A stretch of 64,000 nt of DNA, from positions 1 through 64,000 of the IMG/VR virus record IMGVR_UViG_3300009496_000005; one strand, given 5' to 3'. The DNA comes from a virus. The translations under genes were made by a program, and so were the position numbers. The first letter of the stretch is position 1. Each line of letters starts with the position of its first letter. The notes under the pieces were generated by a model. That model did no database searches. It had not been told where the DNA came from and saw nothing but the letters and a program-made list of their open reading frames with translations. This document shows positions 1 through 64,000 of this stretch, piece by piece.

Positions 1-357
1 ACACGACAGACGCCTTAAATATACTCCCGGGGAAGGCGGTCCCAACTTATTTTCACCAATTTTTCAATAATTCCCATAATTCAGAATATTCTTTATTATC
101 GCATATAGTGTGTATATATGTGTGCGTATGCTACAGCGGGGCCTTCTCGTCCTCCCAACACAGTTCTAACTATGCTACTATATAGTGTTATACTGAGGGA
201 TATCACATTTGGAAATAACCAGCAATTAAGGGCATTTAAAAGTATCCGCCCAGAACTATTGTGTATAGTGTGTTATAGTTAAGAATCATGTGAAAAGTGT
301 TGCTTATAGTTTACATTGTATATTATAAGCAACATTTACTACTATATAGATTATCAC
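1..357. other. gene-free region with TATAGTGT-type repeats
   Basis: No convincing ORF is present. A short element TATAGTGT recurs at 104-111, 181-188 and 264-271, with a related TATAGTTT at 305-312. A perfect 10-bp inverted repeat (GTTGCTTATA at 299-308 and its complement at 324-333, 15-nt loop) lies just before a sigma70 promoter. Near the left edge CGCCTT (about 11-16) and AAGGCG (about 33-38) could pair. The region may be a regulatory or replication-related intergenic segment. Its function cannot be assigned from sequence. Confidence 0.5.
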
Positions 358-386
358 TTGACAGCATACACATTATACTATATAAT
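358..386 (+). promoter_or_regulatory. sigma70-type promoter
   Basis: TTGACA at 358-363 and TATAAT at 381-386 are separated by 17 nt, a perfect consensus pair. The promoter drives the small membrane protein gene at 418 through a short leader carrying AGGAG. Confidence 0.8.
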
Positions 387-417
387 AAACTTATTGAAAC
401 TACACAGGAGAACACAC

Positions 418-612
418 ATGGAATCAATTAAAAACATAGCACAGGATATATTTACGGGAGCCAAGTCAATTGCAATACCCTTAGCGATCATGTTAAGCAC
501 GTTATTTGCTATAGACTACACACTTGGAGAAACAGTTGCAGAAACTGTATTTGTCACAGGCATAATCACTTACTGTTTATACATGATGGGCAACATTAAA
601 CGTCCACTATAA
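418..612 (+). CDS. small membrane protein
   Basis: The 64-aa product starts MESIKNIAQD and has two hydrophobic stretches (about residues 17-31 and 38-56), so it probably spans the inner membrane twice. The ATG at 418 was chosen because AGGAG sits 9 nt upstream and the consensus promoter at 358-386 ends only 31 nt before it; longer in-frame starts would lie upstream of the promoter. I do not recognise the family. Position directly after a strong host-type promoter suggests early expression. Confidence 0.65.
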   Translation: MESIKNIAQDIFTGAKSIAIPLAIMLSTLFAIDYTLGETVAETVFVTGIITYCLYMMGNIKRPL

Positions 613-698
613 CACAGTAAAGAAACTGTTTAATAATAAAGGTCAACAGCACTTGGACCGTATTCTAAATAGTGCAATCAGAGTAGACTAACTGTTAA

Positions 699-788
699 TA
701 GAACTTGGCACCCAAGCGGAGCGTCGGGTTCTACTAACAAAATTTTTACCGCGTCGGCAGTTACTTAGTGGTGCCCAGGTCTGGGGTC
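699..788 (+). ncRNA. candidate structured RNA / leader, GC-rich island
   Basis: This stretch is clearly richer in GC than its surroundings and dense in self-complementarity. TAGAAC 699-704 pairs with GTTCTA 728-733. CTTGG 704-708 pairs with CCAAG 712-716. GGCACC 707-712 can alternatively pair with GGTGCC 770-775. CCG/CGG pair at 749-757, and CCCA/TGGG pair just before a T-rich run. Several pairings are mutually exclusive, as in attenuators. It precedes the Smr gene at 820. No known RNA family is recognised. Confidence 0.35.
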
Positions 789-819
789 TTGTTGTTAATA
801 TCAGTGATAATTAATCGTT

Positions 820-1029
820 ATGCAGTTAGATTTACACGGCGTTCGACATCATGAAGTGGAATTATTGGTAGAGAATTGGGTATTAATGAATCAGGATTCA
901 GTGCCTTTAACTGTTATATGCGGTAACAGTCAGAGAATGATTGACTTGGTTATGGCTGTATTAAGGGAAATAGACTGTGAAACAGTTGCTATGGATCAGT
1001 ATGGAAGAATAGTGATTAGAAGAATATAA
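820..1029 (+). CDS. Smr-domain-like protein
   Basis: This 69-aa protein resembles a stand-alone Smr (small MutS-related) domain. The hallmark LDLHG lies at residues 3-7 and is followed by an amphipathic helix (HHEVELLVENW). The second conserved loop, usually TGxG, appears as VICGNS at 32-37. Smr domains bind or nick nucleic acids, and stand-alone copies occur in phages. The protein is slightly shorter than a typical domain of about 80 aa. No clear Shine-Dalgarno is seen; a GATAAT 8 nt before the ATG could be a -10 element but lacks a good -35. Confidence 0.6.
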   Translation: MQLDLHGVRHHEVELLVENWVLMNQDSVPLTVICGNSQRMIDLVMAVLREIDCETVAMDQYGRIVIRRI

Positions 1030-1125
1030 TCAATACAGTCAATATTCCCAAGCAGATAATTGAGTATTTAACGGTGTATAACACTATTGAGATTAGGCTG
1101 GTGATCAGTTGAATTATGGAATTTA

Positions 1126-2685
1126 TCAATGTATTTGAGTATTTCCTGATAAAGGTTGGTCTGTTGCTATAAGGTCAAAGTATATTTCCCAATTACTGTC
1201 TGTAAACATACGTCTAACTCTGTAAGGCACACGGTGTTGTTTAAGCCAATTGTTTGCCCATTCTGTGTCTAATTCCAGTGGATCTGTGCCCATTGCTGTA
1301 AGCATTTCGCTGTTGGCATCGTTTTGATGTTCCCAATCTTGATAATAAAACTCTAATGCTTTCTCACGACCTAGGTGCTTTTTGATCATCACAGCAAAGT
1401 CTTTTAGTGTGGGATACTTGTCTGCACTATATTCCTCACCCAATGCACGGCGTTTTGCATTTACTTCTACTTGAAAACGCAGTGAATTCTTTTGATATTT
1501 AGGTGGTATTGAAGTGTCTATGTCTAATTTCAGTATTTTAAATGCTGATTTTAAGCCTTTGCTCTGTAACCAACTGTTAAGTGTGTCTATGTCTTCATCT
1601 CTGTATGTTCTAGGATTGGGTAATCCTTTTTGTCCAGGTAATATCAGGTCTGCATCACGCAATCCATGACGAACTTTGAAGTTTGAGAAGTATAAATCCC
1701 ACACAACGTCTAGGAATTCTTTGGCAATTTCTTTGTCGTCTGTGTGATCCCATATTAATCCTGCTAATTTATTACTGCTTAGACTGTTCTCTATTTGTGC
1801 TTCTGCTATGTAATCCTCTACTATGTCCTCTGGTTTTACATAGTTTTCTGGAATTAATTTAATTAATTGTGTATCGCTTAATGCTTTTTGAACTTCCTCT
1901 TTATCATAACTGTCTCTGTCCATGGGATCTTGTGAGAAACCAGGATGATCTGTGTATAAATCATCAACGTTGTCTAATTCGAAATCTTTTCGTTGCTGTT
2001 GATCATAGCCTACAGCACGGAATTTACCTCGGGTTTTATCAATTATGGATTTGGTAAACTGTTTACCTGCTGGTGATGTCTGCCTACCAAAGTAAAAAGG
2101 TTTGCCTAAATAACCAATTAATGCAATTAATAACTTACTGGCTATGCCTTTATCTCTGTGATTGGGATCAGTTGCTACTGTATTTCCAATATATCCATCT
2201 CTGTAAGGCCTAACACTCATGAAACCCAGTGGCTTTCTGGAGTTTGCCATAAAGGCTTTATTGCCAATATTCTTTAATTTATCTGTGAATGTTTGTGGAT
2301 CTTCATAAGGATCTATGCTGTGATATATTTGAATATTACCATTCTCATCTTGGAACAGTTCATGCTCTAGGTTAAGTCCAGGTATTTTTCCTAATTTTAT
2401 TGAGGGACCTTGACCTGAATACTTGTTTCCTGTTTGATCTCCTTTATACACACTTTGCACATAACCCATATCATCTGTTTTATAGTCAGGAATATTTATA
2501 GGTGCTTCACTGATACCTGGTTTTTTAAGTGTTAAAATCCATTTACTTGCTATCTGTCTTGCTTCTTGATCACCGAGTGTTTGGAATCTTTTCTTCAGCA
2601 TGTCTGCACTTTGCACTTTAATGAAGGGCATATCACCAGGATCAATGCTGTCTAAATACTGAAAATATTCGCTATAGTCGTTCAT
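1126..2685 (-). CDS. late protein with internal GNAT-like domain
   Basis: The 519-aa product is encoded on the minus strand. An internal segment around residues 155-200 has the acetyl-CoA-binding pattern of GNAT acetyltransferases (VATDPNHRDKGIASKLL), preceded by a beta-strand pair. The flanking regions (about 150 N-terminal and 300 C-terminal residues) are not recognised. The ATG at 2685 is preferred over the TTG at 2721 or ATG at 2709 because a late box GATAAATA ends 5 nt upstream. The same spacing is seen at five other late genes here. Late control suggests a virion-associated or morphogenesis-stage protein; the acetylation target is unknown. Confidence 0.65.
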   Translation of the reverse strand: MNDYSEYFQYLDSIDPGDMPFIKVQSADMLKKRFQTLGDQEARQIASKWILTLKKPGISEAPINIPDYKTDDMGYVQSVYKGDQTGNKYSGQGPSIKLGKIPGLNLEHELFQDENGNIQIYHSIDPYEDPQTFTDKLKNIGNKAFMANSRKPLGFMSVRPYRDGYIGNTVATDPNHRDKGIASKLLIALIGYLGKPFYFGRQTSPAGKQFTKSIIDKTRGKFRAVGYDQQQRKDFELDNVDDLYTDHPGFSQDPMDRDSYDKEEVQKALSDTQLIKLIPENYVKPEDIVEDYIAEAQIENSLSSNKLAGLIWDHTDDKEIAKEFLDVVWDLYFSNFKVRHGLRDADLILPGQKGLPNPRTYRDEDIDTLNSWLQSKGLKSAFKILKLDIDTSIPPKYQKNSLRFQVEVNAKRRALGEEYSADKYPTLKDFAVMIKKHLGREKALEFYYQDWEHQNDANSEMLTAMGTDPLELDTEWANNWLKQHRVPYRVRRMFTDSNWEIYFDLIATDQPLSGNTQIH

Positions 2686-2690
2686 ACTAG

Positions 2691-2698
2691 TATTTATC
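2691..2698 (-). promoter_or_regulatory. T4-type late promoter box
   Basis: GATAAATA read on the minus strand, followed by CTAGT and then the ATG at 2685. In T4 the late box spans about -13 to -6, which would place the transcript start on the A of the ATG. Confidence 0.7.
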
Positions 2699-2714
2699 GT
2701 AAGTTCCATTTCGA

Positions 2715-2742
2715 TTGACAAACCCTGGAAAGATGCTATACT
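2715..2742 (+). promoter_or_regulatory. sigma70-type promoter
   Basis: TTGACA 2715-2720 and TATACT 2737-2742 are separated by 16 nt. It points away from the late gene on the opposite strand and drives the small genes at 2773 and 2943. Confidence 0.8.
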
Positions 2743-2772
2743 ATATACATAGTTAGGAAAAAAGGAGTATAA

Positions 2773-2943
2773 ATGGAAATAATTAAATGGATAATTGCAA
2801 TACTGAGCACTTTTTATAAGTGGACAGCAGTAGCCATATTTTTATTAGTTGCTAGTTACAGCACAATAATTATTGTATTTGGTGCATTTATTTGGGGAAT
2901 TTTAGCATTAGTTACTTCACCAAAGAATAAGGAGTTCATTTAA
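2773..2943 (+). CDS. small two-helix membrane protein
   Basis: This 56-aa ORF begins MEIIKWIIAI with an AAGGAG ribosome-binding site 5-10 nt upstream. Residues of roughly 5-12 and 18-48 are strongly hydrophobic, so it is probably an inner-membrane peptide. Its stop overlaps the ATG of the next gene (TAATG), implying translational coupling. The family is not recognised. Confidence 0.6.
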   Translation: MEIIKWIIAILSTFYKWTAVAIFLLVASYSTIIIVFGAFIWGILALVTSPKNKEFI

Positions 2944-3404
2944 TGAATAATATAGAATTAAACAAAACATTTACATTTGAAATTAATAATATTTCTTTTG
3001 GAGACTTACCCACAGAAGTATTAAATGAAATATTAACTGATGGTAGGTTAGTTTCACACTTTTTAGAACGCCAATTAGAAATATGGTTTCCTGAATTAAC
3101 ATTTGTGGATGGCAAAGGTCACGATCACATAGACACAGATGGAAATCTATATGACCAAAAGTGTTATACAGATGGTGGATTAGCATTTGCACCCTCAAAT
3201 ATGATAGGCAAAGGCAGATACATTGTAGAAGACGTTGCTACAGAACATTGTAAAAAGATTACCTATATTTGCTGTGATGTAATAGACTTCCCCACAGTAA
3301 ATGTTAGATTCGTTAAAGGCTCTGACTTATTAAAAGAGTTTCCAACATTTAAAATCAAAAATAGGAAAACAAAGGAGGACAGGAAGAACTTCTTTGAATT
3401 ATAA
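2943..3404 (+). CDS. possible PD-(D/E)XK-like nuclease or unknown protein
   Basis: The 153-aa product has a conserved-looking core, GKGHDHIDTDGNLYDQKCYT (about residues 58-77). This is reminiscent of a restriction-endonuclease-like D...(D/E/Q)xK active site, with an acidic residue followed by a QxK. A basic tail ends the protein (KIKNRKTKEDRK). The fold assignment is inferred from this motif alone and is weak. The gene is translationally coupled to the membrane peptide upstream and lies under the early-type promoter at 2715. Confidence 0.4.
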   Translation: MNNIELNKTFTFEINNISFGDLPTEVLNEILTDGRLVSHFLERQLEIWFPELTFVDGKGHDHIDTDGNLYDQKCYTDGGLAFAPSNMIGKGRYIVEDVATEHCKKITYICCDVIDFPTVNVRFVKGSDLLKEFPTFKIKNRKTKEDRKNFFEL

Positions 3405-3408
3405 ATTT

Positions 3409-3416
3409 GATAAATA
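3409..3416 (+). promoter_or_regulatory. T4-type late promoter box
   Basis: GATAAATA ends 5 nt before the ATG at 3422, again implying a leaderless late transcript. It lies just after the stop codon of the preceding gene. Confidence 0.7.
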
Positions 3417-3421
3417 GTTGT

Positions 3422-4237
3422 ATGCAACTAACAGATTTTGATAACATTGTAATTAACGAGTCTAGAAGACCAGAAGTCTTAATGATTATAGAGAACGGAC
3501 AGGTTAACGAAGTGAATTTAAAAAAGATGTTGGCTACAGCAGGCCTAGTAGGCGCATTGTTTACAGCAGGTAATGTTAGTGCATACGACAACAAAGATTT
3601 AATGAAAATGGGATTCAATCCAAGCGAAGCAAATCAATTAGCACAAATGATTGATTCAGATCCTCAGCAAGCCGCAGACATAATAAACAATACAATTGAT
3701 AATATGCGTCAAATAGATGGCCAAGGTGCTAAAAGAGTTTATGGTGGAGATACTTTAACTTTTCCAAAGACTGATGCCGCAAGTGTAGGAACAACTAAGC
3801 CTACAAACTTAGGACCTATGATAGGAACTAGGCAAGACCCACAGAGTTCATCTTATGATGGCAAACCTAGTGGAAGTAAAGACCCATTTGGTTTAAGTCC
3901 TGAGATGAATAGAGGTTCGGGTGATCCTGAGAAACTTAAGAAGAATGCTTTAATACTTAGAGATGTTCTTAATGCAGATCGTTCAGTAGCCAAACATATT
4001 AATAGAGTTTATTATTCATCACAATTAAATAAAATTGTAATTATTCCTAATTATCAAGATTATGGAAGACAAGCAGGTGTAAAAATTAACAGTAAACTAG
4101 GACAAGGTGTATTAGATAATATAGGCCGTCGAATGGTTACTCCAATAATTACAAGAGCAATAGCAAAATTTGGTGTCCCTGGACTTGATATGGACAATGT
4201 TGTTATTGTCGATAGAATGTCGAGAGCACCGAGATAA
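3422..4237 (+). CDS. late protein with hydrophobic N-terminal segment (possible virion protein)
   Basis: The 271-aa product starts MQLTDFDNIV. A hydrophobic stretch of about 15 residues (LATAGLVGALFTAG, near residue 37-50) precedes a long polar, Gly/Pro/Ser-rich middle and a basic C-terminal domain. The ATG at 3422 is chosen because the late box ends 5 nt before it; a TTG start at 3407 would lie upstream of the box. The function is unknown. Late control suggests a structural or ejected protein. It overlaps the next gene (TAATG). Confidence 0.6.
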   Translation: MQLTDFDNIVINESRRPEVLMIIENGQVNEVNLKKMLATAGLVGALFTAGNVSAYDNKDLMKMGFNPSEANQLAQMIDSDPQQAADIINNTIDNMRQIDGQGAKRVYGGDTLTFPKTDAASVGTTKPTNLGPMIGTRQDPQSSSYDGKPSGSKDPFGLSPEMNRGSGDPEKLKKNALILRDVLNADRSVAKHINRVYYSSQLNKIVIIPNYQDYGRQAGVKINSKLGQGVLDNIGRRMVTPIITRAIAKFGVPGLDMDNVVIVDRMSRAPR

Positions 4238-4728
4238 TGAAATTACTCGAAGTTGGCCAAGTTATTGATCTAAACGCCAGAAGAACCGCAAAAGAATTAA
4301 TTCAATTAGGCAACGACAGACTAGAAGGCATGTCTTGGCTTAATGAAAAATTCTATGAGATTAAGAAGTTAAACTGGAAAACTGTTCCTGCTAATCAAGT
4401 TTATAAAGGCTTGGTTAAACAAGCAGATCAATTTGCAGAGTTTTATGTGGTTTTTATGCAAAATTCAGAAAAGTTTTTTGATAAAGCAGATGAATATGTA
4501 AATAATATTTCAAACAGTGATTTACCTGATAATATATATGATGAATTACAGGCTGTTATAATGAGTAACGTTCAGAATAGATTAGAATTTACTCAAACAG
4601 AATTAGAGAATTTATTTGATGCAGTTTCAACACAGATGACACCTAATATGTCTAAAGCAATATCACAGAGAGCAAACAAACACTACAAATCCAGTATTAA
4701 AAATGAATCTTTTTACGATAACCTATGA
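4237..4728 (+). CDS. unknown late-operon protein
   Basis: This 163-aa mostly alpha-helical protein starts MKLLEVGQVI at a TAATG overlap with the preceding gene, so it is probably translated from the same late transcript. It has no recognised motif; helices with heptad-like spacing occur around residues 60-150. Its last 26 nt overlap the start of the glycosyltransferase-like gene. Co-expression with the 271-aa late protein suggests a common role. Confidence 0.55.
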   Translation: MKLLEVGQVIDLNARRTAKELIQLGNDRLEGMSWLNEKFYEIKKLNWKTVPANQVYKGLVKQADQFAEFYVVFMQNSEKFFDKADEYVNNISNSDLPDNIYDELQAVIMSNVQNRLEFTQTELENLFDAVSTQMTPNMSKAISQRANKHYKSSIKNESFYDNL

Positions 4729-5512
4729 GGAAGACCTAGAACGTAGTCTTATTCAAGCAGAAAGTATACAAAAGTTCGTAACTAACCCAATTAACTACTA
4801 TATCTTTATAAACGAAGCACACGACGTCTGTGAGCGTCTAAGACACCATTTCAACCAGTTCAATTGCACCATTCTTACCAGAGCAGACTTACCTAATTAT
4901 AAGTATCCTGAATACGGTTGGGATAGCCAACAACTTATTAAACTTGCTATGGTTGATTACTTCAAAGAGGATTACTTGATATTAGATAGCAAACTATTCT
5001 TTACTAAATCCACAGATACAAATATGTTTAAAGGACTAGGTGGTAATAGATTAGTGCCAATTGATAGAGATGATATTAAAAAGAGTGTGCAAATATATTC
5101 TAATATTCTAAATAAACCTGAGCCAACGCACTATTTAAGTATGTGGCCTTTCTATATTGACGTAAAAGTATTCGAAAATATTGATATTAATTCACTACAA
5201 TTCGATTTGTTTGGTGCATTTACACCGTTTGAATATGCTTATTATTCTATTTTATGTGGCGAAGAGTATATTAATACCAATATTAATTCCAATGTAAAGG
5301 ACTGTTTAAGAGTCACAATGCAGAAACATTTCGATATAATTGATACATGGCCTGACTACCATTGCATGTTCTTCAAACCAGACCTATTAACCAGAGAACA
5401 AATGGAAATAGCATGTGACTATGTGAATAGTTTAGGAATAAAAGTCCAATTAAAACAAGCAGTTTGCAGAGAGATAGAAACTTTTATCCTAAAACCGGTT
5501 GACAATACATAA
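4703..5512 (+). CDS. glycosyltransferase-like protein (DUF6492-like)
   Basis: The 269-aa product starts MNLFTITYEEDLERSLI. The pattern YGWDSQQLIKLA followed by DYLILDSKLFF resembles GT-A-fold putative glycosyltransferases of the DUF6492 type, where the DSxxFF/DSD region binds the nucleotide-sugar metal. Substrate and acceptor are unknown. The ORF overlaps the upstream gene by 26 nt. A sigma70 promoter with an AACCGGTT palindrome lies within its last codons. It is one of several glycosyltransferase-like genes in the window. Confidence 0.5.
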   Translation: MNLFTITYEEDLERSLIQAESIQKFVTNPINYYIFINEAHDVCERLRHHFNQFNCTILTRADLPNYKYPEYGWDSQQLIKLAMVDYFKEDYLILDSKLFFTKSTDTNMFKGLGGNRLVPIDRDDIKKSVQIYSNILNKPEPTHYLSMWPFYIDVKVFENIDINSLQFDLFGAFTPFEYAYYSILCGEEYINTNINSNVKDCLRVTMQKHFDIIDTWPDYHCMFFKPDLLTREQMEIACDYVNSLGIKVQLKQAVCREIETFILKPVDNT

Positions 5513-5526
5513 ATTGATGTTATTAT
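5493..5526 (+). promoter_or_regulatory. sigma70-type promoter with AACCGGTT element
   Basis: The palindrome AACCGGTT (5493-5500) overlaps TTGACA (5499-5504). A -10-like TATTAT lies at 5521-5526 (16-nt spacer). A leader with an imperfect hairpin around 5540-5559 leads to the winged-helix gene at 5598. Confidence 0.65.
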
Positions 5527-5597
5527 TATAAAACTGTGAAGATTACCACTAGGTGATCTAAGCAGTATTTTGTTTAATGTTGAAAATAGGAGGTCAT

Positions 5598-5858
5598 ATG
5601 ACTACATCAACAACTACTAAGCAGGACAAAGTCCTAGCAGTTCTTTCAGAAGGAAGAACATTATCAAGTGCTCAAATGAGAGCATTCTTTGGTATTGGTA
5701 ACCCACAAGCAGTAATCCAAGCATTACGTTTTTCAGGTTATCCAATCTACCTAAATACTGTAACTGATACAAAAGGAAGAAGCAGAAACGTTTATCGTTT
5801 AGGCACTCCTTCAAAGGCTGTTATTGCCGCTGGTTACAGAGCATTGGCTACATCGTAA
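5598..5858 (+). CDS. small winged-helix-like DNA-binding protein
   Basis: This 86-aa protein starts MTTSTTTKQDKVLAVL at an ATG preceded by a strong AGGAGG. The pattern (LSSAQMRAFFGIGNPQAVIQALRFSG followed by a hairpin with KGRSRNVYRLG) fits a helix-turn-helix with a beta wing. This suggests a transcription regulator or DNA-binding accessory protein. It is transcribed as a single-gene unit: an early-type promoter upstream and a strong terminator directly downstream. The target is unknown. Confidence 0.6.
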   Translation: MTTSTTTKQDKVLAVLSEGRTLSSAQMRAFFGIGNPQAVIQALRFSGYPIYLNTVTDTKGRSRNVYRLGTPSKAVIAAGYRALATS

Positions 5859-5871
5859 GCATTGCTAAACC

Positions 5872-5899
5872 AAAAAAGGCCCTACGGGGCCTTTTTTTT
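5872..5899 (+). terminator. intrinsic terminator
   Basis: An 8-bp stem (AAAGGCCC / GGGCCTTT) closes a UACG tetraloop of the UNCG class and is followed by T8. It ends the winged-helix transcript, 3 nt before a late box. Confidence 0.9.
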
Positions 5900-5901
5900 A
5901 T

Positions 5902-5909
5902 AATAAATA
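5902..5909 (+). promoter_or_regulatory. T4-type late promoter box
   Basis: AATAAATA fits the NATAAATA form of the late box. It sits 28 nt before the NadE start and directly after an intrinsic terminator. Confidence 0.5.
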
Positions 5910-5937
5910 TAAATGCAGGCTAACTACACACAGGAAC

Positions 5938-6891
5938 ATGGACATTAAAGACAGTATTTTAAGATTAAATGCAAGGGGCGGAGACCCTATTGTATTAGAC
6001 AATGACTTAGATGTATTGCTTACGGCCTTAATAGAAAAAGAGGTATATGCAGATAACATAGTTGAACTCAGAGACGGTCTAGTTTCTGATCTAGTAAAAT
6101 ATAAAGACACTTATAATATAGAGACAGTTGTCTTGGGTATGAGTGGCGGCATTGATAGTGCCTTAACTGCCTCATTGTTTAGAGATGCAGGTTATAGAGT
6201 GATAGGTGTTACACTCCCAATTGAACAACACCCAGACGAAACTATGCGAGGCGTTGAAGCCTGTGAGAAATTAGGCATAGAACATCTTCAAGTAGACCTA
6301 ACAAAAGAATTTAAATCGATGTGCGAAGGCATAAGCCATTTGGATTCTAACATCAATAGGTTCAACGATGATGAAGATGAAAAGGATGTTAAGATTAGGA
6401 GAGGCAATATCAAAGCAAGGTTGCGTATGATTACTCTTTATAACTTAGCAAGTTTACACAAAGGATTTGTTGCCAGCACTGATAACTTCAGTGAGTTGGC
6501 GGCAGGCTTCTGGACACTACACGGAGACGTGGGTGATGTTGCACCAATTCAAAGTTTAACTAAGAGTTGGGAAGTGCCAGCAATGGCAGAACTACAAGGT
6601 GTTCCAGAGTCTATAATATTAGCGAAACCAACAGATGGGTTGGGTGTTGCTAATGGTGATGAAGACCAGTTTGGTTGCAGTTACCTTGAGTTTGATATAG
6701 GATTGCTAAGTCGTTGTTACGGTTTAGACTATCAGTCAAACTCAAAACGTATGAAGGATGTTTTCGATATTGTTGATAGTAGAGTTGGGTCTACAGTTTA
6801 CAAACGATTTAATCCTTCGAATTTAAATCACCCAACACAGCCTGATAGGTATGACTTATTAGGAAACTATGACAAAATTTTAAGGAGATAA
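5938..6891 (+). CDS. nadE: NAD+ synthase (ammonia-dependent type)
   Basis: NadE makes NAD+ from deamido-NAD (nicotinate adenine dinucleotide) using ATP and ammonia. The 317-aa protein has the ATP-pyrophosphatase loop SGGIDSA at residues 69-75. The NadE signatures follow: RGNIKARLRMITLYN, STDNFSELAAGFWT and HGDVGDVAPI. There is no glutaminase domain, so ammonia is the likely nitrogen donor. About 60 N-terminal residues precede the catalytic domain. It lies with the next gene between two terminators, under a late-type box. A phage copy may sustain NAD during infection or counter NAD-depleting defences; that role is inference. Confidence 0.9.
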   Translation: MDIKDSILRLNARGGDPIVLDNDLDVLLTALIEKEVYADNIVELRDGLVSDLVKYKDTYNIETVVLGMSGGIDSALTASLFRDAGYRVIGVTLPIEQHPDETMRGVEACEKLGIEHLQVDLTKEFKSMCEGISHLDSNINRFNDDEDEKDVKIRRGNIKARLRMITLYNLASLHKGFVASTDNFSELAAGFWTLHGDVGDVAPIQSLTKSWEVPAMAELQGVPESIILAKPTDGLGVANGDEDQFGCSYLEFDIGLLSRCYGLDYQSNSKRMKDVFDIVDSRVGSTVYKRFNPSNLNHPTQPDRYDLLGNYDKILRR

Positions 6892-6894
6892 ACC

Positions 6895-7212
6895 ATGGAA
6901 AATATCATCGGAATTATTGTCTTAGTTGCTGTTGCAGGATTTGTAGCATACAAAGTATTTGGAAACAAAGACTCGGTTGCTCCAGCACCTGTTAAAGCAC
7001 CAACACCAGCACCTGCTCCAAAGGCGGCACCTGTTGTTGAGGCGAAGGCAGAGCCAAAAGCAAAGGCTCCTTCCAAAGCAGAACTAACTAAACTTACTAA
7101 AAAAGCACTTGATGAAAAGGCTTTAGAAGTAGGCATTAAGTTAGATGCTAGGAAAACTAAGGATGCAATGATCAAAGACTTCCAAAAGGAATTCAAAGCA
7201 CAACAGAAGTAG
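6895..7212 (+). CDS. membrane-anchored protein with HeH/SAP-like C-terminus
   Basis: The 105-aa product has an N-terminal transmembrane helix (IIGIIVLVAVAGFVAYKVF) and an Ala/Pro/Lys-rich flexible linker (about residues 30-60). A short helix-extended-loop-helix-like module follows (LTKKALDEKALEVGIKLDARKTKDAMI), resembling HeH/SAP folds of phage proteins. It starts 3 nt after the NadE stop with an AAGGAG site, so the two are co-transcribed. It could tether nucleic acid or a partner at the inner membrane; this is inferred. Confidence 0.5.
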   Translation: MENIIGIIVLVAVAGFVAYKVFGNKDSVAPAPVKAPTPAPAPKAAPVVEAKAEPKAKAPSKAELTKLTKKALDEKALEVGIKLDARKTKDAMIKDFQKEFKAQQK

Positions 7213-7227
7213 TCAACTGTTAAACCG

Positions 7228-7256
7228 AAAAAGCACTCCGAAGAGTGCTTTTTTTT
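7228..7256 (+). terminator. intrinsic terminator
   Basis: The hairpin GCACTC-CGAA-GAGTGC with flanking A and T runs ends the NadE operon. The T-run abuts the next late box. Confidence 0.9.
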
Positions 7257-7264
7257 GATAAATA
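7257..7264 (+). promoter_or_regulatory. T4-type late promoter box for the riboswitch transcript
   Basis: GATAAATA begins at the base after the terminator T-run. The predicted transcript starts near 7270, just upstream of the first glutamine aptamer. Confidence 0.7.
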
Positions 7265-7286
7265 TTAATGTAACGCAAGTTACACT

Positions 7287-7344
7287 CGTTCATTCACTCT
7301 AAATGTAGCAGTGAACGGAAGTAGTCAAGAAGACGAAGGAACGC
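7287..7344 (+). promoter_or_regulatory. glutamine riboswitch aptamer 1
   Basis: The stretch carries the conserved pieces of the glnA/Downstream-peptide (L-glutamine) aptamer in order: CGTTCA, a P2 stem TTCACT/AGTGAA, GGAAGTAG, and CGAAGGAACGC. P1 forms between CGTTC (7287-7291) and GAACG (7339-7343). The third stem is weaker than in aptamer 2. Confidence 0.85.
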
Positions 7345-7349
7345 ATCTT

Positions 7350-7415
7350 CGTTCATCCTTAACAGGACGGAAGTAGGTGATAATACCGAAGGAACGCATC
7401 TCATTAAAGGAGATG
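7350..7415 (+). promoter_or_regulatory. glutamine riboswitch aptamer 2 with SD-sequestering hairpin
   Basis: CGTTCATCC and GGACGGAAGTAGG are followed by CCGAAGGAACGC (ending 7397), matching the glutamine aptamer consensus closely. Only 5 nt separate it from aptamer 1. Directly after it, CATCTC (7397-7402) pairs with GAGATG (7410-7415), burying the AAGGAG ribosome-binding site of the ORF at 7420. This suggests translational control. The last aptamer base is shared with the hairpin, so the two structures may compete. Confidence 0.88.
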
Positions 7416-7419
7416 TTAA

Positions 7420-7584
7420 ATGACTAAGTATCAGGAAACAGCACAACTCAAACGTGCTGTAAGAAGAACACTTAAGAATAAAAAAATTGTAGCAAGCCTA
7501 TATCAATTCCCTCACGTTGAAAAACAAAAGAGAAGTGATAGTGAATTGCCACTGTATATAACAGACAATCCGTTTTATCCTTAA
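7420..7584 (+). CDS. 54-aa basic peptide under tandem glutamine riboswitch
   Basis: The ORF encodes MTKYQETAQLKRAVRRTLKN and continues to a 54-aa, Lys/Arg-rich peptide ending in an aromatic/Pro tail. It is the only gene between the riboswitch and a terminator, fitting the 'downstream peptide' arrangement. In cyanobacteria, glutamine riboswitches control gifB, which encodes the small basic glutamine synthetase inactivating factor IF17. A similar role (binding host glutamine synthetase) is an inference from size, charge and context; no sequence identity to IF7/IF17 is claimed. Confidence 0.75.
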   Translation: MTKYQETAQLKRAVRRTLKNKKIVASLYQFPHVEKQKRSDSELPLYITDNPFYP

Positions 7585-7592
7585 GGCAATAA

Positions 7593-7614
7593 AGGGAGCA
7601 TTTGCTCCCTTTTT
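7593..7614. terminator. bidirectional intrinsic terminator
   Basis: AGGGAGCA/TGCTCCCT hairpin with T5 on the plus strand and TTTATT on the minus strand. It serves the 54-aa peptide gene and the convergent 43-aa gene. Confidence 0.85.
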
Positions 7615-7628
7615 ATTAGTATTTTTTA

Positions 7629-7760
7629 CTAGAATGCTTTATTGACAACGTTTTCAAAACGTCCTGCCGTCATTATTTCGTCTAGTTTGTTGAAGTAGTC
7701 AGATGCCATGTCGCGTAATGGACGAGTTAATCTGGCTACTATTCCTAATGGATTCGCCAT
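7629..7760 (-). CDS. 43-aa protein of unknown function
   Basis: This short minus-strand ORF starts MANPLGIVARLTRPL with CAGGAG 6-10 nt upstream and ends in the shared terminator. A late box lies 113 nt upstream on the same strand. The protein has an amphipathic basic N-terminus and no recognised motif. The clear ribosome-binding site, own promoter box and terminator make it a credible gene despite its size. Confidence 0.55.
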   Translation of the reverse strand: MANPLGIVARLTRPLRDMASDYFNKLDEIMTAGRFENVVNKAF

Positions 7761-7872
7761 AATATTCTCCTGTAATGTGGTAACCAATCGTATCTAACTG
7801 TTCTAATTACTTTATCACTAAAGTGAACTGCAATTATATTGCAACAATTATGTTACAATTGTGTTACAGTTT

Positions 7873-7880
7873 TATTTATC
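7873..7880 (-). promoter_or_regulatory. T4-type late promoter box
   Basis: GATAAATA on the minus strand. Downstream lies a leader of about 107 nt with near-repeats of TTGTAACA/TTGCAATA type before the 43-aa gene. Confidence 0.5.
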
Positions 7881-7921
7881 ATTAACTACTGAGTTATTAA
7901 AAGAGTTGTGAATTCGGATGG

Positions 7922-7950
7922 TTGACTTCAAGATTGTTTGACCTTATAAT
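7922..7950 (+). promoter_or_regulatory. sigma70-type promoter
   Basis: TTGACT 7922-7927 and TATAAT 7945-7950 are separated by 17 nt. It drives the DGQHR-like/HNH operon through a leader with AAGGAG. Confidence 0.8.
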
Positions 7951-7982
7951 ATTTGTATAGGTTAATTTAAGGAGTAATTACT

Positions 7983-9122
7983 ATGACAACACGCGGTATA
8001 TACGCAGACAACTTTAATGCAAAATATAGTTACGATGAAAGTAACTACATATCAATCCCAGAACGATTCGCTGAATTTGTTGATGAAAACAAAATGATAG
8101 AAGTCAAGATGGCATGTAGAGAATTTAAACGAAGAAATCCACAGTTTACATGCTTTCAAGATGTTTTAGATGAACTTGTTATGGCTATTCCTTATGTAGC
8201 AGGACAACTTGTAGTTGATTCTACAATGCAAAGAAATCTTTTAATAGACAAATGTATTGATAGAGTAGATAATTTTATTGCTACTAAAGTTATGCCAATA
8301 CAAACTACACCACACCCAGAAGAAGCAGAAAAAGTTCAATGCGGATGGGATGGGCAACATACTGTAATAAAATTATATATTATATGTGTATATGTATTTG
8401 GAGAAACTTGGGAAGACAAACTGATTCCTATTAACATCTACAAAACAACAAATAAATCTCAAATCAGAGAAAACTTTATTGGACTAAATGGTGAGGATAA
8501 AACTCCACTTGATCCGATTGATATTTGGGAACAAATGATTATGGGTGTATGTGTTGATGGTAGCACAAATCCTATATGGGTTGAAGCATACAATAAGTTT
8601 GAAGTAATTAAAAAATGGAAACTTTTTGTAACACATGAAAAGTTTGGCAATGCACACGAAGTTGGTGCTATATCTAGATTGACTGAGATAGAAAAAGCAA
8701 CACCAGAAGATATCAATTACTTTGGTATATACTGGTCAGCCATTAGGCAGAACAGAAGTGTAGCACCCAAAGAGATCTATATGATGCTTACTTGGATTAT
8801 GTTATGTAGGATTGAAGGAATTGCATTAGACGAAGATTATATGCTAGACCTAGCAGATATGAACACCTCGTTCTTTAGAGCAGACTTTTCACCAAGTGGA
8901 CCATTCTGGGCAAAGGCTGAGTTGGCATATGAAGCCTGGCATGAAGAAAAGTATGGAGACTTTGATGATGCTGATAAGCCAGAACCTAGTATGCAAAAGT
9001 TACCATCACATGGTATTCCGTTCTTTAATGCACAAATTAAAAAGACCCTTAACAGGAAAGTGCCTGCCTCAGGTAATATGGCTAACAATGGATTTAAACC
9101 TAGTGAAGATTACTTATGGTAA
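7983..9122 (+). CDS. DGQHR/ParB-like protein
   Basis: The 379-aa protein contains DGQHT at residues 123-127 after a strand-rich segment (VMPIQTTPHPEE). This matches the DGQHR-type motif of the ParB/sulfiredoxin-like superfamily, which includes DndB-like and ParB nuclease-like proteins that bind nucleotides or DNA. The remaining 250 residues are alpha-helical and not recognised. Its stop overlaps the ATG of an HNH nuclease by 7 nt. The tight pairing suggests a two-component DNA-acting unit, perhaps targeting host or competitor DNA; this is inference. Confidence 0.55.
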   Translation: MTTRGIYADNFNAKYSYDESNYISIPERFAEFVDENKMIEVKMACREFKRRNPQFTCFQDVLDELVMAIPYVAGQLVVDSTMQRNLLIDKCIDRVDNFIATKVMPIQTTPHPEEAEKVQCGWDGQHTVIKLYIICVYVFGETWEDKLIPINIYKTTNKSQIRENFIGLNGEDKTPLDPIDIWEQMIMGVCVDGSTNPIWVEAYNKFEVIKKWKLFVTHEKFGNAHEVGAISRLTEIEKATPEDINYFGIYWSAIRQNRSVAPKEIYMMLTWIMLCRIEGIALDEDYMLDLADMNTSFFRADFSPSGPFWAKAELAYEAWHEEKYGDFDDADKPEPSMQKLPSHGIPFFNAQIKKTLNRKVPASGNMANNGFKPSEDYLW

Positions 9123-9556
9123 GAACGTTATTACAGGACCAACGCAAAAACAAAAGGGACGTCCAAAGAATTATAGAGAATAAAATTCTCTGTGATGTTC
9201 CTGGTTGCGACGAACTTATAAGTCTTTACCGTGGTCCTTATTCAGATACCAAATGTAGAGATCATCAACTGCAAGGTATAGAGTATGGTGGTAATGCTAG
9301 TGCTAATAGGACATATACATATCACAAACTAGATCATTGTGAAGATTGCGGCTGGACACCATACACAGATCCTTACTTCAAACTAGAAGAATTCGAATCA
9401 GAGCATGATATGAAACGTTGTCAAGATAAGATGTTGACAGTAGATCATATTAACGGTAATCATGATGATAATCGTGAGGAGAATTGTCAAACTTTATGCG
9501 ATAGATGTCACAAAAAGAAGTCACATATCAATAAAGACTGGTTGACAAGTTCTTAA
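9116..9556 (+). CDS. HNH endonuclease
   Basis: The 146-aa protein carries an HNH core, VDHINGNHDDN at residues 109-119. It is bracketed by zinc-binding cysteine pairs CEDC (75-78) and CDRC (128-131). These features are typical of phage HNH nucleases, which cut DNA with a beta-beta-alpha-metal fold. It could be a homing-type enzyme, but the operon with the DGQHR-like gene argues for a functional pairing. The next gene's promoter lies within its last codons. Confidence 0.8.
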   Translation: MVRTLLQDQRKNKRDVQRIIENKILCDVPGCDELISLYRGPYSDTKCRDHQLQGIEYGGNASANRTYTYHKLDHCEDCGWTPYTDPYFKLEEFESEHDMKRCQDKMLTVDHINGNHDDNREENCQTLCDRCHKKKSHINKDWLTSS

Positions 9557-9569
9557 AAGGTGCTATACT
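9542..9569 (+). promoter_or_regulatory. sigma70-type promoter
   Basis: TTGACA 9542-9547 and TATACT 9564-9569 with a 16-nt spacer. It overlaps the end of the HNH gene and drives the ORF at 9603. Confidence 0.8.
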
Positions 9570-9602
9570 ATATGTATATTAAATAAAAAGGTAGGAGTTT
9601 TT

Positions 9603-9923
9603 ATGTATATTTTAGAAAACAAACAAACAGGTGCAATCTTTGGTGCCAAGTCTTTTAACGTCAAATCTCAGTTTGAAACAGAAGCGGCGGCTAAAGCGGC
9701 GGCTACTCGATATGAGAAGAAGTTTACGCCTAATCCATATGGTAGAATGGTATTTAAAAAGTCTGACTACAAAGTTACAGCATATAATGATTATGTTGAG
9801 CCTAATGTAGAGATTACTTTTACTAATCTACATGATGGTAGTGGCCCTTATACAACTACTATTGGTCTTAATGACGTTGGTAGTTGTGTAGACCCTAGAA
9901 CAGAAACATACTGGTCCATGTAG
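9603..9923 (+). CDS. unknown small early protein
   Basis: This 106-aa protein starts MYILENKQTGAIFGAK with a TAGGAG ribosome-binding site. Its beta-rich N-terminus is followed by an Ala-rich helix (TEAAAKAAATRYEKK). The family is not recognised. It forms a single-gene unit from the consensus promoter at 9542, and a late box for the next gene begins 13 nt after its stop. Confidence 0.6.
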   Translation: MYILENKQTGAIFGAKSFNVKSQFETEAAAKAAATRYEKKFTPNPYGRMVFKKSDYKVTAYNDYVEPNVEITFTNLHDGSGPYTTTIGLNDVGSCVDPRTETYWSM

Positions 9924-9935
9924 GATCAGTATGTC

Positions 9936-9943
9936 GATAAATA
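9936..9943 (+). promoter_or_regulatory. T4-type late promoter box
   Basis: GATAAATA ends 5 nt before the ATG at 9949. The following CTAGC-ATG is almost identical to the arrangement at 2685. Confidence 0.7.
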
Positions 9944-9948
9944 CTAGC

Positions 9949-10311
9949 ATGAAGTTCTTAGAAATCAAAGAAAGCCAAGAAGCATTACAGGCAAAGAAAG
10001 TCAAGTTGCAACAACTTGAACAGCAACGTGATGCTATGGAATCTGCTTTAACTTCTGCTCGTGAGGCAACTAAACTTATTAAATACGAAGACACAACCAC
10101 ACAGATATTTGTGAAGTTGTCTAGTATTGCTGATCAAGTTGGCATAGAAGAGAAAGAATTAGATTACTATGCCAATCAAGTTCGCGAAGCATCTAACAAT
10201 TTAGAGTCTAAAGTTTATGATATGGAAGAGGTGTTCTCAGAAAAACTGAGAGATCTTAATAATGCATATGATGATCTTGAATACGAAATAGATTACCCAG
10301 AAGACTACTAA
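9949..10311 (+). CDS. coiled-coil late protein
   Basis: The 120-aa product starts MKFLEIKESQEALQ and is almost wholly helical with heptad-like repeats (residues about 5-110), ending in an acidic tail. The ATG at 9949 is chosen because the late box ends 5 nt before it; an ATG at 9931 lies upstream of the box. The N-terminal MKFLEI resembles several virion-associated proteins of marine T4-like phages. The exact role is unknown. Confidence 0.6.
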   Translation: MKFLEIKESQEALQAKKVKLQQLEQQRDAMESALTSAREATKLIKYEDTTTQIFVKLSSIADQVGIEEKELDYYANQVREASNNLESKVYDMEEVFSEKLRDLNNAYDDLEYEIDYPEDY

Positions 10312-10361
10312 ATCATTCAAAACCAGCATTTAAGACTATTTAAATGCACATTTTCACCCAA

Positions 10362-10395
10362 AACCGGTTGACATATCTTAAAAATTTGCTATACT
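10362..10395 (+). promoter_or_regulatory. sigma70-type promoter with AACCGGTT element
   Basis: AACCGGTT 10362-10369 overlaps TTGACA 10368-10373. TATACT lies at 10390-10395 (16-nt spacer). It drives the DNA ligase operon. Confidence 0.85.
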
Positions 10396-10430
10396 ATATG
10401 TATAGGTTAAATTAATAAGGGAGTTAAACT

Positions 10431-11015
10431 ATGCAATACAACATTTATCAAATCCAAGTATCAGACGAGATTACAGATTTCGTTAATTCAAACGAAGGCG
10501 GTCATTACGAAGCCGCTAAAAAATATCCATTATATCATGCAAAAATGGAAACAATGCACGCCAGAGGCGATAGTGATAAAATAGATTTCAAACAAGAATA
10601 CTTTTCACACTACACTAAAGTATGTGAAGTAGACGGTAGATACTGTGGACTTACAAAAGGCGATAATATAGATTATACTGTTACCAGCAAAAACGAAGTA
10701 TTTTCAATACTAAATCAATGTTACTTAGATGAAGAAACAGGTGAAGACATAGTGTTTGATAAACATGTTTCTAACTATGTAATGAAAACAATCACTAGAA
10801 AAAATGGTGAGCAAGTAACTTACAGAGATATGCATTCATTATCAGTAGGTGATATTATTGCTGAGCAACCTCAAGTTGGTTATGAGGTAATGGATATAGA
10901 TGATATCATTCCAAACACAAGATATTTTATTGTTGAAAGTTATGGCTTTACAGATATCACAGACATCATTCAAGACATGGATGTTGCTATTAATAGAATC
11001 AAGGAGGCAGTATAA
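10431..11015 (+). CDS. unknown protein, first gene of ligase operon (YodL-like C-terminus possible)
   Basis: The 194-aa product starts MQYNIYQIQVSDEITDF with GGGAG upstream. The C-terminal part (YRDMHSLSVGDIIAE, then YFIVESYGF) resembles the short SxSVGD...GF module found at the ends of many phage and plasmid proteins of the YodL type. This assignment is tentative. It overlaps the split-ligase N-terminal gene by one base pair (TAATG) and shares its promoter. Confidence 0.45.
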   Translation: MQYNIYQIQVSDEITDFVNSNEGGHYEAAKKYPLYHAKMETMHARGDSDKIDFKQEYFSHYTKVCEVDGRYCGLTKGDNIDYTVTSKNEVFSILNQCYLDEETGEDIVFDKHVSNYVMKTITRKNGEQVTYRDMHSLSVGDIIAEQPQVGYEVMDIDDIIPNTRYFIVESYGFTDITDIIQDMDVAINRIKEAV

Positions 11016-11329
11016 TGAATCCTTGGAATATCATACAACAATTAGAAGCGGACAATAGTTCACTAGCCAAGCAGGCTATTCTTAAACCAGCACTAGAGTA
11101 TGTTGCAGAGCAGACTGGCACAGTTGCTGATTTTACTGAGAATGATTTTATAATGGGTGTGCAACTTGCACTTGACCCTATGGTAACATTTGGTGTGAAG
11201 CAAGTTCCTGTAAGGAAAGGTGCTGATGGTGAAGGCTACCCAATGAAAGAGTTTGAAGAGTTAGCAAGTCAATTGGAACTTAGACATCTAACTGGACACG
11301 ATGCCAGAGATGCAATCTTTAAGCAATGA
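11015..11329 (+). CDS. DNA ligase N-terminal (DNA-binding) domain as separate ORF
   Basis: This 104-aa protein aligns by eye with the helical N-terminal DNA-binding domain of T4 gp30: the AKQAILKPA helix, the FGVKQVP segment and the final LRHLTGHDARDAI, which matches T4 RKLTGNAAIEEL. It stops at a TGA overlapping the ATG of the catalytic half (ATGA). The two ORFs together equal one T4-type ligase, so the enzyme is either made as two coupled polypeptides or joined by a -1 frameshift. The assignment rests on order and motif similarity. Confidence 0.7.
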   Translation: MNPWNIIQQLEADNSSLAKQAILKPALEYVAEQTGTVADFTENDFIMGVQLALDPMVTFGVKQVPVRKGADGEGYPMKEFEELASQLELRHLTGHDARDAIFKQ

Positions 11330-12333
11330 AACTGTCAACAAACGAGCAATGGAACGATTGGTATAGACGTATTTTAATCAAAGACCTACGTTGTGGCACT
11401 GGTGCTAAACTTATTAACAAAGTTGTAAAAGGAACTATTCCTTTGTTTGAATGTATGTTAGCACACGATGGTGCAAAACATCCTAAGAAGATTACAGGCG
11501 AGTGTATGGTTGAATACAAGTATGATGGTGTAAGAGTTATTGCTATTGTGCAAAATGGTAGTGCTACTTTACATTCACGTAATGGTAAAATACTATCCAA
11601 CTTCCCACACATTGAAGAGGCACTTAGCAAGTCTGAGTTTGAAGGCTTAGTATTTGATGGCGAAGTAATGAGCGAAGACTTCCAAAGTTTAATGAAGCAA
11701 GTTCACAGAAAAGAAGGTGCTCAAACTGAAGACGCCTACTTGGCTGTGTTTGATATGCTTACACTTGCAGAATTCAAAGCAGGTGGCACAACCAAAACTG
11801 CTGAAGTAAGACGTGGTAGACTTCTTGAATTAGACCACGCCAACTTACTTCCAGACAGCATCAGAATAGTTGATGCTTACTCTGTAAACTTTGATACTGA
11901 TGAAGGCAGAGCAGAATTTGATAAACTAAACAAAACTGCATTGGCAGAAGGTTATGAAGGCTTAATGATTAAGCCAATTGACCAAGGCTATAAATGTAAA
12001 CGTAGTCACGCCTGGCTCAAAGTAAAACCTTTTATTGAAGTAACACTTTCTGTAGTTGACGTTGAAGAGGGCACAGGTAAAAATGCAGGAATGTTAGGTG
12101 CTCTTGTTGTTGAAGGCGAAGACGATGGCAAGTTCTTTAAACTTAATGTTGGTAGTGGCTTAACTGATGACATGCGTAAAGACGTATGGGCAGTTAAGGA
12201 ATCAGTTATTGGACAGTTAGTTGAGATTAGAGCGGATGCGGCAACACAAAGCCAAGATGCTGATGACGTTTGGAGTCTTAGGTTTCCAAGATTTAAAACA
12301 TTTAGAGGATTTGCAGTAGGAGAAAAGTTGTAG
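11326..12333 (+). CDS. DNA ligase, ATP-dependent, catalytic part
   Basis: The 335-aa product holds the nucleotidyltransferase and OB-fold domains of a T4-type ATP-dependent DNA ligase, which seals nicks during replication and repair. The adenylation motif KYDG is at residues 65-68 (Lys65 the nucleophile). Further motifs are FDGEV, EGLMIKP and WLKVKP. The region before motif I (WYRRILIKDLRCGTG) matches the linker of T4 gp30 (RRVMMRDLECG). The ORF starts at an ATGA overlap with the N-terminal-domain ORF; alone it is about 100 residues short of gp30-like ligases. Confidence 0.9.
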   Translation: MKLSTNEQWNDWYRRILIKDLRCGTGAKLINKVVKGTIPLFECMLAHDGAKHPKKITGECMVEYKYDGVRVIAIVQNGSATLHSRNGKILSNFPHIEEALSKSEFEGLVFDGEVMSEDFQSLMKQVHRKEGAQTEDAYLAVFDMLTLAEFKAGGTTKTAEVRRGRLLELDHANLLPDSIRIVDAYSVNFDTDEGRAEFDKLNKTALAEGYEGLMIKPIDQGYKCKRSHAWLKVKPFIEVTLSVVDVEEGTGKNAGMLGALVVEGEDDGKFFKLNVGSGLTDDMRKDVWAVKESVIGQLVEIRADAATQSQDADDVWSLRFPRFKTFRGFAVGEKL

Positions 12334-12497
12334 TGTTGAAAAGATTTAGCGATTGGCTTAACATCTGCAAAACACATTGGAAAGAGATATTTGCTCTTTC
12401 CTTTATGCTACACTTGGTAATGGATCTATTAGTTATAGGTCCATTATTTTTTCTATTAGGATACTTTTTTGGAGTGCATATTGAAACTGGACACTAA
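12333..12497 (+). CDS. small membrane protein
   Basis: This 54-aa ORF begins at GTG overlapping the ligase stop (TAGTG). It encodes a basic N-terminus (LKRFSDWLN) and a long hydrophobic segment (residues about 20-48), so it is likely membrane-embedded. It overlaps the next gene by 17 nt. Coupled translation within the ligase operon supports it; the function is unknown. Confidence 0.5.
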   Translation: MLKRFSDWLNICKTHWKEIFALSFMLHLVMDLLVIGPLFFLLGYFFGVHIETGH

Positions 12498-12747
12498 CAT
12501 CTACTTGGTCAAGAAGAATAAATTGGCAGAAGGCATCCAATATGAATATTCTTTTCCAAATGGCTATGGTGCAAGTGTTATCAAAACTACTTACAGTTAC
12601 GGAGGAGAAGCAGGCCTCTGGGAACTAGCAGTTCTCTATCAAGACGAACTATGTTATACATCAGGCATCACAGATGATGTGATTGGGCACTTAACTTCCA
12701 AAGATGTTAAATCACTTTTAGAGAGAATATATGCTATTGAAGTGTAA
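12481..12747 (+). CDS. unknown conserved-looking small protein
   Basis: The 88-aa product starts MKLDTNIYLVKK at a TTG codon (12481). The choice rests on GGAG 7-10 nt upstream; the earlier TTG at 12469 has no ribosome-binding site. It is a beta-rich protein with a terminal helix (TSKDVKSLLERIYAIEV). The family is not recognised. It is the fifth gene of the operon from the promoter at 10362. Confidence 0.55.
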   Translation: MKLDTNIYLVKKNKLAEGIQYEYSFPNGYGASVIKTTYSYGGEAGLWELAVLYQDELCYTSGITDDVIGHLTSKDVKSLLERIYAIEV

Positions 12748-12761
12748 ATAAAAGTGTTAAT

Positions 12762-12929
12762 ATGAAAAAGATATCAAGCAAACAAAATAATAGGATGAAA
12801 CTTCGTAACAAACGAAGAATGGTCCTAGAATCCAGAAGAAAGGTCAGACGTAAGAATTTGAGGCTTTTAGCAGAAAATATGCGAAAACAGCCTAGTTTTA
12901 TTCCTTACGAAGAATCTGTAGTCCTTTAA
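12762..12929 (+). CDS. very basic 55-aa protein
   Basis: The ORF starts MKKISSKQNNRMKLRNKRRM and is about 35 percent Lys/Arg in its first 45 residues. It is probably a nucleic-acid- or ribosome-binding peptide. No strong ribosome-binding site is seen, and it follows the ligase operon by 14 nt. Its composition and length would be unusual for a chance ORF in AT-rich DNA. Confidence 0.5.
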   Translation: MKKISSKQNNRMKLRNKRRMVLESRRKVRRKNLRLLAENMRKQPSFIPYEESVVL

Positions 12930-12986
12930 GACACCTTAAAGATGGGTAATTCCATTATCAGAGTTGTTATATCTGGTTGTTAGTAT

Positions 12987-13047
12987 CTTAAATAATATTG
13001 ATGGTAATTTATACAGACTGCACAGGACGTGTAACTTACCATTTTTT
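12987..13047 (+). promoter_or_regulatory. late-like box plus strong hairpin with U-run
   Basis: CTTAAATA (12987-12994) resembles the GTTAAATA late box seen twice elsewhere. A long hairpin follows: ATGGTAATTTATAC at 13001-13014 pairs with GTGTAACTTACCAT at 13029-13042, one mismatch, 14-nt loop. T6 comes next, 20 nt before the ATG at 13070. It may terminate the ligase operon. If the late box is used, it would instead form a 5'-terminal stem-loop on the transcript of the next gene. Confidence 0.55.
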
Positions 13048-13069
13048 ATATCTATAAGGAGGTAATTTT

Positions 13070-13300
13070 ATGGATAACGTAATGAAACAGGTTCACACAT
13101 TTGTAGGTGGACTAACATCAATTTTCGTCTCACTATTAGGATTAGGAGTTGTTGCAGGATTAGTATTCGGTAACACTTTCTTCGTAGGAGATGTAGTTGA
13201 AAACATCACAGCATTGGTGGCAGGATTAGGAGAAGCAGGATTAGTAGGTCTAATTGTTGCAATAATCTTAATCCATTTACTTGATCCTAAAGGCAAGTAA
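13070..13300 (+). CDS. two-helix membrane protein
   Basis: The 76-aa product starts MDNVMKQVHTFVGGL with a perfect AAGGAGG site. It has two Gly-rich hydrophobic helices (about residues 14-36 and 46-70) and a short basic tail (DPKGK). The strong ribosome-binding site suggests abundant synthesis. It could be a membrane or virion-membrane component; no family is recognised. It precedes the porin gene, separated by a GGGGTGG/CCGCCCC hairpin near 13314-13336. Confidence 0.6.
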   Translation: MDNVMKQVHTFVGGLTSIFVSLLGLGVVAGLVFGNTFFVGDVVENITALVAGLGEAGLVGLIVAIILIHLLDPKGK

Positions 13301-13377
13301 TACGCATCAAGGGTTGGGGTGGCCTATTTAACCGCCCCACTAACCTTATACAAAAATAATAACAAAGGAGAAATGTA

Positions 13378-13977
13378 ATGATTAAATCATTCACAACTGC
13401 TTTTGCAGTTTTATTACTGGCAGGAATGCCTACAATGGCTACCGCTGGTATATCAGCAGGTGCAGATAGTGATTATCTTTTCAGAGGTGTATCACAAACT
13501 GACGGCGGAGTATCTGCTTGGGCAGGCTATAGACACGACTTTGATAATGGCTTTTTGGCAGGTGCCTGGGTCGGTCAAGTTGACTTTGCAGACGGATCAG
13601 ATTTAGAAACTGATTTATATGCTGGTTGGTCTAACGGAGACTGGTTAGTAGGTTATATCGACTACAGTTATAATGGTGATGCAGACTTAGACGGCAGTGA
13701 GTTCTTTATCAGTAAAGAAGTTATGGGCGTATCAGTTGATTACTATTTAGGTCAAGATGACTACACAGACTATTTGGAATTAGGATACTCTTTAATGGGA
13801 TTCGACGTTTCTTATGGTATGTGGGATGAAGTTGGTGACAACCTTTCCATTAAGAAGTCATTTGATTTACCAATGGGATTAGAAGGTTCAGTAGGCCTTG
13901 TCAGTTTTATGGCTGATGATGCCTCAGAAATGGAAGACGAAGACAGTTTCGTTCTTTCTGTTTCTAAATCATTCTAA
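13378..13977 (+). CDS. TorF-type outer-membrane porin-like protein
   Basis: The 199-aa product has a signal peptide (MIKSFTTAFAVLLLAGMPT, cleavage likely after ATA near residue 23). A beta-barrel pattern follows, beginning SAGADSDYLFRGVSQTDG, the hallmark opening of the proteobacterial TorF/Gcw_chp porin family. The C-terminal Phe fits BAM-dependent outer-membrane insertion. It has its own AAGGAG site and a strong terminator. A phage-encoded porin could change nutrient uptake or mask receptors; this is inference. The family points to a Gram-negative, proteobacterial-type host. Confidence 0.75.
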   Translation: MIKSFTTAFAVLLLAGMPTMATAGISAGADSDYLFRGVSQTDGGVSAWAGYRHDFDNGFLAGAWVGQVDFADGSDLETDLYAGWSNGDWLVGYIDYSYNGDADLDGSEFFISKEVMGVSVDYYLGQDDYTDYLELGYSLMGFDVSYGMWDEVGDNLSIKKSFDLPMGLEGSVGLVSFMADDASEMEDEDSFVLSVSKSF

Positions 13978-13991
13978 CATATACACAATTA

Positions 13992-14023
13992 AAAAAGCAC
14001 ATCTTCGGTTGTGCTTTTTTTTT
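13992..14023 (+). terminator. intrinsic terminator
   Basis: A GCACA/TGTGC stem with a C(UUCG)G-capped apex is flanked by A6 and T9, directly after the porin gene. Confidence 0.9.
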
Positions 14024-14064
14024 GACTAAAATAACCATAAAACTTAACACATCTGTTAATAGTC

Positions 14065-14072
14065 GATAAATA
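14065..14072 (+). promoter_or_regulatory. T4-type late promoter box
   Basis: GATAAATA precedes a leader of about 156 nt before the ATG at 14234. The leader contains complementary AGCAAGT/ACTTTGCT segments. The first ATG after the box (14076) has only a 3-nt gap and opens a 31-codon frame that is probably not used. Confidence 0.55.
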
Positions 14073-14233
14073 CAAATGAAGATCCAGCAAGTCTCTTCAT
14101 CAACATCCACTTTGCTAGTGCTTCTCATTATGAAGGCTAACCAAAAAGTTAAGGAACTTTTTTGTGTATGAGCATTGTCCGTAAGGAGATGTGAACGAGT
14201 TGCTATAACATATAGAACTTGGAGAACAGTCAC

Positions 14234-14374
14234 ATGACAACTTTAGTTAAGGTTGCAAGGAACATTCGTAAAAATTTTAGATCAAACGCATTAGAGAACG
14301 ACGATTTAGTTATGCTCTTTATTATTGCTGTGACATTTTATACTATGATACTTGCTATGGCACCGATCATATAG
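14234..14374 (+). CDS. 46-aa membrane protein
   Basis: The ORF starts MTTLVKVARNIRKNF with TTGGAG 9-14 nt upstream. It has a basic amphipathic start followed by one transmembrane helix (LVMLFIIAVTFYTMILAMA). It is the only gene between the late box at 14065 and the terminator at 14404. The family is not recognised; a late small membrane protein could assist lysis. Confidence 0.5.
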   Translation: MTTLVKVARNIRKNFRSNALENDDLVMLFIIAVTFYTMILAMAPII

Positions 14375-14403
14375 ATAAAGACCATAAAATTACCTCAATA
14401 GAC

Positions 14404-14426
14404 CAAGCACTCTTCGGAGTGCTTTT
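14404..14426 (+). terminator. intrinsic terminator
   Basis: GCACTC-TTCG-GAGTGC hairpin followed by T5. It lies between convergent genes; the T-run is good only on the plus strand. Confidence 0.85.
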
Positions 14427-14428
14427 TC

Positions 14429-16249
14429 TTATGTGATATTATATTTTCCGTATCCGAATCTACGTCTGAAGTATAGTTTTTCTAGATGATCATCTAGTGA
14501 ATGAGATTGGTCGTGTTCAAAGGATACATAAGTTCTACCTTGCCTTACTTGGCCTTCTCGTCCTTTTAGATATTCAAACCAATGTGCATTGTAGCATTTT
14601 TTAAACTGGTAGTCATTTATCTTCTCAGGACTATACATAAAGTCGCATTGTGCTTCTAACAGTTCACTTGGTAAGTCATTGAATGTATCTTTTATAAATG
14701 TTTGTGTTGCTTCCCAATTTTCATGCAACAGCCTATTCAAATACCAAAGCAGAGTATGTCCACTATAAGGACTAGGTTTGCCTTGTGTGTAGTCTCGAAT
14801 AATGCTTTCTACCTTACGCCAAATATCTCCCACTGGTCCTTGATCACTAGCCAAGCAATCAAACAAGCGATCATAAAACTGTCTGTATTGTTCTGTATTA
14901 GATTGATGCGAATACCTAGCAAGTAATTGTGTCCAGCCTCCACAATGAAAGTTAATTATCATTGTTGCATACATCCAACTGTCTATAAAATCTTTGTAAG
15001 GCATTGTCTTTGTGCCAACTACAACTTCTGTTCGTTCTAGTATGCCGTCGTCATCGTCGTCTAAGTCTCCACTAACATATCCTGCTAGTTCTACAGTTTC
15101 AAATTGATATTCTTCTTTATGCTCTGGTGCATTACTTTGTGCATTCTCTAATATTTGATGGAACCATATCTCTATACTGTTATGCTGTCCTATGTCTAAC
15201 ACTTCTGCTAAACCCTTACGCCAACTGTCAGGTGTTTCTAAAGGCAAAGGTAGTATTAGTTCTGTGTATGTTCCCAATCCTTCTGCTTCAATTAAATCAA
15301 ACATATCTTTTAAATGCGACATGTCCATATTCTTTCTTTCTATTGCCTTCAATACATCTGTATCCATGCTTTGAACACTTAGAGTCATTCCTCTATTCAT
15401 GCCATTGCTTGTTAGTTTTTTAACAATTGGTATTACATTTTGTTTAGAGTTCTTATGCCAGTTAGCATTAAATACTTTTGGATAGCCATACTTGTCTTGA
15501 ACCTCTAACATTACATCTACTATCTCTGAATCTCGTTCCGGAAACACACCAAAGTTAGCATCTGCTACAAAGATATATTCTATTTTGTTCTTGCCTAGCC
15601 ATTCTATTTCTTGATATACCTTTGGCACAGGAAACTTTTTAATCTTACTGTAAGTTAAACTACCCCAATCACAAAAACTACATTTAAAAGGACATCCTCT
15701 ATTTGTTTCTAGTGTGGTGCTCCATTTTATATCTGGGTTCTCTTTTATTATATTATCAAAGAATCCATTTATATACGGACTAGGTATATCTAAATCCATA
15801 AGCCTTGTTGCTTCGTATGTTTTTTGTATTGTTCCTGTTTCTTTTAGATCATTAATAAGTTTCTCAAAACTTAATTCTCCTTCACTGACAATCCAACTGT
15901 CTACCCAATTAAATTCTTTTTGCTGTTCTTCTAATCTAAACTCGCTTACTTGTGGTCCGCCAAATACAATAATAGCATCTGGATTGATCTCTTTGATACG
16001 TTTGGATAGTTCTAGGTTGTATTCCCAATTCCACATGTAGCAACTAAACAATACCATGTCGTCATTACGCATACTCTTAGACGCATTGTGAACAGCCTCA
16101 CGCCTAAATACTACTCTATTGACATCAAAGTATCCAGGATTTTTATCTTCAACGAATGTATACACACATGCAATGCTATGTGGTAACCAGTATCCTGAAA
16201 ATATTTTGCCACCCTGTCTAAAGTTTGGCTGGACTAATGATATTTGCAT
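14429..16249 (-). CDS. radical SAM enzyme with N-terminal B12-binding-like domain
   Basis: The 606-aa protein has an N-terminal Rossmann-like region of the cobalamin-binding type (about residues 1-140, including IIVFGGPQVS). A radical SAM core follows, with the cluster motif CPFKCSFC at residues 186-193 (Cys186, 190, 193). The C-terminal 250 residues are unassigned. Such enzymes do radical methylation or rearrangement with S-adenosylmethionine and a [4Fe-4S] cluster. The ATG at 16249 lies 5 nt after a GTTAAATA late box; a second radical SAM gene at 26316 has the same box and spacing. The substrate is unknown. Confidence 0.8.
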   Translation of the reverse strand: MQISLVQPNFRQGGKIFSGYWLPHSIACVYTFVEDKNPGYFDVNRVVFRREAVHNASKSMRNDDMVLFSCYMWNWEYNLELSKRIKEINPDAIIVFGGPQVSEFRLEEQQKEFNWVDSWIVSEGELSFEKLINDLKETGTIQKTYEATRLMDLDIPSPYINGFFDNIIKENPDIKWSTTLETNRGCPFKCSFCDWGSLTYSKIKKFPVPKVYQEIEWLGKNKIEYIFVADANFGVFPERDSEIVDVMLEVQDKYGYPKVFNANWHKNSKQNVIPIVKKLTSNGMNRGMTLSVQSMDTDVLKAIERKNMDMSHLKDMFDLIEAEGLGTYTELILPLPLETPDSWRKGLAEVLDIGQHNSIEIWFHQILENAQSNAPEHKEEYQFETVELAGYVSGDLDDDDDGILERTEVVVGTKTMPYKDFIDSWMYATMIINFHCGGWTQLLARYSHQSNTEQYRQFYDRLFDCLASDQGPVGDIWRKVESIIRDYTQGKPSPYSGHTLLWYLNRLLHENWEATQTFIKDTFNDLPSELLEAQCDFMYSPEKINDYQFKKCYNAHWFEYLKGREGQVRQGRTYVSFEHDQSHSLDDHLEKLYFRRRFGYGKYNIT

Positions 16250-16254
16250 ACTAC

Positions 16255-16262
16255 TATTTAAC
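16255..16262 (-). promoter_or_regulatory. variant late promoter box
   Basis: GTTAAATA on the minus strand, followed by GTAGT and the ATG at 16249. It is identical to the box at 26303 in front of the other radical SAM gene. Confidence 0.55.
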
Positions 16263-16267
16263 AAAAA

Positions 16268-16275
16268 GATAAATA
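16268..16275 (+). promoter_or_regulatory. T4-type late promoter box
   Basis: GATAAATA on the plus strand, divergent from the minus-strand box only 5 nt away. It drives the gene at 16302 through a leader with AGGAG. Confidence 0.7.
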
Positions 16276-16301
16276 GTTGTATAATTTATTAGGAGAGTAT
16301 A

Positions 16302-16667
16302 ATGGCAGATAACAGAGTTTATCCTTCAAATACAGACGAACAAGCAAATGTGGCGGCTACATTGGCAGGTGTTTCTAAGTCAGATCTAGTTAGAGGAACA
16401 CACTTAGGTGCTGAAAATCCAAATGGTGCTCAAGGTTCTAGCCCAACTTCATTTGACGGGTATACACCTATACATTTAATTAATGATCCAAGCGATGGTA
16501 TTAATGATGGCGCAAAGTATGTAACTTATTTCCAAAAAGATGACACAAGTCCAGCAGAATTCTACAAGGCAGTTAATGCAGATGTTTCAACACTAGCACA
16601 ATTAACGTCTGGTGCTGAGTTTGATTTAGTGAGTCCAAAGGAATTAAACCGCAACGGCATCGAATAA
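16302..16667 (+). CDS. small late protein (possible virion protein)
   Basis: The 121-aa product starts MADNRVYPSNTDEQANVAA with AGGAG 8-12 nt upstream. It is polar and rich in Gly, Asn, Ser and Asp, with no membrane segment. Late control and composition suggest a capsid decoration or tail-associated protein, but no family is recognised. The early promoter of the SufE operon begins 4 nt after its stop. Confidence 0.55.
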   Translation: MADNRVYPSNTDEQANVAATLAGVSKSDLVRGTHLGAENPNGAQGSSPTSFDGYTPIHLINDPSDGINDGAKYVTYFQKDDTSPAEFYKAVNADVSTLAQLTSGAEFDLVSPKELNRNGIE

Positions 16668-16670
16668 TAC

Positions 16671-16699
16671 TTGACAAATAGTAAATATCATAGTAATAT
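16671..16699 (+). promoter_or_regulatory. sigma70-type promoter (leaderless)
   Basis: TTGACA 16671-16676 and TAATAT 16694-16699 with a 17-nt spacer. The -10 ends 6 nt before the SufE ATG, so the transcript should start at or next to the start codon. Confidence 0.75.
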
Positions 16700-16705
16700 A
16701 TAACT

Positions 16706-17095
16706 ATGGTCAATTCCTTACAACAATTCGTAGATACATTTGAAGCATTAGGCGATCCTAATGCTATCTATGAATACGTCTTAGACTTCGGTTCAGATAC
16801 CAACGAAACTATAGAAAGAATACAAGATAACTTTGTTTATGGTTGTCAGAGTGAAGTCTGGGTCGATGGTATAGAAGAAGCATTAGGTTGGAAGTTTGAA
16901 CTAGTAAGTGATGCTTACATTGTAAACGGTATAGGTAATATCATGTGTGACTGTATGAAGGGATTGAGCACTCCTGAGATAGAAGCATTACAATGGGAAG
17001 ATTTTGCACCACTAGGCAGATACTTTAGTCAACAAAGAAAACAAGGAATGCAAGCCATACTTAATAAATGTAAAAAAATAACACGAGGCGAATAA
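16706..17095 (+). CDS. sufE: SufE-like sulfur acceptor for Fe-S cluster assembly
   Basis: SufE accepts persulfide sulfur from the cysteine desulfurase SufS and passes it to the SUF scaffold. The 129-aa protein shows the family pattern: VYGCQSEVW with active Cys47, [23 protein letters not shown] and RKQGMQAIL. No ribosome-binding site is present, and the sigma70 -10 box ends 6 nt upstream. It opens an operon with ClpP (TAATG overlap) and a 2OG oxygenase. It could support host Fe-S assembly for the phage's radical SAM proteins and ferredoxin; this is inferred. Confidence 0.85.
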
Positions 17096-17682
17096 TGAAT
17101 TTTATACCATATGTAATAGAGAAGACAGCACAAGGTGAACGTAGTTACGACATCTATAGTAGACTGTTAAAAGAAAGAATAGTATTTCTCAACGGAGAAG
17201 TAAATGATCAAGTATCAAATAGTATTTGTGCTCAGTTACTTTTCTTAGAAGCAGACGATCCGGATGCCGATATTAATTTTTATATTAATAGTCCAGGTGG
17301 AACTGTAACAAGTGGTATGGCAATGTATGATACTATGCAATATATCAAACCAGATGTATCAACTATTGTAATGGGACAAGCGGCCAGCATGGGTTCATTT
17401 CTTGCTAACAGTGGTGCTCCTGGTAAACGTTTCATGTTACCTGGTGCTAGGCATATGATCCATCAACCATTAGGTGGTGCTAGTGGACAAGCAAGTGATA
17501 TTCAGATCCGTGCTAACGAGATTATCCGTATTAAAAAAGAACTCACAGAAGCATACGTCAAACACAATACCAAAGGTAAAACTTATGAAGAGTTTGAGGC
17601 GGCTATGGATAGAGATAACTTTATGAATGCTCAAGAAGCCTTAGACTTTGGACTTGTAGACGAGATTATCGAGAAGAGATAA
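17095..17682 (+). CDS. clpP: ClpP serine protease
   Basis: The 195-aa product is a complete Clp[16 protein letters not shown], Ser98 in GQAASMGS, His123 in MIHQPLGG and an Asp in the MDRDNF segment (172 or 174). ClpP forms a two-ring chamber that degrades proteins fed by Clp ATPases. The window also encodes a ClpA-type partner at 32279 with an IGF docking loop. Its start overlaps the sufE stop. It could process phage proteins (as phage ClpP-like prohead proteases do) or redirect host proteolysis. The full catalytic triad and canonical length favour a true ClpP. Confidence 0.93.
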
Positions 17683-17684
17683 TT

Positions 17685-18173
17685 GTGCAGAGATTTAATA
17701 AGTTAATCTCTGATGAGACTGTTCAATCTGTATTTAAACTTTACCACAATTCTGTAAACAGAGTAACATTAGATGATCAAGTAGTTGATAGGCACGCCCC
17801 TAGTGCCGTTGGACACTTTATGTTATCTAAGTTTACCAACGACGAATTTGATTTTGTTTGGCAAGAAGTTAAAGAGCAAATAAAAGACCACAGTTTAGTT
17901 TATGCTAGAGTATTAAAATATAACAGAGGATGCTTTATACAGCCTCACACTGACTCTTACAAGCAAGGGCAACAAGATAGTAACAAGAGTTTAATTATAC
18001 AACTAAATGCAACTACTGACTTTAAAGGTGGTGCCGCATTTGTTAATAAAGAACTTATAGAACTAGAGCAAAAAGATGGTGTGCTATATGAGTATAACGA
18101 ATTACATGAAGTAAAACCCGTCTTAAAAGGTCTTCGCTATGTTGTTAATCTGCGACTTAAATCAGATAAGTAA
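17685..18173 (+). CDS. 2OG-Fe(II) oxygenase (PKHD/prolyl hydroxylase type)
   Basis: The 162-aa product starts at GTG two bases after the clpP stop. The iron-binding triad is visible as HTD at residues 88-90 and His141 (ELHEV), with Arg151 ten residues on for 2-oxoglutarate, the spacing expected of the superfamily. Such enzymes hydroxylate proteins or nucleic acid and are frequent in T4-like marine phages. The substrate is unknown. It is third in the sufE-clpP operon. Confidence 0.8.
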   Translation: MQRFNKLISDETVQSVFKLYHNSVNRVTLDDQVVDRHAPSAVGHFMLSKFTNDEFDFVWQEVKEQIKDHSLVYARVLKYNRGCFIQPHTDSYKQGQQDSNKSLIIQLNATTDFKGGAAFVNKELIELEQKDGVLYEYNELHEVKPVLKGLRYVVNLRLKSDK

Positions 18174-18191
18174 TACATATAGGAGGCATTT

Positions 18192-18341
18192 ATGGATGAG
18201 TTAAAACAATTTAAACCTGAGGTTTATACCCCAACAAAAAAGAAATTAGATGAAAATAATTATGACGAAGATGGAGTTTTACATGAGAACTGTGGGACAC
18301 CTGAATGCTGTCAAAAATGTGATACAGACACAGAGGAATAA
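18192..18341 (+). CDS. 49-aa acidic Cys-rich peptide
   Basis: The ORF starts MDELKQFKPEVYTPTKKK after a strong AGGAGG and ends with CGTPECCQKC, a cluster of four cysteines that could bind a metal. The stop overlaps the next ATG (TAATG). The family is not recognised; the ribosome-binding site and coupling support it as real. Confidence 0.55.
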   Translation: MDELKQFKPEVYTPTKKKLDENNYDEDGVLHENCGTPECCQKCDTDTEE

Positions 18342-19210
18342 TGAAAGCAAATTTTAGTTTTTTAGAATACAGTTTCAATTCTAATCTAGGTTCACCTGCT
18401 AAACTATATCAGAGACTAGAATTGTTAGGCTGGACACTTAGAAGTAGACACAAAAATAGTGGAGCATCTATTTGGAATCAAAACAAAAGTATTATATTAT
18501 TAAAGGATAACATTAACATACCTACAAAGTTCAAAGCAACTGGAGTAGGTTTCATGATACCATCACTCACAGACATCACATTGCCTAATACAGAATTTGA
18601 TCCTACTACAGGATTTTATAAACACACAAACGATTTACACAACTTTAACATCTATCTAGTAAGCGAAAGCATTATGAATCAAAAAGTAGAAGATGAATAT
18701 ACAGTTGTTAACGACAGGCCTGCTAACAATACAGCAGGATTAGATACAACCACAGGTCTTATTATTAATAATAAAGACGGAAAGATAGAAGAATTATTTA
18801 AGCAACTAGGATTTACTAGTGAGGATAAGCAAGGTAAGTATACAAGATTAACATCAACTATAAGCAAGTTTACAATAATGATAGACAATAGTGATAACAC
18901 TGGCATTAGATCTTTTATTATTGATACGCCAGATGTATTTAGATCTACAGCATTATATTCTATTAAGAAAGTAAACCTACTTGATGTTAAACACGATCAA
19001 GACTTATCTGCTTTTGGCAAACTTGAACACAAGATTAAAGGTTACAATATTAAAGCATGGGGAAATGAAGAAAGCCACAGTTTAGAAAATGTTGTTCCTA
19101 AACAAGAATTCTTTCCAACTGATATTATTTTTAGACAACGTAGACAGTATTTAAAAATTAATCAATACACACTTGAATATTATGACAGCCTCAACAACTC
19201 TACGCAGTAA
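18341..19210 (+). CDS. unknown protein, possibly VOC/HPPD-like two-domain fold
   Basis: The 289-aa protein starts MKANFSFLEYSFNS. Two segments (about residues 6-55 and 140-190) share a pattern of strand, helix containing L..LG(W/F), then strands. This is suggestive of repeated vicinal-oxygen-chelate modules as in 4-hydroxyphenylpyruvate dioxygenase. Metal ligands cannot be assigned confidently, so the fold call is tentative. It overlaps the peptide upstream and the gene downstream. Confidence 0.35.
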   Translation: MKANFSFLEYSFNSNLGSPAKLYQRLELLGWTLRSRHKNSGASIWNQNKSIILLKDNINIPTKFKATGVGFMIPSLTDITLPNTEFDPTTGFYKHTNDLHNFNIYLVSESIMNQKVEDEYTVVNDRPANNTAGLDTTTGLIINNKDGKIEELFKQLGFTSEDKQGKYTRLTSTISKFTIMIDNSDNTGIRSFIIDTPDVFRSTALYSIKKVNLLDVKHDQDLSAFGKLEHKIKGYNIKAWGNEESHSLENVVPKQEFFPTDIIFRQRRQYLKINQYTLEYYDSLNNSTQ

Positions 19211-19514
19211 AACATATATGGATGTATTTCCAGATGATGAGATGCTAGACGCATTTGGACATTTACACCCTAATGTTACAGAAAGAAATGCATACTTTTT
19301 TGACAAGTGGATGGAGTGGAGAGTAAACAGAATTAAAATCAAAGGTGTTACAAATAAAGCACAATCAAGCAGAACAGAAAACGAAATAAAAAACATTTGC
19401 AAAACTATAGGACTTAGAGAGTTTTGGGACTTTCAAGTTAAGCCTGGCGAAGTAAGGTTTGCTCAGGCAGACTATATGGCAATGTTTAGAATTAAATGGG
19501 GCAACAATGGATAA
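19182..19514 (+). CDS. unknown protein
   Basis: The 110-aa product starts MTASTTLRSKTYMDVF. The ATG at 19182 lies within the end of the preceding gene (29-nt overlap). It is rich in aromatic and basic residues (FDKWMEWRVNRIKIKG), with no recognised motif. Overlaps on both sides indicate coupled translation in the operon. Confidence 0.5.
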   Translation: MTASTTLRSKTYMDVFPDDEMLDAFGHLHPNVTERNAYFFDKWMEWRVNRIKIKGVTNKAQSSRTENEIKNICKTIGLREFWDFQVKPGEVRFAQADYMAMFRIKWGNNG

Positions 19515-19827
19515 TTGGGAAAAGTATCAAAGTTTAAATGAAGATGCACTCTTAGATGAAATACAAAAGATTCATAAAAGATTATTTAAAGTAAAGCCTG
19601 GAACTGTTATGTATAATCAAATAAAAGGTATGTTAGACATGGCTGAAATGGCATACCGTGATAAGATAGCAATAGTAAATTTAAAAAGTGATACATCTCC
19701 TAGTATGATGGAGATAGGTAATATAGACGGTTCCTACGAGCAAGTAGATTATAGTCCTGAAGCACTTCTTAATCTAACAGTAGAATCATACACAAAAACA
19801 TTAAGAGGTAAAATAAAAAAATCATGA
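19507..19827 (+). CDS. unknown helical protein
   Basis: This 106-aa protein starts MDNWEKYQSLNEDALLDEIQ at an ATG overlapping the previous stop by 8 nt. It is helical at the N-terminus (residues about 5-50), then loops into a short C-terminal helix ending KIKKS. It has no recognised family and is coupled to the following gene by an ATGA overlap. Confidence 0.5.
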   Translation: MDNWEKYQSLNEDALLDEIQKIHKRLFKVKPGTVMYNQIKGMLDMAEMAYRDKIAIVNLKSDTSPSMMEIGNIDGSYEQVDYSPEALLNLTVESYTKTLRGKIKKS

Positions 19828-20543
19828 AAAGTCTAAGATTACATAAGATGGTATCTATAAAATTGCTGTTTGTAAATCCAGAAGCAAGAATGTTAGAGCA
19901 AAAGGATTACGAAATTGAGTTTTCAATACATACAGAAGGTGTAGAAGGTGCTACCCAAGGAGCAATAAGTCAAAACAAAGGCTTTCAAAAGATTGTATAT
20001 TTGCTTACTGACATTATAAATGAGAGCATTGTTTATGCTCCGGAGCAAATACCTTTAATGGAAAAATACTTTGCAGAATACGACAATAACTTTTTTGTTC
20101 TACCTATCATATCAGAAACTATGTTGATAGAAACTCTACATTCTAAATTTAACTCTGTAGTAGATGATAATACATTTGTAGATTTTATATCACTTAAAGA
20201 TAAATCAGCACAACTAGGATACACTTACTTAAATGATGAACCAGGTGACTACGATTTACCTGTAGACAATACTTGGATAGGTGCTTTTCCTTTTTGGGAT
20301 AGACCATGGTGGGAAAGATATGACTCTACTACATTTGATAACTCAGGCAAGGATAAAGAAGAGCAACAAACTGTAATAGAAAGTAGAGCAGAACAAGGTG
20401 TAGACAGATTAACTACAATGGTATTTGATGAGATAGATAAGAATATAGAAGATATGTTAGGCGAACCTAAGTCAGGAGAAGTAATAGATATTCAAGATAT
20501 CATAAAACGCAGAGAAGCAAAATGGAAACCAACTTTAGTTTAA
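19824..20543 (+). CDS. unknown protein
   Basis: The 239-aa product starts MKSLRLHKMVSIKLLF at an ATGA overlap. The region GAFPFWDRPWWERYDSTTF is unusually aromatic, and the C-terminus is acidic and helical. No domain is recognised. It overlaps the methyltransferase-like gene by 22 nt. Confidence 0.5.
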   Translation: MKSLRLHKMVSIKLLFVNPEARMLEQKDYEIEFSIHTEGVEGATQGAISQNKGFQKIVYLLTDIINESIVYAPEQIPLMEKYFAEYDNNFFVLPIISETMLIETLHSKFNSVVDDNTFVDFISLKDKSAQLGYTYLNDEPGDYDLPVDNTWIGAFPFWDRPWWERYDSTTFDNSGKDKEEQQTVIESRAEQGVDRLTTMVFDEIDKNIEDMLGEPKSGEVIDIQDIIKRREAKWKPTLV

Positions 20544-21238
20544 ATCACGCAGAATATATAGAACGCAATAAATTATTAGCAGAAGAGAATGCGTTCAGTG
20601 GTAAAGCATTATTAGAATGGCATAAGGCTGTAATATGGCATTGCATGATTAGACATTACTCGCCTACACAATGGATGGATTATGGTTGTGGTCCTGCATT
20701 CTCCTATCAGGAAGGAGAGCAAATGCATAGTATTATTGCTGAAACTAACAGCAAAGAGCCAATATTATATGATCCTTGCCATGAACCTTACAATACATTT
20801 CCAACTGTTGAAAGTGTCCCAGGCGTAGTTTGTGTAGATGTTTTAGAACATATACCTGCAACAGACACATCAGCAACATTAGATTACCTTTTTAATGTTT
20901 GCAGTGAATGGATGTTCCTGTTTATATCAACCAAACGAGGAGCAAGAGGATTCATTAATCATCATGAGTCTACACATTGCACACTCAAAACTAGACAAGA
21001 ATGGGTAAACATTGTAGATAGTTATGCAGTAAGCAAAGGCATACCTGTAGTATTAGCAACAGACTATGTAGGAGATTCTTTTGATCACGATGGTAAAGGT
21101 ATGACATATGATCATTGGAATATGCCTGTTAGTTTAGTAGATAAAATAAAATCAAGTAGAGCAAGTTTTTATGAATATAGTCCAGATAGAACAGAAATGT
21201 ATCCATGGGACTTGACAAATAGTAACTTTGACATATAA
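20522..21238 (+). CDS. class I SAM-dependent methyltransferase-like protein
   Basis: The 238-aa product has a motif-I-like loop, WMDYGCGPAF (DYGCG at residues 53-57), and a later strand VVCVDVLEHIP. These are the SAM-binding and post-II signatures of class I methyltransferases. His/Trp-rich flanks do not indicate the substrate. The start overlaps the previous gene by 22 nt. A sigma70 promoter lies in its last codons. Confidence 0.65.
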   Translation: METNFSLNHAEYIERNKLLAEENAFSGKALLEWHKAVIWHCMIRHYSPTQWMDYGCGPAFSYQEGEQMHSIIAETNSKEPILYDPCHEPYNTFPTVESVPGVVCVDVLEHIPATDTSATLDYLFNVCSEWMFLFISTKRGARGFINHHESTHCTLKTRQEWVNIVDSYAVSKGIPVVLATDYVGDSFDHDGKGMTYDHWNMPVSLVDKIKSSRASFYEYSPDRTEMYPWDLTNSNFDI

Positions 21239-21239
21239 T
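21212..21239 (+). promoter_or_regulatory. sigma70-type promoter (leaderless)
   Basis: TTGACA 21212-21217 and TATAAT 21234-21239 with a 16-nt spacer. The -10 ends 7 nt before the ATG at 21247. Confidence 0.75.
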
Positions 21240-21246
21240 ATATAGT

Positions 21247-21720
21247 ATGGATAAAAGTCTAGCGACAGAACAGCAAGGTATTGAATTACTGTATAGAGGT
21301 GAGAACATTGAAGATGTTCCTTTTATAGATGCAGAGCAATACAACGAGTTTGCAAAAGAATTAGACCTGCCCTCGATTACTGATACAGCAGATTGGAGTC
21401 TAGACTTTAACATACCGCAACACTACAAAGACTTAGACGTAGAGGAATATGTTAGAAGGTTAGTTCCTAACGTAAAGGACCAGACTGATAAACTGGCTTA
21501 CCTTAATAGAGTAGAAGAGGAACTAGCACTTTACAAAGCCAGGAACTTATATCCTATGTTACAATTAATGATATATATAATTGATACCTTTAAAAAGAAT
21601 AATCTTGTTAGAGGCGTTGGCCGAGGTAGTAGTGTTGCAAGTTATGTGCTCTATTTAATCGGTGTGCATAAGGTTAATAGTTATAAATATAAGTTAAACA
21701 TTAGAGAGTTTTTAAAATAA
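21247..21720 (+). CDS. DnaE/PolC-like fragment without catalytic core
   Basis: The 157-aa protein matches the stretch of bacterial DNA polymerase III alpha around the PHP/palm junction. RVEEELALYKARNLYPMLQL parallels RLxYELxVIxxMGFxxYFL, then come GVGRGSSVASYVLYL and KYKLNIREFLK. The ORF ends exactly before the region where the palm aspartates (MPDIDxD) would follow, so it cannot be an active polymerase. It has its own leaderless promoter. It may mimic or bind the host replisome, or be a relic; it is separate from the phage's gp43 polymerase. Confidence 0.7.
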   Translation: MDKSLATEQQGIELLYRGENIEDVPFIDAEQYNEFAKELDLPSITDTADWSLDFNIPQHYKDLDVEEYVRRLVPNVKDQTDKLAYLNRVEEELALYKARNLYPMLQLMIYIIDTFKKNNLVRGVGRGSSVASYVLYLIGVHKVNSYKYKLNIREFLK

Positions 21721-22211
21721 TGGTGCAAAAGAAAACAAGTAGAGGCGCAATAATAGATTTTGACGCAATGGTCCGAGCAGGTGAAAATGAACGTGCTATC
21801 GGTAATATGCCTGTGAATGCAAAAGGTGATGTTGTAAAAGGTAGTGGCGTAGTTAAAAGCAATGAAGAAAGAGTTAGAGAATACTACGAAACTACTAAAA
21901 CAGTAACACAAGAAAAAACAAGCCTCAAAGGTGATGCTCCAGTAGTATCAGGTGAGGTAAGCAAAGTCGCACAACCTAAAACTGCAGATACACAAAAAGA
22001 AAACATTAGAACACAAGAGGCACAGGAACAGGCTAAGAAAAATTTAACACCTGATCCAGTGCCAGAACCAGAACCAGAGGCACCACTAGGTGAGAGTTTT
22101 GACGAACGGGAGCCACTAGGCTTCAAAGAAGTAGAACTTCCTAACGGTGACATAGAAATGGTTCCTTATTACACAGAGGAAGATGCACCAAATGAGACTA
22201 AGAGCACTTAG
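21720..22211 (+). CDS. unknown acidic, Pro-rich protein
   Basis: The 163-aa product starts MVQKKTSRGAIIDFDAMVR at a TAATG overlap with the DnaE-like ORF. It has a basic N-terminus, a helical middle (VVKSNEERVREYYETTK), and a long disordered tail rich in Glu, Gln and Pro. No family is recognised. Its last 20 nt overlap the GroES-like gene. Confidence 0.5.
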   Translation: MVQKKTSRGAIIDFDAMVRAGENERAIGNMPVNAKGDVVKGSGVVKSNEERVREYYETTKTVTQEKTSLKGDAPVVSGEVSKVAQPKTADTQKENIRTQEAQEQAKKNLTPDPVPEPEPEAPLGESFDEREPLGFKEVELPNGDIEMVPYYTEEDAPNETKST

Positions 22212-22554
22212 CGATAATATACTTTGTATCGAAGGAGACTTCGGTGACCAACAAACAGAATCCGGTATAATTGTAAAATCCACTATAGGCAAAGCAGAAG
22301 GAGTTGTTCCAAGATGGTTCAAAGTCTTTGAAGTTGGGCCTAAGATCAATTGGCTAAAGCCAGGTCAGTATGTTTATGTGCAACATGGCCGTTGGACTGA
22401 AGGATTTAAAGCCACAGATGATAGGTTAGACCCAGATCAAAAAGTTTGGAAAGTAGAACCCAAAGCATGTATGCTTGTTAGTGATGATAAGCCTGATATG
22501 TCAATTAACCTTACTGACTCAACCGTGTCAGCATTTAAAAAAACAAGAGACTAA
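22192..22554 (+). CDS. GroES/gp31-like co-chaperonin
   Basis: This 120-aa protein starts MRLRALSDNILC, the typical GroES beginning. It continues with a mobile-loop region (DQQTESGIIVKSTIGKAEG), VFEVGPKINWLKPGQYVYV and HGRWTEGF. T4 gp31 (111 aa) replaces host GroES on GroEL to fold the major capsid protein, and a like role is expected here. The ATG at 22192 is preferred over 22183 because the protein then begins at the conserved strand. It overlaps both neighbours. Confidence 0.8.
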   Translation: MRLRALSDNILCIEGDFGDQQTESGIIVKSTIGKAEGVVPRWFKVFEVGPKINWLKPGQYVYVQHGRWTEGFKATDDRLDPDQKVWKVEPKACMLVSDDKPDMSINLTDSTVSAFKKTRD

Positions 22555-22712
22555 TGAAAATACCAGAGAACAGAATAGGACTATCAACATCAGGATTAAC
22601 AGGTAATGTAATACTAGCAGGAGTTATATTTGCAGGACTAAATCCATGGTGGTTAGTATTATCAGGCTTTTTTATAATCAGTGCAATAGGAATTGAAACC
22701 GGTAGCAAGTAA
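22554..22712 (+). CDS. 52-aa membrane protein
   Basis: The ORF starts MKIPENRIGLSTSG at a TAATG overlap with the co-chaperonin gene. It has two hydrophobic helices separated by LNPWW (about residues 16-28 and 32-47). The family is not recognised. Translational coupling and composition support it. Confidence 0.5.
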   Translation: MKIPENRIGLSTSGLTGNVILAGVIFAGLNPWWLVLSGFFIISAIGIETGSK

Positions 22713-22713
22713 T

Positions 22714-22950
22714 ATGCCCTACATAGAAAAAACAGGTAATAAAGCAATAGCAGAACAACTATGGCAATGGGAAGGTGTGATGCACGACCCATATATAGAT
22801 GGCTTTAATGGTTGGGGTTGTAAACAAAAGATTTACGAAGTTTACTGGCAAGCCAAAGAAGCACTAGATAATGCACCAACTTATGCTGGTGAAGATGAAT
22901 GGCTTGAAGAAAAGAAATTCGATAAAGCATTTAACAGATTAAAAAAATGA
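22714..22950 (+). CDS. unknown small protein
   Basis: The 78-aa product starts MPYIEKTGNKAIAEQLW, one base after the previous stop. It is rich in Trp, Tyr, Glu and Lys and predicted helical at the C-terminus (EWLEEKKFDKAFNRLKK). No family is recognised. It overlaps the dehydrogenase gene by ATGA. Confidence 0.55.
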   Translation: MPYIEKTGNKAIAEQLWQWEGVMHDPYIDGFNGWGCKQKIYEVYWQAKEALDNAPTYAGEDEWLEEKKFDKAFNRLKK

Positions 22951-23750
22951 AAATAGGAATTATAGGCAAAGGCTTTGTAGGTTCAGCAGTTGCTAATGGC
23001 TTCGACAGAGATGTCAAACAGTTTGTGGTGGATCCCAGAATCAACGACAACACAATAAACGACCTTGTTCGTGACTTTGATCCGCCACTCCTTTTTGTAT
23101 GCTTACCTACACCACAACAGCATACGCACTTAGATGTTGACGTAAGTCAGGTTAGACAGGCACTAAGCGACTTATATGACTTAAAATACAAAGGTATAGT
23201 AGTAATTAAAAGCACTATTACTCCAGACCATTTAACTAAAATGAAGAAAGATTTTAAGTTAAAGTTAGTTTATAATCCAGAGTTCCTCACAGAAGCAAAC
23301 AGTTTGCGAGACTTTATCAATCCTAATATGCAAATACTAGGAGGCAAGTGGAGAGATTGTGAAGCAGTGGAGAAGGCATATATAAGGCACAGTTCAGTTA
23401 AAACTGTTCCTACATTTAAAACAGATATGATTACAGCAAGCCTAATCAAGTATACAATCAATAGTTGGTTAGCATTAAAAGTTACATTCTTTAATGAACT
23501 ACATGGTTTGTTTGAAAATTCAGGTGCGGCACCTCAGTGGAGTCAATTTACAGATATGCTAACAAGAGATCCACGCATTGGAGATAGCCATATGAGTGTT
23601 CCAGGTCTGGATGGCAAGTTTGGTTATGGTGGACATTGTTTCCCAAAAGACACTAAGGCATTCTTATACTATTCTAAACTCAAAAAGAAAGAACTGACGT
23701 TGCTTAAAGCCGCTATCCAACTTAACGAAAAGCAACGTGAAGAAAGTTAA
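22947..23750 (+). CDS. UDP-glucose/GDP-mannose dehydrogenase-like protein, short form
   Basis: These enzymes oxidise a nucleotide sugar twice with NAD+ to a uronic acid. The 267-aa protein has the Rossmann loop GKGFVG at 7-12, YNPEFLTEANSLRDFINPN and the catalytic Cys in GGHCFPKDT. Family members are usually 390-450 aa. Here the C-terminal UDP-binding domain is absent, so activity or substrate choice may differ. It overlaps both neighbours and sits before a glycosyltransferase-like gene, which suggests modification of a surface or DNA-linked glycan. Confidence 0.8.
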   Translation: MKIGIIGKGFVGSAVANGFDRDVKQFVVDPRINDNTINDLVRDFDPPLLFVCLPTPQQHTHLDVDVSQVRQALSDLYDLKYKGIVVIKSTITPDHLTKMKKDFKLKLVYNPEFLTEANSLRDFINPNMQILGGKWRDCEAVEKAYIRHSSVKTVPTFKTDMITASLIKYTINSWLALKVTFFNELHGLFENSGAAPQWSQFTDMLTRDPRIGDSHMSVPGLDGKFGYGGHCFPKDTKAFLYYSKLKKKELTLLKAAIQLNEKQREES

Positions 23751-24915
23751 GTTTATTTTTGAAATAAAATCTACTACAAGTCCTTTAAGATCAACAAAGA
23801 CTGTTTCGTTCTTTAACTTTATGGAAAGGGATAGAACAGGCGACGGGTTTAAATTTCCTTTTACTTATGAATTACATTATACTAATGCTTTTGAAAGCAA
23901 TGATGTAGATCCTGATGCAACTAATGTATTTGTTGTTCCTATGAACATAGATTATATTAGACAATTAAACTTTGATGTGCTGTATGATTTACAAGACAAA
24001 CACTCAAACGTAATATTACTTGCAGACTACAGTAACGAAAGTAACTTCCCAGCAAACTTTGGAACTAGAAACAATATAGAAAATAACTTTGAAACAGAAA
24101 GATTTATTTGCACAATGTTAAGTTTACATAATGGAGAGGAAATACCAGAGCCCAAGTTTAAAAAAATATTTCCTATTTGGATGTTTGCTACAGGAGTATT
24201 AAATGAGATACTTGATAGACGTAACGAAAAACATCTACATAACATTCCTCCTTTTACTTGGCCTGGCAAAGAAACATTCAAACAGTTCTTCTTCCCCAAT
24301 AGGCTAGGAAGAGTGTGTAGGTTAGACTTAATTGTTAAAGCACACAAAGAAGGTTTGCTAGACAAGTGCGAGTGGACACTGATGATTCCTAGCACTGAAG
24401 GTTATCTAGAGGAATACAATCCGCACCATGAGTATTTTAAACTGTTTGGCACAGAACATAAAGGCATAGATCATACAGAGTTTGAATACAAATGGAGTCA
24501 TCCAGCCTCAGAGTTTAATCAAGGTGGGCCACACGAAGCCTTTCCAATGGCAGTATTAGAACGAACACTAGCAGTTATAATATCAGATACATACAATGAT
24601 AACAACTTAATCAGTGATGGCTCAGAAAAGATATTAAAGCCTTTGATGTATGGCATGCCTGTTTTTTATAATGGCAGGACAGGAGTCATTAACAAACTAA
24701 AGGAGTTTGGTTTTTGGTTTCCAGGCAGTGACTACAACAATATCTTAGATGCAGAAGAACGCAGTAAGCAAATGATAGAGGACTGCTTAAACTTTGAGAC
24801 TGTGATATCTAAAGAAACAGCCGAACATGTTAAAGAAAACAAGCAACTTATGTTTGATCGTAACACACATTATAAATTAAGCAAAGATTTATTTGATTAT
24901 ATACTTGACTTTTAA
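23737..24915 (+). CDS. glycosyltransferase-like protein
   Basis: The 392-aa product begins at GTG inside the end of the dehydrogenase gene (14-nt overlap). Near residue 290-325 the pattern ISDGSEKILKPLMYGMPVFY followed by GVINKLKEFGFWF resembles the donor-binding C-terminal part of GT-B/fucosyltransferase-like enzymes (EKxxKPLxYGxP). The N-terminal half is not recognised. Substrate is unknown; the pairing with a UDP-sugar dehydrogenase suggests a uronic-acid-type donor. Confidence 0.55.
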   Translation: MKKVKFIFEIKSTTSPLRSTKTVSFFNFMERDRTGDGFKFPFTYELHYTNAFESNDVDPDATNVFVVPMNIDYIRQLNFDVLYDLQDKHSNVILLADYSNESNFPANFGTRNNIENNFETERFICTMLSLHNGEEIPEPKFKKIFPIWMFATGVLNEILDRRNEKHLHNIPPFTWPGKETFKQFFFPNRLGRVCRLDLIVKAHKEGLLDKCEWTLMIPSTEGYLEEYNPHHEYFKLFGTEHKGIDHTEFEYKWSHPASEFNQGGPHEAFPMAVLERTLAVIISDTYNDNNLISDGSEKILKPLMYGMPVFYNGRTGVINKLKEFGFWFPGSDYNNILDAEERSKQMIEDCLNFETVISKETAEHVKENKQLMFDRNTHYKLSKDLFDYILDF

Positions 24916-24933
24916 TATAAAGTATCGTATAAT
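24905..24933 (+). promoter_or_regulatory. sigma70-type promoter (leaderless)
   Basis: TTGACT 24905-24910 and TATAAT 24928-24933 with a 17-nt spacer. The -10 ends 6 nt before the ATG at 24940. Confidence 0.75.
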
Positions 24934-24939
24934 GTAATT

Positions 24940-25110
24940 ATGTATTGTAGTGAATGTAATAAGTTATTAATTGCGAGTGAAATAAAATATTTTACTCCTG
25001 ACCACAATAATGTTTTCTGTGATGCATATTGTAGTAATGCCTGGTATAGCAAAACTTTTGAAAAACTAGATGCTAAAACAGACCAAACGGAGAATAACAA
25101 TGATGAGTAA
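24940..25110 (+). CDS. 56-aa zinc-ribbon-like protein
   Basis: The ORF starts MYCSECNKLL with CSEC near the N-terminus and FCDAYCSNAW about 20 residues on. This is the pattern of a small treble-clef or zinc-ribbon unit. It begins 6 nt after a consensus -10, with no ribosome-binding site. Its end overlaps the next gene. The function is unknown; such proteins often bind nucleic acid. Confidence 0.55.
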   Translation: MYCSECNKLLIASEIKYFTPDHNNVFCDAYCSNAWYSKTFEKLDAKTDQTENNNDE

Positions 25111-25363
25111 TAAACAAATAGAAGAATTTATTGCTCACCTGAATGATAAACTTTTTGATGCAGAAGAAGAATATAATGTATCTAGAACGGAAATATTGTC
25201 TATTGTATTAGCAGTAGCACTAGGCGGTATAAGAGCAGAAGCAAAAATATCAGGTGACATAAAAGGTATTGAAAAAGACTTAGCATCATTGGGCATAATA
25301 TTTGATCGCATAGAATTTATCGAAGATGAATTTGATATACCAACAGATGAAACAATACACTAG
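25100..25363 (+). CDS. unknown helical protein next to clamp loader
   Basis: The 87-aa product starts MMSNKQIEEFIAHLND; GGAG lies 8-11 nt upstream. It is acidic and helical with a short Gly-rich turn (VALGGIRAEAKISGD). Its position between a zinc-ribbon peptide and the gp44 gene suggests a replication accessory; in T4 a small clamp-loader subunit (gp62) neighbours gp44, but no similarity to gp62 is evident. ATG at 25103 is an equally possible start. Confidence 0.5.
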   Translation: MMSNKQIEEFIAHLNDKLFDAEEEYNVSRTEILSIVLAVALGGIRAEAKISGDIKGIEKDLASLGIIFDRIEFIEDEFDIPTDETIH

Positions 25364-25371
25364 GATAAAAT

Positions 25372-26298
25372 ATGAAAGAACTTTGGACAGAAAAATATAG
25401 ACCTTCAAGCATTGAAACTTATGTTTTCAGAGATGATAAACAAAAGCGACAGGTAAGTGGTTGGCTTGGAGATGGGGCACTACCACACTTGCTATTCAGT
25501 GGTGCTCCAGGAACAGGTAAAACAACATTAGCAAAAGTTTTACTGAAAGAATTAGATATTGATCCAATGGATGTGTTAGAGATTAATGCATCGAATGAAA
25601 ACAATGTAGATACTATTCGTAATAAGATAACAAACTTTAGTAGCACAATGCCTTTTGGTGATATGAAATATGTATTACTTGATGAGGCTGATTACATTAC
25701 ACCTAATGGACAAGCGGCACTTCGTGGTGTTATGGAAATGTATCATACTAGTTGCAGGTTTTTACTGACATGTAATTATTCACAAAGAATTATTCCTGCA
25801 TTGCATAGTAGATGTCAAGGGTTTCATATTGAAAAACTAGACATACAAGAGTTCACAGCAAGACTGGCAACTATTTGTATTGAAGAAGATGTTCAACTAG
25901 ACGGTGAAACATTAGATACTTATGTCCAAGCAACATATCCAGACTTGCGTAAGAGCATTAACTTAGTGCAACAGAACGTAGTCGATGGTGTATTACAAAA
26001 GCCACAAGATGGCGATGGTGCAAGTTCAAGTGATTGGATGCTAAGTGCTATTGAAATGTTTAAAGGCGGAGACTATAAAGGTGCTAGAACAATGATTTGT
26101 AGTCAAGCAAGACCTGAGGAGTATGATGATGTATATAAATTTATGTATCGTAACTTAGAACTTTGGGGAACTACAGACTTACAACAAGACCAGGCAGTTG
26201 TTATTATTAGAAACGGCATGGCAAAGAGCAGTTTATGTGCTGACCCTGAGATTAACCTTAGTGCAACACTTATCGAATTACAATTAAATTCAGCATAG
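25372..26298 (+). CDS. clamp loader large subunit (gp44-like)
   Basis: This 308-aa AAA+ ATPase begins WTEKYRPSSIETYV, the RFC/gp44 opening. It has Walker A GAPGTGKT at 44-51, NASNENNVD, Walker B LLDEAD and sensor-1 TCNYSQRIIPALHSRC. With gp62 it loads the sliding clamp (gene at 53599) onto primed DNA. Length matches T4 gp44 (319 aa). It lies 8 nt after the 87-aa ORF, under the promoter at 24905. Confidence 0.93.
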   Translation: MKELWTEKYRPSSIETYVFRDDKQKRQVSGWLGDGALPHLLFSGAPGTGKTTLAKVLLKELDIDPMDVLEINASNENNVDTIRNKITNFSSTMPFGDMKYVLLDEADYITPNGQAALRGVMEMYHTSCRFLLTCNYSQRIIPALHSRCQGFHIEKLDIQEFTARLATICIEEDVQLDGETLDTYVQATYPDLRKSINLVQQNVVDGVLQKPQDGDGASSSDWMLSAIEMFKGGDYKGARTMICSQARPEEYDDVYKFMYRNLELWGTTDLQQDQAVVIIRNGMAKSSLCADPEINLSATLIELQLNSA

Positions 26299-26302
26299 AT
26301 TA

Positions 26303-26310
26303 GTTAAATA
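26303..26310 (+). promoter_or_regulatory. variant late promoter box
   Basis: GTTAAATA ends 5 nt before the ATG at 26316. Box and spacing match those of the minus-strand radical SAM gene at 16249. Confidence 0.55.
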
Positions 26311-26315
26311 GTAAT

Positions 26316-27764
26316 ATGAAATTTGTTTTGCTAACAGACTTAGGCAAGAAACCTACACGATCAGGCTTACTGTTTAATAATAGTAGAAGTTCTGGCAGTC
26401 TGCATATAGTAAGCGAAGCAAGAAACTTTGGTGCAGAAGCAACCGGCATAGACTATTGGCGTAGTTGGCCTTATGAATTACTTAAAGAATCCATACTATC
26501 ATATTTTAATGATGACTCTGAGCCTTGGTTAGCCTTAAGTGGAAGTATAGACGGCAGTAGCACAGATGACTTTAAAATACTTGTAGATGATATAAAGAAA
26601 GAATTACCTCAACTTAAAGTTATGCTAGGTGGATACAGAGTTCCAGTTGGTGAAAAAGATTGGGTAGATATTGCATTCATTGGTAGAAGCACAAACTTGT
26701 TTAGGAGATGGTTAAACAAAGAGCCACTTGATCAATACATTATGTCTACAGAACCTTTAACATTAAAAAATCCATGGGGTGAAATACTAGAAGAGCCAGT
26801 AAGTCCTATTGTTGTTCCAGAAGATTTTATATCAGACAGAGAAGTTTTAGTAGTAGAAACAGCATTAGGTTGTAAGTTTGATTGTAGTTTTTGTGGCTAT
26901 GACTTTAGAAACAACAAAAAGCCTCATTTAATAGATGAGGAAGTATTATATAACAGTTTAAAAACAGCACATGATATGTTTGGGGTTGACCATTTCTTCT
27001 TTGCTGATGATACAATTAACGAAGTAGATGTTAAATTAGAACTTATAGGCAGAGTAGTAGAGCAATTAGACTTTAATCCTTCATTCATGGCATTTGCTAG
27101 ATTAGATGTGGTAGGTGCTAAAACACATCAAATTGATCTAATGCAAAAAGCAAACATAGATACATTATTTTTTGGCATAGAAAGTTTTAATCCTAATGTT
27201 ACAAAGATGATTCGTAAAGGAGGCAAGCCAGATAAGTTATTAGACACATTGAGATTATTTAAAAAAGAAATGCCAGATGCATTTACATACGCAAACTTTA
27301 TTATAGGTCTTACTGGCGACACAGAAGAAAGCATTTGGGAACACGGACATAAACTTATAGAAGAACAACTTGTAACCAGTGCAGGCTGTAATGCTCTAAG
27401 AATTTATCAAAACTTAGATAATCCAGATGTAGAAAGTAATATAGATAAAGACCCAGAGAAATTTGGTTACGAACTTACAGGACAAGATAGAGAATGGCCG
27501 GAACTTGGATATACATCTAAAACTTGGAAGAACGATTGGATAGATGTTAAACAAGCAGAAGAACTTGCAAAAAAATATGATAAGGTAATGGCAGACGGAT
27601 TAGAATCTGTGTTTACAGCACACGAGATATTAGGTATAGCAGGACTATTTAAAGATAGATTACCTTGGAAAAATTATAATAATCTTTTACCTATAGCGAA
27701 CAAAGGGCAAACTAAAATGCTCAATAAATATATAAAGAATAAAAGCATGTTTTTAAAAAGGTAA
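26316..27764 (+). CDS. radical SAM enzyme
   Basis: The 482-aa protein has the cluster motif CKFDCSFC at residues 186-193, the same positions as in the 606-aa radical SAM protein. It is preceded by a B12-domain-like region (KVMLGGYRVP) and followed by a TIM-barrel pattern (FFADDTINEVD, FFGIESFNPNV). The start is set by a late box 5 nt upstream. The architecture suggests radical chemistry on an unknown phage or host substrate. Together with SufE and ferredoxin it forms an Fe-S-dependent gene set. Confidence 0.8.
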   Translation: MKFVLLTDLGKKPTRSGLLFNNSRSSGSLHIVSEARNFGAEATGIDYWRSWPYELLKESILSYFNDDSEPWLALSGSIDGSSTDDFKILVDDIKKELPQLKVMLGGYRVPVGEKDWVDIAFIGRSTNLFRRWLNKEPLDQYIMSTEPLTLKNPWGEILEEPVSPIVVPEDFISDREVLVVETALGCKFDCSFCGYDFRNNKKPHLIDEEVLYNSLKTAHDMFGVDHFFFADDTINEVDVKLELIGRVVEQLDFNPSFMAFARLDVVGAKTHQIDLMQKANIDTLFFGIESFNPNVTKMIRKGGKPDKLLDTLRLFKKEMPDAFTYANFIIGLTGDTEESIWEHGHKLIEEQLVTSAGCNALRIYQNLDNPDVESNIDKDPEKFGYELTGQDREWPELGYTSKTWKNDWIDVKQAEELAKKYDKVMADGLESVFTAHEILGIAGLFKDRLPWKNYNNLLPIANKGQTKMLNKYIKNKSMFLKR

Positions 27765-27772
27765 ATAAGAGT

Positions 27773-28027
27773 ATGTGGACTAAAATAAAAAACTTTTTCT
27801 ATACAGCATGGTATGAAGAATACGAACTTACTGTTTGGTTTGACAATGGAGTAACTGCAGATCCAGAAGGAACTGAGACTCCTAACCCTAAAAGCAAAAA
27901 GGTCTTTAGACTAAAAGCAATTAGTAAAAGGCAACCTACTCACATCAAAGGTAAGGAACTTGACGGCAAAGATTTTGAAATTAAAACTGTTAAGCCGTTT
28001 GATTTTATGCTAAGAAAGATATATTAG
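27773..28027 (+). CDS. unknown small basic protein
   Basis: The 84-aa product starts MWTKIKNFFYTAWYEEYELT. It has an amphipathic aromatic N-terminus and a beta-rich, Lys-rich remainder (KSKKVFRLKAISKRQ), with no recognised motif. It follows the radical SAM gene by 8 nt and overlaps the convergent phoH end by 4 nt, so it is probably on the late transcript. Confidence 0.5.
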   Translation: MWTKIKNFFYTAWYEEYELTVWFDNGVTADPEGTETPNPKSKKVFRLKAISKRQPTHIKGKELDGKDFEIKTVKPFDFMLRKIY

Positions 28028-28776
28028 GCTTCGCCGTATAATCTTAATACTTCAGCAACAGCAGGATGTCTTTCGATATCTGTGCTTCCAAACTCTATAC
28101 ATTTAATTGACTCAGAGCCTTTGGCTACTAGTCTGTCTATAAACATTTTTAATCCGTTGCTTTCATATCCTCTGTCATGCTGATTTAAGTCGCCTGTTAC
28201 TACAATTTTACTGCCCGTTCCTATACGAGTCAGTAACATTTTCATTTGACTATCAGTAGCATTTTGCATTTCGTCTGCAATTATAAACGCATTCTTAAAC
28301 GTTCGTCCTCTCATGTATGCCAATGGTGCTACTTCTACTTTGTTGTCGTTGATCATATACTCTATTTGTTCTGGCGAATAGTATTCCTCAAACACATCGA
28401 ATATAGGTCTCGTCCATGGTGCCATCTTTTCCATTAACGTGCCTGGTAAAAATCCATGTTGCTCGTCAACAGATACTGCTGGTCTCGTTACCACAAACTT
28501 ATCAATATTTGATTTTTTTAGTTGTTTGATTCCTGCTAATGTTGAGATTAGTGTTTTGCCTGTTCCTGCTGGTCCAACTGCAAACACTATGTTGATGTTG
28601 TTATCCTCTAAGTAACCAAGTAGGTTGTCTTGGTTGAAGTTACGAGGTATAATATTAACTTCTTTTTGTCGTGTTCTGGCTAGTGCGCCACCTTCTATTA
28701 CTCTCAAATAGTTATCTCCTTTGTTTTTTTGTTTTTTATACTTGTTACAATTCTGTTTCCTTTGCTTTCTGGACAT
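28024..28776 (-). CDS. phoH: PhoH-like ATPase
   Basis: The 250-aa protein has Walker A GPAGTGKT at 68-75, FVVTRPAVSVDEQHGFLPG, Walker B FIIADEMQNA and VVTGDLNQ, the PhoH family signature. PhoH proteins are ATPases linked to RNA metabolism and phosphate response, common in marine phages. The N-terminus is very basic (SRKQRKQNCNKYKKQKNKG). AAAGGAGG precedes the ATG. A terminator-like hairpin 20 nt upstream on the same strand may attenuate it. Confidence 0.92.
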   Translation of the reverse strand: MSRKQRKQNCNKYKKQKNKGDNYLRVIEGGALARTRQKEVNIIPRNFNQDNLLGYLEDNNINIVFAVGPAGTGKTLISTLAGIKQLKKSNIDKFVVTRPAVSVDEQHGFLPGTLMEKMAPWTRPIFDVFEEYYSPEQIEYMINDNKVEVAPLAYMRGRTFKNAFIIADEMQNATDSQMKMLLTRIGTGSKIVVTGDLNQHDRGYESNGLKMFIDRLVAKGSESIKCIEFGSTDIERHPAVAEVLRLYGEA

Positions 28777-28796
28777 GTTTGCCTCCTTTGAGCCAT

Positions 28797-28829
28797 AAAA
28801 AAACCGTGTATGGGTTCCCCATCACGGTC
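28797..28829 (-). terminator. terminator-like hairpin upstream of phoH (possible attenuator)
   Basis: On the minus strand ACCGTG pairs with CACGGT, with an inner GGG/CCC pair, followed by T7. It ends only about 20 nt before the phoH ATG. A transcript from an upstream promoter would pass through it, suggesting attenuation or that phoH starts downstream. Confidence 0.6.
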
Positions 28830-28960
28830 GATTGTTTTATCTGTGTTCCAACTTTTTGTATGGTTGATTATCATATTACATAAAATATTTACTAAAAGTA
28901 AGAGGACCAAAAACAACGCAGTTTATAAGTCAATGTTGATTTAATATGGTAAATGGTTTT

Positions 28961-28968
28961 GATAAATA
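28961..28968 (+). promoter_or_regulatory. T4-type late promoter box
   Basis: GATAAATA, then a short leader with ACGGAG before the ATG at 28987. It drives the late block 28987 onward. Confidence 0.7.
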
Positions 28969-28986
28969 GTTGTAACGGAGATTTAT

Positions 28987-29547
28987 ATGACTATATCTAC
29001 AAAGATGTTAAACGATAGTATAAAGAAGATTAGTGACACTAATAGTCTTTTAGATATGCTATGCGAATTTGAAAAAGTAATAGACGATGCAGATGTATAT
29101 GCTTATAAGAATTGGGAAAAGGGAGAAATACTCGAAGGTCCTAACTTAGGTAGACACTTTGTTGACGTTAAACTATTATACAAAGGCAAAGAAATGCCAG
29201 ATCCAGAAGGAGCAAAAAGGTTACTTGCCCTAGAATGCCAAGTAAAATTTGATAAAGATACTTTGTTATCCCCTAGAAAAGTAATGACATTTGACGATGT
29301 GGATATAGATGTAAGACCAGATGGCAGTCAAAGATATAAAGCAAAAACAACTTCAGAACCATGTTGGGTAGTAAGTATTAGAATGCCAAGAAGGTATGTA
29401 GATGAATTTAATGCAGACGTTATTACTGTAGATGAAGACAACTATGTTGATACAGAAAAAGCACAAGATCAAGGCACAGCAAATGATATAGCAACTGGCA
29501 ATGCAGGAATACCAATGGCTCCCCCAATGGGCGGATTAGGAATATAA
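28987..29547 (+). CDS. late protein of unknown function
   Basis: The 186-aa product starts MTISTKMLNDSIKKISDTN. It has a helical N-terminus, a beta-rich middle with alternating acidic strands (VMTFDDVDIDVRPDGSQ), and a Gly/Met/Pro tail (GNAGIPMAPPMGGLGI) typical of virion proteins. It is first in a late operon and followed 1 nt later by the next gene. The precise function is unknown. Confidence 0.55.
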   Translation: MTISTKMLNDSIKKISDTNSLLDMLCEFEKVIDDADVYAYKNWEKGEILEGPNLGRHFVDVKLLYKGKEMPDPEGAKRLLALECQVKFDKDTLLSPRKVMTFDDVDIDVRPDGSQRYKAKTTSEPCWVVSIRMPRRYVDEFNADVITVDEDNYVDTEKAQDQGTANDIATGNAGIPMAPPMGGLGI

Positions 29548-29548
29548 A

Positions 29549-30340
29549 ATGGGTTTAAAGAGAAACGATTTAAAAGATACAGTTCTTAAAAGAATTAGTT
29601 TAGATGAGTTTCATCCTAAGACTGGAGACGAGAAAGACGTAGCAGTTATAGGATTTAGAGTAAGCCAGTCGGCTCCAGGTCAAGATTTATACAAGTTTCT
29701 AAATAGATCAGTAATAGAAACCAGAGATATAGAGGTTTCTCCTAATGCTAATGAAGATGGACACTACATGGTGTTTATAGAAATGGATAGAAACGAAAAA
29801 CTATTAGATAACATTAAAGCATTAGTCAAAGATGTTGAGCATGTATCAAGTAAGTTACCATGGAAGGTAACACTTCCTTACATAGAAGAAGATATAGGCT
29901 TACTAGATGAAGAATTATCAAACCATGTTCAAATAGATCCAGAGGCGTATCTTTCCGCATCAGAGTATAAAGACAAAATTGCTTCAGACCTAGAAGCATC
30001 ACAACTAGAACTAGAGCAGGCAGAAGCAATGAACAAATCAAATAAAATCTTAGAATTTTTAAAGAATACAAACATATTAGAAGCAGGAATAAATGATAGT
30101 AAACTACACATAAGAGGTAGTAATGATATTTACTCTGCTGAAATTATAAACTTTGGTAATGGTAAACAAGTTATGGAAGAGATTGGTATTTCAGAATCAG
30201 CAATCAGATATGACTATGAACCAGTTATGTTATCAAAGTTAAATAACATGCTAGGAGGTCTTAGAGCACTTCCAATTAACGAATACATAGTAATTTTCGA
30301 TAACGATAGTAAAGATATACTAGTAACAAAACCAGTATAG
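29549..30340 (+). CDS. late protein of unknown function
   Basis: The 263-aa protein starts MGLKRNDLKDTVLKRISLDEF one base after the previous stop. The N-terminal half is beta-rich. A helical stretch (residues about 140-185, rich in Glu/Ala/Gln) is followed by a second alpha/beta region. No family is recognised. Constant pairing with the 186-aa gene suggests they work together in the virion or its assembly. Confidence 0.55.
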   Translation: MGLKRNDLKDTVLKRISLDEFHPKTGDEKDVAVIGFRVSQSAPGQDLYKFLNRSVIETRDIEVSPNANEDGHYMVFIEMDRNEKLLDNIKALVKDVEHVSSKLPWKVTLPYIEEDIGLLDEELSNHVQIDPEAYLSASEYKDKIASDLEASQLELEQAEAMNKSNKILEFLKNTNILEAGINDSKLHIRGSNDIYSAEIINFGNGKQVMEEIGISESAIRYDYEPVMLSKLNNMLGGLRALPINEYIVIFDNDSKDILVTKPV

Positions 30341-30351
30341 AGGACACAGAT

Positions 30352-30582
30352 ATGAATGAAACAGTATTGTCAGTATTAAAATCACACTTTGGATCAGACA
30401 AAGTGTTTGAACTTTCAACTAATATTATTGATGACCTTGGCGGTGACGAGTTTGATGTTGTCGATTTAATCGTTCAAATAGAAGAGAAGTTAGAGATATC
30501 AATACCTGAAGAGGAAACATTTGATATTATGACTGTGTCTGCTTTGAATGAGGTAGTTGAAAAACATGTTCAGTCAACTTAA
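30352..30582 (+). CDS. acyl-carrier-protein-like, lacking the phosphopantetheine serine
   Basis: The 76-aa acidic protein has the four-helix ACP pattern: NIIDDLGGDEFDVVDLIVQI, then EEKLEISIPEEE and MTVSALNEVVE. In true ACPs the second helix begins D-S-L, and the serine carries 4'-phosphopantetheine. Here the corresponding motif GDEFD (31-35) has Glu33, so it cannot be charged in the usual way. It may act as an ACP mimic that binds ACP partners or serve a structural role. It sits between late virion-type genes and the spanins. Confidence 0.7.
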   Translation: MNETVLSVLKSHFGSDKVFELSTNIIDDLGGDEFDVVDLIVQIEEKLEISIPEEETFDIMTVSALNEVVEKHVQST

Positions 30583-31051
30583 ATTAATACTATTTTTTAT
30601 GTTGCTTTCCACAGCCGCTGGAGGCCTATGGTATGTGCAACATCTCAAATCAGAAAACGAAATCCTTACACTTAATAATGCAAAACTAAATGATGCTGTT
30701 GAGCAACAACAAGCAGTTATCGAGCAACAATTAAGAGACATAGAGTCTAAGACAGAAATAAATAAAATTTTAAACGAAAACAATGCTAAACTCACAGCAG
30801 ATTTAAACTTAGCAAATGAAAAGTTTAACAAGGTAAATGCTTCAGGTGAACGTAGAGATATAGGTAACTTGGCTCTGAGCAAGCCAAAGAGCATAGAAAG
30901 AATAGAACGTAAAAGAGAACAACAAAGAGCAAGGTGTTTTGAAATAGCACAAGGTTCGCCACTAACAGAGGAGGAGTTAAATGCAACTAAGAAATCGCAG
31001 ATTAATGCAGAATGCACTAATATTGCCAATCCTAACTATATTCCTTATTAG
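30566..31051 (+). CDS. i-spanin-like protein (Rz type)
   Basis: The 161-aa product starts MFSQLKLILFFMLL with an N-terminal transmembrane helix (residues 5-25). A long coiled-coil follows (about 30-100, rich in Glu, Asn and Gln) and a basic segment (RIERKREQQRAR). This is the topology of an inner-membrane spanin that, with an outer-membrane lipoprotein, disrupts the outer membrane at lysis. The adjacent overlapping lipoprotein gene supports it. It starts inside the end of the ACP-like gene. Confidence 0.7.
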   Translation: MFSQLKLILFFMLLSTAAGGLWYVQHLKSENEILTLNNAKLNDAVEQQQAVIEQQLRDIESKTEINKILNENNAKLTADLNLANEKFNKVNASGERRDIGNLALSKPKSIERIERKREQQRARCFEIAQGSPLTEEELNATKKSQINAECTNIANPNYIPY

Positions 31052-31424
31052 TGGTTGTGCAACAACTAGTCCATTAGAAGTCTTTACTAAAGAAGTGAAA
31101 CGCATACCTTTAAATTTAGAACTTCCTCCAGTTGAAACACTAGAGCAAGTAAATCTTATTATTGTTACAAGTGAAAACCAAGAAGAAGTATTTGCTAAAA
31201 TGAAAGAAGCAAATATTGATCCTGTAATATTTGGTTACAGTGATCAGGATTGGGAACTTGTAACTAAAAACAATGTAAGAATGCGTAATCAAATTATAAA
31301 ACTTAGAGCAATTATAGAAGCATACAAAGAATATTACGAGCCTGAAGAGCAAGAAGGCAAGAGTAATATGTTTAATTTATCTAATGAAGAGTTTACGCCA
31401 AAAAAACTTACAAAAGACGATTAA
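30981..31424 (+). CDS. o-spanin-like lipoprotein (Rz1 type)
   Basis: The 147-aa product starts MQLRNRRLMQ with GAGGAG 5-10 nt upstream. A signal peptide ends in the lipobox LISGC (22-26), so Cys26 is likely lipidated. The mature part is Pro-containing at first (PLNLELPPVETLE), then mixed helical. It overlaps the i-spanin gene by 71 nt in another frame, as Rz/Rz1 pairs do. It is longer than most Rz1 proteins, so a different periplasmic role is possible. Confidence 0.65.
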   Translation: MQLRNRRLMQNALILPILTIFLISGCATTSPLEVFTKEVKRIPLNLELPPVETLEQVNLIIVTSENQEEVFAKMKEANIDPVIFGYSDQDWELVTKNNVRMRNQIIKLRAIIEAYKEYYEPEEQEGKSNMFNLSNEEFTPKKLTKDD

Positions 31425-31427
31425 CAC

Positions 31428-31456
31428 TTGACATTTAGCATTTAACCCTGTATAAT
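31428..31456 (+). promoter_or_regulatory. sigma70-type promoter (leaderless)
   Basis: TTGACA 31428-31433 and TATAAT 31451-31456 with a 17-nt spacer. The -10 ends 6 nt before the dnaJ-like ATG. Confidence 0.8.
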
Positions 31457-31462
31457 ACATTT

Positions 31463-32275
31463 ATGGATTACTATGAAACACTTGGGGTTAATCACACCAC
31501 AACCCCAAAGGAAATAAAAAAAGCATACCGCAAACTTGCTAGTAAACATCATCCTGATAAAGGTGGTGATGCTGAACAATTCAAAAAGATCCAAGAAGCA
31601 TACGACACTCTAAGTGACCCACAAAAGAAACAACAATACGATAATCCAGATCCGTTTGCAAACTTTCGAGGCGGTAATCCATTTGGCACAGGCAACTTTC
31701 AAGATATATTTACAGATATATTTGGCCAACGCAGGCAACCTCAACGCAATCCGGATGGCATATTTGATATGGAAATAACTTTACAAGATGCTTTTCTAGG
31801 TAAAGAAATGACATTAAGCACACCAGAAGGTAGTGTTAATATAACTATACCCGCAGGTGTTAGACCAGGCACCAAGTTTAGGCTAGCCGGCAAGGCTGGT
31901 AGTAGGATTCCTCACTTGCCACCTGGCGACTTAATTGTTAGACTACATATTCAAAGTCCACGTGAATGGGGTAGAGAAGGAGATGACTTATTCATTAGAG
32001 CAGAAGTAAATGCTATAGAGGCCATGCGAGGTAGTTCTATACGAATTATACATTTAGATGGCAAACAATATGATGTTACTATACCAGCAGGAACACAACC
32101 TGATGCTAAGATCAGAATGGCAGGATTAGGTATGACTAATCCAGGCAATGGTATAGCAGGCAATCTAATTATAATAGTTGCTATCCATGTGCCCACAATC
32201 ACAGATAATAATGACATAGAACTTTTAAATAAAATTAATAACAGAGAAAAGGACAACCGTAGGAGTTACAAATAA
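31463..32275 (+). CDS. DnaJ-like co-chaperone without zinc finger (CbpA type)
   Basis: The 270-aa protein has an N-terminal J domain with HPD at 30-32, a Gly/Phe linker ([17 protein letters not shown]), and a DnaJ C-terminal peptide-binding region ([16 protein letters not shown] and [11 protein letters not shown]). The Cys-rich zinc domain is missing, as in CbpA/class B J proteins. It would recruit host DnaK to chosen clients. It shares an operon with the ClpA-like ATPase and has no leader or ribosome-binding site. Confidence 0.9.
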
Positions 32276-32278
32276 TAA

Positions 32279-34465
32279 ATGGACAGTAGTAATATCGATA
32301 AGATTATAGAAAGTAGTGTTGAACGTGCAAAGGTAATGAATCATGAGTATTGCACATTAGAGCATGTTACCCTTAGTTTATTAGAACATAAAAAGATTGT
32401 GGATTTATTAGATAGTTTACAAATTGAAACTAACAAAATTAAAGAGGACTTAGATACATATTTAAATGATGTAGATTTTAATGGTCTAGCCACAACTAAT
32501 GGATACAAAGGTGCTCCTAAAAAAACTACAGCAATTGAAAGAGTATTCCAACGTGGACTGGCCCAAGTTATATTTGGAGGCCGTGAGAAGATAGATCCTG
32601 TAGATTTATTAGTTAGTATTTTATCTGAGGATGAATGTATATCAAAATACTATATGGAACTAAATGGATTAACTAAATTTGTTATAGTTAATTATATTGA
32701 TTCTAAATTTAAGAATGCCAAGAATGCAGAACTTATAGAAGAATACACAAAGAACTTAAACGAAGAAGCCATTAAGAAAAACATTGATCCTCTAATAGGT
32801 AGAAACGAAGAAGTAAATGATTTAGTTCATATACTTGCTAGACGTAAAAAGAATAATGTGTGTATTGTAGGAGAGCCAGGAACAGGTAAAACTGCTATTG
32901 CAGAAGGACTTGCGAAACGTATTGTTGATGATCAAGTTCCTTCTATGTTAAGAAACAAAGTTGTTTACAGTTTAGCAGTAGGAGACTTACTAGCAGGCAC
33001 ACGATACAGAGGAGACTTTGAAGAACGACTTAAGGCTGTATTAGATAACTTATCAGACAACCCAAATGCTATTTTGTTTATAGATGAAATACATATGATC
33101 ATGGGAGCAGGTAGTGCCGGTGGTAGTAGTGTAGACATTGCTAATATGATTAAGCCTGTATTAGGTAGAGGTAAACTATTAACAATAGGTGCAACGACAC
33201 CAGATGAATTTGCTAATACGTTTGAAAAAGATAGAGCATTGCTAAGACGTTTTGCTAGATTAGATATAGAACAAACTTCAGTTGAAGATACAAAAGAGAT
33301 ACTTAACGGACTGCAAACCTACTACGAAAAATTCCATGTAATTAAATATCCAAATGGCATAGTGGATAAAATTGTAGACTTAACAGACAGATATATTAAA
33401 AACAAATACTTCCCTGACAAAGCATTAGATGTTATGGATGCCGCAGGTGCTAAAGTAAAACTAGCAGGTAGACAAGAAGTAGAACTCAGTGACATTGTAA
33501 GTGTAGTTAGTAAAATATCTAAAGTAACAGCAGACTTAGTTGATGTAGAAAAGAAAGACGGCTATGTTAATTTAGATAGTAGAATAAAAGAAATTGTTTA
33601 CGGACAAGACAACGCAGTAGATACAATAGTAGAAGCAATACTAGTTGCTAAAGCAGGACTAAGAGAAAAGAATAAACCAATTGGGTCATTCTTGTTTGTT
33701 GGACCAACAGGAACAGGTAAAACTGAAACTGCTAGAGCATTAGCAAAACAAATGGAAAGCAAACTTGTTAAGTTTGATATGTCAGAGTATCAAGAACGTC
33801 ATAGTGTGAGTAAACTGATTGGTGCTCCTCCAGGATATGTAGGACATGCTGAAGGTAAAATGGGTCAAGGACAATTACTTGCAGAAGTAGAAGAGAGTCC
33901 TAATTGTGTTGTGCTACTGGACGAAGTAGAGAAAGCCGCACCAGAAGTATTACAAGTATTGCTACAAGTAATGGACGATGGTAAACTTACAGGTGCTACT
34001 GGTAAAGTTGTAGACTTTAGTAATGTTATATTATTAATGACAAGTAACTTAGGTGCCACAGATGCAGAAACATTAAAGATTGGGTTTGGTGATCAAACTA
34101 AAACTAAAGCAGTTGAAAAAGCAATAGAAAAATTCTTTACTCCAGAGTTTAGAAACAGACTGGATGCAGTTGTTAAATTTAATAAACTAGATCCTGCACT
34201 GATGCTTAAAATTGTAGACAGGCTTGTTGCTGAAACAAATGTATTACTTAATGAGAACGAATCAAATGTTGTTATTAAACTAAGTGATGTTGCTAGACAA
34301 CAATTAGCAGATGATGGTTATGAACCTACTATGGGTGCAAGACCGTTGAAGAGAGTATTTGAAGACAAAATTAAAAAGCCACTCAGTAAAAAGATTCTAT
34401 TTGAAGATTTAACTAATACTGATTTAATAATAGATTATATAGAAGAAGAGTATAGGATTGTATAA
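32279..34465 (+). CDS. ClpA-like AAA+ unfoldase
   Basis: The 728-aa product has an N domain with two Clp-N-like repeats (to about 145) and two AAA+ modules. Walker A is GEPGTGKT at 198-205 and GPTGTGKT near 475-482. Pore loops GTRYRGDFEE and GYVGHAEG are present. No ClpB middle coiled-coil is seen. An IGF loop near residue 601 (LKIGFGDQ) matches the ClpP-docking tripeptide, so it can pair with the phage ClpP at 17095 or host ClpP. Length agrees with ClpA (758 aa). It follows dnaJ by 3 nt. Confidence 0.9.
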   Translation: MDSSNIDKIIESSVERAKVMNHEYCTLEHVTLSLLEHKKIVDLLDSLQIETNKIKEDLDTYLNDVDFNGLATTNGYKGAPKKTTAIERVFQRGLAQVIFGGREKIDPVDLLVSILSEDECISKYYMELNGLTKFVIVNYIDSKFKNAKNAELIEEYTKNLNEEAIKKNIDPLIGRNEEVNDLVHILARRKKNNVCIVGEPGTGKTAIAEGLAKRIVDDQVPSMLRNKVVYSLAVGDLLAGTRYRGDFEERLKAVLDNLSDNPNAILFIDEIHMIMGAGSAGGSSVDIANMIKPVLGRGKLLTIGATTPDEFANTFEKDRALLRRFARLDIEQTSVEDTKEILNGLQTYYEKFHVIKYPNGIVDKIVDLTDRYIKNKYFPDKALDVMDAAGAKVKLAGRQEVELSDIVSVVSKISKVTADLVDVEKKDGYVNLDSRIKEIVYGQDNAVDTIVEAILVAKAGLREKNKPIGSFLFVGPTGTGKTETARALAKQMESKLVKFDMSEYQERHSVSKLIGAPPGYVGHAEGKMGQGQLLAEVEESPNCVVLLDEVEKAAPEVLQVLLQVMDDGKLTGATGKVVDFSNVILLMTSNLGATDAETLKIGFGDQTKTKAVEKAIEKFFTPEFRNRLDAVVKFNKLDPALMLKIVDRLVAETNVLLNENESNVVIKLSDVARQQLADDGYEPTMGARPLKRVFEDKIKKPLSKKILFEDLTNTDLIIDYIEEEYRIV

Positions 34466-34466
34466 A

Positions 34467-35162
34467 ATGGGATGGTTAGTAGATAAGTTTAAGAATTCAA
34501 AAATATTAGAACAAGGCGACTTCCCAGGAATGACTTTGCTACCTAGTCTAACAATCTTTTACGATGAGTATCCATACAGAGTTGCAATCAAAGGTAATAG
34601 GATTGCATACGATATTAAACTAATGGCTGACTTAGAAATTTTTCTTAGAACAAATACTGTAGGCAGATATAGATTTCAATCTACATCAAGAAACAATTAT
34701 TTGTATTTAGAATACATAAGTGATTTAAAAATATTAAATACTTCTAGTTTTATTGCTGATAATGGAATCAAAGATTTGTTTGTAAGTTTTACAGGTCCTT
34801 TATCAGAAGCACATAGAGATGCTATAATTGGTGCAGACACAAAAACAGAAGTTAGGCCAGCATTATATTTTGGAAAGTTTGATAGAAAACTATCATTTAG
34901 AAGTTACTCTCCTTCTTGGCTATCAGGCACAAATAAACAACAAGACCACCAAGAAGTTATAAAAGAGATGAGCAACTTTCTAAAAGATAATTTAACAGAA
35001 GGTGAAGAATACATGTGGTATAAAAAATATCATACATATTCTAGTAATTTTCTGTATCTTAAAGATAAAGTTTGGCAAGAGATAGGAGGATACTTTTTAT
35101 TACAGTTTAGTGACGTTGTAGATACAAATGTAAAAGTAGTTCCTCCAAGCGATGTTATATAA
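34467..35162 (+). CDS. unknown protein downstream of ClpA-like gene
   Basis: The 231-aa product starts MGWLVDKFKNSKILEQGDF, one base after the Clp gene stop. It is an alpha/beta protein rich in aromatic residues and Ser (RSYSPSWLSGTN, YMWYKKYHTYSSNF) with no recognised motif. Shared transcription with the DnaJ/Clp genes suggests a proteostasis client or adaptor, but this is only context. The late box of the lysozyme gene overlaps its stop. Confidence 0.5.
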   Translation: MGWLVDKFKNSKILEQGDFPGMTLLPSLTIFYDEYPYRVAIKGNRIAYDIKLMADLEIFLRTNTVGRYRFQSTSRNNYLYLEYISDLKILNTSSFIADNGIKDLFVSFTGPLSEAHRDAIIGADTKTEVRPALYFGKFDRKLSFRSYSPSWLSGTNKQQDHQEVIKEMSNFLKDNLTEGEEYMWYKKYHTYSSNFLYLKDKVWQEIGGYFLLQFSDVVDTNVKVVPPSDVI

Positions 35163-35165
35163 ATA
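35158..35165 (+). promoter_or_regulatory. T4 late promoter box (perfect)
   Basis: TATAAATA, identical to the T4 late consensus, lies across the stop of the upstream gene and precedes the lysozyme leader. Confidence 0.8.
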
Positions 35166-35196
35166 ACAATAGTTAAAAGATTATACAGGAGAAATA

Positions 35197-35664
35197 ATGT
35201 TTTTTAAAGATACAAAACTGGACAGAGAAGCAGTTTTTGAGCAACTTAAAATAGACGAAGGAGTAGTAAATGAAATCTACCTCGACCACCTTGGGTATCC
35301 AACATTTGGTGTCGGGCATCTCGTCCTTGAGACAGACCCGGAACACGGACAAGCAGTTGGAACGCCGGTTGATGAAGACAGAGTCAAAGAGTGCTTTGAA
35401 AAAGACCTTGACACAGCAATCAGTGAGTGTGAGTTACTATACGAAGAAGGGGTATTTGGAGACTTACCAGACGAAGTCCAGCAGATCTTGGTTAATATGA
35501 TGTTCAATATGGGCAGAACAAGACTAAGCAAGTTTAAAAAGATGCATGCCGCAATCATTAAAGAAGATTGGAAAACTGCCGCAGTAGAAGGTAGAGATTC
35601 AAGATGGCACAAACAAGTTACTAACCGTGCTGAACGTTTAATGGAAAGGCTAGAGCAAGTCTAA
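35197..35664 (+). CDS. T4-type lysozyme (endolysin, GH24)
   Basis: The 155-aa protein aligns with T4 gpE. Glu21 is in IDEG, Asp30 in YLDHLG and Thr36 in YPTFGVGH, reproducing the Glu11/Asp20/Thr26 catalytic spacing. NMMFNMGRTRLSKF and RWHKQVTNRAERLM match the C-terminal lobe. It cleaves peptidoglycan at lysis after release by a holin (candidate at 48980). No signal peptide is present. It has a perfect late box and CAGGAG ribosome-binding site. Confidence 0.93.
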   Translation: MFFKDTKLDREAVFEQLKIDEGVVNEIYLDHLGYPTFGVGHLVLETDPEHGQAVGTPVDEDRVKECFEKDLDTAISECELLYEEGVFGDLPDEVQQILVNMMFNMGRTRLSKFKKMHAAIIKEDWKTAAVEGRDSRWHKQVTNRAERLMERLEQV

Positions 35665-35669
35665 AGATT

Positions 35670-35677
35670 GATAAATA
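35670..35677 (+). promoter_or_regulatory. T4-type late promoter box
   Basis: GATAAATA, 6 nt after the lysozyme stop and 22 nt before the ATG at 35700. Confidence 0.7.
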
Positions 35678-35699
35678 GTTATATAACTAGGGAATCAAT

Positions 35700-36128
35700 A
35701 TGCCAGTAAATAGAAAATCAGTTCAATTAATGAGTGCATCAGGCACTTCTATGAACAAAACAAGTGAAAAAGTCAGAGGTGATAACTATTACGGATATAC
35801 TGATGGCTTCCATACTTTGCAGGTTACATACGCAAATTATGTTGGACGATTTAGAATACAAGGCACTCTAGTGCTAGAACCTGCAGAAACAGACTGGATA
35901 GACATAGTTGTTTCACCCTCAGAAGGTTTATACGCCGGTTCAACTCCTTGGAATGGCGACGGATATGTGCAGTTTAACGCAGACAAACCAGGCGTAAAAT
36001 CAGAAGCATACAGTTTCTATGGAAACTTTGCATGGATTAGGTGCAAAGTAGACAGAGCTCACATAGGTGACGGCGAAACCTATGATACTTCATACGGTCA
36101 AGTAACTAGAATACTTCTTTCAGCATAA
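35700..36128 (+). CDS. late structural-type protein
   Basis: The 142-aa product starts MPVNRKSVQLMSASGTSMN. It is beta-rich with many aromatic and Gly residues (YYGYTDGFHTLQVTYANYVG), the composition of a virion or fibre-associated protein. It has its own late box and lies immediately before the large fibre genes, which also have late boxes. No family is recognised. Confidence 0.6.
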   Translation: MPVNRKSVQLMSASGTSMNKTSEKVRGDNYYGYTDGFHTLQVTYANYVGRFRIQGTLVLEPAETDWIDIVVSPSEGLYAGSTPWNGDGYVQFNADKPGVKSEAYSFYGNFAWIRCKVDRAHIGDGETYDTSYGQVTRILLSA

Positions 36129-36131
36129 TTT

Positions 36132-36139
36132 GATAAATA
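36132..36139 (+). promoter_or_regulatory. T4-type late promoter box
   Basis: GATAAATA followed by a GTAGT-AA-CTAC inverted repeat at the predicted 5' end of the fibre transcript. Confidence 0.7.
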
Positions 36140-36177
36140 GTGTAGTAACTACACGATAATTATGACTGGAAAACCAT

Positions 36178-39100
36178 ATGGCAAATACAATAATTGAATT
36201 AAACGATACCCCTAGCAGTTATTCGCTTTCTGCAAATAAATTTCTACGAGTAAACAGCGACGGTAACGCAGTTCAATTCTGGGATATTAAATTAGATTAT
36301 TTAGAAGATGTAGAGGCATCTAATGCCTATGCTCCTAGTGTTGGGCAATCATTAGTTTACACAGCAGATGGTAAATGGCGTCCAAGCACACTAGATATTT
36401 ACTCAGCAGGTAATGGTCTTAACAAATCAGCATTAACATTAAACGTAACAGCAGGAGCAGGCGGTGGCTTAGTTGCAAACACCAGTGGTGTTTTTATATC
36501 AGACATTGCAAACGTTTCAGGCACATACGGTAATGCTACACATGTTCCAGCAATAACAGTTAATTCTAAAGGACAAGTAACATCAGTTACTCCAACTTTA
36601 ATCACAGCCTCACAGGCTACTACAATAACAAATAGTTTTGTAGGCAATGTAGTTGGAACATCAGGACAAATTAGTGTAACTGGTGGCACAGGTAACAACA
36701 GTAATGCAACTCTTAATTTAGTTGCTACAGGCGTAACAGCCGCAACATACGGTAATGCTACAACTGTTCCTCAAATAACAGTTGATACATACGGACGAAT
36801 TCAAAACGTTGACTTAATAACAGTAAGCGGCGGTGGTGGCGGAGCAGGAAATGTAAATACAGCATTCAAACATATTGCTGTATCAGGTCAAACTAACATT
36901 AGTGCAGACGCGGCAGAAGATACTTTAACATTGGTAGGCGCAGGAGGCATTAGTCTAACAACTGATGCTGGAACTGATACACTTACTATTACTGGTAATT
37001 CATCAGCAATAGTAGGTGCTTCAGGCATTAATGCTTTAAGTGATATAGATACTACCGGCGTTACTAATGGACAAGTATTAGTTTATAACTCTTCAACAAG
37101 CAAGTTTGAAGCAGGCACACCTGTAACAACATTGGCTAACAGTGGTGTAACAGCAGGAACATACGGTAGTAGCACTAATAGTGCTAGAATTGTAGTTAAT
37201 GAAAAAGGTATCATCACAGGCATAAGTGAACAGGCTATACCACAAGGTGATATTACAGAAGTAATTGCTGGTGCAGGTCTTAATGGTGGCGGAACTACTG
37301 GTAGTGTTACTCTTAATATAGAGAACACAGGAATAACTGCTGGAACATATGGTAACGCAAGTGTTTATCCTGCTATTACAGTTAATTCAAGAGGGCAGAT
37401 AACAAGTGTAAGTAACATAGCAGTCTCAGGAGGAGGCGGTGGAGGTTCTGATCAGAACCTATCATGGAACGCAGGTTCAAGCCAATTAACAATTAGTGGT
37501 GGTAATACTGTAGACCTATCAACATTAAACAACGTAGTTAACGATACTACTCCGCAGTTAGGTGGTTCATTAGATGTTAATGGACAAAGCATTGTAAGTG
37601 TTTCTAATGGTAACATATCTATTACACCAAATGGAACAGGTAAGATTATATTAGATGGTTTAAGTTGGCCAACAGCAGATGGCACAGCAAACTATGTTTT
37701 ACAAACAGATGGTGCAGGACAGTTAAGTTGGGTAGCACAATCAGGGTCATATGATAATACATCAGTTGATACACACTTAAACGTAAGTGGTGCAAGTGCT
37801 AGTCAAGTATTAAGTTGGAATGGAAGTGATTATGCTTGGGTGGCTCAAACAGACACTGATGCACAAGACTTATCAATAAGTGGAAACGTAATAAGTCTAA
37901 CAGGACAATCTGGTAACGTAGATTTAACATCAGCATTAGCATCAGTAACAAGTAGTTACGGTGACAGTAATGTTGCAAGTTATTTGTCAGCACAAGGTTA
38001 TGCAACGCAGGCTACTATTGTAGCGGCAATTACAGATAGTGCTCCAGCAACATTAGATACCTTAAACGAATTAGCGGCGGCACTAGGTGACGATCCAAAC
38101 TTTGCAACCACAATAACAAATTCAATAGCCACTAAGGCTAATACAAGTTCACTGGCCACAGTAGCAACCAGTGGAGTTTATACAGATTTAACAAGCAGAC
38201 CTACTATATCATTAAGTGGTAGTGACCTAACATATGATGGCACTACATTAGATTTAACTGGAGTAGGTGCTGTAGGACCACAGGGTAATGTAGGTGCAGA
38301 CGGAGTTAGTGTAACTAACGCAAGTTTAAGCACAAACGATCTTATAATTACTCTAAGTAATGCTTCAACAATAAACGCAGGTAATGTAAGAGGACCAGTA
38401 GGACCACAAGGAGCCGCAGGAACAAACGGAACAAACGGAACAAACGGAACAAACGGAACAGATGGTGTTAGCATTACTAATACGGCAATAGTAGGAAGTA
38501 ACTTAGTTATAACACTTTCAAATACTTCTACTATTGATGCAGGTAATATTAGAGGACCAGTAGGACCAACTGGACCTGCAGGAGCCGATGGAGCCGTAGA
38601 CCAAACATTAAGCATATCAGGTAATGTAATTACAATTAGTGGTAATAACGACACAGTAGATTTAACTACTATGTTAGCACCATATAGCAAAACAGATACT
38701 GATGCACAAGATTTAAGTTTAAGTGGCAACGTAATTAGTTTAACAGGACAAAGTGGTAATGTTGATTTAACCTCGTTACTAGTTGCAAACATCTATACAA
38801 ACTCAGATGTTGATACACACTTAAATACTAGTGGTGCAAGTTCAGGACAAGTATTAACTTGGAACGGAAGTGATTATTCTTGGACAGAAAAAACAACTGA
38901 TACAGATACTGATGCACAAAATTTAAGTTTAAGTGGCAACGTAATTAGTTTAACAGGACAATCAGGTAATGTTGACTTAACATCACTACTTGCTACATAC
39001 AATACTGATGCTCAAGATTTAACCATAAGTGGTAATGTTATTAGTTTAACAGGGCAAAGTGGTAATGTTGATTTAACAAGTTTACTATCAGGTAGTGGCG

Positions 39101-39621
39101 GCGGTGCAACTACACTAGATGGCTTAACAGATGTTTCAGCATCAAGTCCAAGCAGTGGCCAAGTCCTTAAATGGAATGGTAGTGCATGGGCACCAGCGGC
39201 AGACTTAAACTCCGGAGGCGGAGGTGGTGGTGCCACAATACAAAGATTTAAATTAAATTATAACTCCAACGGACAATTAGACTCAACATCAAACTTAACT
39301 AGTTTAGTTAATAGTGTAAGCATTGATAGTGCTAGTGGTGGTGATGTTACTGTAAACTTTGATAGTTCAATCACTATGCCACCAGCATCAGTAATGATGT
39401 ATGGTTATGATTATACAAATAATAAATATTCTATGGTGCCAGCAGAAACCACAATGGCCCTTAGAGAAATAGCAGGCGGCGGTTCAAGTGGTTCACCTAC
39501 ACTTTTTGATGGTGGGTCAACTATTGCACTTAAATTAAGGTTACGAGAAACTGAAACTGGAGCAAGTAGATCATTCGGTTCAGTTACTCATGCATGGATA
39601 CAGTTTGTTATTTACGATTAA
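36178..39621 (+). CDS. large tail-fibre-like protein with collagen-like segments
   Basis: The 1147-aa protein is built of Gly/Ser/Thr/Asn-rich beta repeats. A module DAQDLSISGNVISLTGQSGN recurs about five times (near residues 561, 842, 922 and 943), and TAGTYGNA-type turns recur in the first third. Two collagen-like G-x-y stretches lie near 700 and 740-765 (RGPVGPQGAAGTNG) and 795-805 (RGPVGPTGPAG). Such proteins form long trimeric fibres that recognise the host. The N-terminus (NTIIELNDTPSSYSLSANKF) may be the attachment end. An internal 9-bp minisatellite could vary length. Confidence 0.85.
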   Translation: MANTIIELNDTPSSYSLSANKFLRVNSDGNAVQFWDIKLDYLEDVEASNAYAPSVGQSLVYTADGKWRPSTLDIYSAGNGLNKSALTLNVTAGAGGGLVANTSGVFISDIANVSGTYGNATHVPAITVNSKGQVTSVTPTLITASQATTITNSFVGNVVGTSGQISVTGGTGNNSNATLNLVATGVTAATYGNATTVPQITVDTYGRIQNVDLITVSGGGGGAGNVNTAFKHIAVSGQTNISADAAEDTLTLVGAGGISLTTDAGTDTLTITGNSSAIVGASGINALSDIDTTGVTNGQVLVYNSSTSKFEAGTPVTTLANSGVTAGTYGSSTNSARIVVNEKGIITGISEQAIPQGDITEVIAGAGLNGGGTTGSVTLNIENTGITAGTYGNASVYPAITVNSRGQITSVSNIAVSGGGGGGSDQNLSWNAGSSQLTISGGNTVDLSTLNNVVNDTTPQLGGSLDVNGQSIVSVSNGNISITPNGTGKIILDGLSWPTADGTANYVLQTDGAGQLSWVAQSGSYDNTSVDTHLNVSGASASQVLSWNGSDYAWVAQTDTDAQDLSISGNVISLTGQSGNVDLTSALASVTSSYGDSNVASYLSAQGYATQATIVAAITDSAPATLDTLNELAAALGDDPNFATTITNSIATKANTSSLATVATSGVYTDLTSRPTISLSGSDLTYDGTTLDLTGVGAVGPQGNVGADGVSVTNASLSTNDLIITLSNASTINAGNVRGPVGPQGAAGTNGTNGTNGTNGTDGVSITNTAIVGSNLVITLSNTSTIDAGNIRGPVGPTGPAGADGAVDQTLSISGNVITISGNNDTVDLTTMLAPYSKTDTDAQDLSLSGNVISLTGQSGNVDLTSLLVANIYTNSDVDTHLNTSGASSGQVLTWNGSDYSWTEKTTDTDTDAQNLSLSGNVISLTGQSGNVDLTSLLATYNTDAQDLTISGNVISLTGQSGNVDLTSLLSGSGGGATTLDGLTDVSASSPSSGQVLKWNGSAWAPAADLNSGGGGGGATIQRFKLNYNSNGQLDSTSNLTSLVNSVSIDSASGGDVTVNFDSSITMPPASVMMYGYDYTNNKYSMVPAETTMALREIAGGGSSGSPTLFDGGSTIALKLRLRETETGASRSFGSVTHAWIQFVIYD
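38419..38460 (+). repeat. 9-bp in-frame minisatellite in fibre gene
   Basis: The unit GGAACAAAC is repeated four times perfectly plus a partial fifth, encoding (Thr-Asn-Gly)n inside a collagen-like stretch. Slippage would add or remove whole triplets without breaking the frame. Confidence 0.85.
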
Positions 39622-39633
39622 TAGGATCAATAA

Positions 39634-41646
39634 ATGGCTTTAAGCAATTACAAGTCTACTCAAGTTGAATTAAATGTTCCAAATAAAGTATTAGGAACTT
39701 CAATTTCATCAGTTAGCGGATACGCATATTGGGAACATGCAAATGGTTCAGACGATCCGTGGTATTCAGGCTCGGGCACAAAGAAATATTATCAATGGAC
39801 AGTTACATTTAGTGTTACTGCTCAGTCACATGGTTCACATTTAACCAGAGATGATTTTACATACAACGGCTTAGATGTAGTAGTTGGTGATTGGTTAGCA
39901 GGTGCAACAAGTGGTTCATGTTGGAAAGTAGTATCAGTTACTTCTAAAACAACTACAAGTGTTACATGTGTTGTTGAGGACTGGTTAAGATATAATACAT
40001 TCAAAGCATCAACAGGTAATGGTGCACCAACAACTGGTTCAGGAGTTATATTTTCATTAAATGAAAAAGGTATCCCAATGTTGGATCCTTTGCCTACAAC
40101 AGTTAGTTCAAGTTTTTATCCCACAATAGCAAGTAGATTTGAATACTTAAACCCACAACAAAACTATGTCTTAGAAGCAACAGCACACGGTCTAAGCAAA
40201 GGAGATATAGTTGCAGTATCAAGTGCAGGGTTTACTAAAGCAAATACAGCCACTATGGGAAAAATGTTAGGTGTTGTAACTGAAGCAGGTCCAGGGCCTA
40301 ATCAGTTTATGATTATGCCTAACAACCAAATTATAGATTTCGAACCTAGCATACCAGGTAGTCAAGGTGACTATGTGTATGTAAGTAGCACAGGAGAGTT
40401 TACTACAACTGATACAGGTAAAATTGCATTCTTAAAAATACAAGATGCTATACCTACAGTTTTAACAGGCACAGTAGATGGCCCAACTGTGCCAGATAGC
40501 CATACTATTAAACTAAATGGAGAGTCAATTCAATTAACAAATAGCGGTTCTAATGTAACTGCAAGTTTAATGGTTTCTCAAATTAATGCAAAGACAAGTA
40601 ATACAAGTGTTGTAGCATCAACAACTCCTACGCCAACTGTAATAGTATCAGATGGTGCTAATACAATATATGGATTAGTAGGTGGATATGTAAACTTTAG
40701 TGCGGCATTTGATACAGGCTCAGGTAACACAACAGTTTCATTTACTACATCAGGTTCACAGTATTCAGGTGTATCTACACCAGAGGATATGGCTACAGAT
40801 ATTACTGCGGCCGGTATTGCTAACTTAACTGTAAGTGCGACACCAACAGTTTTAACATTAACAGAAGTAAACGGTAATGCAGTTACTATAGTTAATGTAA
40901 CTAATGATAACAACAATAATCCTTTTGTAGGTGCAGGTAATATATCAGGTTTGCCAGCATCAACAAGTGCAACAGGAACAACACGTCTTAAACTTACAAG
41001 GTCAGACGGCGGACCTATAGATATATTTGAATCAACAGAATACTTTAGAAATAATGTAGGTATTGCTAGTGGGCATACAGGAATGTATCCACTTGCAATG
41101 AACATTGAGCAAGGTATTAGAACAGGTGGAACAACACTCGTTGCTGACATAAGTGGAAGAGATTCACTGTCTGCTCAAGCAGGTGACCAAGCATACGTTA
41201 CCAATGCAGGAAATGGTGAGTGGGGATTATATTTGTATGATGGAAGCAGTTGGATTGAAATTAGTAACCAAGATAGTGCTACAGTAGATGCTAAAACTTT
41301 AACAACTACATTCACAATGCCTGCAGGAGGATTTGGAAACAGCACAACTAACAACTTAGGAAATATATCACAAGGTAGAAAAATACAAAGTGTTAGTGTT
41401 GATGTTCATACTGCATTTTCAGGTTATTCTGGCAACATAACACCAAATATAGAAGTTGGAACAATAGCAGACCCAGACCATTTTTGTGATAGTCCAAGCA
41501 ATGATTTAACAGAAGAAGGTGACTTCTTGTGTAACCCGGAGTATGTATATCCTGCTAATTCACCTCAAGAACTTATAATCCGTGCTAGATGCAATCATTA
41601 CCAGTCATCTGCGGGTAATGTAACCGTCAAAGTTACCTATATTTAA
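39634..41646 (+). CDS. fibre or adhesin-like structural protein
   Basis: The 670-aa product starts MALSNYKSTQVELNVPNK 12 nt after the large fibre gene, probably on the same late transcript. It has a Trp/Tyr-rich N-terminal domain, then a repetitive Ser/Thr/Gly/Val beta region (residues about 240-440). The C-terminal domain has a few Cys residues (DHFCDSPSNDLTEEGDFLCN). The composition fits a tail-fibre partner or baseplate-attached adhesin. No chaperone or peptidase motif was seen. Confidence 0.7.
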   Translation: MALSNYKSTQVELNVPNKVLGTSISSVSGYAYWEHANGSDDPWYSGSGTKKYYQWTVTFSVTAQSHGSHLTRDDFTYNGLDVVVGDWLAGATSGSCWKVVSVTSKTTTSVTCVVEDWLRYNTFKASTGNGAPTTGSGVIFSLNEKGIPMLDPLPTTVSSSFYPTIASRFEYLNPQQNYVLEATAHGLSKGDIVAVSSAGFTKANTATMGKMLGVVTEAGPGPNQFMIMPNNQIIDFEPSIPGSQGDYVYVSSTGEFTTTDTGKIAFLKIQDAIPTVLTGTVDGPTVPDSHTIKLNGESIQLTNSGSNVTASLMVSQINAKTSNTSVVASTTPTPTVIVSDGANTIYGLVGGYVNFSAAFDTGSGNTTVSFTTSGSQYSGVSTPEDMATDITAAGIANLTVSATPTVLTLTEVNGNAVTIVNVTNDNNNNPFVGAGNISGLPASTSATGTTRLKLTRSDGGPIDIFESTEYFRNNVGIASGHTGMYPLAMNIEQGIRTGGTTLVADISGRDSLSAQAGDQAYVTNAGNGEWGLYLYDGSSWIEISNQDSATVDAKTLTTTFTMPAGGFGNSTTNNLGNISQGRKIQSVSVDVHTAFSGYSGNITPNIEVGTIADPDHFCDSPSNDLTEEGDFLCNPEYVYPANSPQELIIRARCNHYQSSAGNVTVKVTYI

Positions 41647-41679
41647 AAGCATCCTACACCTCCACATATCATCTTTTTA

Positions 41680-41687
41680 GATAAATA
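41680..41687 (+). promoter_or_regulatory. T4-type late promoter box
   Basis: GATAAATA, then a leader of about 70 nt containing GTTATCGATAAC, a perfect inverted repeat, and AGGAG before the ATG at 41760. Confidence 0.7.
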
Positions 41688-41759
41688 CTATTAACGTCAG
41701 AGTATATAACTCAGATGTTATCGATAACGCAAATAATATACATGTATTAGGAGAAACAA

Positions 41760-44700
41760 ATGGCTGACATTAAAAACTTTGGTATCAAAGGTATTGCGTC
41801 AGATGTTCAAATGGGGAAAAGCGGTGGTCGTTTAAAATACGATAGCGGTAATTCACGATTTGATTTGACACAGTCCAATGGTTCAACGTTAGAAAACATT
41901 CGTTTTGGCACAGTAGAGAGCGGTGCATGGCAGGGATCTGTAATTGGAAGCACATATGGTGGACTAGGAGGAGATTTTTCTAGTTCAACAGGTATTCTTA
42001 CAATTAGCAGTGGGTCTGTTACTGCAGGCTCCGTAGCACTTGGTTCGCAGGTATCTGGAGAACTTCCAGTAGCCAACGGCGGAACAGGTAGTTCAACGGC
42101 GGCCGGTGCTAGAACTAATTTAGGACTAGGCAATATTTCAACTCAGGCAAGCAACAACGTTGCTTTAACGGGTGGAACGTTAGACGGAGTAACGATAGGA
42201 GGAACCACTAGAGGAGCAGGTAGTTTTACTACAGTAAATGCTAACGGTGGAATCACAGGTGACTTAACAGGAACAGCAAGTTTGGCAACAAACTTTACAA
42301 GTGCTGTAACTGTAGCACTATCAGGTGATGCAACAGGTTCAGCAACCTTTACAGGTGCTGGTGATACGGCAACTATTGCTGTAACTTTACCAACAACAAT
42401 GGACAGTAGTAATACCGCATTGACTCCAGGGTCATTCGGTAGTTCAACTGCAATTCCAGTTGTTACTGTTGACAACCATGGTAGAATAACACAAGTAGAT
42501 ACAGCAAGTATTTCAACTTCATTTACATTAGCAGGTGGTAGTGGATCAACATCAATAGATGGTGGTGACACAATGACTATTGCTGGTGCAAGTAATGAAA
42601 TTGATACTTCAGTATCAGGTGATACTATTACTATTGGTTTAGTAGATAGTCCAACTATTAGCGGCGATCTTACAGTTTCAGGAAACTTAACAATTTCTGG
42701 TTCACAAACGATTGTAAATTCGAACGTAACACAAACAGTTGACAATATATTTAGAGTCAACAGTGACGGCGACGCCCAAGACGCCGGTCTAGAAGCAAAC
42801 GTAAATGGTTCTATTAAGCAATTCATTTATGATGTTTCAGAAACTGAATGGACAGTAGGCGGAGAAGATCTTAGCACATCAGGTTCCTTTAGAGGTAACT
42901 TGGTTGGTAACGTAACAGGTAACGTAACAGGTAATGCTGATACGGCCACTGATGCGGACGGTCTTTCAAGTGCTGTAACTGTAGCAATTTCAGGTGACGC
43001 AACAGGTTCTGCAACTTTCCAAGATGCAGGCGATACAGCAACTATTAGCACAACATTAGCAACAGTAATGGGAAGTGGAAACGCGGCAACTACACCAGGT
43101 AGTTTTGGTAGTTCTACATTAGTCCCAGTTGTTAAAGTCAACGCAAAAGGTTTAGTAACACAGATAGATACTGCAAGTATCTCAACCAGTCTTACTATTC
43201 AAAGTGATGACGCGGCTGATAACGTAGTTGCTTTGGCGACAGACAAACTTAAACTATTAGGTGGAACAAACATTACATCAACCAACACAGCGGATGATGT
43301 TACGTTTAATTTGAATTCTACACTTACTGGTTTAACAAGTGTGACGTCTACAACATTAACAGATGGAACAGCAACACTAAACAGTGGTGCTTTAAGTGGA
43401 GCAACTACAGTTACAGCCAGTGGCGCAGTAACAGGTGGAAGTTTAACTGACGGAACAGCAACAATGACAGGTGGAGCCTTAACTGGTTTAACTGGTGCAT
43501 TGACTACTGCTGGTGCAGTAACTGGTGGAAGTATTACAGATGGAACTGCTACTTTAAGTAGTGGTGCTTTAAGTGGTGCAACTACTGTAACTGCAAGTGG
43601 TAACGTAACAGCAGGCACATTCAAAGACGGAACTATGGAAATTAGTTCAGGATCTATGACTGGTGCTAACAATATTACTGCTTCAGGAACTATCCAATAT
43701 GGTTCATTAAGTGATGGCTCAATAACTATTACTGCATTCGTCGACGAAGACGACATGAACAGTAATAGTGCTTCACTAGTTCCAACACAACAATCTGTTA
43801 AGGCATACGTTGACAACGCAGTCGGCGGTGCTGATTTGGACTTCCAAGGTGATACAGGTGGTGCTCTATCTATTGATTTAGATAGTGAGGTGCTTGACAT
43901 TGCTGGTGGAACGAACATTAATACTTCCGGTTCTGGTAATCAAATTGATATAAACCTAGACACAACCTTAACTGGTTTAACTAGTGTTACTTCAACAACA
44001 TTAACAGATGGAACAGCAACATTATCAAGTGGTGCTTTAAGCGGTGTTACTTCAATTAATACATCAGGAGATGTAACAGTTGGTGGTAACTTAACTGTAA
44101 GTGGAACACAAACAAGTGTTAATTCCACAAACACTACTATTACAGATACATTGATTGTTTTACAATCAGGACTATCTGGTGCTAACCCTAACGACATTGG
44201 TCACATATACGAAAGAGGCTCTGATGGAGACAACGGATTCTTTGGTTGGGATCAAAATGTTGATAGGTTTGTAGCGGCTACAACAACTGCTGATGGATCA
44301 ACTGCTGGAGACTTAACTCTTACAGCGGCTGACTTTGAAGCGGCAGGTATCACTGGTTCCAGTGCTACTATTAGTGGTGTAGTTAGTTTTGGCACGTTGA
44401 CTGATTCAGGTGAAAGTATTGCTATTACTAAGTTTGTCGATGAAGCAGACGGCATTAGCAGTAACGATAACGATACTACTATTCCAACTTCAGCGGCAGT
44501 TATTGACTATGTAGAAAATAACGGTGGTGATGGTCTCTTATTAAGAAACTCATTTACTGCTAACTCTAGTGATAGTTCGTTTGATATTGGAACAGTTCCA
44601 AATGTATCAGGTAGAACCTATTATGCTAATAAAGTTGTTCTTAAAGTAGGCACTGGATTTAGTGGTGGTTCATTTAACCATATTCTAATTAAAGAAAATG

Positions 44701-44900
44701 GAGGAGCAGGAAATACTATTGTAGCATCAGCAGACGCAGATGCGGCAACAGCCGGTTCATACATTATCGAATTAGATGGTGATGATTCATTAACTAAGAA
44801 TGCGGCAGTAACCGTTCAATTTAAACAATCGAATGGTTCTACAGCAAGTATTCCAACTTCTGGAGTAATTACAGCATCAGTTCACTATAATTGGGTATAA
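41760..44900 (+). CDS. large repetitive tail-fibre-like protein
   Basis: The 1046-aa protein starts MADIKNFGIKGIASDVQMGK. The middle (about 525-790) contains at least five near-identical units of the TSTTLTDGTATLSSGALSGA type, fitting a beta-helical shaft. The N-terminal GIKGIASDVQMGKSG resembles fibre bases. The C-terminal 150 residues form a less repetitive tip. It has its own late box and a terminator at its end. It likely mediates receptor binding together with the 1147-aa fibre. Confidence 0.8.
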   Translation: MADIKNFGIKGIASDVQMGKSGGRLKYDSGNSRFDLTQSNGSTLENIRFGTVESGAWQGSVIGSTYGGLGGDFSSSTGILTISSGSVTAGSVALGSQVSGELPVANGGTGSSTAAGARTNLGLGNISTQASNNVALTGGTLDGVTIGGTTRGAGSFTTVNANGGITGDLTGTASLATNFTSAVTVALSGDATGSATFTGAGDTATIAVTLPTTMDSSNTALTPGSFGSSTAIPVVTVDNHGRITQVDTASISTSFTLAGGSGSTSIDGGDTMTIAGASNEIDTSVSGDTITIGLVDSPTISGDLTVSGNLTISGSQTIVNSNVTQTVDNIFRVNSDGDAQDAGLEANVNGSIKQFIYDVSETEWTVGGEDLSTSGSFRGNLVGNVTGNVTGNADTATDADGLSSAVTVAISGDATGSATFQDAGDTATISTTLATVMGSGNAATTPGSFGSSTLVPVVKVNAKGLVTQIDTASISTSLTIQSDDAADNVVALATDKLKLLGGTNITSTNTADDVTFNLNSTLTGLTSVTSTTLTDGTATLNSGALSGATTVTASGAVTGGSLTDGTATMTGGALTGLTGALTTAGAVTGGSITDGTATLSSGALSGATTVTASGNVTAGTFKDGTMEISSGSMTGANNITASGTIQYGSLSDGSITITAFVDEDDMNSNSASLVPTQQSVKAYVDNAVGGADLDFQGDTGGALSIDLDSEVLDIAGGTNINTSGSGNQIDINLDTTLTGLTSVTSTTLTDGTATLSSGALSGVTSINTSGDVTVGGNLTVSGTQTSVNSTNTTITDTLIVLQSGLSGANPNDIGHIYERGSDGDNGFFGWDQNVDRFVAATTTADGSTAGDLTLTAADFEAAGITGSSATISGVVSFGTLTDSGESIAITKFVDEADGISSNDNDTTIPTSAAVIDYVENNGGDGLLLRNSFTANSSDSSFDIGTVPNVSGRTYYANKVVLKVGTGFSGGSFNHILIKENGGAGNTIVASADADAATAGSYIIELDGDDSLTKNAAVTVQFKQSNGSTASIPTSGVITASVHYNWV

Positions 44901-44931
44901 TACTTAATTAGATACCGAACTTAACCAAACT

Positions 44932-44960
44932 AAAAAGCACTCTTCGGAGTGCTTTTTTTT
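44932..44960. terminator. bidirectional intrinsic terminator
   Basis: AAAAGCACTC-TTCG-GAGTGCTTTT with T8 on the plus strand and A5 (T5 on the minus strand). It lies between the convergent fibre and ferredoxin genes. Confidence 0.9.
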
Positions 44961-44966
44961 GATCAT

Positions 44967-45290
44967 TTAATCTATTTGCACTACCTTGATTGCTTCAGCA
45001 GTAGTATAAGGGGATTTGTGTGCCATTGGCTCTTTGGTTTCATCTATGTTAGGCCATATTTCACATGCTTTAGCATTGATATCTATAAATGGCATCTCTT
45101 CATTCGGAACTTCGTCTTCGTGTAGTATTGCTTCTACAGGACATTCAGGCTCACATAGACCACAATCAATACATTCATCCGGATGTATTGCTAACATCTC
45201 AGGTCCTTCATAAAAACAGTCTACTGGGCAAACTGCAACGCATTTAGTATCCTTGCACCCTACACAGGCACTCATTACTACATAGGTCAT
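44967..45290 (-). CDS. fdxA: 7Fe ferredoxin, FdxA type
   Basis: The 107-aa protein matches Azotobacter ferredoxin I-type proteins. All nine conserved cysteines are present (9, 12, 17, 21, 25, 40, 43, 46, 50), giving one [3Fe-4S] and one [4Fe-4S] cluster. [26 protein letters not shown] and EIWPNI are hallmarks. It is a low-potential electron carrier. Its ATG lies one base after the stop of the 2OG oxygenase gene, so both are read from the late box at 45870. It could reduce the phage radical SAM enzymes; this is inference. Confidence 0.93.
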
Positions 45291-45291
45291 A

Positions 45292-45864
45292 TTAATCTTT
45301 TGGTATAGCCATACAATTCATATGTAAGCATATTGTTTCTACAGCACTATTGTTCGGGGTCATACCCCATGGGATGTGAGAAGGAAAACAACAATACTTC
45401 CAAATCTTTGGTTTAATATAGTTAGTTCCTGCTTGTATTTTTATGGGCGAAGAGTGGAGTCGTAGTCCAAAGTTTTCTTGATATACCATAGAACCCTTAT
45501 TGGTTGTTTGCAACCACATGATGCATGTATACCATTTTGTTCTATCTACATGAACAGGATATGTATGTCCAGGATTAATACTAAATAGACTTGGCTCAGT
45601 TAGTTGTATCTGTGCCTTATTTGTATTAGGTATTGCTTTGCGTATCTCATCAACAAAGAGATTGCCTATAAGCATTTGTAGATTCTTTACTACATCTACC
45701 TGTGGCATGTCTTTATTAGTCATCCAACCAAAGTTAGTGTCTAGACAATTACCAGAGTCTTTTGCTTCTAGAATACCTTTTCTAATCTTTGTTCCTACAG
45801 ATCGCTCTATAGGTATCTCTCCCTCAATGCATACATCAGGGAATAGGTTATATGCTTTTGCCAT
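45292..45864 (-). CDS. 2OG-Fe(II) oxygenase-like protein
   Basis: The 190-aa product starts [24 protein letters not shown] pair at 105-107 ([12 protein letters not shown]) and a later His163 (FPSHIPWG) fit the iron triad of 2OG oxygenases. The 2-oxoglutarate Arg is not obvious, so activity is less certain than for the 162-aa protein. It starts 5 nt after a late box with no ribosome-binding site, and is co-transcribed with the ferredoxin gene. Confidence 0.6.
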
Positions 45865-45869
45865 ACAAG

Positions 45870-45877
45870 TATTTATT
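45870..45877 (-). promoter_or_regulatory. late promoter box
   Basis: AATAAATA on the minus strand ends 5 nt before the ATG at 45864, the same spacing as five other leaderless late genes. Confidence 0.65.
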
Positions 45878-45885
45878 CTTTTAGG

Positions 45886-45914
45886 TTGACATTGTGTCTA
45901 TAAGAAGGTATAAT
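45886..45914 (+). promoter_or_regulatory. sigma70-type promoter
   Basis: TTGACA 45886-45891 and TATAAT 45909-45914 with a 17-nt spacer, divergent from the late box. It drives the HAD-like gene through a 25-nt leader. Confidence 0.8.
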
Positions 45915-45939
45915 AAATTATAGGCTAAAAGGTATTAAC

Positions 45940-46542
45940 ATGACAGATAAATCAAAGATAATTTTAACAGACATAGATGGTGTAGTTCTTAATTGGGAAT
46001 ATGCTTTTGGTGAATATATGGAGTTCCAAGGACACCAACCAGTTGAAGGACATAACAAGTTTTATTCAGTTAGGCAAAAATATGATTTGCCAACTGATGC
46101 ATCAGGTGATATTGTAATTAAAACATTTAACGAAAGTGCGGCAATAGGATTCCTTCCTCCACTTCGTGATGCACAATACTTCATTAAGAAGTTGCATGAG
46201 CAACACCAGTATCAATTTATAGCAATTACAAGTCTAAGTCTTAATCCTTATTCTCAAAAATTAAGAGAAAAGAACCTTAAAAAGTTGTTTGGAGATAACT
46301 GTTTCTTAGAAGTAATCTGCTTAGACACAGGTGCAGACAAGGATGAGATACTAGATGTATATGCTAGAGATTATCCTGGAGCATACTGGATTGAGGATAA
46401 ACCACAGAATGTTGATGTTGGCATTGAATTTGGTCTTAATGGTATTTTAATGGAGCATGGGCACAATATGTCCTATACAGGCCAAGCAAATGTTGTGGTA
46501 AATTGGGAAGAAATTTACAATTTATTAGTTAAAACCGGTTGA
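45940..46542 (+). CDS. HAD-like phosphatase/nucleotidase
   Basis: The 200-aa protein has the HAD motif I ILTDIDGVVLNW (Asp11 and Asp13), a motif-II-like ITSLS, and a motif-III/IV-like WIEDKPQNVDVG. This is the pattern of phage 5'-nucleotidase-like HAD hydrolases. It may dephosphorylate nucleotides or repair DNA ends; substrate is not evident. The early promoter of the next gene overlaps its stop codon. Confidence 0.65.
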   Translation: MTDKSKIILTDIDGVVLNWEYAFGEYMEFQGHQPVEGHNKFYSVRQKYDLPTDASGDIVIKTFNESAAIGFLPPLRDAQYFIKKLHEQHQYQFIAITSLSLNPYSQKLREKNLKKLFGDNCFLEVICLDTGADKDEILDVYARDYPGAYWIEDKPQNVDVGIEFGLNGILMEHGHNMSYTGQANVVVNWEEIYNLLVKTG

Positions 46543-46566
46543 CAATACCTAAAAAGACGTTATACT
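46533..46566 (+). promoter_or_regulatory. sigma70-type promoter with AACCGGTT element
   Basis: AACCGGTT 46533-46540 overlaps TTGACA 46539-46544. TATACT lies at 46561-46566 (16-nt spacer). It crosses the stop of the HAD-like gene. Confidence 0.85.
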
Positions 46567-46606
46567 ATATGTATAGTTTAAAAATAAAGTGCTGGGAGGC
46601 AATTAC

Positions 46607-47638
46607 ATGAAAAACTTTGTTAAAATTAAAAAGGGTTCTTATCGCAACGCCCCAATCGAAAACGCGATATTTCCAGTAGTAAAGCCACTCACCTTTGGTA
46701 AGAAAGGTCCTTTTATTACTGTCGATGGTAGTTCGCTTATGGGTGAAGACGCAAGTAAAATTAGGGTGCTAGTTAAGTCTCCTTTAGATGTTGTTCCTTC
46801 AACTAAAGAAGACTACGAAACATTTATGCCAGTTGAGAAAGAAGAAGTAGTAGCAGAAACTACTCTAGAGGCTATGGACAGAATCAAAGGTCGTTTTGAT
46901 ATCTTAGATCAAATGACTGATGCAGTTGCTAACGGTGTAGTCCGTGGTTTGATTGTGTCAGGCCCTCCGGGTGTTGGTAAAAGTTTTGGTGTTGAAACTA
47001 TACTTGATGAGTATGATGCAATGGCAAAACTATCAGGCAAGCCACCCAGAACTGAAATAGTTAAAGGTAGCATGACTCCAATTGGTTTGTATCAAACATT
47101 GTTTAACAATTCTAACAAAGGTGATATCCTAGTTTTTGATGACTGTGATAGTATCTTGTTTGATGAAGTATGTTTGAATATGCTAAAAGCAGTTTTAGAC
47201 TCTGGTAAGAAAAGATACATTTCTTGGAAAGCAGAGTCCAATGCACTTCGTAGAGAAGGTATACCTGATAGGTTTGAGTTCAAAGGTGGTGTTATCTTTA
47301 TTACTAACGTGAACTTTGAAAACGTTCGTTCTAAGAAGATACAAGATCACTTAGCGGCACTTATGTCTAGATGTCATTACATTGACTTAGGTTTAGATAC
47401 TACTGCTGATAAGTTCTTAAGAATTAATCAAATAGTTAGAGATGGTATGCTTACTTCATACAAGTTCTCAGATGAACTAAACAAGGATATCATAGACTTT
47501 ATGATATTAAAGAGTGCAAGGCTTAGAGAAATAAGTCTTAGAATGGTGCTTAAGATTGCTGACTTGGCTCAAATGAGTCCCAAGACTTGGAAAGAGTTGG
47601 CTGAAAGCACTTGTATGACGAGGGTCACTTTTAAGTGA
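46607..47638 (+). CDS. AAA+ ATPase
   Basis: The 343-aa protein has Walker A GPPGVGKS at 119-126, Walker B ILVFDDCDSILFD and sensor-1 VIFITNVNFENV. It also has an arginine-containing segment ALMSRCHYIDLG. It resembles the single-domain AAA+ ATPases common in large marine phages, whose role (replication or remodelling) is not established. The ATG at 46607 follows GGGAGG by 8 nt; longer in-frame starts lack a site. It is not the gp44 paralogue, which lies at 25372. Confidence 0.75.
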   Translation: MKNFVKIKKGSYRNAPIENAIFPVVKPLTFGKKGPFITVDGSSLMGEDASKIRVLVKSPLDVVPSTKEDYETFMPVEKEEVVAETTLEAMDRIKGRFDILDQMTDAVANGVVRGLIVSGPPGVGKSFGVETILDEYDAMAKLSGKPPRTEIVKGSMTPIGLYQTLFNNSNKGDILVFDDCDSILFDEVCLNMLKAVLDSGKKRYISWKAESNALRREGIPDRFEFKGGVIFITNVNFENVRSKKIQDHLAALMSRCHYIDLGLDTTADKFLRINQIVRDGMLTSYKFSDELNKDIIDFMILKSARLREISLRMVLKIADLAQMSPKTWKELAESTCMTRVTFK

Positions 47639-47639
47639 T

Positions 47640-47748
47640 CCACGTTTGGACTCATACTAAATATTAGTATGGGTTCCCCCCTAGTGTTCAATATCCTCCC
47701 ACATTGAACACTTTAGAGACCCCCTAGTTCTTAGGGGGTTTCGCTTTT
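47640..47748 (+). ncRNA. triple-hairpin intergenic RNA ending in intrinsic terminator
   Basis: Three hairpins follow one another. The first is CATACT/AGTATG (47653-47671). The second is a perfect 9-bp stem GTGTTCAAT/ATTGAACAC (47684-47711) whose 10-nt loop contains CCTCCC. The third is a terminator ACCCCCTA/TAGGGGGT (47719-47739) followed by a T-rich run. The CCUCC loop is complementary to Shine-Dalgarno sequences. It could be a 3'-UTR-derived small RNA or only a structured terminator region. Confidence 0.5.
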
Positions 47749-47755
47749 AAAGTGG

Positions 47756-47783
47756 TTGACAATATATAAAAAGATAGTATACT
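47756..47783 (+). promoter_or_regulatory. sigma70-type promoter
   Basis: TTGACA 47756-47761 and TATACT 47778-47783 with a 16-nt spacer, directly after the terminator. A leader of about 33 nt precedes the ATG at 47823. Confidence 0.85.
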
Positions 47784-47822
47784 TATTGTATAAGTTAAAT
47801 AATTAGGTAGGTAAATAATTTA

Positions 47823-48173
47823 ATGATAAAGGAAAGAAACACAACTGTATTAGCCTCAGACTATCAAAGCACTGAGCAACTTCAAAAATTTATTAAACAT
47901 TGCACTGGTGCAAAAATGACTCCTGTTAAAGGTAAGCATGATGCATTTTGGGTTAGTGGTGATAAACGTGGTGACTACTACGAGCAGAAATATTATAAAA
48001 TTGTATTTGGTCCAGTTACCCAAGTTTCATATAGTAACGGTAGAACTGAAAAATCAGGTTATGGTTTTGATATTCAAACTGTAGGCGACCTTAATGGTTG
48101 GCAGTTAATGGGCGAGTATCGTAAAATGATTAAAGAAGCAATGGCTGAATTTAAACAGAAGGAGACTGCATAA
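47823..48173 (+). CDS. unknown early protein
   Basis: The 116-aa product starts MIKERNTTVLASDYQSTEQ. It is a mixed alpha/beta protein with a basic aromatic middle (KRGDYYEQKYYKIVFG), a Gly-rich turn, and a C-terminal helix (YRKMIKEAMAEFKQKE). The leader carries AGGTAGG but spacing is long. No family is recognised. TAATG couples it to the next gene. Confidence 0.55.
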   Translation: MIKERNTTVLASDYQSTEQLQKFIKHCTGAKMTPVKGKHDAFWVSGDKRGDYYEQKYYKIVFGPVTQVSYSNGRTEKSGYGFDIQTVGDLNGWQLMGEYRKMIKEAMAEFKQKETA

Positions 48174-48850
48174 TGGAATTTCCAGTAAGATTAGTTTTAG
48201 CGGCTAGTAGTGCCGCACACAGAATTAACGATGGCTTTGTTAAGAAGTATGATGACAGCAAGAAAGAATCTAATAGTGCATTATTATACAAGCATTTCTT
48301 TCAAGGGCATGATCTTAAAGTAGAAGATCAAGACTATGAGATGGCTGATGAAATCATTGACTATCTAAAAGGTTTAGGTATCAAAGCAATGGAAAGGGAT
48401 CTAACTGATTTCGAAAGGAACGTTCTTAAGTTTGTTACTTCTGCTTCAGCAGGCAAAGACAAGATTGGTATTGCGGCTAGTTTACCTAAAGTATTTTTAA
48501 ACAAGGTAGAATCGGACAGTTGGGAAGATAGGGAAAGAGAGTTAGGTAGAACATCAGAATTTGTAGGTATACTTAACCAGCGAAATACATTTGATAACGC
48601 AACTATAGAGTATGTTAGATACATTCCTAAAACTATGAGTAACCTAGTTACTGCTAGTGTTGATGGTAAGCATATTATTAAGTTCTTCTTAAATGATGCA
48701 AAGGACATCAAAGTTCAATCAGGTAAGAAGGTAAAACTTGTAGGTTTTGTAAAAGCCCAAACTGTTAGCAAATGGACTGGCTTTAAAGAAACAATGATTA
48801 ATAGAATCAAATTCGAATCTGTTGGTAGCACCACTGAAAACAGTAAGTGA
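48173..48850 (+). CDS. unknown early protein
   Basis: The 225-aa product starts MEFPVRLVLAASSAAHRIND. Its N-terminal half is helical (residues about 10-100). The C-terminal part (KVKLVGFVKAQTVSKWTGFKETMINRIKF) looks like a small beta barrel and may bind nucleic acid. The context is an early operon between two terminators. The function is not recognised. Confidence 0.55.
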   Translation: MEFPVRLVLAASSAAHRINDGFVKKYDDSKKESNSALLYKHFFQGHDLKVEDQDYEMADEIIDYLKGLGIKAMERDLTDFERNVLKFVTSASAGKDKIGIAASLPKVFLNKVESDSWEDRERELGRTSEFVGILNQRNTFDNATIEYVRYIPKTMSNLVTASVDGKHIIKFFLNDAKDIKVQSGKKVKLVGFVKAQTVSKWTGFKETMINRIKFESVGSTTENSK

Positions 48851-48921
48851 GCGATAATGCTACTTCAAGAGTAGAGAAGCATAGCATGAGTGCCTGAACA
48901 CGCGGTTATGTCTACACAAAT

Positions 48922-48946
48922 ACCCCTCCCTAGTGAGGGGTTTTTT
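48922..48946 (+). terminator. intrinsic terminator
   Basis: ACCCCTC/GAGGGGT stem with a 6-nt loop, then T6. A late box begins 3 nt later. Confidence 0.88.
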
Positions 48947-48948
48947 GT

Positions 48949-48956
48949 GATAAATA
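48949..48956 (+). promoter_or_regulatory. T4-type late promoter box
   Basis: GATAAATA right after the terminator. A short leader with ACGGAGGGAG precedes the holin-like gene. Confidence 0.7.
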
Positions 48957-48979
48957 TATGTATAACGGAGGGAGTTATA

Positions 48980-49282
48980 ATGGCAGACATAGAGAAAAAG
49001 ACAATACAGATAGAATTAGAAGTCGACACAAAAACAGTAGACAGCAGTAAGAACCCATGGCAAAAATGGATATACTTAGCACAGGCAGTAGATGCCTGGA
49101 GAATATTCCCAAGAGCATTCTTGAGTGTATATATCTTCTTGCTATACTATTCCACAATATGGTTCATGTCACTCGAGAGTCCTAGTTTAGAACAATCAGG
49201 GTTGATAAGTATTATTGTTGGAGCAGGTGCGGCATGGTTTGGTTTGTATGCAGGAACAAGTAAAAATAAAAATAACGATTAA
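48980..49282 (+). CDS. holin-like membrane protein
   Basis: The 100-aa product starts MADIEKKTIQIELEVDTK at an ATG preceded by GGAGGGAG; starts further upstream lie before the late box. It has a polar N-terminal region, two transmembrane helices (about 44-62 and 74-92) and a charged tail (SKNKNND). The late box, topology and the presence of a signal-less lysozyme fit a holin, but no family motif proves it. Confidence 0.55.
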   Translation: MADIEKKTIQIELEVDTKTVDSSKNPWQKWIYLAQAVDAWRIFPRAFLSVYIFLLYYSTIWFMSLESPSLEQSGLISIIVGAGAAWFGLYAGTSKNKNND

Positions 49283-49284
49283 TA

Positions 49285-49593
49285 ATGTTTATAAAACACT
49301 TTGTAAGATTTAATACGAGAGAACAGTTAGAAGATTCAGATGTAATTGAATACTTCGATATTGTGCAGAGTATTATACCTACCAAATTAATTACTGGTAT
49401 AAGTAGCGACGGCGACAAGGTCAGTGTCGATGTAATGATATACAATGATGCAGACGATGAAGGCGAACTATTCATACACGAAATATTTTTAGAAAATGAT
49501 ATAGATGAAGAAGAAGGTGATGATATTTCGAATGAACTTTCAGATATGTTTCCTGAACTACAGTTTACATTCGAAGCATCTATAGAAGTATGA
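49285..49593 (+). CDS. unknown acidic protein
   Basis: The 102-aa product starts MFIKHFVRFNTREQLEDSD two bases after the holin-like stop. It is very acidic in its second half (DIDEEEGDDISNELSD). In T4 the late-transcription gene 33 lies next to dsbA, as this one nearly does, but no gp33 similarity is visible. ATGA couples it to the next ORF. Confidence 0.5.
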   Translation: MFIKHFVRFNTREQLEDSDVIEYFDIVQSIIPTKLITGISSDGDKVSVDVMIYNDADDEGELFIHEIFLENDIDEEEGDDISNELSDMFPELQFTFEASIEV

Positions 49594-49799
49594 TCGTAAC
49601 TGTTCACTATACAGGCGACCAGTTTGTAGCATACGATGAGCAAGGTAACAAAGTTAAAAATAGAGATATACTAGAACAACTATCTTTTATGCAATTCCCT
49701 GGTTTCAAATCCACATTTCAAATAGAGGTTGACAATGCCGATATTTCTGCTAAAATACAACCATTGGATATAAATATTAACTTTAACACAGAGACATAA
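49590..49799 (+). CDS. unknown small protein
   Basis: This 69-aa beta-rich protein starts MIVTVHYTGDQFVAYDEQ at an ATGA overlap and ends INFNTET. No motif is recognised. Coupling on the upstream side and a 2-nt gap to the DsbA-like gene support it as part of the operon. Confidence 0.55.
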   Translation: MIVTVHYTGDQFVAYDEQGNKVKNRDILEQLSFMQFPGFKSTFQIEVDNADISAKIQPLDININFNTET

Positions 49800-49801
49800 A
49801 C

Positions 49802-50065
49802 ATGGCATTTAATAGAACATTTAATCAAGAAGAAATCAACCGTTTAAAAAAACTAATTCAAGAAGGCGATCAAGTCCTTTATGAAGTAGAAGCATTGCAA
49901 ACTGGTTTGAGAGAAACAGTCAAAGCAATAGCAGAAGAAATGGAATTAAAACCAGCAATCTTAACTAAAGCAATCAAAGTTGCCCATAAGGCCAAGTTCC
50001 AAGAAGAATATGATAAGTTCGATGAACTAGAAACAATTTTGGAATCTGTAGGCAAAACATTATAA
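49802..50065 (+). CDS. DsbA-like dsDNA-binding protein
   Basis: The 87-aa helical protein aligns with T4 DsbA (89 aa). LKKLIQEGDQVLYEVEALQ parallels LAKFIKEASDHKLKISGYN, and a central helix-turn (ELKPAILTKAIKVAH) and an acidic C-terminal helix follow. T4 DsbA binds double-stranded DNA and is associated with late promoters. The similarity is moderate and judged by eye. It sits 19 kb away from any other recognised transcription gene in the window. Confidence 0.55.
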   Translation: MAFNRTFNQEEINRLKKLIQEGDQVLYEVEALQTGLRETVKAIAEEMELKPAILTKAIKVAHKAKFQEEYDKFDELETILESVGKTL

Positions 50066-50071
50066 ACAGTA

Positions 50072-50752
50072 ATGGAACCTATCGCTACTCATTTTGATAG
50101 TCGCGGTCACAAAACTACTGTTTACGATAATGTTATGCCACAAGAAGCAATTGATTTATGGACAAGTCAACGTAAACAAATAAAGTTTTATAAGACAATA
50201 CAAGACAGAATTCCAATGTCATTTAGAGTCCATGCTGTAGATAGAGAAGAAAGGGATTCTTTTTTTGCATTGCAAGATTGGATAGGTCCTTATTTAAAGG
50301 ATTGGCATGAAGATATGACAACAGATCATTTTAATAGATCGTTTATAAATTGTTATCAAAAAGATGACCATATATTGCTACATGCTGATTTAGATGCAAA
50401 GCAATGGTCAGATGAACATAGGACTTGTGTAGCACTACTGTTTTTAACACCAGATAGTTACATTAATGACCCTGATGACTGTGGCTTTATAATTTCAGAT
50501 GGGCCAGACACAAATAATAATTTTGTTGTCTCTAACAAGTTTAATAGACTTATTTTAATGGATGCCAGAAGTTATCACGAACCGATAGTTCCTAATGATA
50601 ACGTTCAAAGGCTTACATTATATGCAGGTTATACACTATCTCCTTTAATGGTAGTTAGAGATGTTAGGAGAGAAAAATTTCAGATAATGACTGGTGTTGT
50701 TCCTGGAACTAATTATACATTCGATGTAAACGATTATGTATATATGGATTGA
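50072..50752 (+). CDS. 2OG-Fe(II) oxygenase-like protein
   Basis: The 226-aa protein has HAD at residues 104-106 (ILLHADLD), His169 (SYHEP) and Arg180 (NVQRLTLYAG). These are placed as the iron triad and 2-oxoglutarate anchor of a double-stranded beta-helix oxygenase. It is the third such protein in the window. The early promoter of the polymerase gene overlaps its last codons. Confidence 0.6.
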   Translation: MEPIATHFDSRGHKTTVYDNVMPQEAIDLWTSQRKQIKFYKTIQDRIPMSFRVHAVDREERDSFFALQDWIGPYLKDWHEDMTTDHFNRSFINCYQKDDHILLHADLDAKQWSDEHRTCVALLFLTPDSYINDPDDCGFIISDGPDTNNNFVVSNKFNRLILMDARSYHEPIVPNDNVQRLTLYAGYTLSPLMVVRDVRREKFQIMTGVVPGTNYTFDVNDYVYMD

Positions 50753-50777
50753 CAGATCCTAAAAGATTTGTTATAAT
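50749..50777 (+). promoter_or_regulatory. sigma70-type promoter for DNA polymerase
   Basis: TTGACA 50749-50754 and TATAAT 50772-50777 with a 17-nt spacer; a leader of about 41 nt follows. Confidence 0.85.
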
Positions 50778-50791
50778 ATAATTTTGGTATT

Positions 50792-50811
50792 GCGACAGCC
50801 GAAAGTGTTGC
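50792..50811 (+). promoter_or_regulatory. candidate gp43 translational operator hairpin
   Basis: GCGACA (50792-50797) pairs with TGTTGC (50806-50811) around an 8-nt loop. The TTGGAG ribosome-binding site follows immediately. T4 gp43 represses its own translation by binding an 8-base-loop hairpin at the same place. Confidence 0.55.
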
Positions 50812-50824
50812 TTGGAGAATATAG

Positions 50825-53521
50825 ATGAGTTATGTGGATGCATTCCATGATCAAAATAAAGATAAGATCTTTGTAGTAGAACGTATTGATGGAAAGCGAA
50901 CGATACAAGAACTACAACCTGAATATAATTTCTTTTATTCAGATCCCAAAGGTAAACATAGAAACATTTACAGCGAGCCTGTAACTGAAATTAGGTGCAG
51001 AAGTTTAAAAGACTTTAGAAAAAATGTTGCTATGAACAAAGGCAAAGGTCTTTGTGAAAGTGATATTAGGCCTATAAACAAAACAATAGCAAAGCACTAC
51101 AATGGTGCTGAACCTCCAAAACTACATACATGCTTTTTTGATATTGAGGTAGACTTTGATCCTGAGAGAGGATACAGTTCACCAGACGATCCTTTCACAC
51201 CAATTACTGCAATAGGTGTCTACTTAGATTGGCTAGAAGCAATGGTATGTTTAGCAGTTCCTCCTAAACGTATAACGTGGGAACAAGCAGAAGAAATGAC
51301 TAAGCACATGCCAGAGGTAAAACTTTGCCGCACAGAAGGAGAGATGCTTGAACTGTTCTTAGGACTAATTGATGATGCTGATATACTAAGCGGTTGGAAC
51401 TCAGAGGGATATGATATTCCTTACACACATAATAGGATTACTAGAGTATTAGGCAAGAAAGAAACTGCTAAACTATGCTTAATGGACAAGTATCCAAAGA
51501 AGAGAGTGTATGAAAGAATGGGATCAGAGAGAACTAGTTATGATCTCATAGGCAGAGTTCACTTAGACTATTTGGAGTTATACAGAAAATACAACTATGA
51601 AGAACGCCATAGTTATAGATTAGACTACATTGGTGAGATGGAGTTAGGTGAGAAGAAAGTTGCTTATGAAGGAAGTTTAGATAGGCTTTACAATTATGAC
51701 TTTGAAAAGTTTTGTGAATACAACATACAAGATGTTATGCTGTTAGCAAAGATGGATGTTAAGTTACAGTTTATTGATCTTGCTAATACTATTGCACATG
51801 ATAATACAGTATTACTTCCAGTAACAATGGGTGCTGTGGCAACAACAGAACAAGCAATCATTAATGAAGCACACAGACGTGACATGGTTGTGCCTGATAG
51901 GACTAAAACAAGAGATTCAGATTCGCTATGGGGACATACAGCGGCAGGTGCCTATGTGGCATTTCCTAAGAAAGGTATGCACGAGTGGGTAGGCTCAATG
52001 GACTTGAACAGTCTATATCCTAGTATATTCCGTGCTTTGAATATGGGAGCAGAAACAGTAGTAGGACAACTAAGACAAGATTACACTGATGAAGAAATTA
52101 GTAATAAGATTAAACTAGAAAAGAAATCATTTGCTGATGCTTGGTTAGGTAAGTTTGGTAGCAATGAATACGAAATGGTAATGGCTAAAGATGTTAACCA
52201 TACTATGAAATTAGATATGGCTGATGGAACTGTAGTAGATGTTACTGGTGCCGATGTTTATAACTTAATATTTAATAGTGGGCAACCTTGGAACATAAGT
52301 GCTAATGGCACGATATTTAAAACAGACTTTCAAGGCATAGTGCCTGGACTATTAGAACGTTGGTATTCAGAGCGTCAAGTAATGCAAAGCAACAAGAAGA
52401 AAGCAACTACAGATGCAGAACAAACATATTGGGATAAGAGGCAGTTAGTTAAGAAGATTAACTTAAACAGTTTGTATGGTGCGATACTTAATCCAGGATG
52501 TAGATTCTTTGATCATAGGATAGGACAATCAACTACATTAACAGGTAGAGCAATTACTAAACACATGGGTGCTGAAACAAATAAACTATTTACAGGCAAG
52601 TATGACCATACAGGTGATACTATTGTATATGGTGATACTGACTCTGTATACTTTACAGTAGTTCCGGCCTTAGAAGAAGGACAAGAACTTGATATGCAAG
52701 GTGCAATTAAATTATATGATCATGTTTCAGAGCAAGTCAGTAACACATTCCCACAGTTCTTAAAAGATAACTTTAATATTCCTAAGAGTTCCGGTGAGGT
52801 TATGAAAGCAGGACGAGAAGTAGTTGGTAGAGCAGGTGTGTTTATTACTAAGAAACGTTATGCGATTATGTGTTTAGATATAGAAGGTTATCAACCTGAA
52901 GGTGGTAAACTAAAAGCAATGGGCCTTGATCTTAAGAGATCAGATACTCCAGAGTTTATACAAGACTTCTTAGAAGAAATACTTATTGATTGCTTGAATG
53001 GTGTGCCAGAAGATACTGTTATAGAAAGAATTAGAGAATACAAGAAAGAATTTAGAATGCTTGAACCTTGGAAAAAAGGTATGCCTAAAAGAGCAAACAA
53101 TATGACAATGTATAGTGCTAGAGTCTTACAGCAGGCTAATGTGCCTGATAGTTACAGACTGCATAAATTAGATGCCTTAAAGAAAGAAACACAAAGCACA
53201 ATGGTTCCTGGGCATGTAAGAGCAAGTATTAATTGGAATAATTTAAAACAAGCGAACAGCGACAACTATAGCATGCCTGTAACGGATGGTGCAAAAGTAG
53301 TTGTATGCAGAATGAAAAGTAACCCAATGGGTTATACAAGTGTTGCATACCCAACAGACGAGCTCAACTTACCCAAGTGGTTCAAAGAGTTACCGTTCGA
53401 TGATGAAGCAATGGAAGAAGCAGTATTGGATAAGAAGGTAACCAATGTCATTGGAGCAATGGGATTTGACTTATCGAGAATACATGATAGTGAAACATTA
53501 CAACAGTTTTTTGAATTTTAA
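50825..53521 (+). CDS. family B DNA polymerase (T4 gp43-like)
   Basis: The 898-aa protein is a complete T4-type replicative polymerase. It has the exonuclease motif FFDIEVDFD near residue 105-113, polymerase motif A SLYPSI near 396, motif B KINLNSLYGAI near 545 and motif C YGDTDSVY near 602. A C-terminal peptide rich in Leu/Phe (ETLQQFFEF) probably binds the sliding clamp. Length equals T4 gp43 (898 aa). It works with gp45 (next gene) and gp44. Confidence 0.97.
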   Translation: MSYVDAFHDQNKDKIFVVERIDGKRTIQELQPEYNFFYSDPKGKHRNIYSEPVTEIRCRSLKDFRKNVAMNKGKGLCESDIRPINKTIAKHYNGAEPPKLHTCFFDIEVDFDPERGYSSPDDPFTPITAIGVYLDWLEAMVCLAVPPKRITWEQAEEMTKHMPEVKLCRTEGEMLELFLGLIDDADILSGWNSEGYDIPYTHNRITRVLGKKETAKLCLMDKYPKKRVYERMGSERTSYDLIGRVHLDYLELYRKYNYEERHSYRLDYIGEMELGEKKVAYEGSLDRLYNYDFEKFCEYNIQDVMLLAKMDVKLQFIDLANTIAHDNTVLLPVTMGAVATTEQAIINEAHRRDMVVPDRTKTRDSDSLWGHTAAGAYVAFPKKGMHEWVGSMDLNSLYPSIFRALNMGAETVVGQLRQDYTDEEISNKIKLEKKSFADAWLGKFGSNEYEMVMAKDVNHTMKLDMADGTVVDVTGADVYNLIFNSGQPWNISANGTIFKTDFQGIVPGLLERWYSERQVMQSNKKKATTDAEQTYWDKRQLVKKINLNSLYGAILNPGCRFFDHRIGQSTTLTGRAITKHMGAETNKLFTGKYDHTGDTIVYGDTDSVYFTVVPALEEGQELDMQGAIKLYDHVSEQVSNTFPQFLKDNFNIPKSSGEVMKAGREVVGRAGVFITKKRYAIMCLDIEGYQPEGGKLKAMGLDLKRSDTPEFIQDFLEEILIDCLNGVPEDTVIERIREYKKEFRMLEPWKKGMPKRANNMTMYSARVLQQANVPDSYRLHKLDALKKETQSTMVPGHVRASINWNNLKQANSDNYSMPVTDGAKVVVCRMKSNPMGYTSVAYPTDELNLPKWFKELPFDDEAMEEAVLDKKVTNVIGAMGFDLSRIHDSETLQQFFEF

Positions 53522-53545
53522 TCGAAAAAAAATGGAAATAAGGAC

Positions 53546-53573
53546 TTGACAAATCTAAATAGTAATGTATAAT
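53546..53573 (+). promoter_or_regulatory. sigma70-type promoter for sliding clamp
   Basis: TTGACA 53546-53551 and TATAAT 53568-53573 with a 16-nt spacer; GGAG lies 7-10 nt before the ATG at 53599. Confidence 0.85.
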
Positions 53574-53598
53574 TTAAGTTTAATATTGGAGAATATAT

Positions 53599-54354
53599 AT
53601 GGCCGAAAATGCAATTAAAGATATCTTAAAAGATGTATTGAAACATACACATGGTTTAGGTATCTTCGAAATGGTAAAGATTACAGGAGACTTAGAAAAA
53701 ACAGTAATAGAAACTGTTGATGCTGATAAGACTGTTATCTTTAAAGGTGAAACACTAAACCCAGTTCCTGACTTTGTAGACTCTACAGTTGGGTTAAGCA
53801 GAATGGGTGTGCTACAAGGATATTTAAGTTATCCTAGTTTTGATAGTGACGATGCAACTGTGCAAGTAAAGTTTCAAGAAAGAAACGGATCTAACGTTCC
53901 AGTTGAAGTAGAATTTAACAGTGATGAAGGAACTGATGCTAATTATAGATTTATGTTAGCAGATGTTATTAACCAGCAACTTAAAAGCATTAAGTTCAAA
54001 GGTGCTGAGTTTGATATTAACATTGTTCCTACAGCAAAGAACTTAAAGGACTTAGGTTACTTTAACACAATTCTTAGTTCATATGAAGCAATGTTCTCAC
54101 CCTCTACTGATGGCACAGAACTATATTTTAATATAGGTGATGGTATTAGTGACAGGGCAAAAGTTCTTGTATCAGGTAGCATTGAAGGAGTTATTTCTAA
54201 AGATTGGAAATGGCCACTTGATGTTGTTCTTAGAATTCTAAGACTTGGAAACAGTGGTAATTGTGTTCTAAGTATTAACGATCAAGGATTATTACAAATT
54301 AAAGTAGATAGTGGACTAGGAGTCTACACTTACTTACTACCAGCAAAGAGTTAA
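53599..54354 (+). CDS. sliding clamp (gp45-like)
   Basis: The 251-aa protein fits a gp45-type trimeric clamp that tethers the polymerase to DNA and, in T4, activates late transcription. Support comes from size, the N-terminal helix (IKDILKDVLKHTHGLGIF), alternating strands, and its place next to gp43. The C-terminal strand GVYTYLLPAKS ends the second domain. Because T4-type late promoters are present, the clamp probably also acts as the mobile late-transcription activator here. Confidence 0.8.
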   Translation: MAENAIKDILKDVLKHTHGLGIFEMVKITGDLEKTVIETVDADKTVIFKGETLNPVPDFVDSTVGLSRMGVLQGYLSYPSFDSDDATVQVKFQERNGSNVPVEVEFNSDEGTDANYRFMLADVINQQLKSIKFKGAEFDINIVPTAKNLKDLGYFNTILSSYEAMFSPSTDGTELYFNIGDGISDRAKVLVSGSIEGVISKDWKWPLDVVLRILRLGNSGNCVLSINDQGLLQIKVDSGLGVYTYLLPAKS

Positions 54355-54357
54355 TTT

Positions 54358-55950
54358 ATGCATAATTTAGGCAAGACACAAAGTGATTACGCAGTATACT
54401 TACCTGCTATATCAAGTTTTTATACTAAGCAATTACAAAAATGCTTAGACAATCCGGACGAGTGGAGAACTATAGAAGGATTTGAAAAGGGTCTTGCTGG
54501 TTTAGATTTTCTTAAAGATGATAGTTACTTCCATTATCCATATGGTTTGTATTCGGCAGGTCATGCTCACTTAGATTTAGAGAAGAGTGAGAGAGACGAA
54601 GCAATGATACAAAATAGAGATCGTGGCAAAACAATGATACTTGGTGACTCAGGTGGATTCCAAATTGCTACTGGTGTTCTTAAAATGGATTGGGCAAACG
54701 CAAAAGATCCTAATGACCCTGCAAGGTTAGAACTTTGTCGTAAAATATTACAATGGGAAGAGCATACAGCCGATTGGGCAATGACTCTTGACATTCCAGG
54801 TTTTGCGGCGGCGCCACCTTACAGTGATAAAACAGGACTAGAGTCGTTTCAAGATACTGTTGATATTTCAGTATTAAATTTAGATTACTTCTTAAGGAAT
54901 AGAAATCCAGAGAAGTGTAAGTTCCTTAATGTGCTATCTGGTTCAGATGAATACAGTTCAGATGTATGGTATGAAGCAGTTAAGCACTTTAGTGATCCTG
55001 CTTTTGTTAAAGAAGCATACGGAGATGAGAATAGAGCATTAGAAGGTTACGCATTTGCAGGTATCAATATGCGTAATATGAGATGTGTATTAAAAAGAAT
55101 TCTTAAACTTCGTGAAGACGGCCTGCTTAAAAACAAAGGTTGGATACACTTTTTAGGAACTGGTAGATTACAATGGGCATGTCATTTAACATCAATACAA
55201 CGAATGTTAAGAAAGCACGATTCTCCTAATATCACACTTTCATTTGATGCGGCATCGCCCTTTGTAAATACTGCATACGGTCAAACTTATGCATACAACA
55301 TCTTTGAAAACAAAGGCAAAAGATTTGGTTACTTTATGGATAGAGCATTTGATAACCAGATGTTTAAAGGTAGTGATTTGCCTGCTCCGTTTGGACATAG
55401 TCCTATAATGAGTAGACTTACTATTGGTGACTTATGCTGTATGGCAGAAGGCGACCTTAATAGAAACGGTAAAGCAAAAGAGGCAGACTCTACAAGTTGG
55501 GATACATTAAGTTATATTTTATACATGGGTCATAGTGTATACAATCATATAAGTGCTGTTCAAGAAGCAAATAGGCTAACTGATATTGAGAAGCATAGAA
55601 TTAATTGGTCGCATAAAGACTTTATACATGATAAGAAAAGTAAAGCAACAAACGATATATCTCCGTATGTGCCTGCAGATGTAATAGCATTTGATAGTTT
55701 TGTCCAAGAGGTATTAGACCCAGCATGTCCTGACCCATACAAACTAATTGATGATTACGATAAACTTATACAACAAATAAACTTTGGTATATACAAAGTC
55801 GATAACGAAGATCCAGAGAATGCTCTTAATGCCTTCTTTGAAGAAACAACTAACCCAGTTGAAACAGGCGAGTTGCACGAAGATGAAGTTAGAGACTATG
55901 CCGACACTATGATGGACCCAGCAATGACAGGAGACTTTTTCGAAGAATGA
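54358..55950 (+). CDS. TGT/DpdA-like transglycosylase
   Basis: The 530-aa protein follows the tRNA-guanine transglycosylase fold. DSGGFQ at 97-102 (general base Asp97) matches TGT. FLNVLSGSDEY...GYAFAGINMR matches the TGT GIIQGSVYED...GYAVGGL segment. Asp297 in SFDAASPF occupies the place of the nucleophile in MFDCVMPT. Phage relatives (DpdA) insert 7-deazaguanine bases into DNA and protect it from restriction. The zinc Cys cluster of tRNA-type TGT is not seen. FolE and a QueD-like protein nearby support a DNA-modification role. Confidence 0.7.
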   Translation: MHNLGKTQSDYAVYLPAISSFYTKQLQKCLDNPDEWRTIEGFEKGLAGLDFLKDDSYFHYPYGLYSAGHAHLDLEKSERDEAMIQNRDRGKTMILGDSGGFQIATGVLKMDWANAKDPNDPARLELCRKILQWEEHTADWAMTLDIPGFAAAPPYSDKTGLESFQDTVDISVLNLDYFLRNRNPEKCKFLNVLSGSDEYSSDVWYEAVKHFSDPAFVKEAYGDENRALEGYAFAGINMRNMRCVLKRILKLREDGLLKNKGWIHFLGTGRLQWACHLTSIQRMLRKHDSPNITLSFDAASPFVNTAYGQTYAYNIFENKGKRFGYFMDRAFDNQMFKGSDLPAPFGHSPIMSRLTIGDLCCMAEGDLNRNGKAKEADSTSWDTLSYILYMGHSVYNHISAVQEANRLTDIEKHRINWSHKDFIHDKKSKATNDISPYVPADVIAFDSFVQEVLDPACPDPYKLIDDYDKLIQQINFGIYKVDNEDPENALNAFFEETTNPVETGELHEDEVRDYADTMMDPAMTGDFFEE

Positions 55951-56849
55951 ATACTGTCAAAATAGCATTATGTTACAGCGGATTAGTAAATACTTGGGGA
56001 TATTTAGATACCCATTATAAATTTACTAAGTTGTTTCCTAGTGCTGATAATTTTGATATAAATGTGTTTGTGCATAGTTGGGATATTGAGCAAAATAAAA
56101 TTAACATTAATAAGTTTAAAAGTGATTTAGAGAAACATGATGTGGTTAATTCTGTTAATGTAACTATTACTCCTTACAAAGAGTTTGATGATTACATTGA
56201 TTGGAAAGGCATAGAAAATGTATTTTTAACTTCAAAGATAAGAGACCAATTAGGAATTAAAGAACAAATAGTGCATTTAAGTTTATCAGATAATAAGAAA
56301 GAAATACTACGATATAAGTTTGCACAATTTTGGAGCCAATGGCAATGCTTCGACATGTTGACTGAAGACTATGACTTAGTTGTTAGGATAAGACCTGATG
56401 TAAAAATAAACAGAGTTATGGAACATGTTGTAACAGAAAAACGTTTTCCTAAACAAACAACTTTTGAAGATTACATAAGTCTTATAAATAGCCCAACAGG
56501 TATTGATACAATAATAGGTATACGTTCATTAGATAATTTGTATGTTCCTAACCATCCTGTGGTGTTTGTAGATCTAAATCAAGGCGATATGGGTGTAACT
56601 AAGTATGGAACTAACATGGCTGATTGGTGTTGGTATATGGCAGGCAAAGACTTTAAAAAATTACAAAATAAATTTAATGATACAGAAGACTTTCTGAATG
56701 AGTTAGTAACTGTATATTTACAAATGGAAGATGATATGGAAGACCATGGAATGCATAGAGCATTGTGTAAAGTATTAATTGATCACGGTGCTATAGTTTA
56801 TCCTTGGCCAGTTCTTGAAACATCTTTGGAGTGGGTATATAATGGATAA
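55947..56849 (+). CDS. glycosyltransferase-like protein
   Basis: The 300-aa product starts MNTVKIALCYSGLVNTWGYL at an ATGA overlap with the DpdA-like gene. INVFVHSWD, then FWSQWQCFDMLTEDYDLVVRIRPDV, match a family of putative GT-A glycosyltransferases common in marine phages and bacterial polysaccharide loci. Substrate is unknown. Overlap with the following gene indicates coupled expression. Confidence 0.5.
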   Translation: MNTVKIALCYSGLVNTWGYLDTHYKFTKLFPSADNFDINVFVHSWDIEQNKININKFKSDLEKHDVVNSVNVTITPYKEFDDYIDWKGIENVFLTSKIRDQLGIKEQIVHLSLSDNKKEILRYKFAQFWSQWQCFDMLTEDYDLVVRIRPDVKINRVMEHVVTEKRFPKQTTFEDYISLINSPTGIDTIIGIRSLDNLYVPNHPVVFVDLNQGDMGVTKYGTNMADWCWYMAGKDFKKLQNKFNDTEDFLNELVTVYLQMEDDMEDHGMHRALCKVLIDHGAIVYPWPVLETSLEWVYNG

Positions 56850-57354
56850 TAGAGACGGGCACACAGAAGACACAAGATACTTTATAGGCACAGAAGTAGA
56901 GCATACTCCAGCATACGGACAGAAAACATTGTTTGTAATAGGAGTGCAAAACTTAAAAGAAATACTTGCTAGAGCATTAAACAACAACTGCCCTCATATT
57001 TACTTAGGTGCTAATCAATCATTCCATCCTGAAACAGAAGCAGAGTGGACTGAATGGAACTTTGTTATAGGTGGCTTAGTAAGTGAAGGCATTTGGGTAA
57101 CACTGGATTATGATATTAAGTATCATGAAGAAGTATTAGAAGAAGGCTGGAATGAACAAAACAATTTTATATCTATGATTAGTGTGAAGATACCTTACAT
57201 AGAGGCTCTGAACTACAATGCTTGTATAAAGTTTGACGATAAGGGATTTGATGCAACCAACCCAGGTGTTTGGGTGCGATCAATACATGAACTACAGTCA
57301 CGTAAAGGATTTACCGACTGGACCAAATACACCAAGGATGAAATAATTGATTAA
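56842..57354 (+). CDS. unknown protein in the DpdA-like operon
   Basis: The 170-aa product starts MDNRDGHTEDTRYFIGTEVE at an ATG overlapping the previous stop. The N-terminal GTEVEHTPAYGQKTLFVIG and HIYLGANQSFHP look well conserved, but no family is recognised. It has few Cys, so it is not a radical SAM enzyme. Its place between the DpdA-like and QueD-like genes makes a part in the same pathway possible. Confidence 0.5.
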   Translation: MDNRDGHTEDTRYFIGTEVEHTPAYGQKTLFVIGVQNLKEILARALNNNCPHIYLGANQSFHPETEAEWTEWNFVIGGLVSEGIWVTLDYDIKYHEEVLEEGWNEQNNFISMISVKIPYIEALNYNACIKFDDKGFDATNPGVWVRSIHELQSRKGFTDWTKYTKDEIID

Positions 57355-57527
57355 TGATTATTGAAATAAAAGCAACAGATGATGATGGGATTGTGACTAG
57401 TATTACTATAGACGAAGATGTCTATAATGATGAAGGATTAGAAAACATATTTAAAAAGTTTACTATCTTTATGATAAAGAATGGTGCTGACCTCCCAGAA
57501 GAGATAACGGATTTTTTAGATGCATAA
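57354..57527 (+). CDS. 57-aa acidic protein
   Basis: The ORF starts MIIEIKATDDDGIVTSITID at a TAATG overlap and ends ITDFLDA. It is a small alpha/beta protein with no recognised motif. Coupling and the lack of gaps support it. Confidence 0.5.
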   Translation: MIIEIKATDDDGIVTSITIDEDVYNDEGLENIFKKFTIFMIKNGADLPEEITDFLDA

Positions 57528-57528
57528 A

Positions 57529-57675
57529 ATGTGGCATCACAACTGTATAGAGATGGGCCCAACAGCAACATTACATGGTGAGCCATGCAGTTGGTGTGAT
57601 GTTACACAAGAACATATAGAACAAGATGTATTGAATAAACCAATACAGTTAGAAGGAGAAGATTATAATGAGTAG
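57529..57675 (+). CDS. 48-aa Cys/His-containing peptide
   Basis: The ORF starts MWHHNCIEMGPTATLHGEPC and contains HHNC and CSWC, which could bind a metal. It begins two bases after the previous stop and overlaps the next gene start. The family is not recognised. Confidence 0.45.
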   Translation: MWHHNCIEMGPTATLHGEPCSWCDVTQEHIEQDVLNKPIQLEGEDYNE

Positions 57676-58330
57676 AATTAAAAAGGCAGTATTGTTTATT
57701 ATTGTATTAGTTGTATTCTTATTAATTGCTACTCCGGCCCATGCAACAGGTAGTGCTAAGTTTGGCTTAACACAAATTAACAGTGACTCAACAACACTTA
57801 AAGCAAGTATAGATAACAGTTGGGATTTAGATTTAGTTGGAATAGTATTAGAAACTGATTATGTTTACAAAGAGCAAGACGAAATTGTTAAAATGGATAA
57901 GTTCAGTGCTATAGGTAAAGTAAACAAAGAATTGTCAGAGAAGTATTATGCATTTAGTGTAGTAAGTTATGATGCAGATAAATTAAGAACATCAGGTGAT
58001 AGGATAGTTGGAGGTGCTGGTATTGGTTGGAAGATACTTAGAACTGATAATTGGAAGATCAGTCATGAAAGTTCAGTAGCATATCTTACAAACGATGCAG
58101 TAAGCGAAGCAATATTTAGAAACAGTTTATGGATATTTTATAAACTAAATGACAGTTTAAGTATTACTAATAAACTGCTTAATGAAACTGGCACCGATAC
58201 ATATTTGCGTAATGAAACATCAATCAATTACAGTTTAACAGAAACAGTTAGTATTGGGTTTAGTAATACATACACTGAAGACCCGGTTGACAATAATGTA
58301 TTAAGTGTTACAATAGGAGTTAAGTGGTAA
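57668..58330 (+). CDS. DUF481-like outer-membrane protein
   Basis: The 220-aa protein has a signal peptide (hydrophobic core VLFIIVLVVFLLIATPAHA, cleavage near residue 26). Alternating beta strands follow, in the DUF481 pattern: VVSYDADKLRTSGDRIVGGA, GWKILRTDNWKISHESSV, and a C-terminal VTIGVKW ending in an aromatic residue. DUF481 proteins are outer-membrane barrels of Gram-negative bacteria. It is the second barrel protein in the window, with TorF at 13378. AAGGAG precedes the start. Confidence 0.7.
   Translation: MSRIKKAVLFIIVLVVFLLIATPAHATGSAKFGLTQINSDSTTLKASIDNSWDLDLVGIVLETDYVYKEQDEIVKMDKFSAIGKVNKELSEKYYAFSVVSYDADKLRTSGDRIVGGAGIGWKILRTDNWKISHESSVAYLTNDAVSEAIFRNSLWIFYKLNDSLSITNKLLNETGTDTYLRNETSINYSLTETVSIGFSNTYTEDPVDNNVLSVTIGVKW
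58287..58314 (+). promoter_or_regulatory. possible intragenic sigma70-type promoter
   Basis: TTGACA 58287-58292 and TACAAT 58309-58314 with a 16-nt spacer. CCGGTT overlaps the -35, as at the AACCGGTT promoters. It could drive the genes from 58333. Confidence 0.45.
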
Positions 58331-58332
58331 TA

Positions 58333-58749
58333 ATGACTGAAAAAACATATATTTTAAAACCTAAAAACAAAAAAAGTTTAGTGGAAAGAGTTATCTACGA
58401 AAAAGACGGAACTGTATTTTCTTACACTGAAGGCTATACCGGTGGCGAGTGGTTTTTTGTTGGTAATGAAGAACAAATGAAAATGTTACTTCCACCATTA
58501 GATGATGACTCTGTAGATATGAATATGTATCCTGATTGGGAATTTGTAGAGTCTGGGCAAGGACACACAAACGATTGGGAATTTGTAGGGCCTGCTGATG
58601 CTGAACTTGTGGAAGAAGCAGAGAACATCATGGAAGAAGATGGTCATTGGGCATTAGAAGAAGCAGGTTGGTGTTATGAAGATACTGAATGGTTAGTTTA
58701 TAATGGATTAGAATTGACCGTTGAGGAGAAAAATAATGAACAATTTTGA
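58333..58749 (+). CDS. unknown acidic protein
   Basis: The 138-aa product starts MTEKTYILKPKNKKSLVERV. After a basic strand-rich start it is strongly acidic, with a duplicated DWEFV segment (residues about 68-90) and many Trp residues. No family is recognised. Its end overlaps the next small membrane gene by 14 nt. Confidence 0.5.
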   Translation: MTEKTYILKPKNKKSLVERVIYEKDGTVFSYTEGYTGGEWFFVGNEEQMKMLLPPLDDDSVDMNMYPDWEFVESGQGHTNDWEFVGPADAELVEEAENIMEEDGHWALEEAGWCYEDTEWLVYNGLELTVEEKNNEQF

Positions 58750-58906
58750 TAAAAACTTTCACATAAACTTTAGTCCACTATATTTTGCATTTGCATTTAT
58801 GATGTTCATGCTATGGGCAAGTGAGGCGAAGGCCAGTGAGATAGAAAATGAAAGAACATTGTCCATATGGACATGTAGTTTTGAAGGAAATACCTTTAGA
58901 ATTTAA
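58736..58906 (+). CDS. 56-aa membrane or exported peptide
   Basis: The ORF starts [19 protein letters not shown] with GAGGAG 5-10 nt upstream. It has one hydrophobic helix ([19 protein letters not shown]) that may be a signal peptide ending at AKA, leaving about 22 residues with one Cys. Function is unknown. It overlaps the previous gene by 14 nt. Confidence 0.5.
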
Positions 58907-58909
58907 TAA
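58881..58909 (+). promoter_or_regulatory. possible promoter for cold-shock gene
   Basis: TTGAAG 58881-58886 and TAATAA 58904-58909 with a 17-nt spacer, 36 nt before the ATG at 58945. It is a weak match. Confidence 0.3.
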
Positions 58910-58944
58910 CGAAGGTAAGACTTCACAACAGAGAGAAAGATAGA

Positions 58945-59142
58945 ATGGCAACAGGAAAAGTAAAATGGTTTGATACAACTAAAGGTTTTGGATTTATTAC
59001 ACCAGATGACGGCAGTAAAGATGTGTTTGCACATCATACCGGTATTGCTGGTGATGGATACAAGTCACTTAACGAAGATCAAGAAGTAACTTTTGATGTT
59101 ACTGAAGGTGCGAAAGGACCTCAAGCAAGTAACATAGTATAA
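58945..59142 (+). CDS. cold-shock-domain protein (CspA-like)
   Basis: The 65-aa protein is one cold-shock domain, starting [12 protein letters not shown]1 is KGFGFI at 13-18 and the RNP2-like segment is DVFAHHT near 26-32. Such proteins bind single-stranded RNA/DNA and melt RNA structure. A phage copy may help translation of phage messages. It is followed 10 nt later by the QueD-like gene with an AAGGAG site. Confidence 0.93.
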
Positions 59143-59152
59143 GGAGTATTGT

Positions 59153-59587
59153 ATGAGAAGTATTTGGGTAACATTTAGTAAAGAAGGTATACATAAGTAT
59201 CCTGCGGCATTAGAAGATCCTAATCTAGCAACTGGCGACGAGTATGACGTCAGTTTTCTAGGATACCCTCATAGACATATTTTTCACTTTAAGGTATGGA
59301 TTGAGGTGTTTCATGATGATAGAGACATTGAATTCATACAATTTAAAAGATGGTTGGAGAATCAGTATAGAGATGCTATTCTCCAACTTGATTATAAGTC
59401 ATGCGAGATGATCGCAGATGACTTAGCAGAAACGATCACGGATAGGTATCCAGGTCGTTACATAAAGATTTCAGTAGCCGAAGATAATGAAAACGGTTGC
59501 GAAATGGAGTATCCAGTAGAAGAATTGGATGGTCCAAGTTTTGAGGATACAGACGCAATAGCAGATGTATTCGATAGTTTAAAATAA
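59153..59587 (+). CDS. QueD/PTPS-like protein
   Basis: The 144-aa protein aligns in order with 6-carboxytetrahydropterin/6-pyruvoyl-tetrahydropterin synthases. His14 (EGIHKYPAA) corresponds to the first zinc ligand. HRH at 40-42 followed by IFHFKVWIEV corresponds to HGH. KSCEMIADDL stands for PTSENLA. The end, ISVAEDNENGCEMEY, resembles VKETCTAGCIY of E. coli QueD. The catalytic Cys between the first and second His is not seen, so activity may differ. With FolE and the DpdA-like protein it suggests a 7-deazaguanine pathway. Confidence 0.55.
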   Translation: MRSIWVTFSKEGIHKYPAALEDPNLATGDEYDVSFLGYPHRHIFHFKVWIEVFHDDRDIEFIQFKRWLENQYRDAILQLDYKSCEMIADDLAETITDRYPGRYIKISVAEDNENGCEMEYPVEELDGPSFEDTDAIADVFDSLK

Positions 59588-59602
59588 CCAAGGAGAAATA
59601 TA

Positions 59603-59779
59603 ATGGAAACACATTTAAAACTTAAAGCACTCTTCGAAGAGTATATTGCAGAACAGGATAACTTTGAAATCAAATGCGTTAAAGCATCAGCCACAAGAGC
59701 AAGAAAGGCTCTTATGGAGATTTCGAAACTTACTAAAGTTCGTAGACAAGAAATCCAAGACAGAAAGAACTCAATGTAA
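59603..59779 (+). CDS. small histone H1/Hc1-like basic protein
   Basis: The 58-aa product starts METHLKLKALFEEYIAEQDN with AAGGAG upstream. The pattern KALFEEY, then SATRARKALMEISKLTKVRR, resembles the N-terminal part of chlamydial Hc1-type proteins (GNKAAxxRxRxxxxxLxKxxKxxR). This suggests a small DNA-compacting protein. The match is by eye and short. It overlaps the next ORF by TAATG. Confidence 0.45.
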   Translation: METHLKLKALFEEYIAEQDNFEIKCVKASATRARKALMEISKLTKVRRQEIQDRKNSM

Positions 59780-59931
59780 TGGAAGAGAAATCAAACACAT
59801 CAAGTGAACCTAAAAAGATTAGCAAAGACGAAGCAGAAAAAATGTCAGACTTTGCACAGAATCTAGATGACCCAATTACTCATGTAGTTGACTATGGTGA
59901 TATAGGACTTGACAAAAACAGTAAAAAGTAG
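59779..59931 (+). CDS. 50-aa peptide of unknown function
   Basis: The ORF starts MEEKSNTSSEPKKISKDEAE at a TAATG overlap and ends DIGLDKNSKK. It is charged and probably disordered. Its codons contain the promoter of the next gene. No family is recognised. Confidence 0.45.
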   Translation: MEEKSNTSSEPKKISKDEAEKMSDFAQNLDDPITHVVDYGDIGLDKNSKK

Positions 59932-59937
59932 TATAAT
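59909..59937 (+). promoter_or_regulatory. sigma70-type promoter (leaderless)
   Basis: TTGACA 59909-59914 and TATAAT 59932-59937 with a 17-nt spacer. The -10 ends 6 nt before the ATG at 59944. Confidence 0.8.
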
Positions 59938-59943
59938 TTTAAT

Positions 59944-60990
59944 ATGAAAGTCTATATCGTAGAGATAGAGCCTGTAGAAACTAGATACACGGCTGAGTGG
60001 AAACAACATTTGCCTAGGCAAATGGAATCTGCTGGGTTAGATGTAACTGTTATACATGGTCCTGATGATGCTCCGGATGATACTACTCCAGGAGCATTCC
60101 TCAATTTCAGTGGCACTAACTACTGGAAGAGCGGACAAATGATGCAAATTGCTAGTTTGTTTGCTGAGGGCAAGATCAACGATGGTGACTACTTTTTATA
60201 TACTGATGCATGGAATCCTACTGTTATACAATTAAAGTATATGGCTGAATTACTAGGCGTCAATATAAAAATAGGTGGAATGTGGCATGCAGGATCATAT
60301 GACCCTGCAGACTTCTTAGGCAGACTTATAGGTGATAAACCTTGGGTTAGAAATGCTGAAAGAAGTATGTATGATTGTTTTGATCATAACTTTTTTGCAA
60401 CACAATTTCATATCGATATGTTTATGGATAACTTTCCAGAAGCAGACACTAATAAACTTTATAGGGTAGGTTGGCCAATGGAATACATGGAAAACTTACT
60501 TTATGATTATGGAAGTGAAGCAAACAAATATGATATGATATTGTTCCCACATAGACTTGCACCTGAAAAGCAAGTCGACATATTTAAAGATTTATCAGAC
60601 AGTATGCCTGATGTAGAGTTTGTTGTTTGTCAAGAACAGACACTAACAAAGGATGAGTATCATATGCTACTAAGCAGAAGTAAAATTGTGTTTAGTGCAA
60701 ATACTCAAGAGACATTAGGTATAAGTTGCTACGAAGGAGCATTAGTAAATGCTTCTCCGTTAGTGCCTGATAGATTAAGTTACACAGAAATGTATGACGA
60801 AGAATATAAGTATCCAAGTGAATGGACGGAGAACTTCGAAACCTACTTGGAACACAAAGATAAACTTATGGCAAAAATAAGGCAAATACTTGGCAAGAGC
60901 AATGAATTACAAAATGAAAAATTGGCATCGCATTTAAGTGAGCACTTTTTTAATGGTAATGCATTGTATAATATAATAGGAAATCAATAA
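59944..60990 (+). CDS. GT-B-type glycosyltransferase
   Basis: The 348-aa protein starts MKVYIVEIEPVETRYTAEW with no ribosome-binding site. The C-terminal half has the GT4-like donor-binding pattern: MILFPHRLAPEKQVDIFKDL, then VFSANTQETLGISCYEGALV and PLVPDRLSY. The E-x7-E-type region (ETLGISCYEG) contacts the nucleotide sugar. It is followed by a GalE-like epimerase (overlap TAATG), so a UDP-hexose donor is likely. The acceptor is unknown. Confidence 0.75.
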   Translation: MKVYIVEIEPVETRYTAEWKQHLPRQMESAGLDVTVIHGPDDAPDDTTPGAFLNFSGTNYWKSGQMMQIASLFAEGKINDGDYFLYTDAWNPTVIQLKYMAELLGVNIKIGGMWHAGSYDPADFLGRLIGDKPWVRNAERSMYDCFDHNFFATQFHIDMFMDNFPEADTNKLYRVGWPMEYMENLLYDYGSEANKYDMILFPHRLAPEKQVDIFKDLSDSMPDVEFVVCQEQTLTKDEYHMLLSRSKIVFSANTQETLGISCYEGALVNASPLVPDRLSYTEMYDEEYKYPSEWTENFETYLEHKDKLMAKIRQILGKSNELQNEKLASHLSEHFFNGNALYNIIGNQ

Positions 60991-61952
60991 TGAGCAACGA
61001 GCAGAAAACAATTTTAGTTACAGGAGGCAGTGGATTTATTGGAAGTGTGACATGTAAGTTTCTAGTAGACTCCGGCTACAATGTAATTAATATCGATAGA
61101 ACAAAAAGACAACAAGAAGGTGTGCATCAATATCCATTTGATATAGACAATCATCAACTAGAAGGTGTTATTGCACTTACAAAACCAGATGCAGTTATAC
61201 ATTTGGCCGCTGACCATAGTGTGCCACTAAGTATAGAAGCACCTGCAGACACATACTATAACAACGTTGCAAACTCAATTGCATTGTTAAAGCATTGTGT
61301 TAGGAATAATGTAAAACATTTCGTCTTTAGTAGTTCAAGTTCTGTGTATGGCAATAGTGATTTCGTTTTAAATACAGAAACAGACCCAACCAACCCTTTA
61401 ACACCATACGGTAAAAGTAAACAAATGATAGAGGAAGTCCTTAAAGACTTTTCTAATGCTTATGAACTATCATTTGCAAGTTTGAGATACTTTAATGCCG
61501 CAGGTAGTTATGAAGGTTTAGGTTACACATTAGATCCAAAGAGTCATTTACTTCCAATAGTTGTAGACAAAGCACTGAAAGGTGAGCCGTTTACTATTAA
61601 TGGTGAGGACTATGATACTAAAGATGGCACATGTGAAAGAGACTACACTCATGTAGCCGATATTGCATCTGCTCATGTATCTGCACTTAACTATCTATTC
61701 GATGGTGGTGGTGGTGGAGTGTTTAACATAGGTGGTGGTAGTAGTAGAAGTATTAAAGACGTAATTGCAGAAGTTGAAAAGCAATTAGATTTAACAATAG
61801 ATACTAAAGTTGGACCAAGAAGAGAAGGAGACCCAGACAAAACATCAGCCAATATTCAAAAGGCATGGGAAGAGTTTGGTTGGGAATCAACTCTTGATTT
61901 AGAAGATATAGTTAGAGATGAAATTGCTTATCAAAAAAGCCTACAAAAATAA
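60990..61952 (+). CDS. NAD-dependent sugar epimerase (GalE-like)
   Basis: The 320-aa short-chain dehydrogenase has GGSGFIG at 12-18, HLAADHSV, the SSSSVYG strand, the catalytic YGKSK and the GalE-type segment GTCERDYTHVADIASAH. UDP-glucose 4-epimerases interconvert UDP-glucose and UDP-galactose; substrate could be another UDP-hexose. A run of GGT codons encodes five consecutive glycines near residue 236, unusual for the family. It is coupled to the glycosyltransferase upstream. Confidence 0.85.
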   Translation: MSNEQKTILVTGGSGFIGSVTCKFLVDSGYNVINIDRTKRQQEGVHQYPFDIDNHQLEGVIALTKPDAVIHLAADHSVPLSIEAPADTYYNNVANSIALLKHCVRNNVKHFVFSSSSSVYGNSDFVLNTETDPTNPLTPYGKSKQMIEEVLKDFSNAYELSFASLRYFNAAGSYEGLGYTLDPKSHLLPIVVDKALKGEPFTINGEDYDTKDGTCERDYTHVADIASAHVSALNYLFDGGGGGVFNIGGGSSRSIKDVIAEVEKQLDLTIDTKVGPRREGDPDKTSANIQKAWEEFGWESTLDLEDIVRDEIAYQKSLQK

Positions 61953-61953
61953 C

Positions 61954-61982
61954 TTGACAAATAGGTCTAAAGGAGATATACT
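61954..61982 (+). promoter_or_regulatory. sigma70-type promoter (leaderless)
   Basis: TTGACA 61954-61959 and TATACT 61977-61982 with a 17-nt spacer. The -10 ends 6 nt before the ATG at 61989. An AGGAG lies inside the spacer and would not be transcribed. Confidence 0.75.
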
Positions 61983-61988
61983 ATAAGC

Positions 61989-62468
61989 ATGGATAAATTA
62001 TTTTACTCATACAATAACATGGTATCTGACTGTAGACATATAGTGCGAGAAATGGCGCATGAAAGTTACAAGCCTGAAGTTATAATTGGGCCTGGCAGAG
62101 GCGCATATCCTTTTGGTGTTATGCTTAGTCATTACTTTGAAGTTCCGTTTGAAGCATTCCGTTGGCAAACAAGAGACGGTGCAATCGAAGATTCCGAGAC
62201 CTTAAGACACATTTTGTCTAAATACAATGGTAAAACAGTATTAGTTGTAGATGATATTAACGATACTGGCACAACACTAATAGGTATAGATGAAGTTATT
62301 AAAGGATCACAAAGAGTCGATATGGTTACAGCACATCAGGATATAACTTACTCTACACTATTTGATAAAGAGTCTAGTAAGTTTTCTAATGTTAGATTTA
62401 CAGCAAATAATGTTTTACCAGATGAAGAAAAATGGATAGTATTCCCTTACGAGGAGTGGTGGAAATGA
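61989..62468 (+). CDS. phosphoribosyltransferase
   Basis: The 159-aa protein has the PRPP-binding motif VLVVDDINDTGTT at 84-96 and an early VIIGPGRGAYPFG loop, fitting type I phosphoribosyltransferases such as xanthine/hypoxanthine PRTases. It would salvage a base into a nucleotide, or handle a modified base. It starts an operon with small genes and folE, so a link to purine/7-deazapurine supply is possible but inferred. Confidence 0.8.
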   Translation: MDKLFYSYNNMVSDCRHIVREMAHESYKPEVIIGPGRGAYPFGVMLSHYFEVPFEAFRWQTRDGAIEDSETLRHILSKYNGKTVLVVDDINDTGTTLIGIDEVIKGSQRVDMVTAHQDITYSTLFDKESSKFSNVRFTANNVLPDEEKWIVFPYEEWWK

Positions 62469-62674
62469 AAGAAGCACATATTAGGTCAGTAAGTAGAAGT
62501 AACCCTTCTAAAGGACAGTTTGCATCAATGTTTGTTGTTGACTTGTTTAAGAATAAAGATAAGATAGGTTTTATTGAACTTCCTGGCAAGAGTAAATACT
62601 ATGCTGAAGACGTTGTTGAGAATTGGGAAACAGGTATAATTAAGGAAAACAATGAGCACATTATCAAGTCTTAG
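62465..62674 (+). CDS. unknown small protein
   Basis: The 69-aa product starts MKEAHIRSVSRSNPSKGQFA at an ATGA overlap with the PRTase gene. It is a mixed alpha/beta protein with a basic start and IGFIELPGKSKYYAEDV. No family is recognised. It overlaps the next gene by 23 nt. Confidence 0.5.
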   Translation: MKEAHIRSVSRSNPSKGQFASMFVVDLFKNKDKIGFIELPGKSKYYAEDVVENWETGIIKENNEHIIKS

Positions 62675-62852
62675 TAATCATCTTAAAGTCTTAGAAGCAA
62701 GACACAAAGAGTTAGATGATAAAATTATTGACGACTACGAACATCACATGGACGATACAGCATTAGCAAACGAAAAGATTGAGAAACTTAATCTTAAAAG
62801 AGAAATAGAAGAACTGAAGGAACGAATTAAGGAGTTAGAAGATGGCAGTTAG
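62652..62852 (+). CDS. DUF465/YdcH-like coiled-coil protein
   Basis: The 66-aa protein starts MSTLSSLSNHLKVLEARHKE. The pattern LEARHKELDDKI, then NEKIEKLNLKREIEELKERI, matches small DUF465 (YdcH-like) helical hairpins, whose function is poorly known. It overlaps the folE start by 11 nt. Confidence 0.55.
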   Translation: MSTLSSLSNHLKVLEARHKELDDKIIDDYEHHMDDTALANEKIEKLNLKREIEELKERIKELEDGS

Positions 62853-63531
62853 TGATACAATTAAGAAAAGGCTACAAGAAGCCGGTGATAGGTTTTGGGC
62901 AGGAGATAATATTTCTGCACACATTCAAGAAGGTGAGAAGCAACAACTGATTGATGAACTTACTCCTAAGTTTGAAGCCGTGTTAGATGGTCTAGTTATC
63001 GATATTGAGAACGATCCTAACAGTAATAACACAGGCAGACGTCTTGCTAAGATGTATGTCAATGAACTAATGAGTGGCAGGTATGACCCTATGCCAGTAG
63101 CAACTGCTTTCCCTAATGACAGTAAAGATAGATACGAAGGCATGTTAGTTGTGCGTAGTGAACTTACAAGTATGTGTTCACATCATCACCAGATTGTTAG
63201 AGGTGTAGCATACATTGGTATTATTGCCGCTGACAAACTAATTGGTTTAAGTAAATATACTCGTATAGCACAATGGTGTGCAATGCGTGGAACATTACAA
63301 GAAGAACTTGCTAACGACATTGTTAGAGAGATTCAGAAGGCCACAGGTGCAGAGCACTTAGGTGTTTATGTGCAGGCAACACACGGTTGCGTAGAGAACA
63401 GAGGTGTTAAAGCACATAGCAGTCTTACACAAACAACTGTTCTTAAAGGTGCATTTAAAGATGACCCTGCTACTAAAAAAGAGTTTATGGATAATATTAA
63501 ATTGCAACAATCATATGCGTGTGATAGATAA
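62842..63531 (+). CDS. folE: GTP cyclohydrolase I
   Basis: FolE opens GTP to 7,8-dihydroneopterin triphosphate, the first step of both folate and 7-deazaguanine (preQ0) synthesis. The 229-aa protein has zinc ligands Cys112 and His115 (SMCSHHH) and Cys183 (HGCVENRGVK). KLIGLSKYTRIAQWCAMRGT is also present. Size and motifs are complete. With QueD-like and DpdA-like genes nearby it likely feeds DNA base modification, though folate supply for nucleotide synthesis is an alternative. GGAG precedes the ATG, and the gene overlaps both neighbours. Confidence 0.95.
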   Translation: MAVSDTIKKRLQEAGDRFWAGDNISAHIQEGEKQQLIDELTPKFEAVLDGLVIDIENDPNSNNTGRRLAKMYVNELMSGRYDPMPVATAFPNDSKDRYEGMLVVRSELTSMCSHHHQIVRGVAYIGIIAADKLIGLSKYTRIAQWCAMRGTLQEELANDIVREIQKATGAEHLGVYVQATHGCVENRGVKAHSSLTQTTVLKGAFKDDPATKKEFMDNIKLQQSYACDR

Positions 63532-64000
63532 TGATAGAAACTAGAAATGCAACTAACACAATGGTCTTAAGTAGATCAGGTGTAAACATTTGGAATATTG
63601 CTGATATGCTTTTAGAAAAGAAATCATTCGAGTTCTTAATGAATAGATTTCCAGTTACTAGAGAAGAAATATTTGCAGTTATAGATGTAGTTGCAGATAG
63701 TAAATGTAATCATGTTGAAGGCGATATTGAATTTAGAGATATTGGCATTGATGGTCATGTATCTTTAGAAACTATAAGCATAAGCGAAGGTATGTATTTT
63801 AATATTATTTCCTTTGCAAGAATATGGTATCCTGAAGAAGATAACTTAACATTCCTTTATGAGAAAGGACTGAGTTATATTTTGATAGAAATATTTACAG
63901 ATATAAGTAACGGAGTAGATACCTATATAGATAATGATTTGCATGACATAGTATATCATGCAGTCAAATATGCAGTAGGTCCTATAACTGATCCTAACTT
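63531..64000 (+). CDS. unknown protein, cut by window end
   Basis: The reading frame starts MIETRNATNTMVLSRSGVNI at a TAATG overlap with folE and stays open to the window edge (at least 156 residues). It is an acidic alpha/beta protein with no recognised motif so far. The true stop lies outside the window. Confidence 0.6.
   Translation, partial: MIETRNATNTMVLSRSGVNIWNIADMLLEKKSFEFLMNRFPVTREEIFAVIDVVADSKCNHVEGDIEFRDIGIDGHVSLETISISEGMYFNIISFARIWYPEEDNLTFLYEKGLSYILIEIFTDISNGVDTYIDNDLHDIVYHAVKYAVGPITDPN

Follow-up and report, generated by a model that had tools for sequence, protein, structure and literature searches.

Tandem glutamine-I aptamers behind a T4-type late box precede a tiny basic peptide gene in a virus and have a close counterpart in SAR86 bacteria

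Glutamine-I aptamers, their occurrence in tandem (PMC2864571, PMC9481103) and their presence in marine phages (PMC9004378) are already known. In Synechocystis, such an aptamer lies in the 5' leader of gifB, a small-protein gene whose product is IF17, and the switch is reported to be ON and to control protein synthesis (PMC6316151). In marine picocyanobacteria, the Downstream-peptide/glutamine-II switches are combined with short DUF4278 peptides (PMC2864571, PMC6316151). A tandem-riboswitch survey of 2022 counted 157 glutamine doublets and 4 triplets; the doublets are of the glutamine-I class, like the pair described here, and stand without gene context in the passage that lists them (PMC9481103). 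The marine T4-like phages Melnitz and Mosig carry RF01739 glutamine riboswitches, and the Melnitz switch was published as controlling tmRNA (PMC9004378); the passages on these switches do not discuss the tiny ORF directly downstream of the aptamer.

We analysed a window of 64 kb, the whole stretch of DNA under study, out of a 77,148-bp virus record (IMG/VR IMGVR_UViG_3300009496_000005). Like the two marine phages, it carries RF01739, but in tandem, whereas Melnitz and Mosig have single aptamers. As with gifB, the 5' leader that contains the aptamers belongs to a gene for a small protein. The gifB gene is cyanobacterial and has an NtcA-controlled promoter, while the viral locus has a phage late promoter, tandem aptamers and a Shine-Dalgarno (SD) hairpin that starts from C60, and its peptide family has no detectable similarity to IF17. 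Compared with the picocyanobacterial Downstream-peptide loci, it contains glutamine-I aptamers and a non-DUF4278 peptide; the DUF4278 peptides of picocyanobacteria do have counterparts under switches in phages and in SAR86/SAR92. The locus is arranged as follows:

About 7228-7256, plus strand: AAAAAGCACTC-CGAA-GAGTGC-T8, read from the sequence as the probable intrinsic terminator of the gene upstream.
7257-7264, plus strand: T4-type late box GATAAATA, identified as a motif.
7270-7283, plus strand: 5' GNRA hairpin GTAAC-GCAA-GTTAC, 3' of the late box, covarying in relatives (GTAAT/ATTAC, GAGTAA/TTACTC).
7285-7347, plus strand: aptamer 1, glutamine-I / glnA (RF01739), 56.9 bits, E 6.7e-10 (Rfam covariance model).
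7348-7400, plus strand: aptamer 2, glutamine-I / glnA (RF01739), 62.1 bits, E 2.6e-11, reaching into the 5' end of the SD hairpin.
7397-7415, plus strand: SD-sequestering hairpin CATCTC-ATTAAAG-GAGATG (7397-7402 with 7410-7415), its first base being the C60 position of aptamer 2.
7409-7412, plus strand: Shine-Dalgarno GGAG, inside the hairpin and before the ATG at 7420.
7420-7584, plus strand: peptide ORF, 54 aa, pI 9.9, supported by relatives and pN/pS.
7591-7612, plus strand: downstream intrinsic terminator AAAGGGAGC-ATTT-GCTCCCTTT, found by the terminator scan.

Both aptamers score above the RF01739 gathering score of 35, and with two complete aptamers of one class the leader has the layout of a tandem riboswitch. 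The earlier note on this DNA had read two glutamine aptamers in series with 5 nt between them. The series was borne out by the covariance model, and the P1 helices (7287-7291/7339-7343 in aptamer 1 and 7350-7354/7392-7396 in aptamer 2) lie 6 nt apart (7344-7349). The same note had proposed a search with two Rfam models, and it turned out that the glnA model recognises both aptamers, while Downstream-peptide (RF01704) stays below threshold in the covariance-model scan of the window. No other Rfam match was returned by cmscan for the 64 kb, and the entire record contains two RF01739 matches, both of them the pair described here. Terminators had been expected on both sides of the unit; the downstream one was found by the scan, whereas the upstream one is visible in the sequence but absent from the scan list. 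A covarying 5' hairpin, often GCAA-looped like that of the window, occurs in 18 distinct viral leaders. A phage-encoded NAD synthetase (PF02540; 5938-6891) is located just upstream of the switch unit. Adjoining the unit at 7629-7880 is a minus-strand ORF of at most 52 aa, for which there is a separate GATAAATA box at 7880 (minus). The phage also encodes a B12-binding radical SAM protein (14429-16264).

With a TATAAATA-like late box upstream, the locus has the form of a T4-type late transcription unit. Elsewhere in the window there are 13 plus-strand [TG]ATAAATA boxes, eight of which (16268, 21682, 28961, 35158, 35670, 36132, 41680 and 49769) stand 26-80 nt before an ORF. In viral tandem loci, TAAATA was found no more than 40 nt upstream of aptamer 1 in 71/71 distinct upstream sequences, and only 11 of 86 distinct bacterial loci had it; the background in random 40-mers is 2.1% for the viral and 4.9% for the bacterial loci (Fisher p 3e-33 for the viral-bacterial contrast, relatedness ignored). 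Thus, a link to late transcription exists for the phage copies but not for those of bacteria, and the claim that the unit has a late box of its own is upheld by GATAAATA at 7257 and by the viral loci as a whole.

The ORF under the switch encodes the peptide MTKYQETAQLKRAVRRTLKNKKIVASLYQFPHVEKQKRSDSELPLYITDNPFYP. An AF2 prediction gives a helix at residues 3-29 (pLDDT about 93 for residues 1-20) and a less certain tail. A peptide search in IMG/VR yielded relatives at 33 loci, and the most conserved part of the family is the C-terminal PxYITDNPFYP, in which its members end. The pooled pN/pS among close relatives is 0.31, the pairs not being independent, and by this comparison of sequences the ORF is under purifying selection. 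In the upstream DNA available for these loci, aptamers precede the ORF in all but one, a truncated locus (L150) that retains only the 3' end of an aptamer. The arrangement is mostly tandem, with a single aptamer in four loci (L139, L140, L141, L149). The peptide matches no Pfam or PHROG family and has no convincing relative among named phages. Near and distant nucleotide searches of the locus against named phages gave nothing useful except one lead in phage P-TIM68, and tblastn with family B (see below) and one relative of the window peptide revealed no convincing homolog in named phages. The small basic peptide foreseen under the switch has held up.

We also assessed how often such a switch is combined with a tiny peptide, and the combination recurs in marine phages and in the bacterial groups that are likely to be their hosts. 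A pattern scan for tandem aptamers returned 115 viral stretches and 96 in bacterial and archaeal genomes. Every viral tandem locus with a readable downstream ORF leads to a peptide of about 30-65 aa, and these peptides fall into several unrelated families; eight viral loci could not be read by the script, most being cut off at the end of the stretch. Assigned by sequence pattern rather than by formal clustering, family A, that of the window, comprises 43 unique viral and 5 bacterial peptides (SAR86 and a gammaproteobacterial MAG), family B (LWxQYC) 11 and 7 (Burkholderiales/Betaproteobacteria), DUF4278 under tandem switches 5 and 8 (SAR86, SAR92 and relatives), and family D 2 and 4 (alphaproteobacteria, SAR116 included). 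Smaller viral families are G, H and I. Two phage peptides passed the Pfam cut-off for DUF4278, and two bacterial ones were just below it. Some bacterial loci have other arrangements. Triple glutamine aptamers occur in SAR86-type or related genomes (L254, L258, L277), one SAR86 tandem (L323) precedes a TonB-dependent-receptor-like ORF and not a peptide, and several alphaproteobacterial loci (L249, L259, L281 and similar ones) have a conserved GGATCTTA...TTTCCATAGCTAAGCATGA leader after the tandem aptamers and no clear short ORF.

The closest bacterial counterpart of the locus was found in SAR86. Two SAR86 contigs (L270, L337) and a gammaproteobacterial one (L278) encode family A peptides of 46 aa, ending in YVTDNPFYP, after tandem aptamers; in all three, the same quinone-oxidoreductase-like gene lies alongside, with further housekeeping genes around it. 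The leaders of the window and of SAR86 contig L337 are identical at 123/133 aligned positions (92%), and the peptides are about 46-48% identical. A protein-profile search of genome contigs that required YITDNPFY gave no match because the SAR86 members read YVTDNPFY. Among 101 sampled genomes of the SAR86 order, family A was present in 5 and RF01739 above the cut-off in 46; the family A alignment used here and in the DUF4278 comparison below includes one inexact row (row 13), and the genome matches were confirmed independently. The presence of family A in only 5 genomes, and the finding that the SAR86 peptide gene is not adjacent to glnA, count against our explanation of the locus. The phage ferredoxin (4Fe-4S; 44967-45290), which together with an adjoining minus-strand ORF occupies 44967-45864, had its best score against SAR86 among 15 genomes. 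The likeness of family A and of the leader, together with the ferredoxin, suggests, without proving it, that the host of the phage is SAR86-like. The phage DNA polymerase is less than 50% identical to those of the closest named phages. As a host marker, nadE was uninformative.

Isolated phages contain similar pairs. In Mosig, a SAR11 phage, the aptamer (92197-92250, minus strand) lies just upstream of Mosig_00116 (L374:526-681), a 51-aa hypothetical protein that shares RPRAxKN...DPxxQxI with viral family H. In the Prochlorococcus phage P-TIM68 (L375:900-1165), an aptamer at threshold (35.4 bits) precedes a 47-aa ORF containing YRGVEYD and YRGLKV, which looks DUF4278-like by eye, and the upstream element CGTTCATCC may be a second, degenerate aptamer. 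In Melnitz, an OM43 phage (MZ577097.1), the aptamer (1484-1532 of L371) is 3' of tmRNA. Behind it come an SD hairpin and a 32-aa ORF that has no annotation, MTLYQQWCYLKAQKEYRRRQKILMYFRIRLKG, with weak likeness to family B (25-38% identity); aptamer, hairpin and ORF together span L371:1484-1653. Since the switch is cis-acting and is positioned 3' of tmRNA and before this ORF, it more likely controls the ORF than tmRNA, contrary to PMC9004378. Apparently, the pairing of a switch with a tiny peptide has been overlooked in isolated phages. In the literature outside most subscription papers, we found no description of the linkage to a late promoter, of the consistent tiny-peptide output, of the SAR86 counterpart or of the Melnitz ORF.

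On balance we favour, as a whole, the explanation that the locus is the phage's copy of a bacterial gene for a glutamine-status peptide, transcribed late and controlled by an ON switch that serves nitrogen tuning. Transcription from a late (gp55-type) promoter would yield an RNA whose leader contains both glutamine-I aptamers and the hairpin that hides the ribosome-binding site, and which encodes a single tiny basic peptide. At low glutamine the hairpin would be closed. Glutamine bound to aptamer 2 would cause the G23-C60 pair to take a base from the foot of the hairpin, weakening it and raising translation, and the second aptamer would make the response steeper. The peptide would be the phage version of a SAR86-type host peptide made under a near-identical switch and would probably tune nitrogen assimilation late in infection. 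A hairpin directly after aptamer 2, hiding the ribosome-binding site, had been noted before and is confirmed: it covers GGAG, and in related viral leaders 189/190 positions are paired in register, compared with 29-57% when the strands are slid. Pairs 1 and 2 are near-invariant (C-G in 37/38 and A-T in 38/38) and pairs 3-5 show compensatory changes; such a conserved hairpin upstream of the gene constitutes an expression platform. Its mean energy of -6.4 kcal/mol drops to -3.8 in magnitude when the C60 pair is left out. The G23-C60 pair is present in the ligand-bound crystal form of the glutamine aptamer (PMC5393176, PMC11477058), and cyanobacterial glutamine-I and -II switches are reported as ON (PMC6316151, PMC6698751). 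The C60/G23 pairing, the hairpin energies and the published ON switches favour translation activated by glutamine. Thermodynamic folding failed to reproduce a simple opening of the SD through withdrawal of C60. When both P1 helices were enforced and C60 was withheld, most of the SD stayed closed (the paired bases had a probability of 0.02-0.04 of being unpaired), and for this reason the ON direction is inferred and not computed. It also counts against our explanation that P1 and the SD hairpin can coexist in the folding model and that, by nearest-neighbour energies, about 11 kcal/mol are needed to force the two P1 helices to form; the unconstrained ensemble contains hardly any of either P1 helix, in a model without tertiary contacts. 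For the leader of the window itself, folding suggested a hairpin between the aptamers, and comparable sequestration above 0.5 was found in only 23/78 viral leaders; this hairpin is thus not a general basis of cooperativity.

The same hairpin that begins immediately 3' of P1 could also act with the opposite sign. Glutamine-bound P1 would stack on it with no nucleotide between, stabilise it and repress the peptide, and the folding model, in which the hairpin stays closed with P1 formed, agrees with this. We regard such repression as unlikely, given that the C60-G23 pair of the bound crystal form is incompatible with C60 as the hairpin foot and that characterised glutamine switches are ON. Far less probable still are decayed or ligand-blind aptamers in a unit that constitutively makes a small peptide for the virion or for host takeover late in infection: the late box would already time expression, but the scores of the two aptamers lie far over the threshold, covariation is seen in the hairpin and diverse contigs keep the tandem layout. 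The target of the peptide concerns a separate question, whose answer is compatible with the remainder of the ON explanation. By analogy, glutamine synthetase (GS) is a plausible leading candidate. Chances are evenly balanced that the target is another one, such as ammonium or glutamine uptake, GOGAT, PII or a late function (lysis timing, translation) that the switch merely times. In line with another target, unrelated peptide families stand under one type of switch, SAR116-type genomes have an ammonium transporter downstream of tandem switches (L248, L268, L341), and family A has no link to IF proteins. The window and SAR86 family A peptides had no Pfam match and did not show the sequence features of IF7/IF17 or DUF4278, and the comparison of the family A and DUF4278 profiles was not significant (hhalign probability 0.7%); YRGVRY in three family A relatives (L132, L185, L203) is a lead only. 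Against another target, and as indirect support for GS, switches of this kind also stand before DUF4278 peptides, both in other phages and in SAR86/SAR92. DUF4278 corresponds to the N-terminal portion of IF17, which IF17 does not need in order to function (PMC6316151), so DUF4278 alone is no proof of inhibition. Among 15 genomes, GlnE (PF03710) was found in two alphaproteobacteria only and was not found in the SAR86 genomes searched, which are partly incomplete. Several SAR86 genomes have a short GS match (about 323-341 aa), which we read as GSII from its sequence, and three SAR86/gammaproteobacterial genomes also have a GS-like protein of 467-471 aa.

It is possible, though we put it forward tentatively, that nitrogen assimilation in marine proteobacteria (SAR86, marine Burkholderiales, SAR116-type and others) is regulated by tiny peptides, a different one in each lineage, which are made under tandem glutamine switches and form a non-homologous counterpart of cyanobacterial IF17. 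Their T4-like phages would carry versions matched to the host and driven by late promoters, so as to set the glutamine metabolism of the host while virions are being made. For SAR86, whose searched genomes have a synthetase of GSII-type look and no GlnE match, the switch-controlled peptide is a testable candidate for the control of glutamine synthesis. The hosts of Mosig and Melnitz are cultured, and therefore the idea can be tested. If the Melnitz switch serves the 32-aa ORF, the published view of tmRNA control would need revising. The locus connects a class of uncharacterised tiny proteins of phages with a defined sensor of a metabolite and with corresponding genes of abundant ocean bacteria, and it suggests what phages might gain from sensing glutamine at a late stage of infection.
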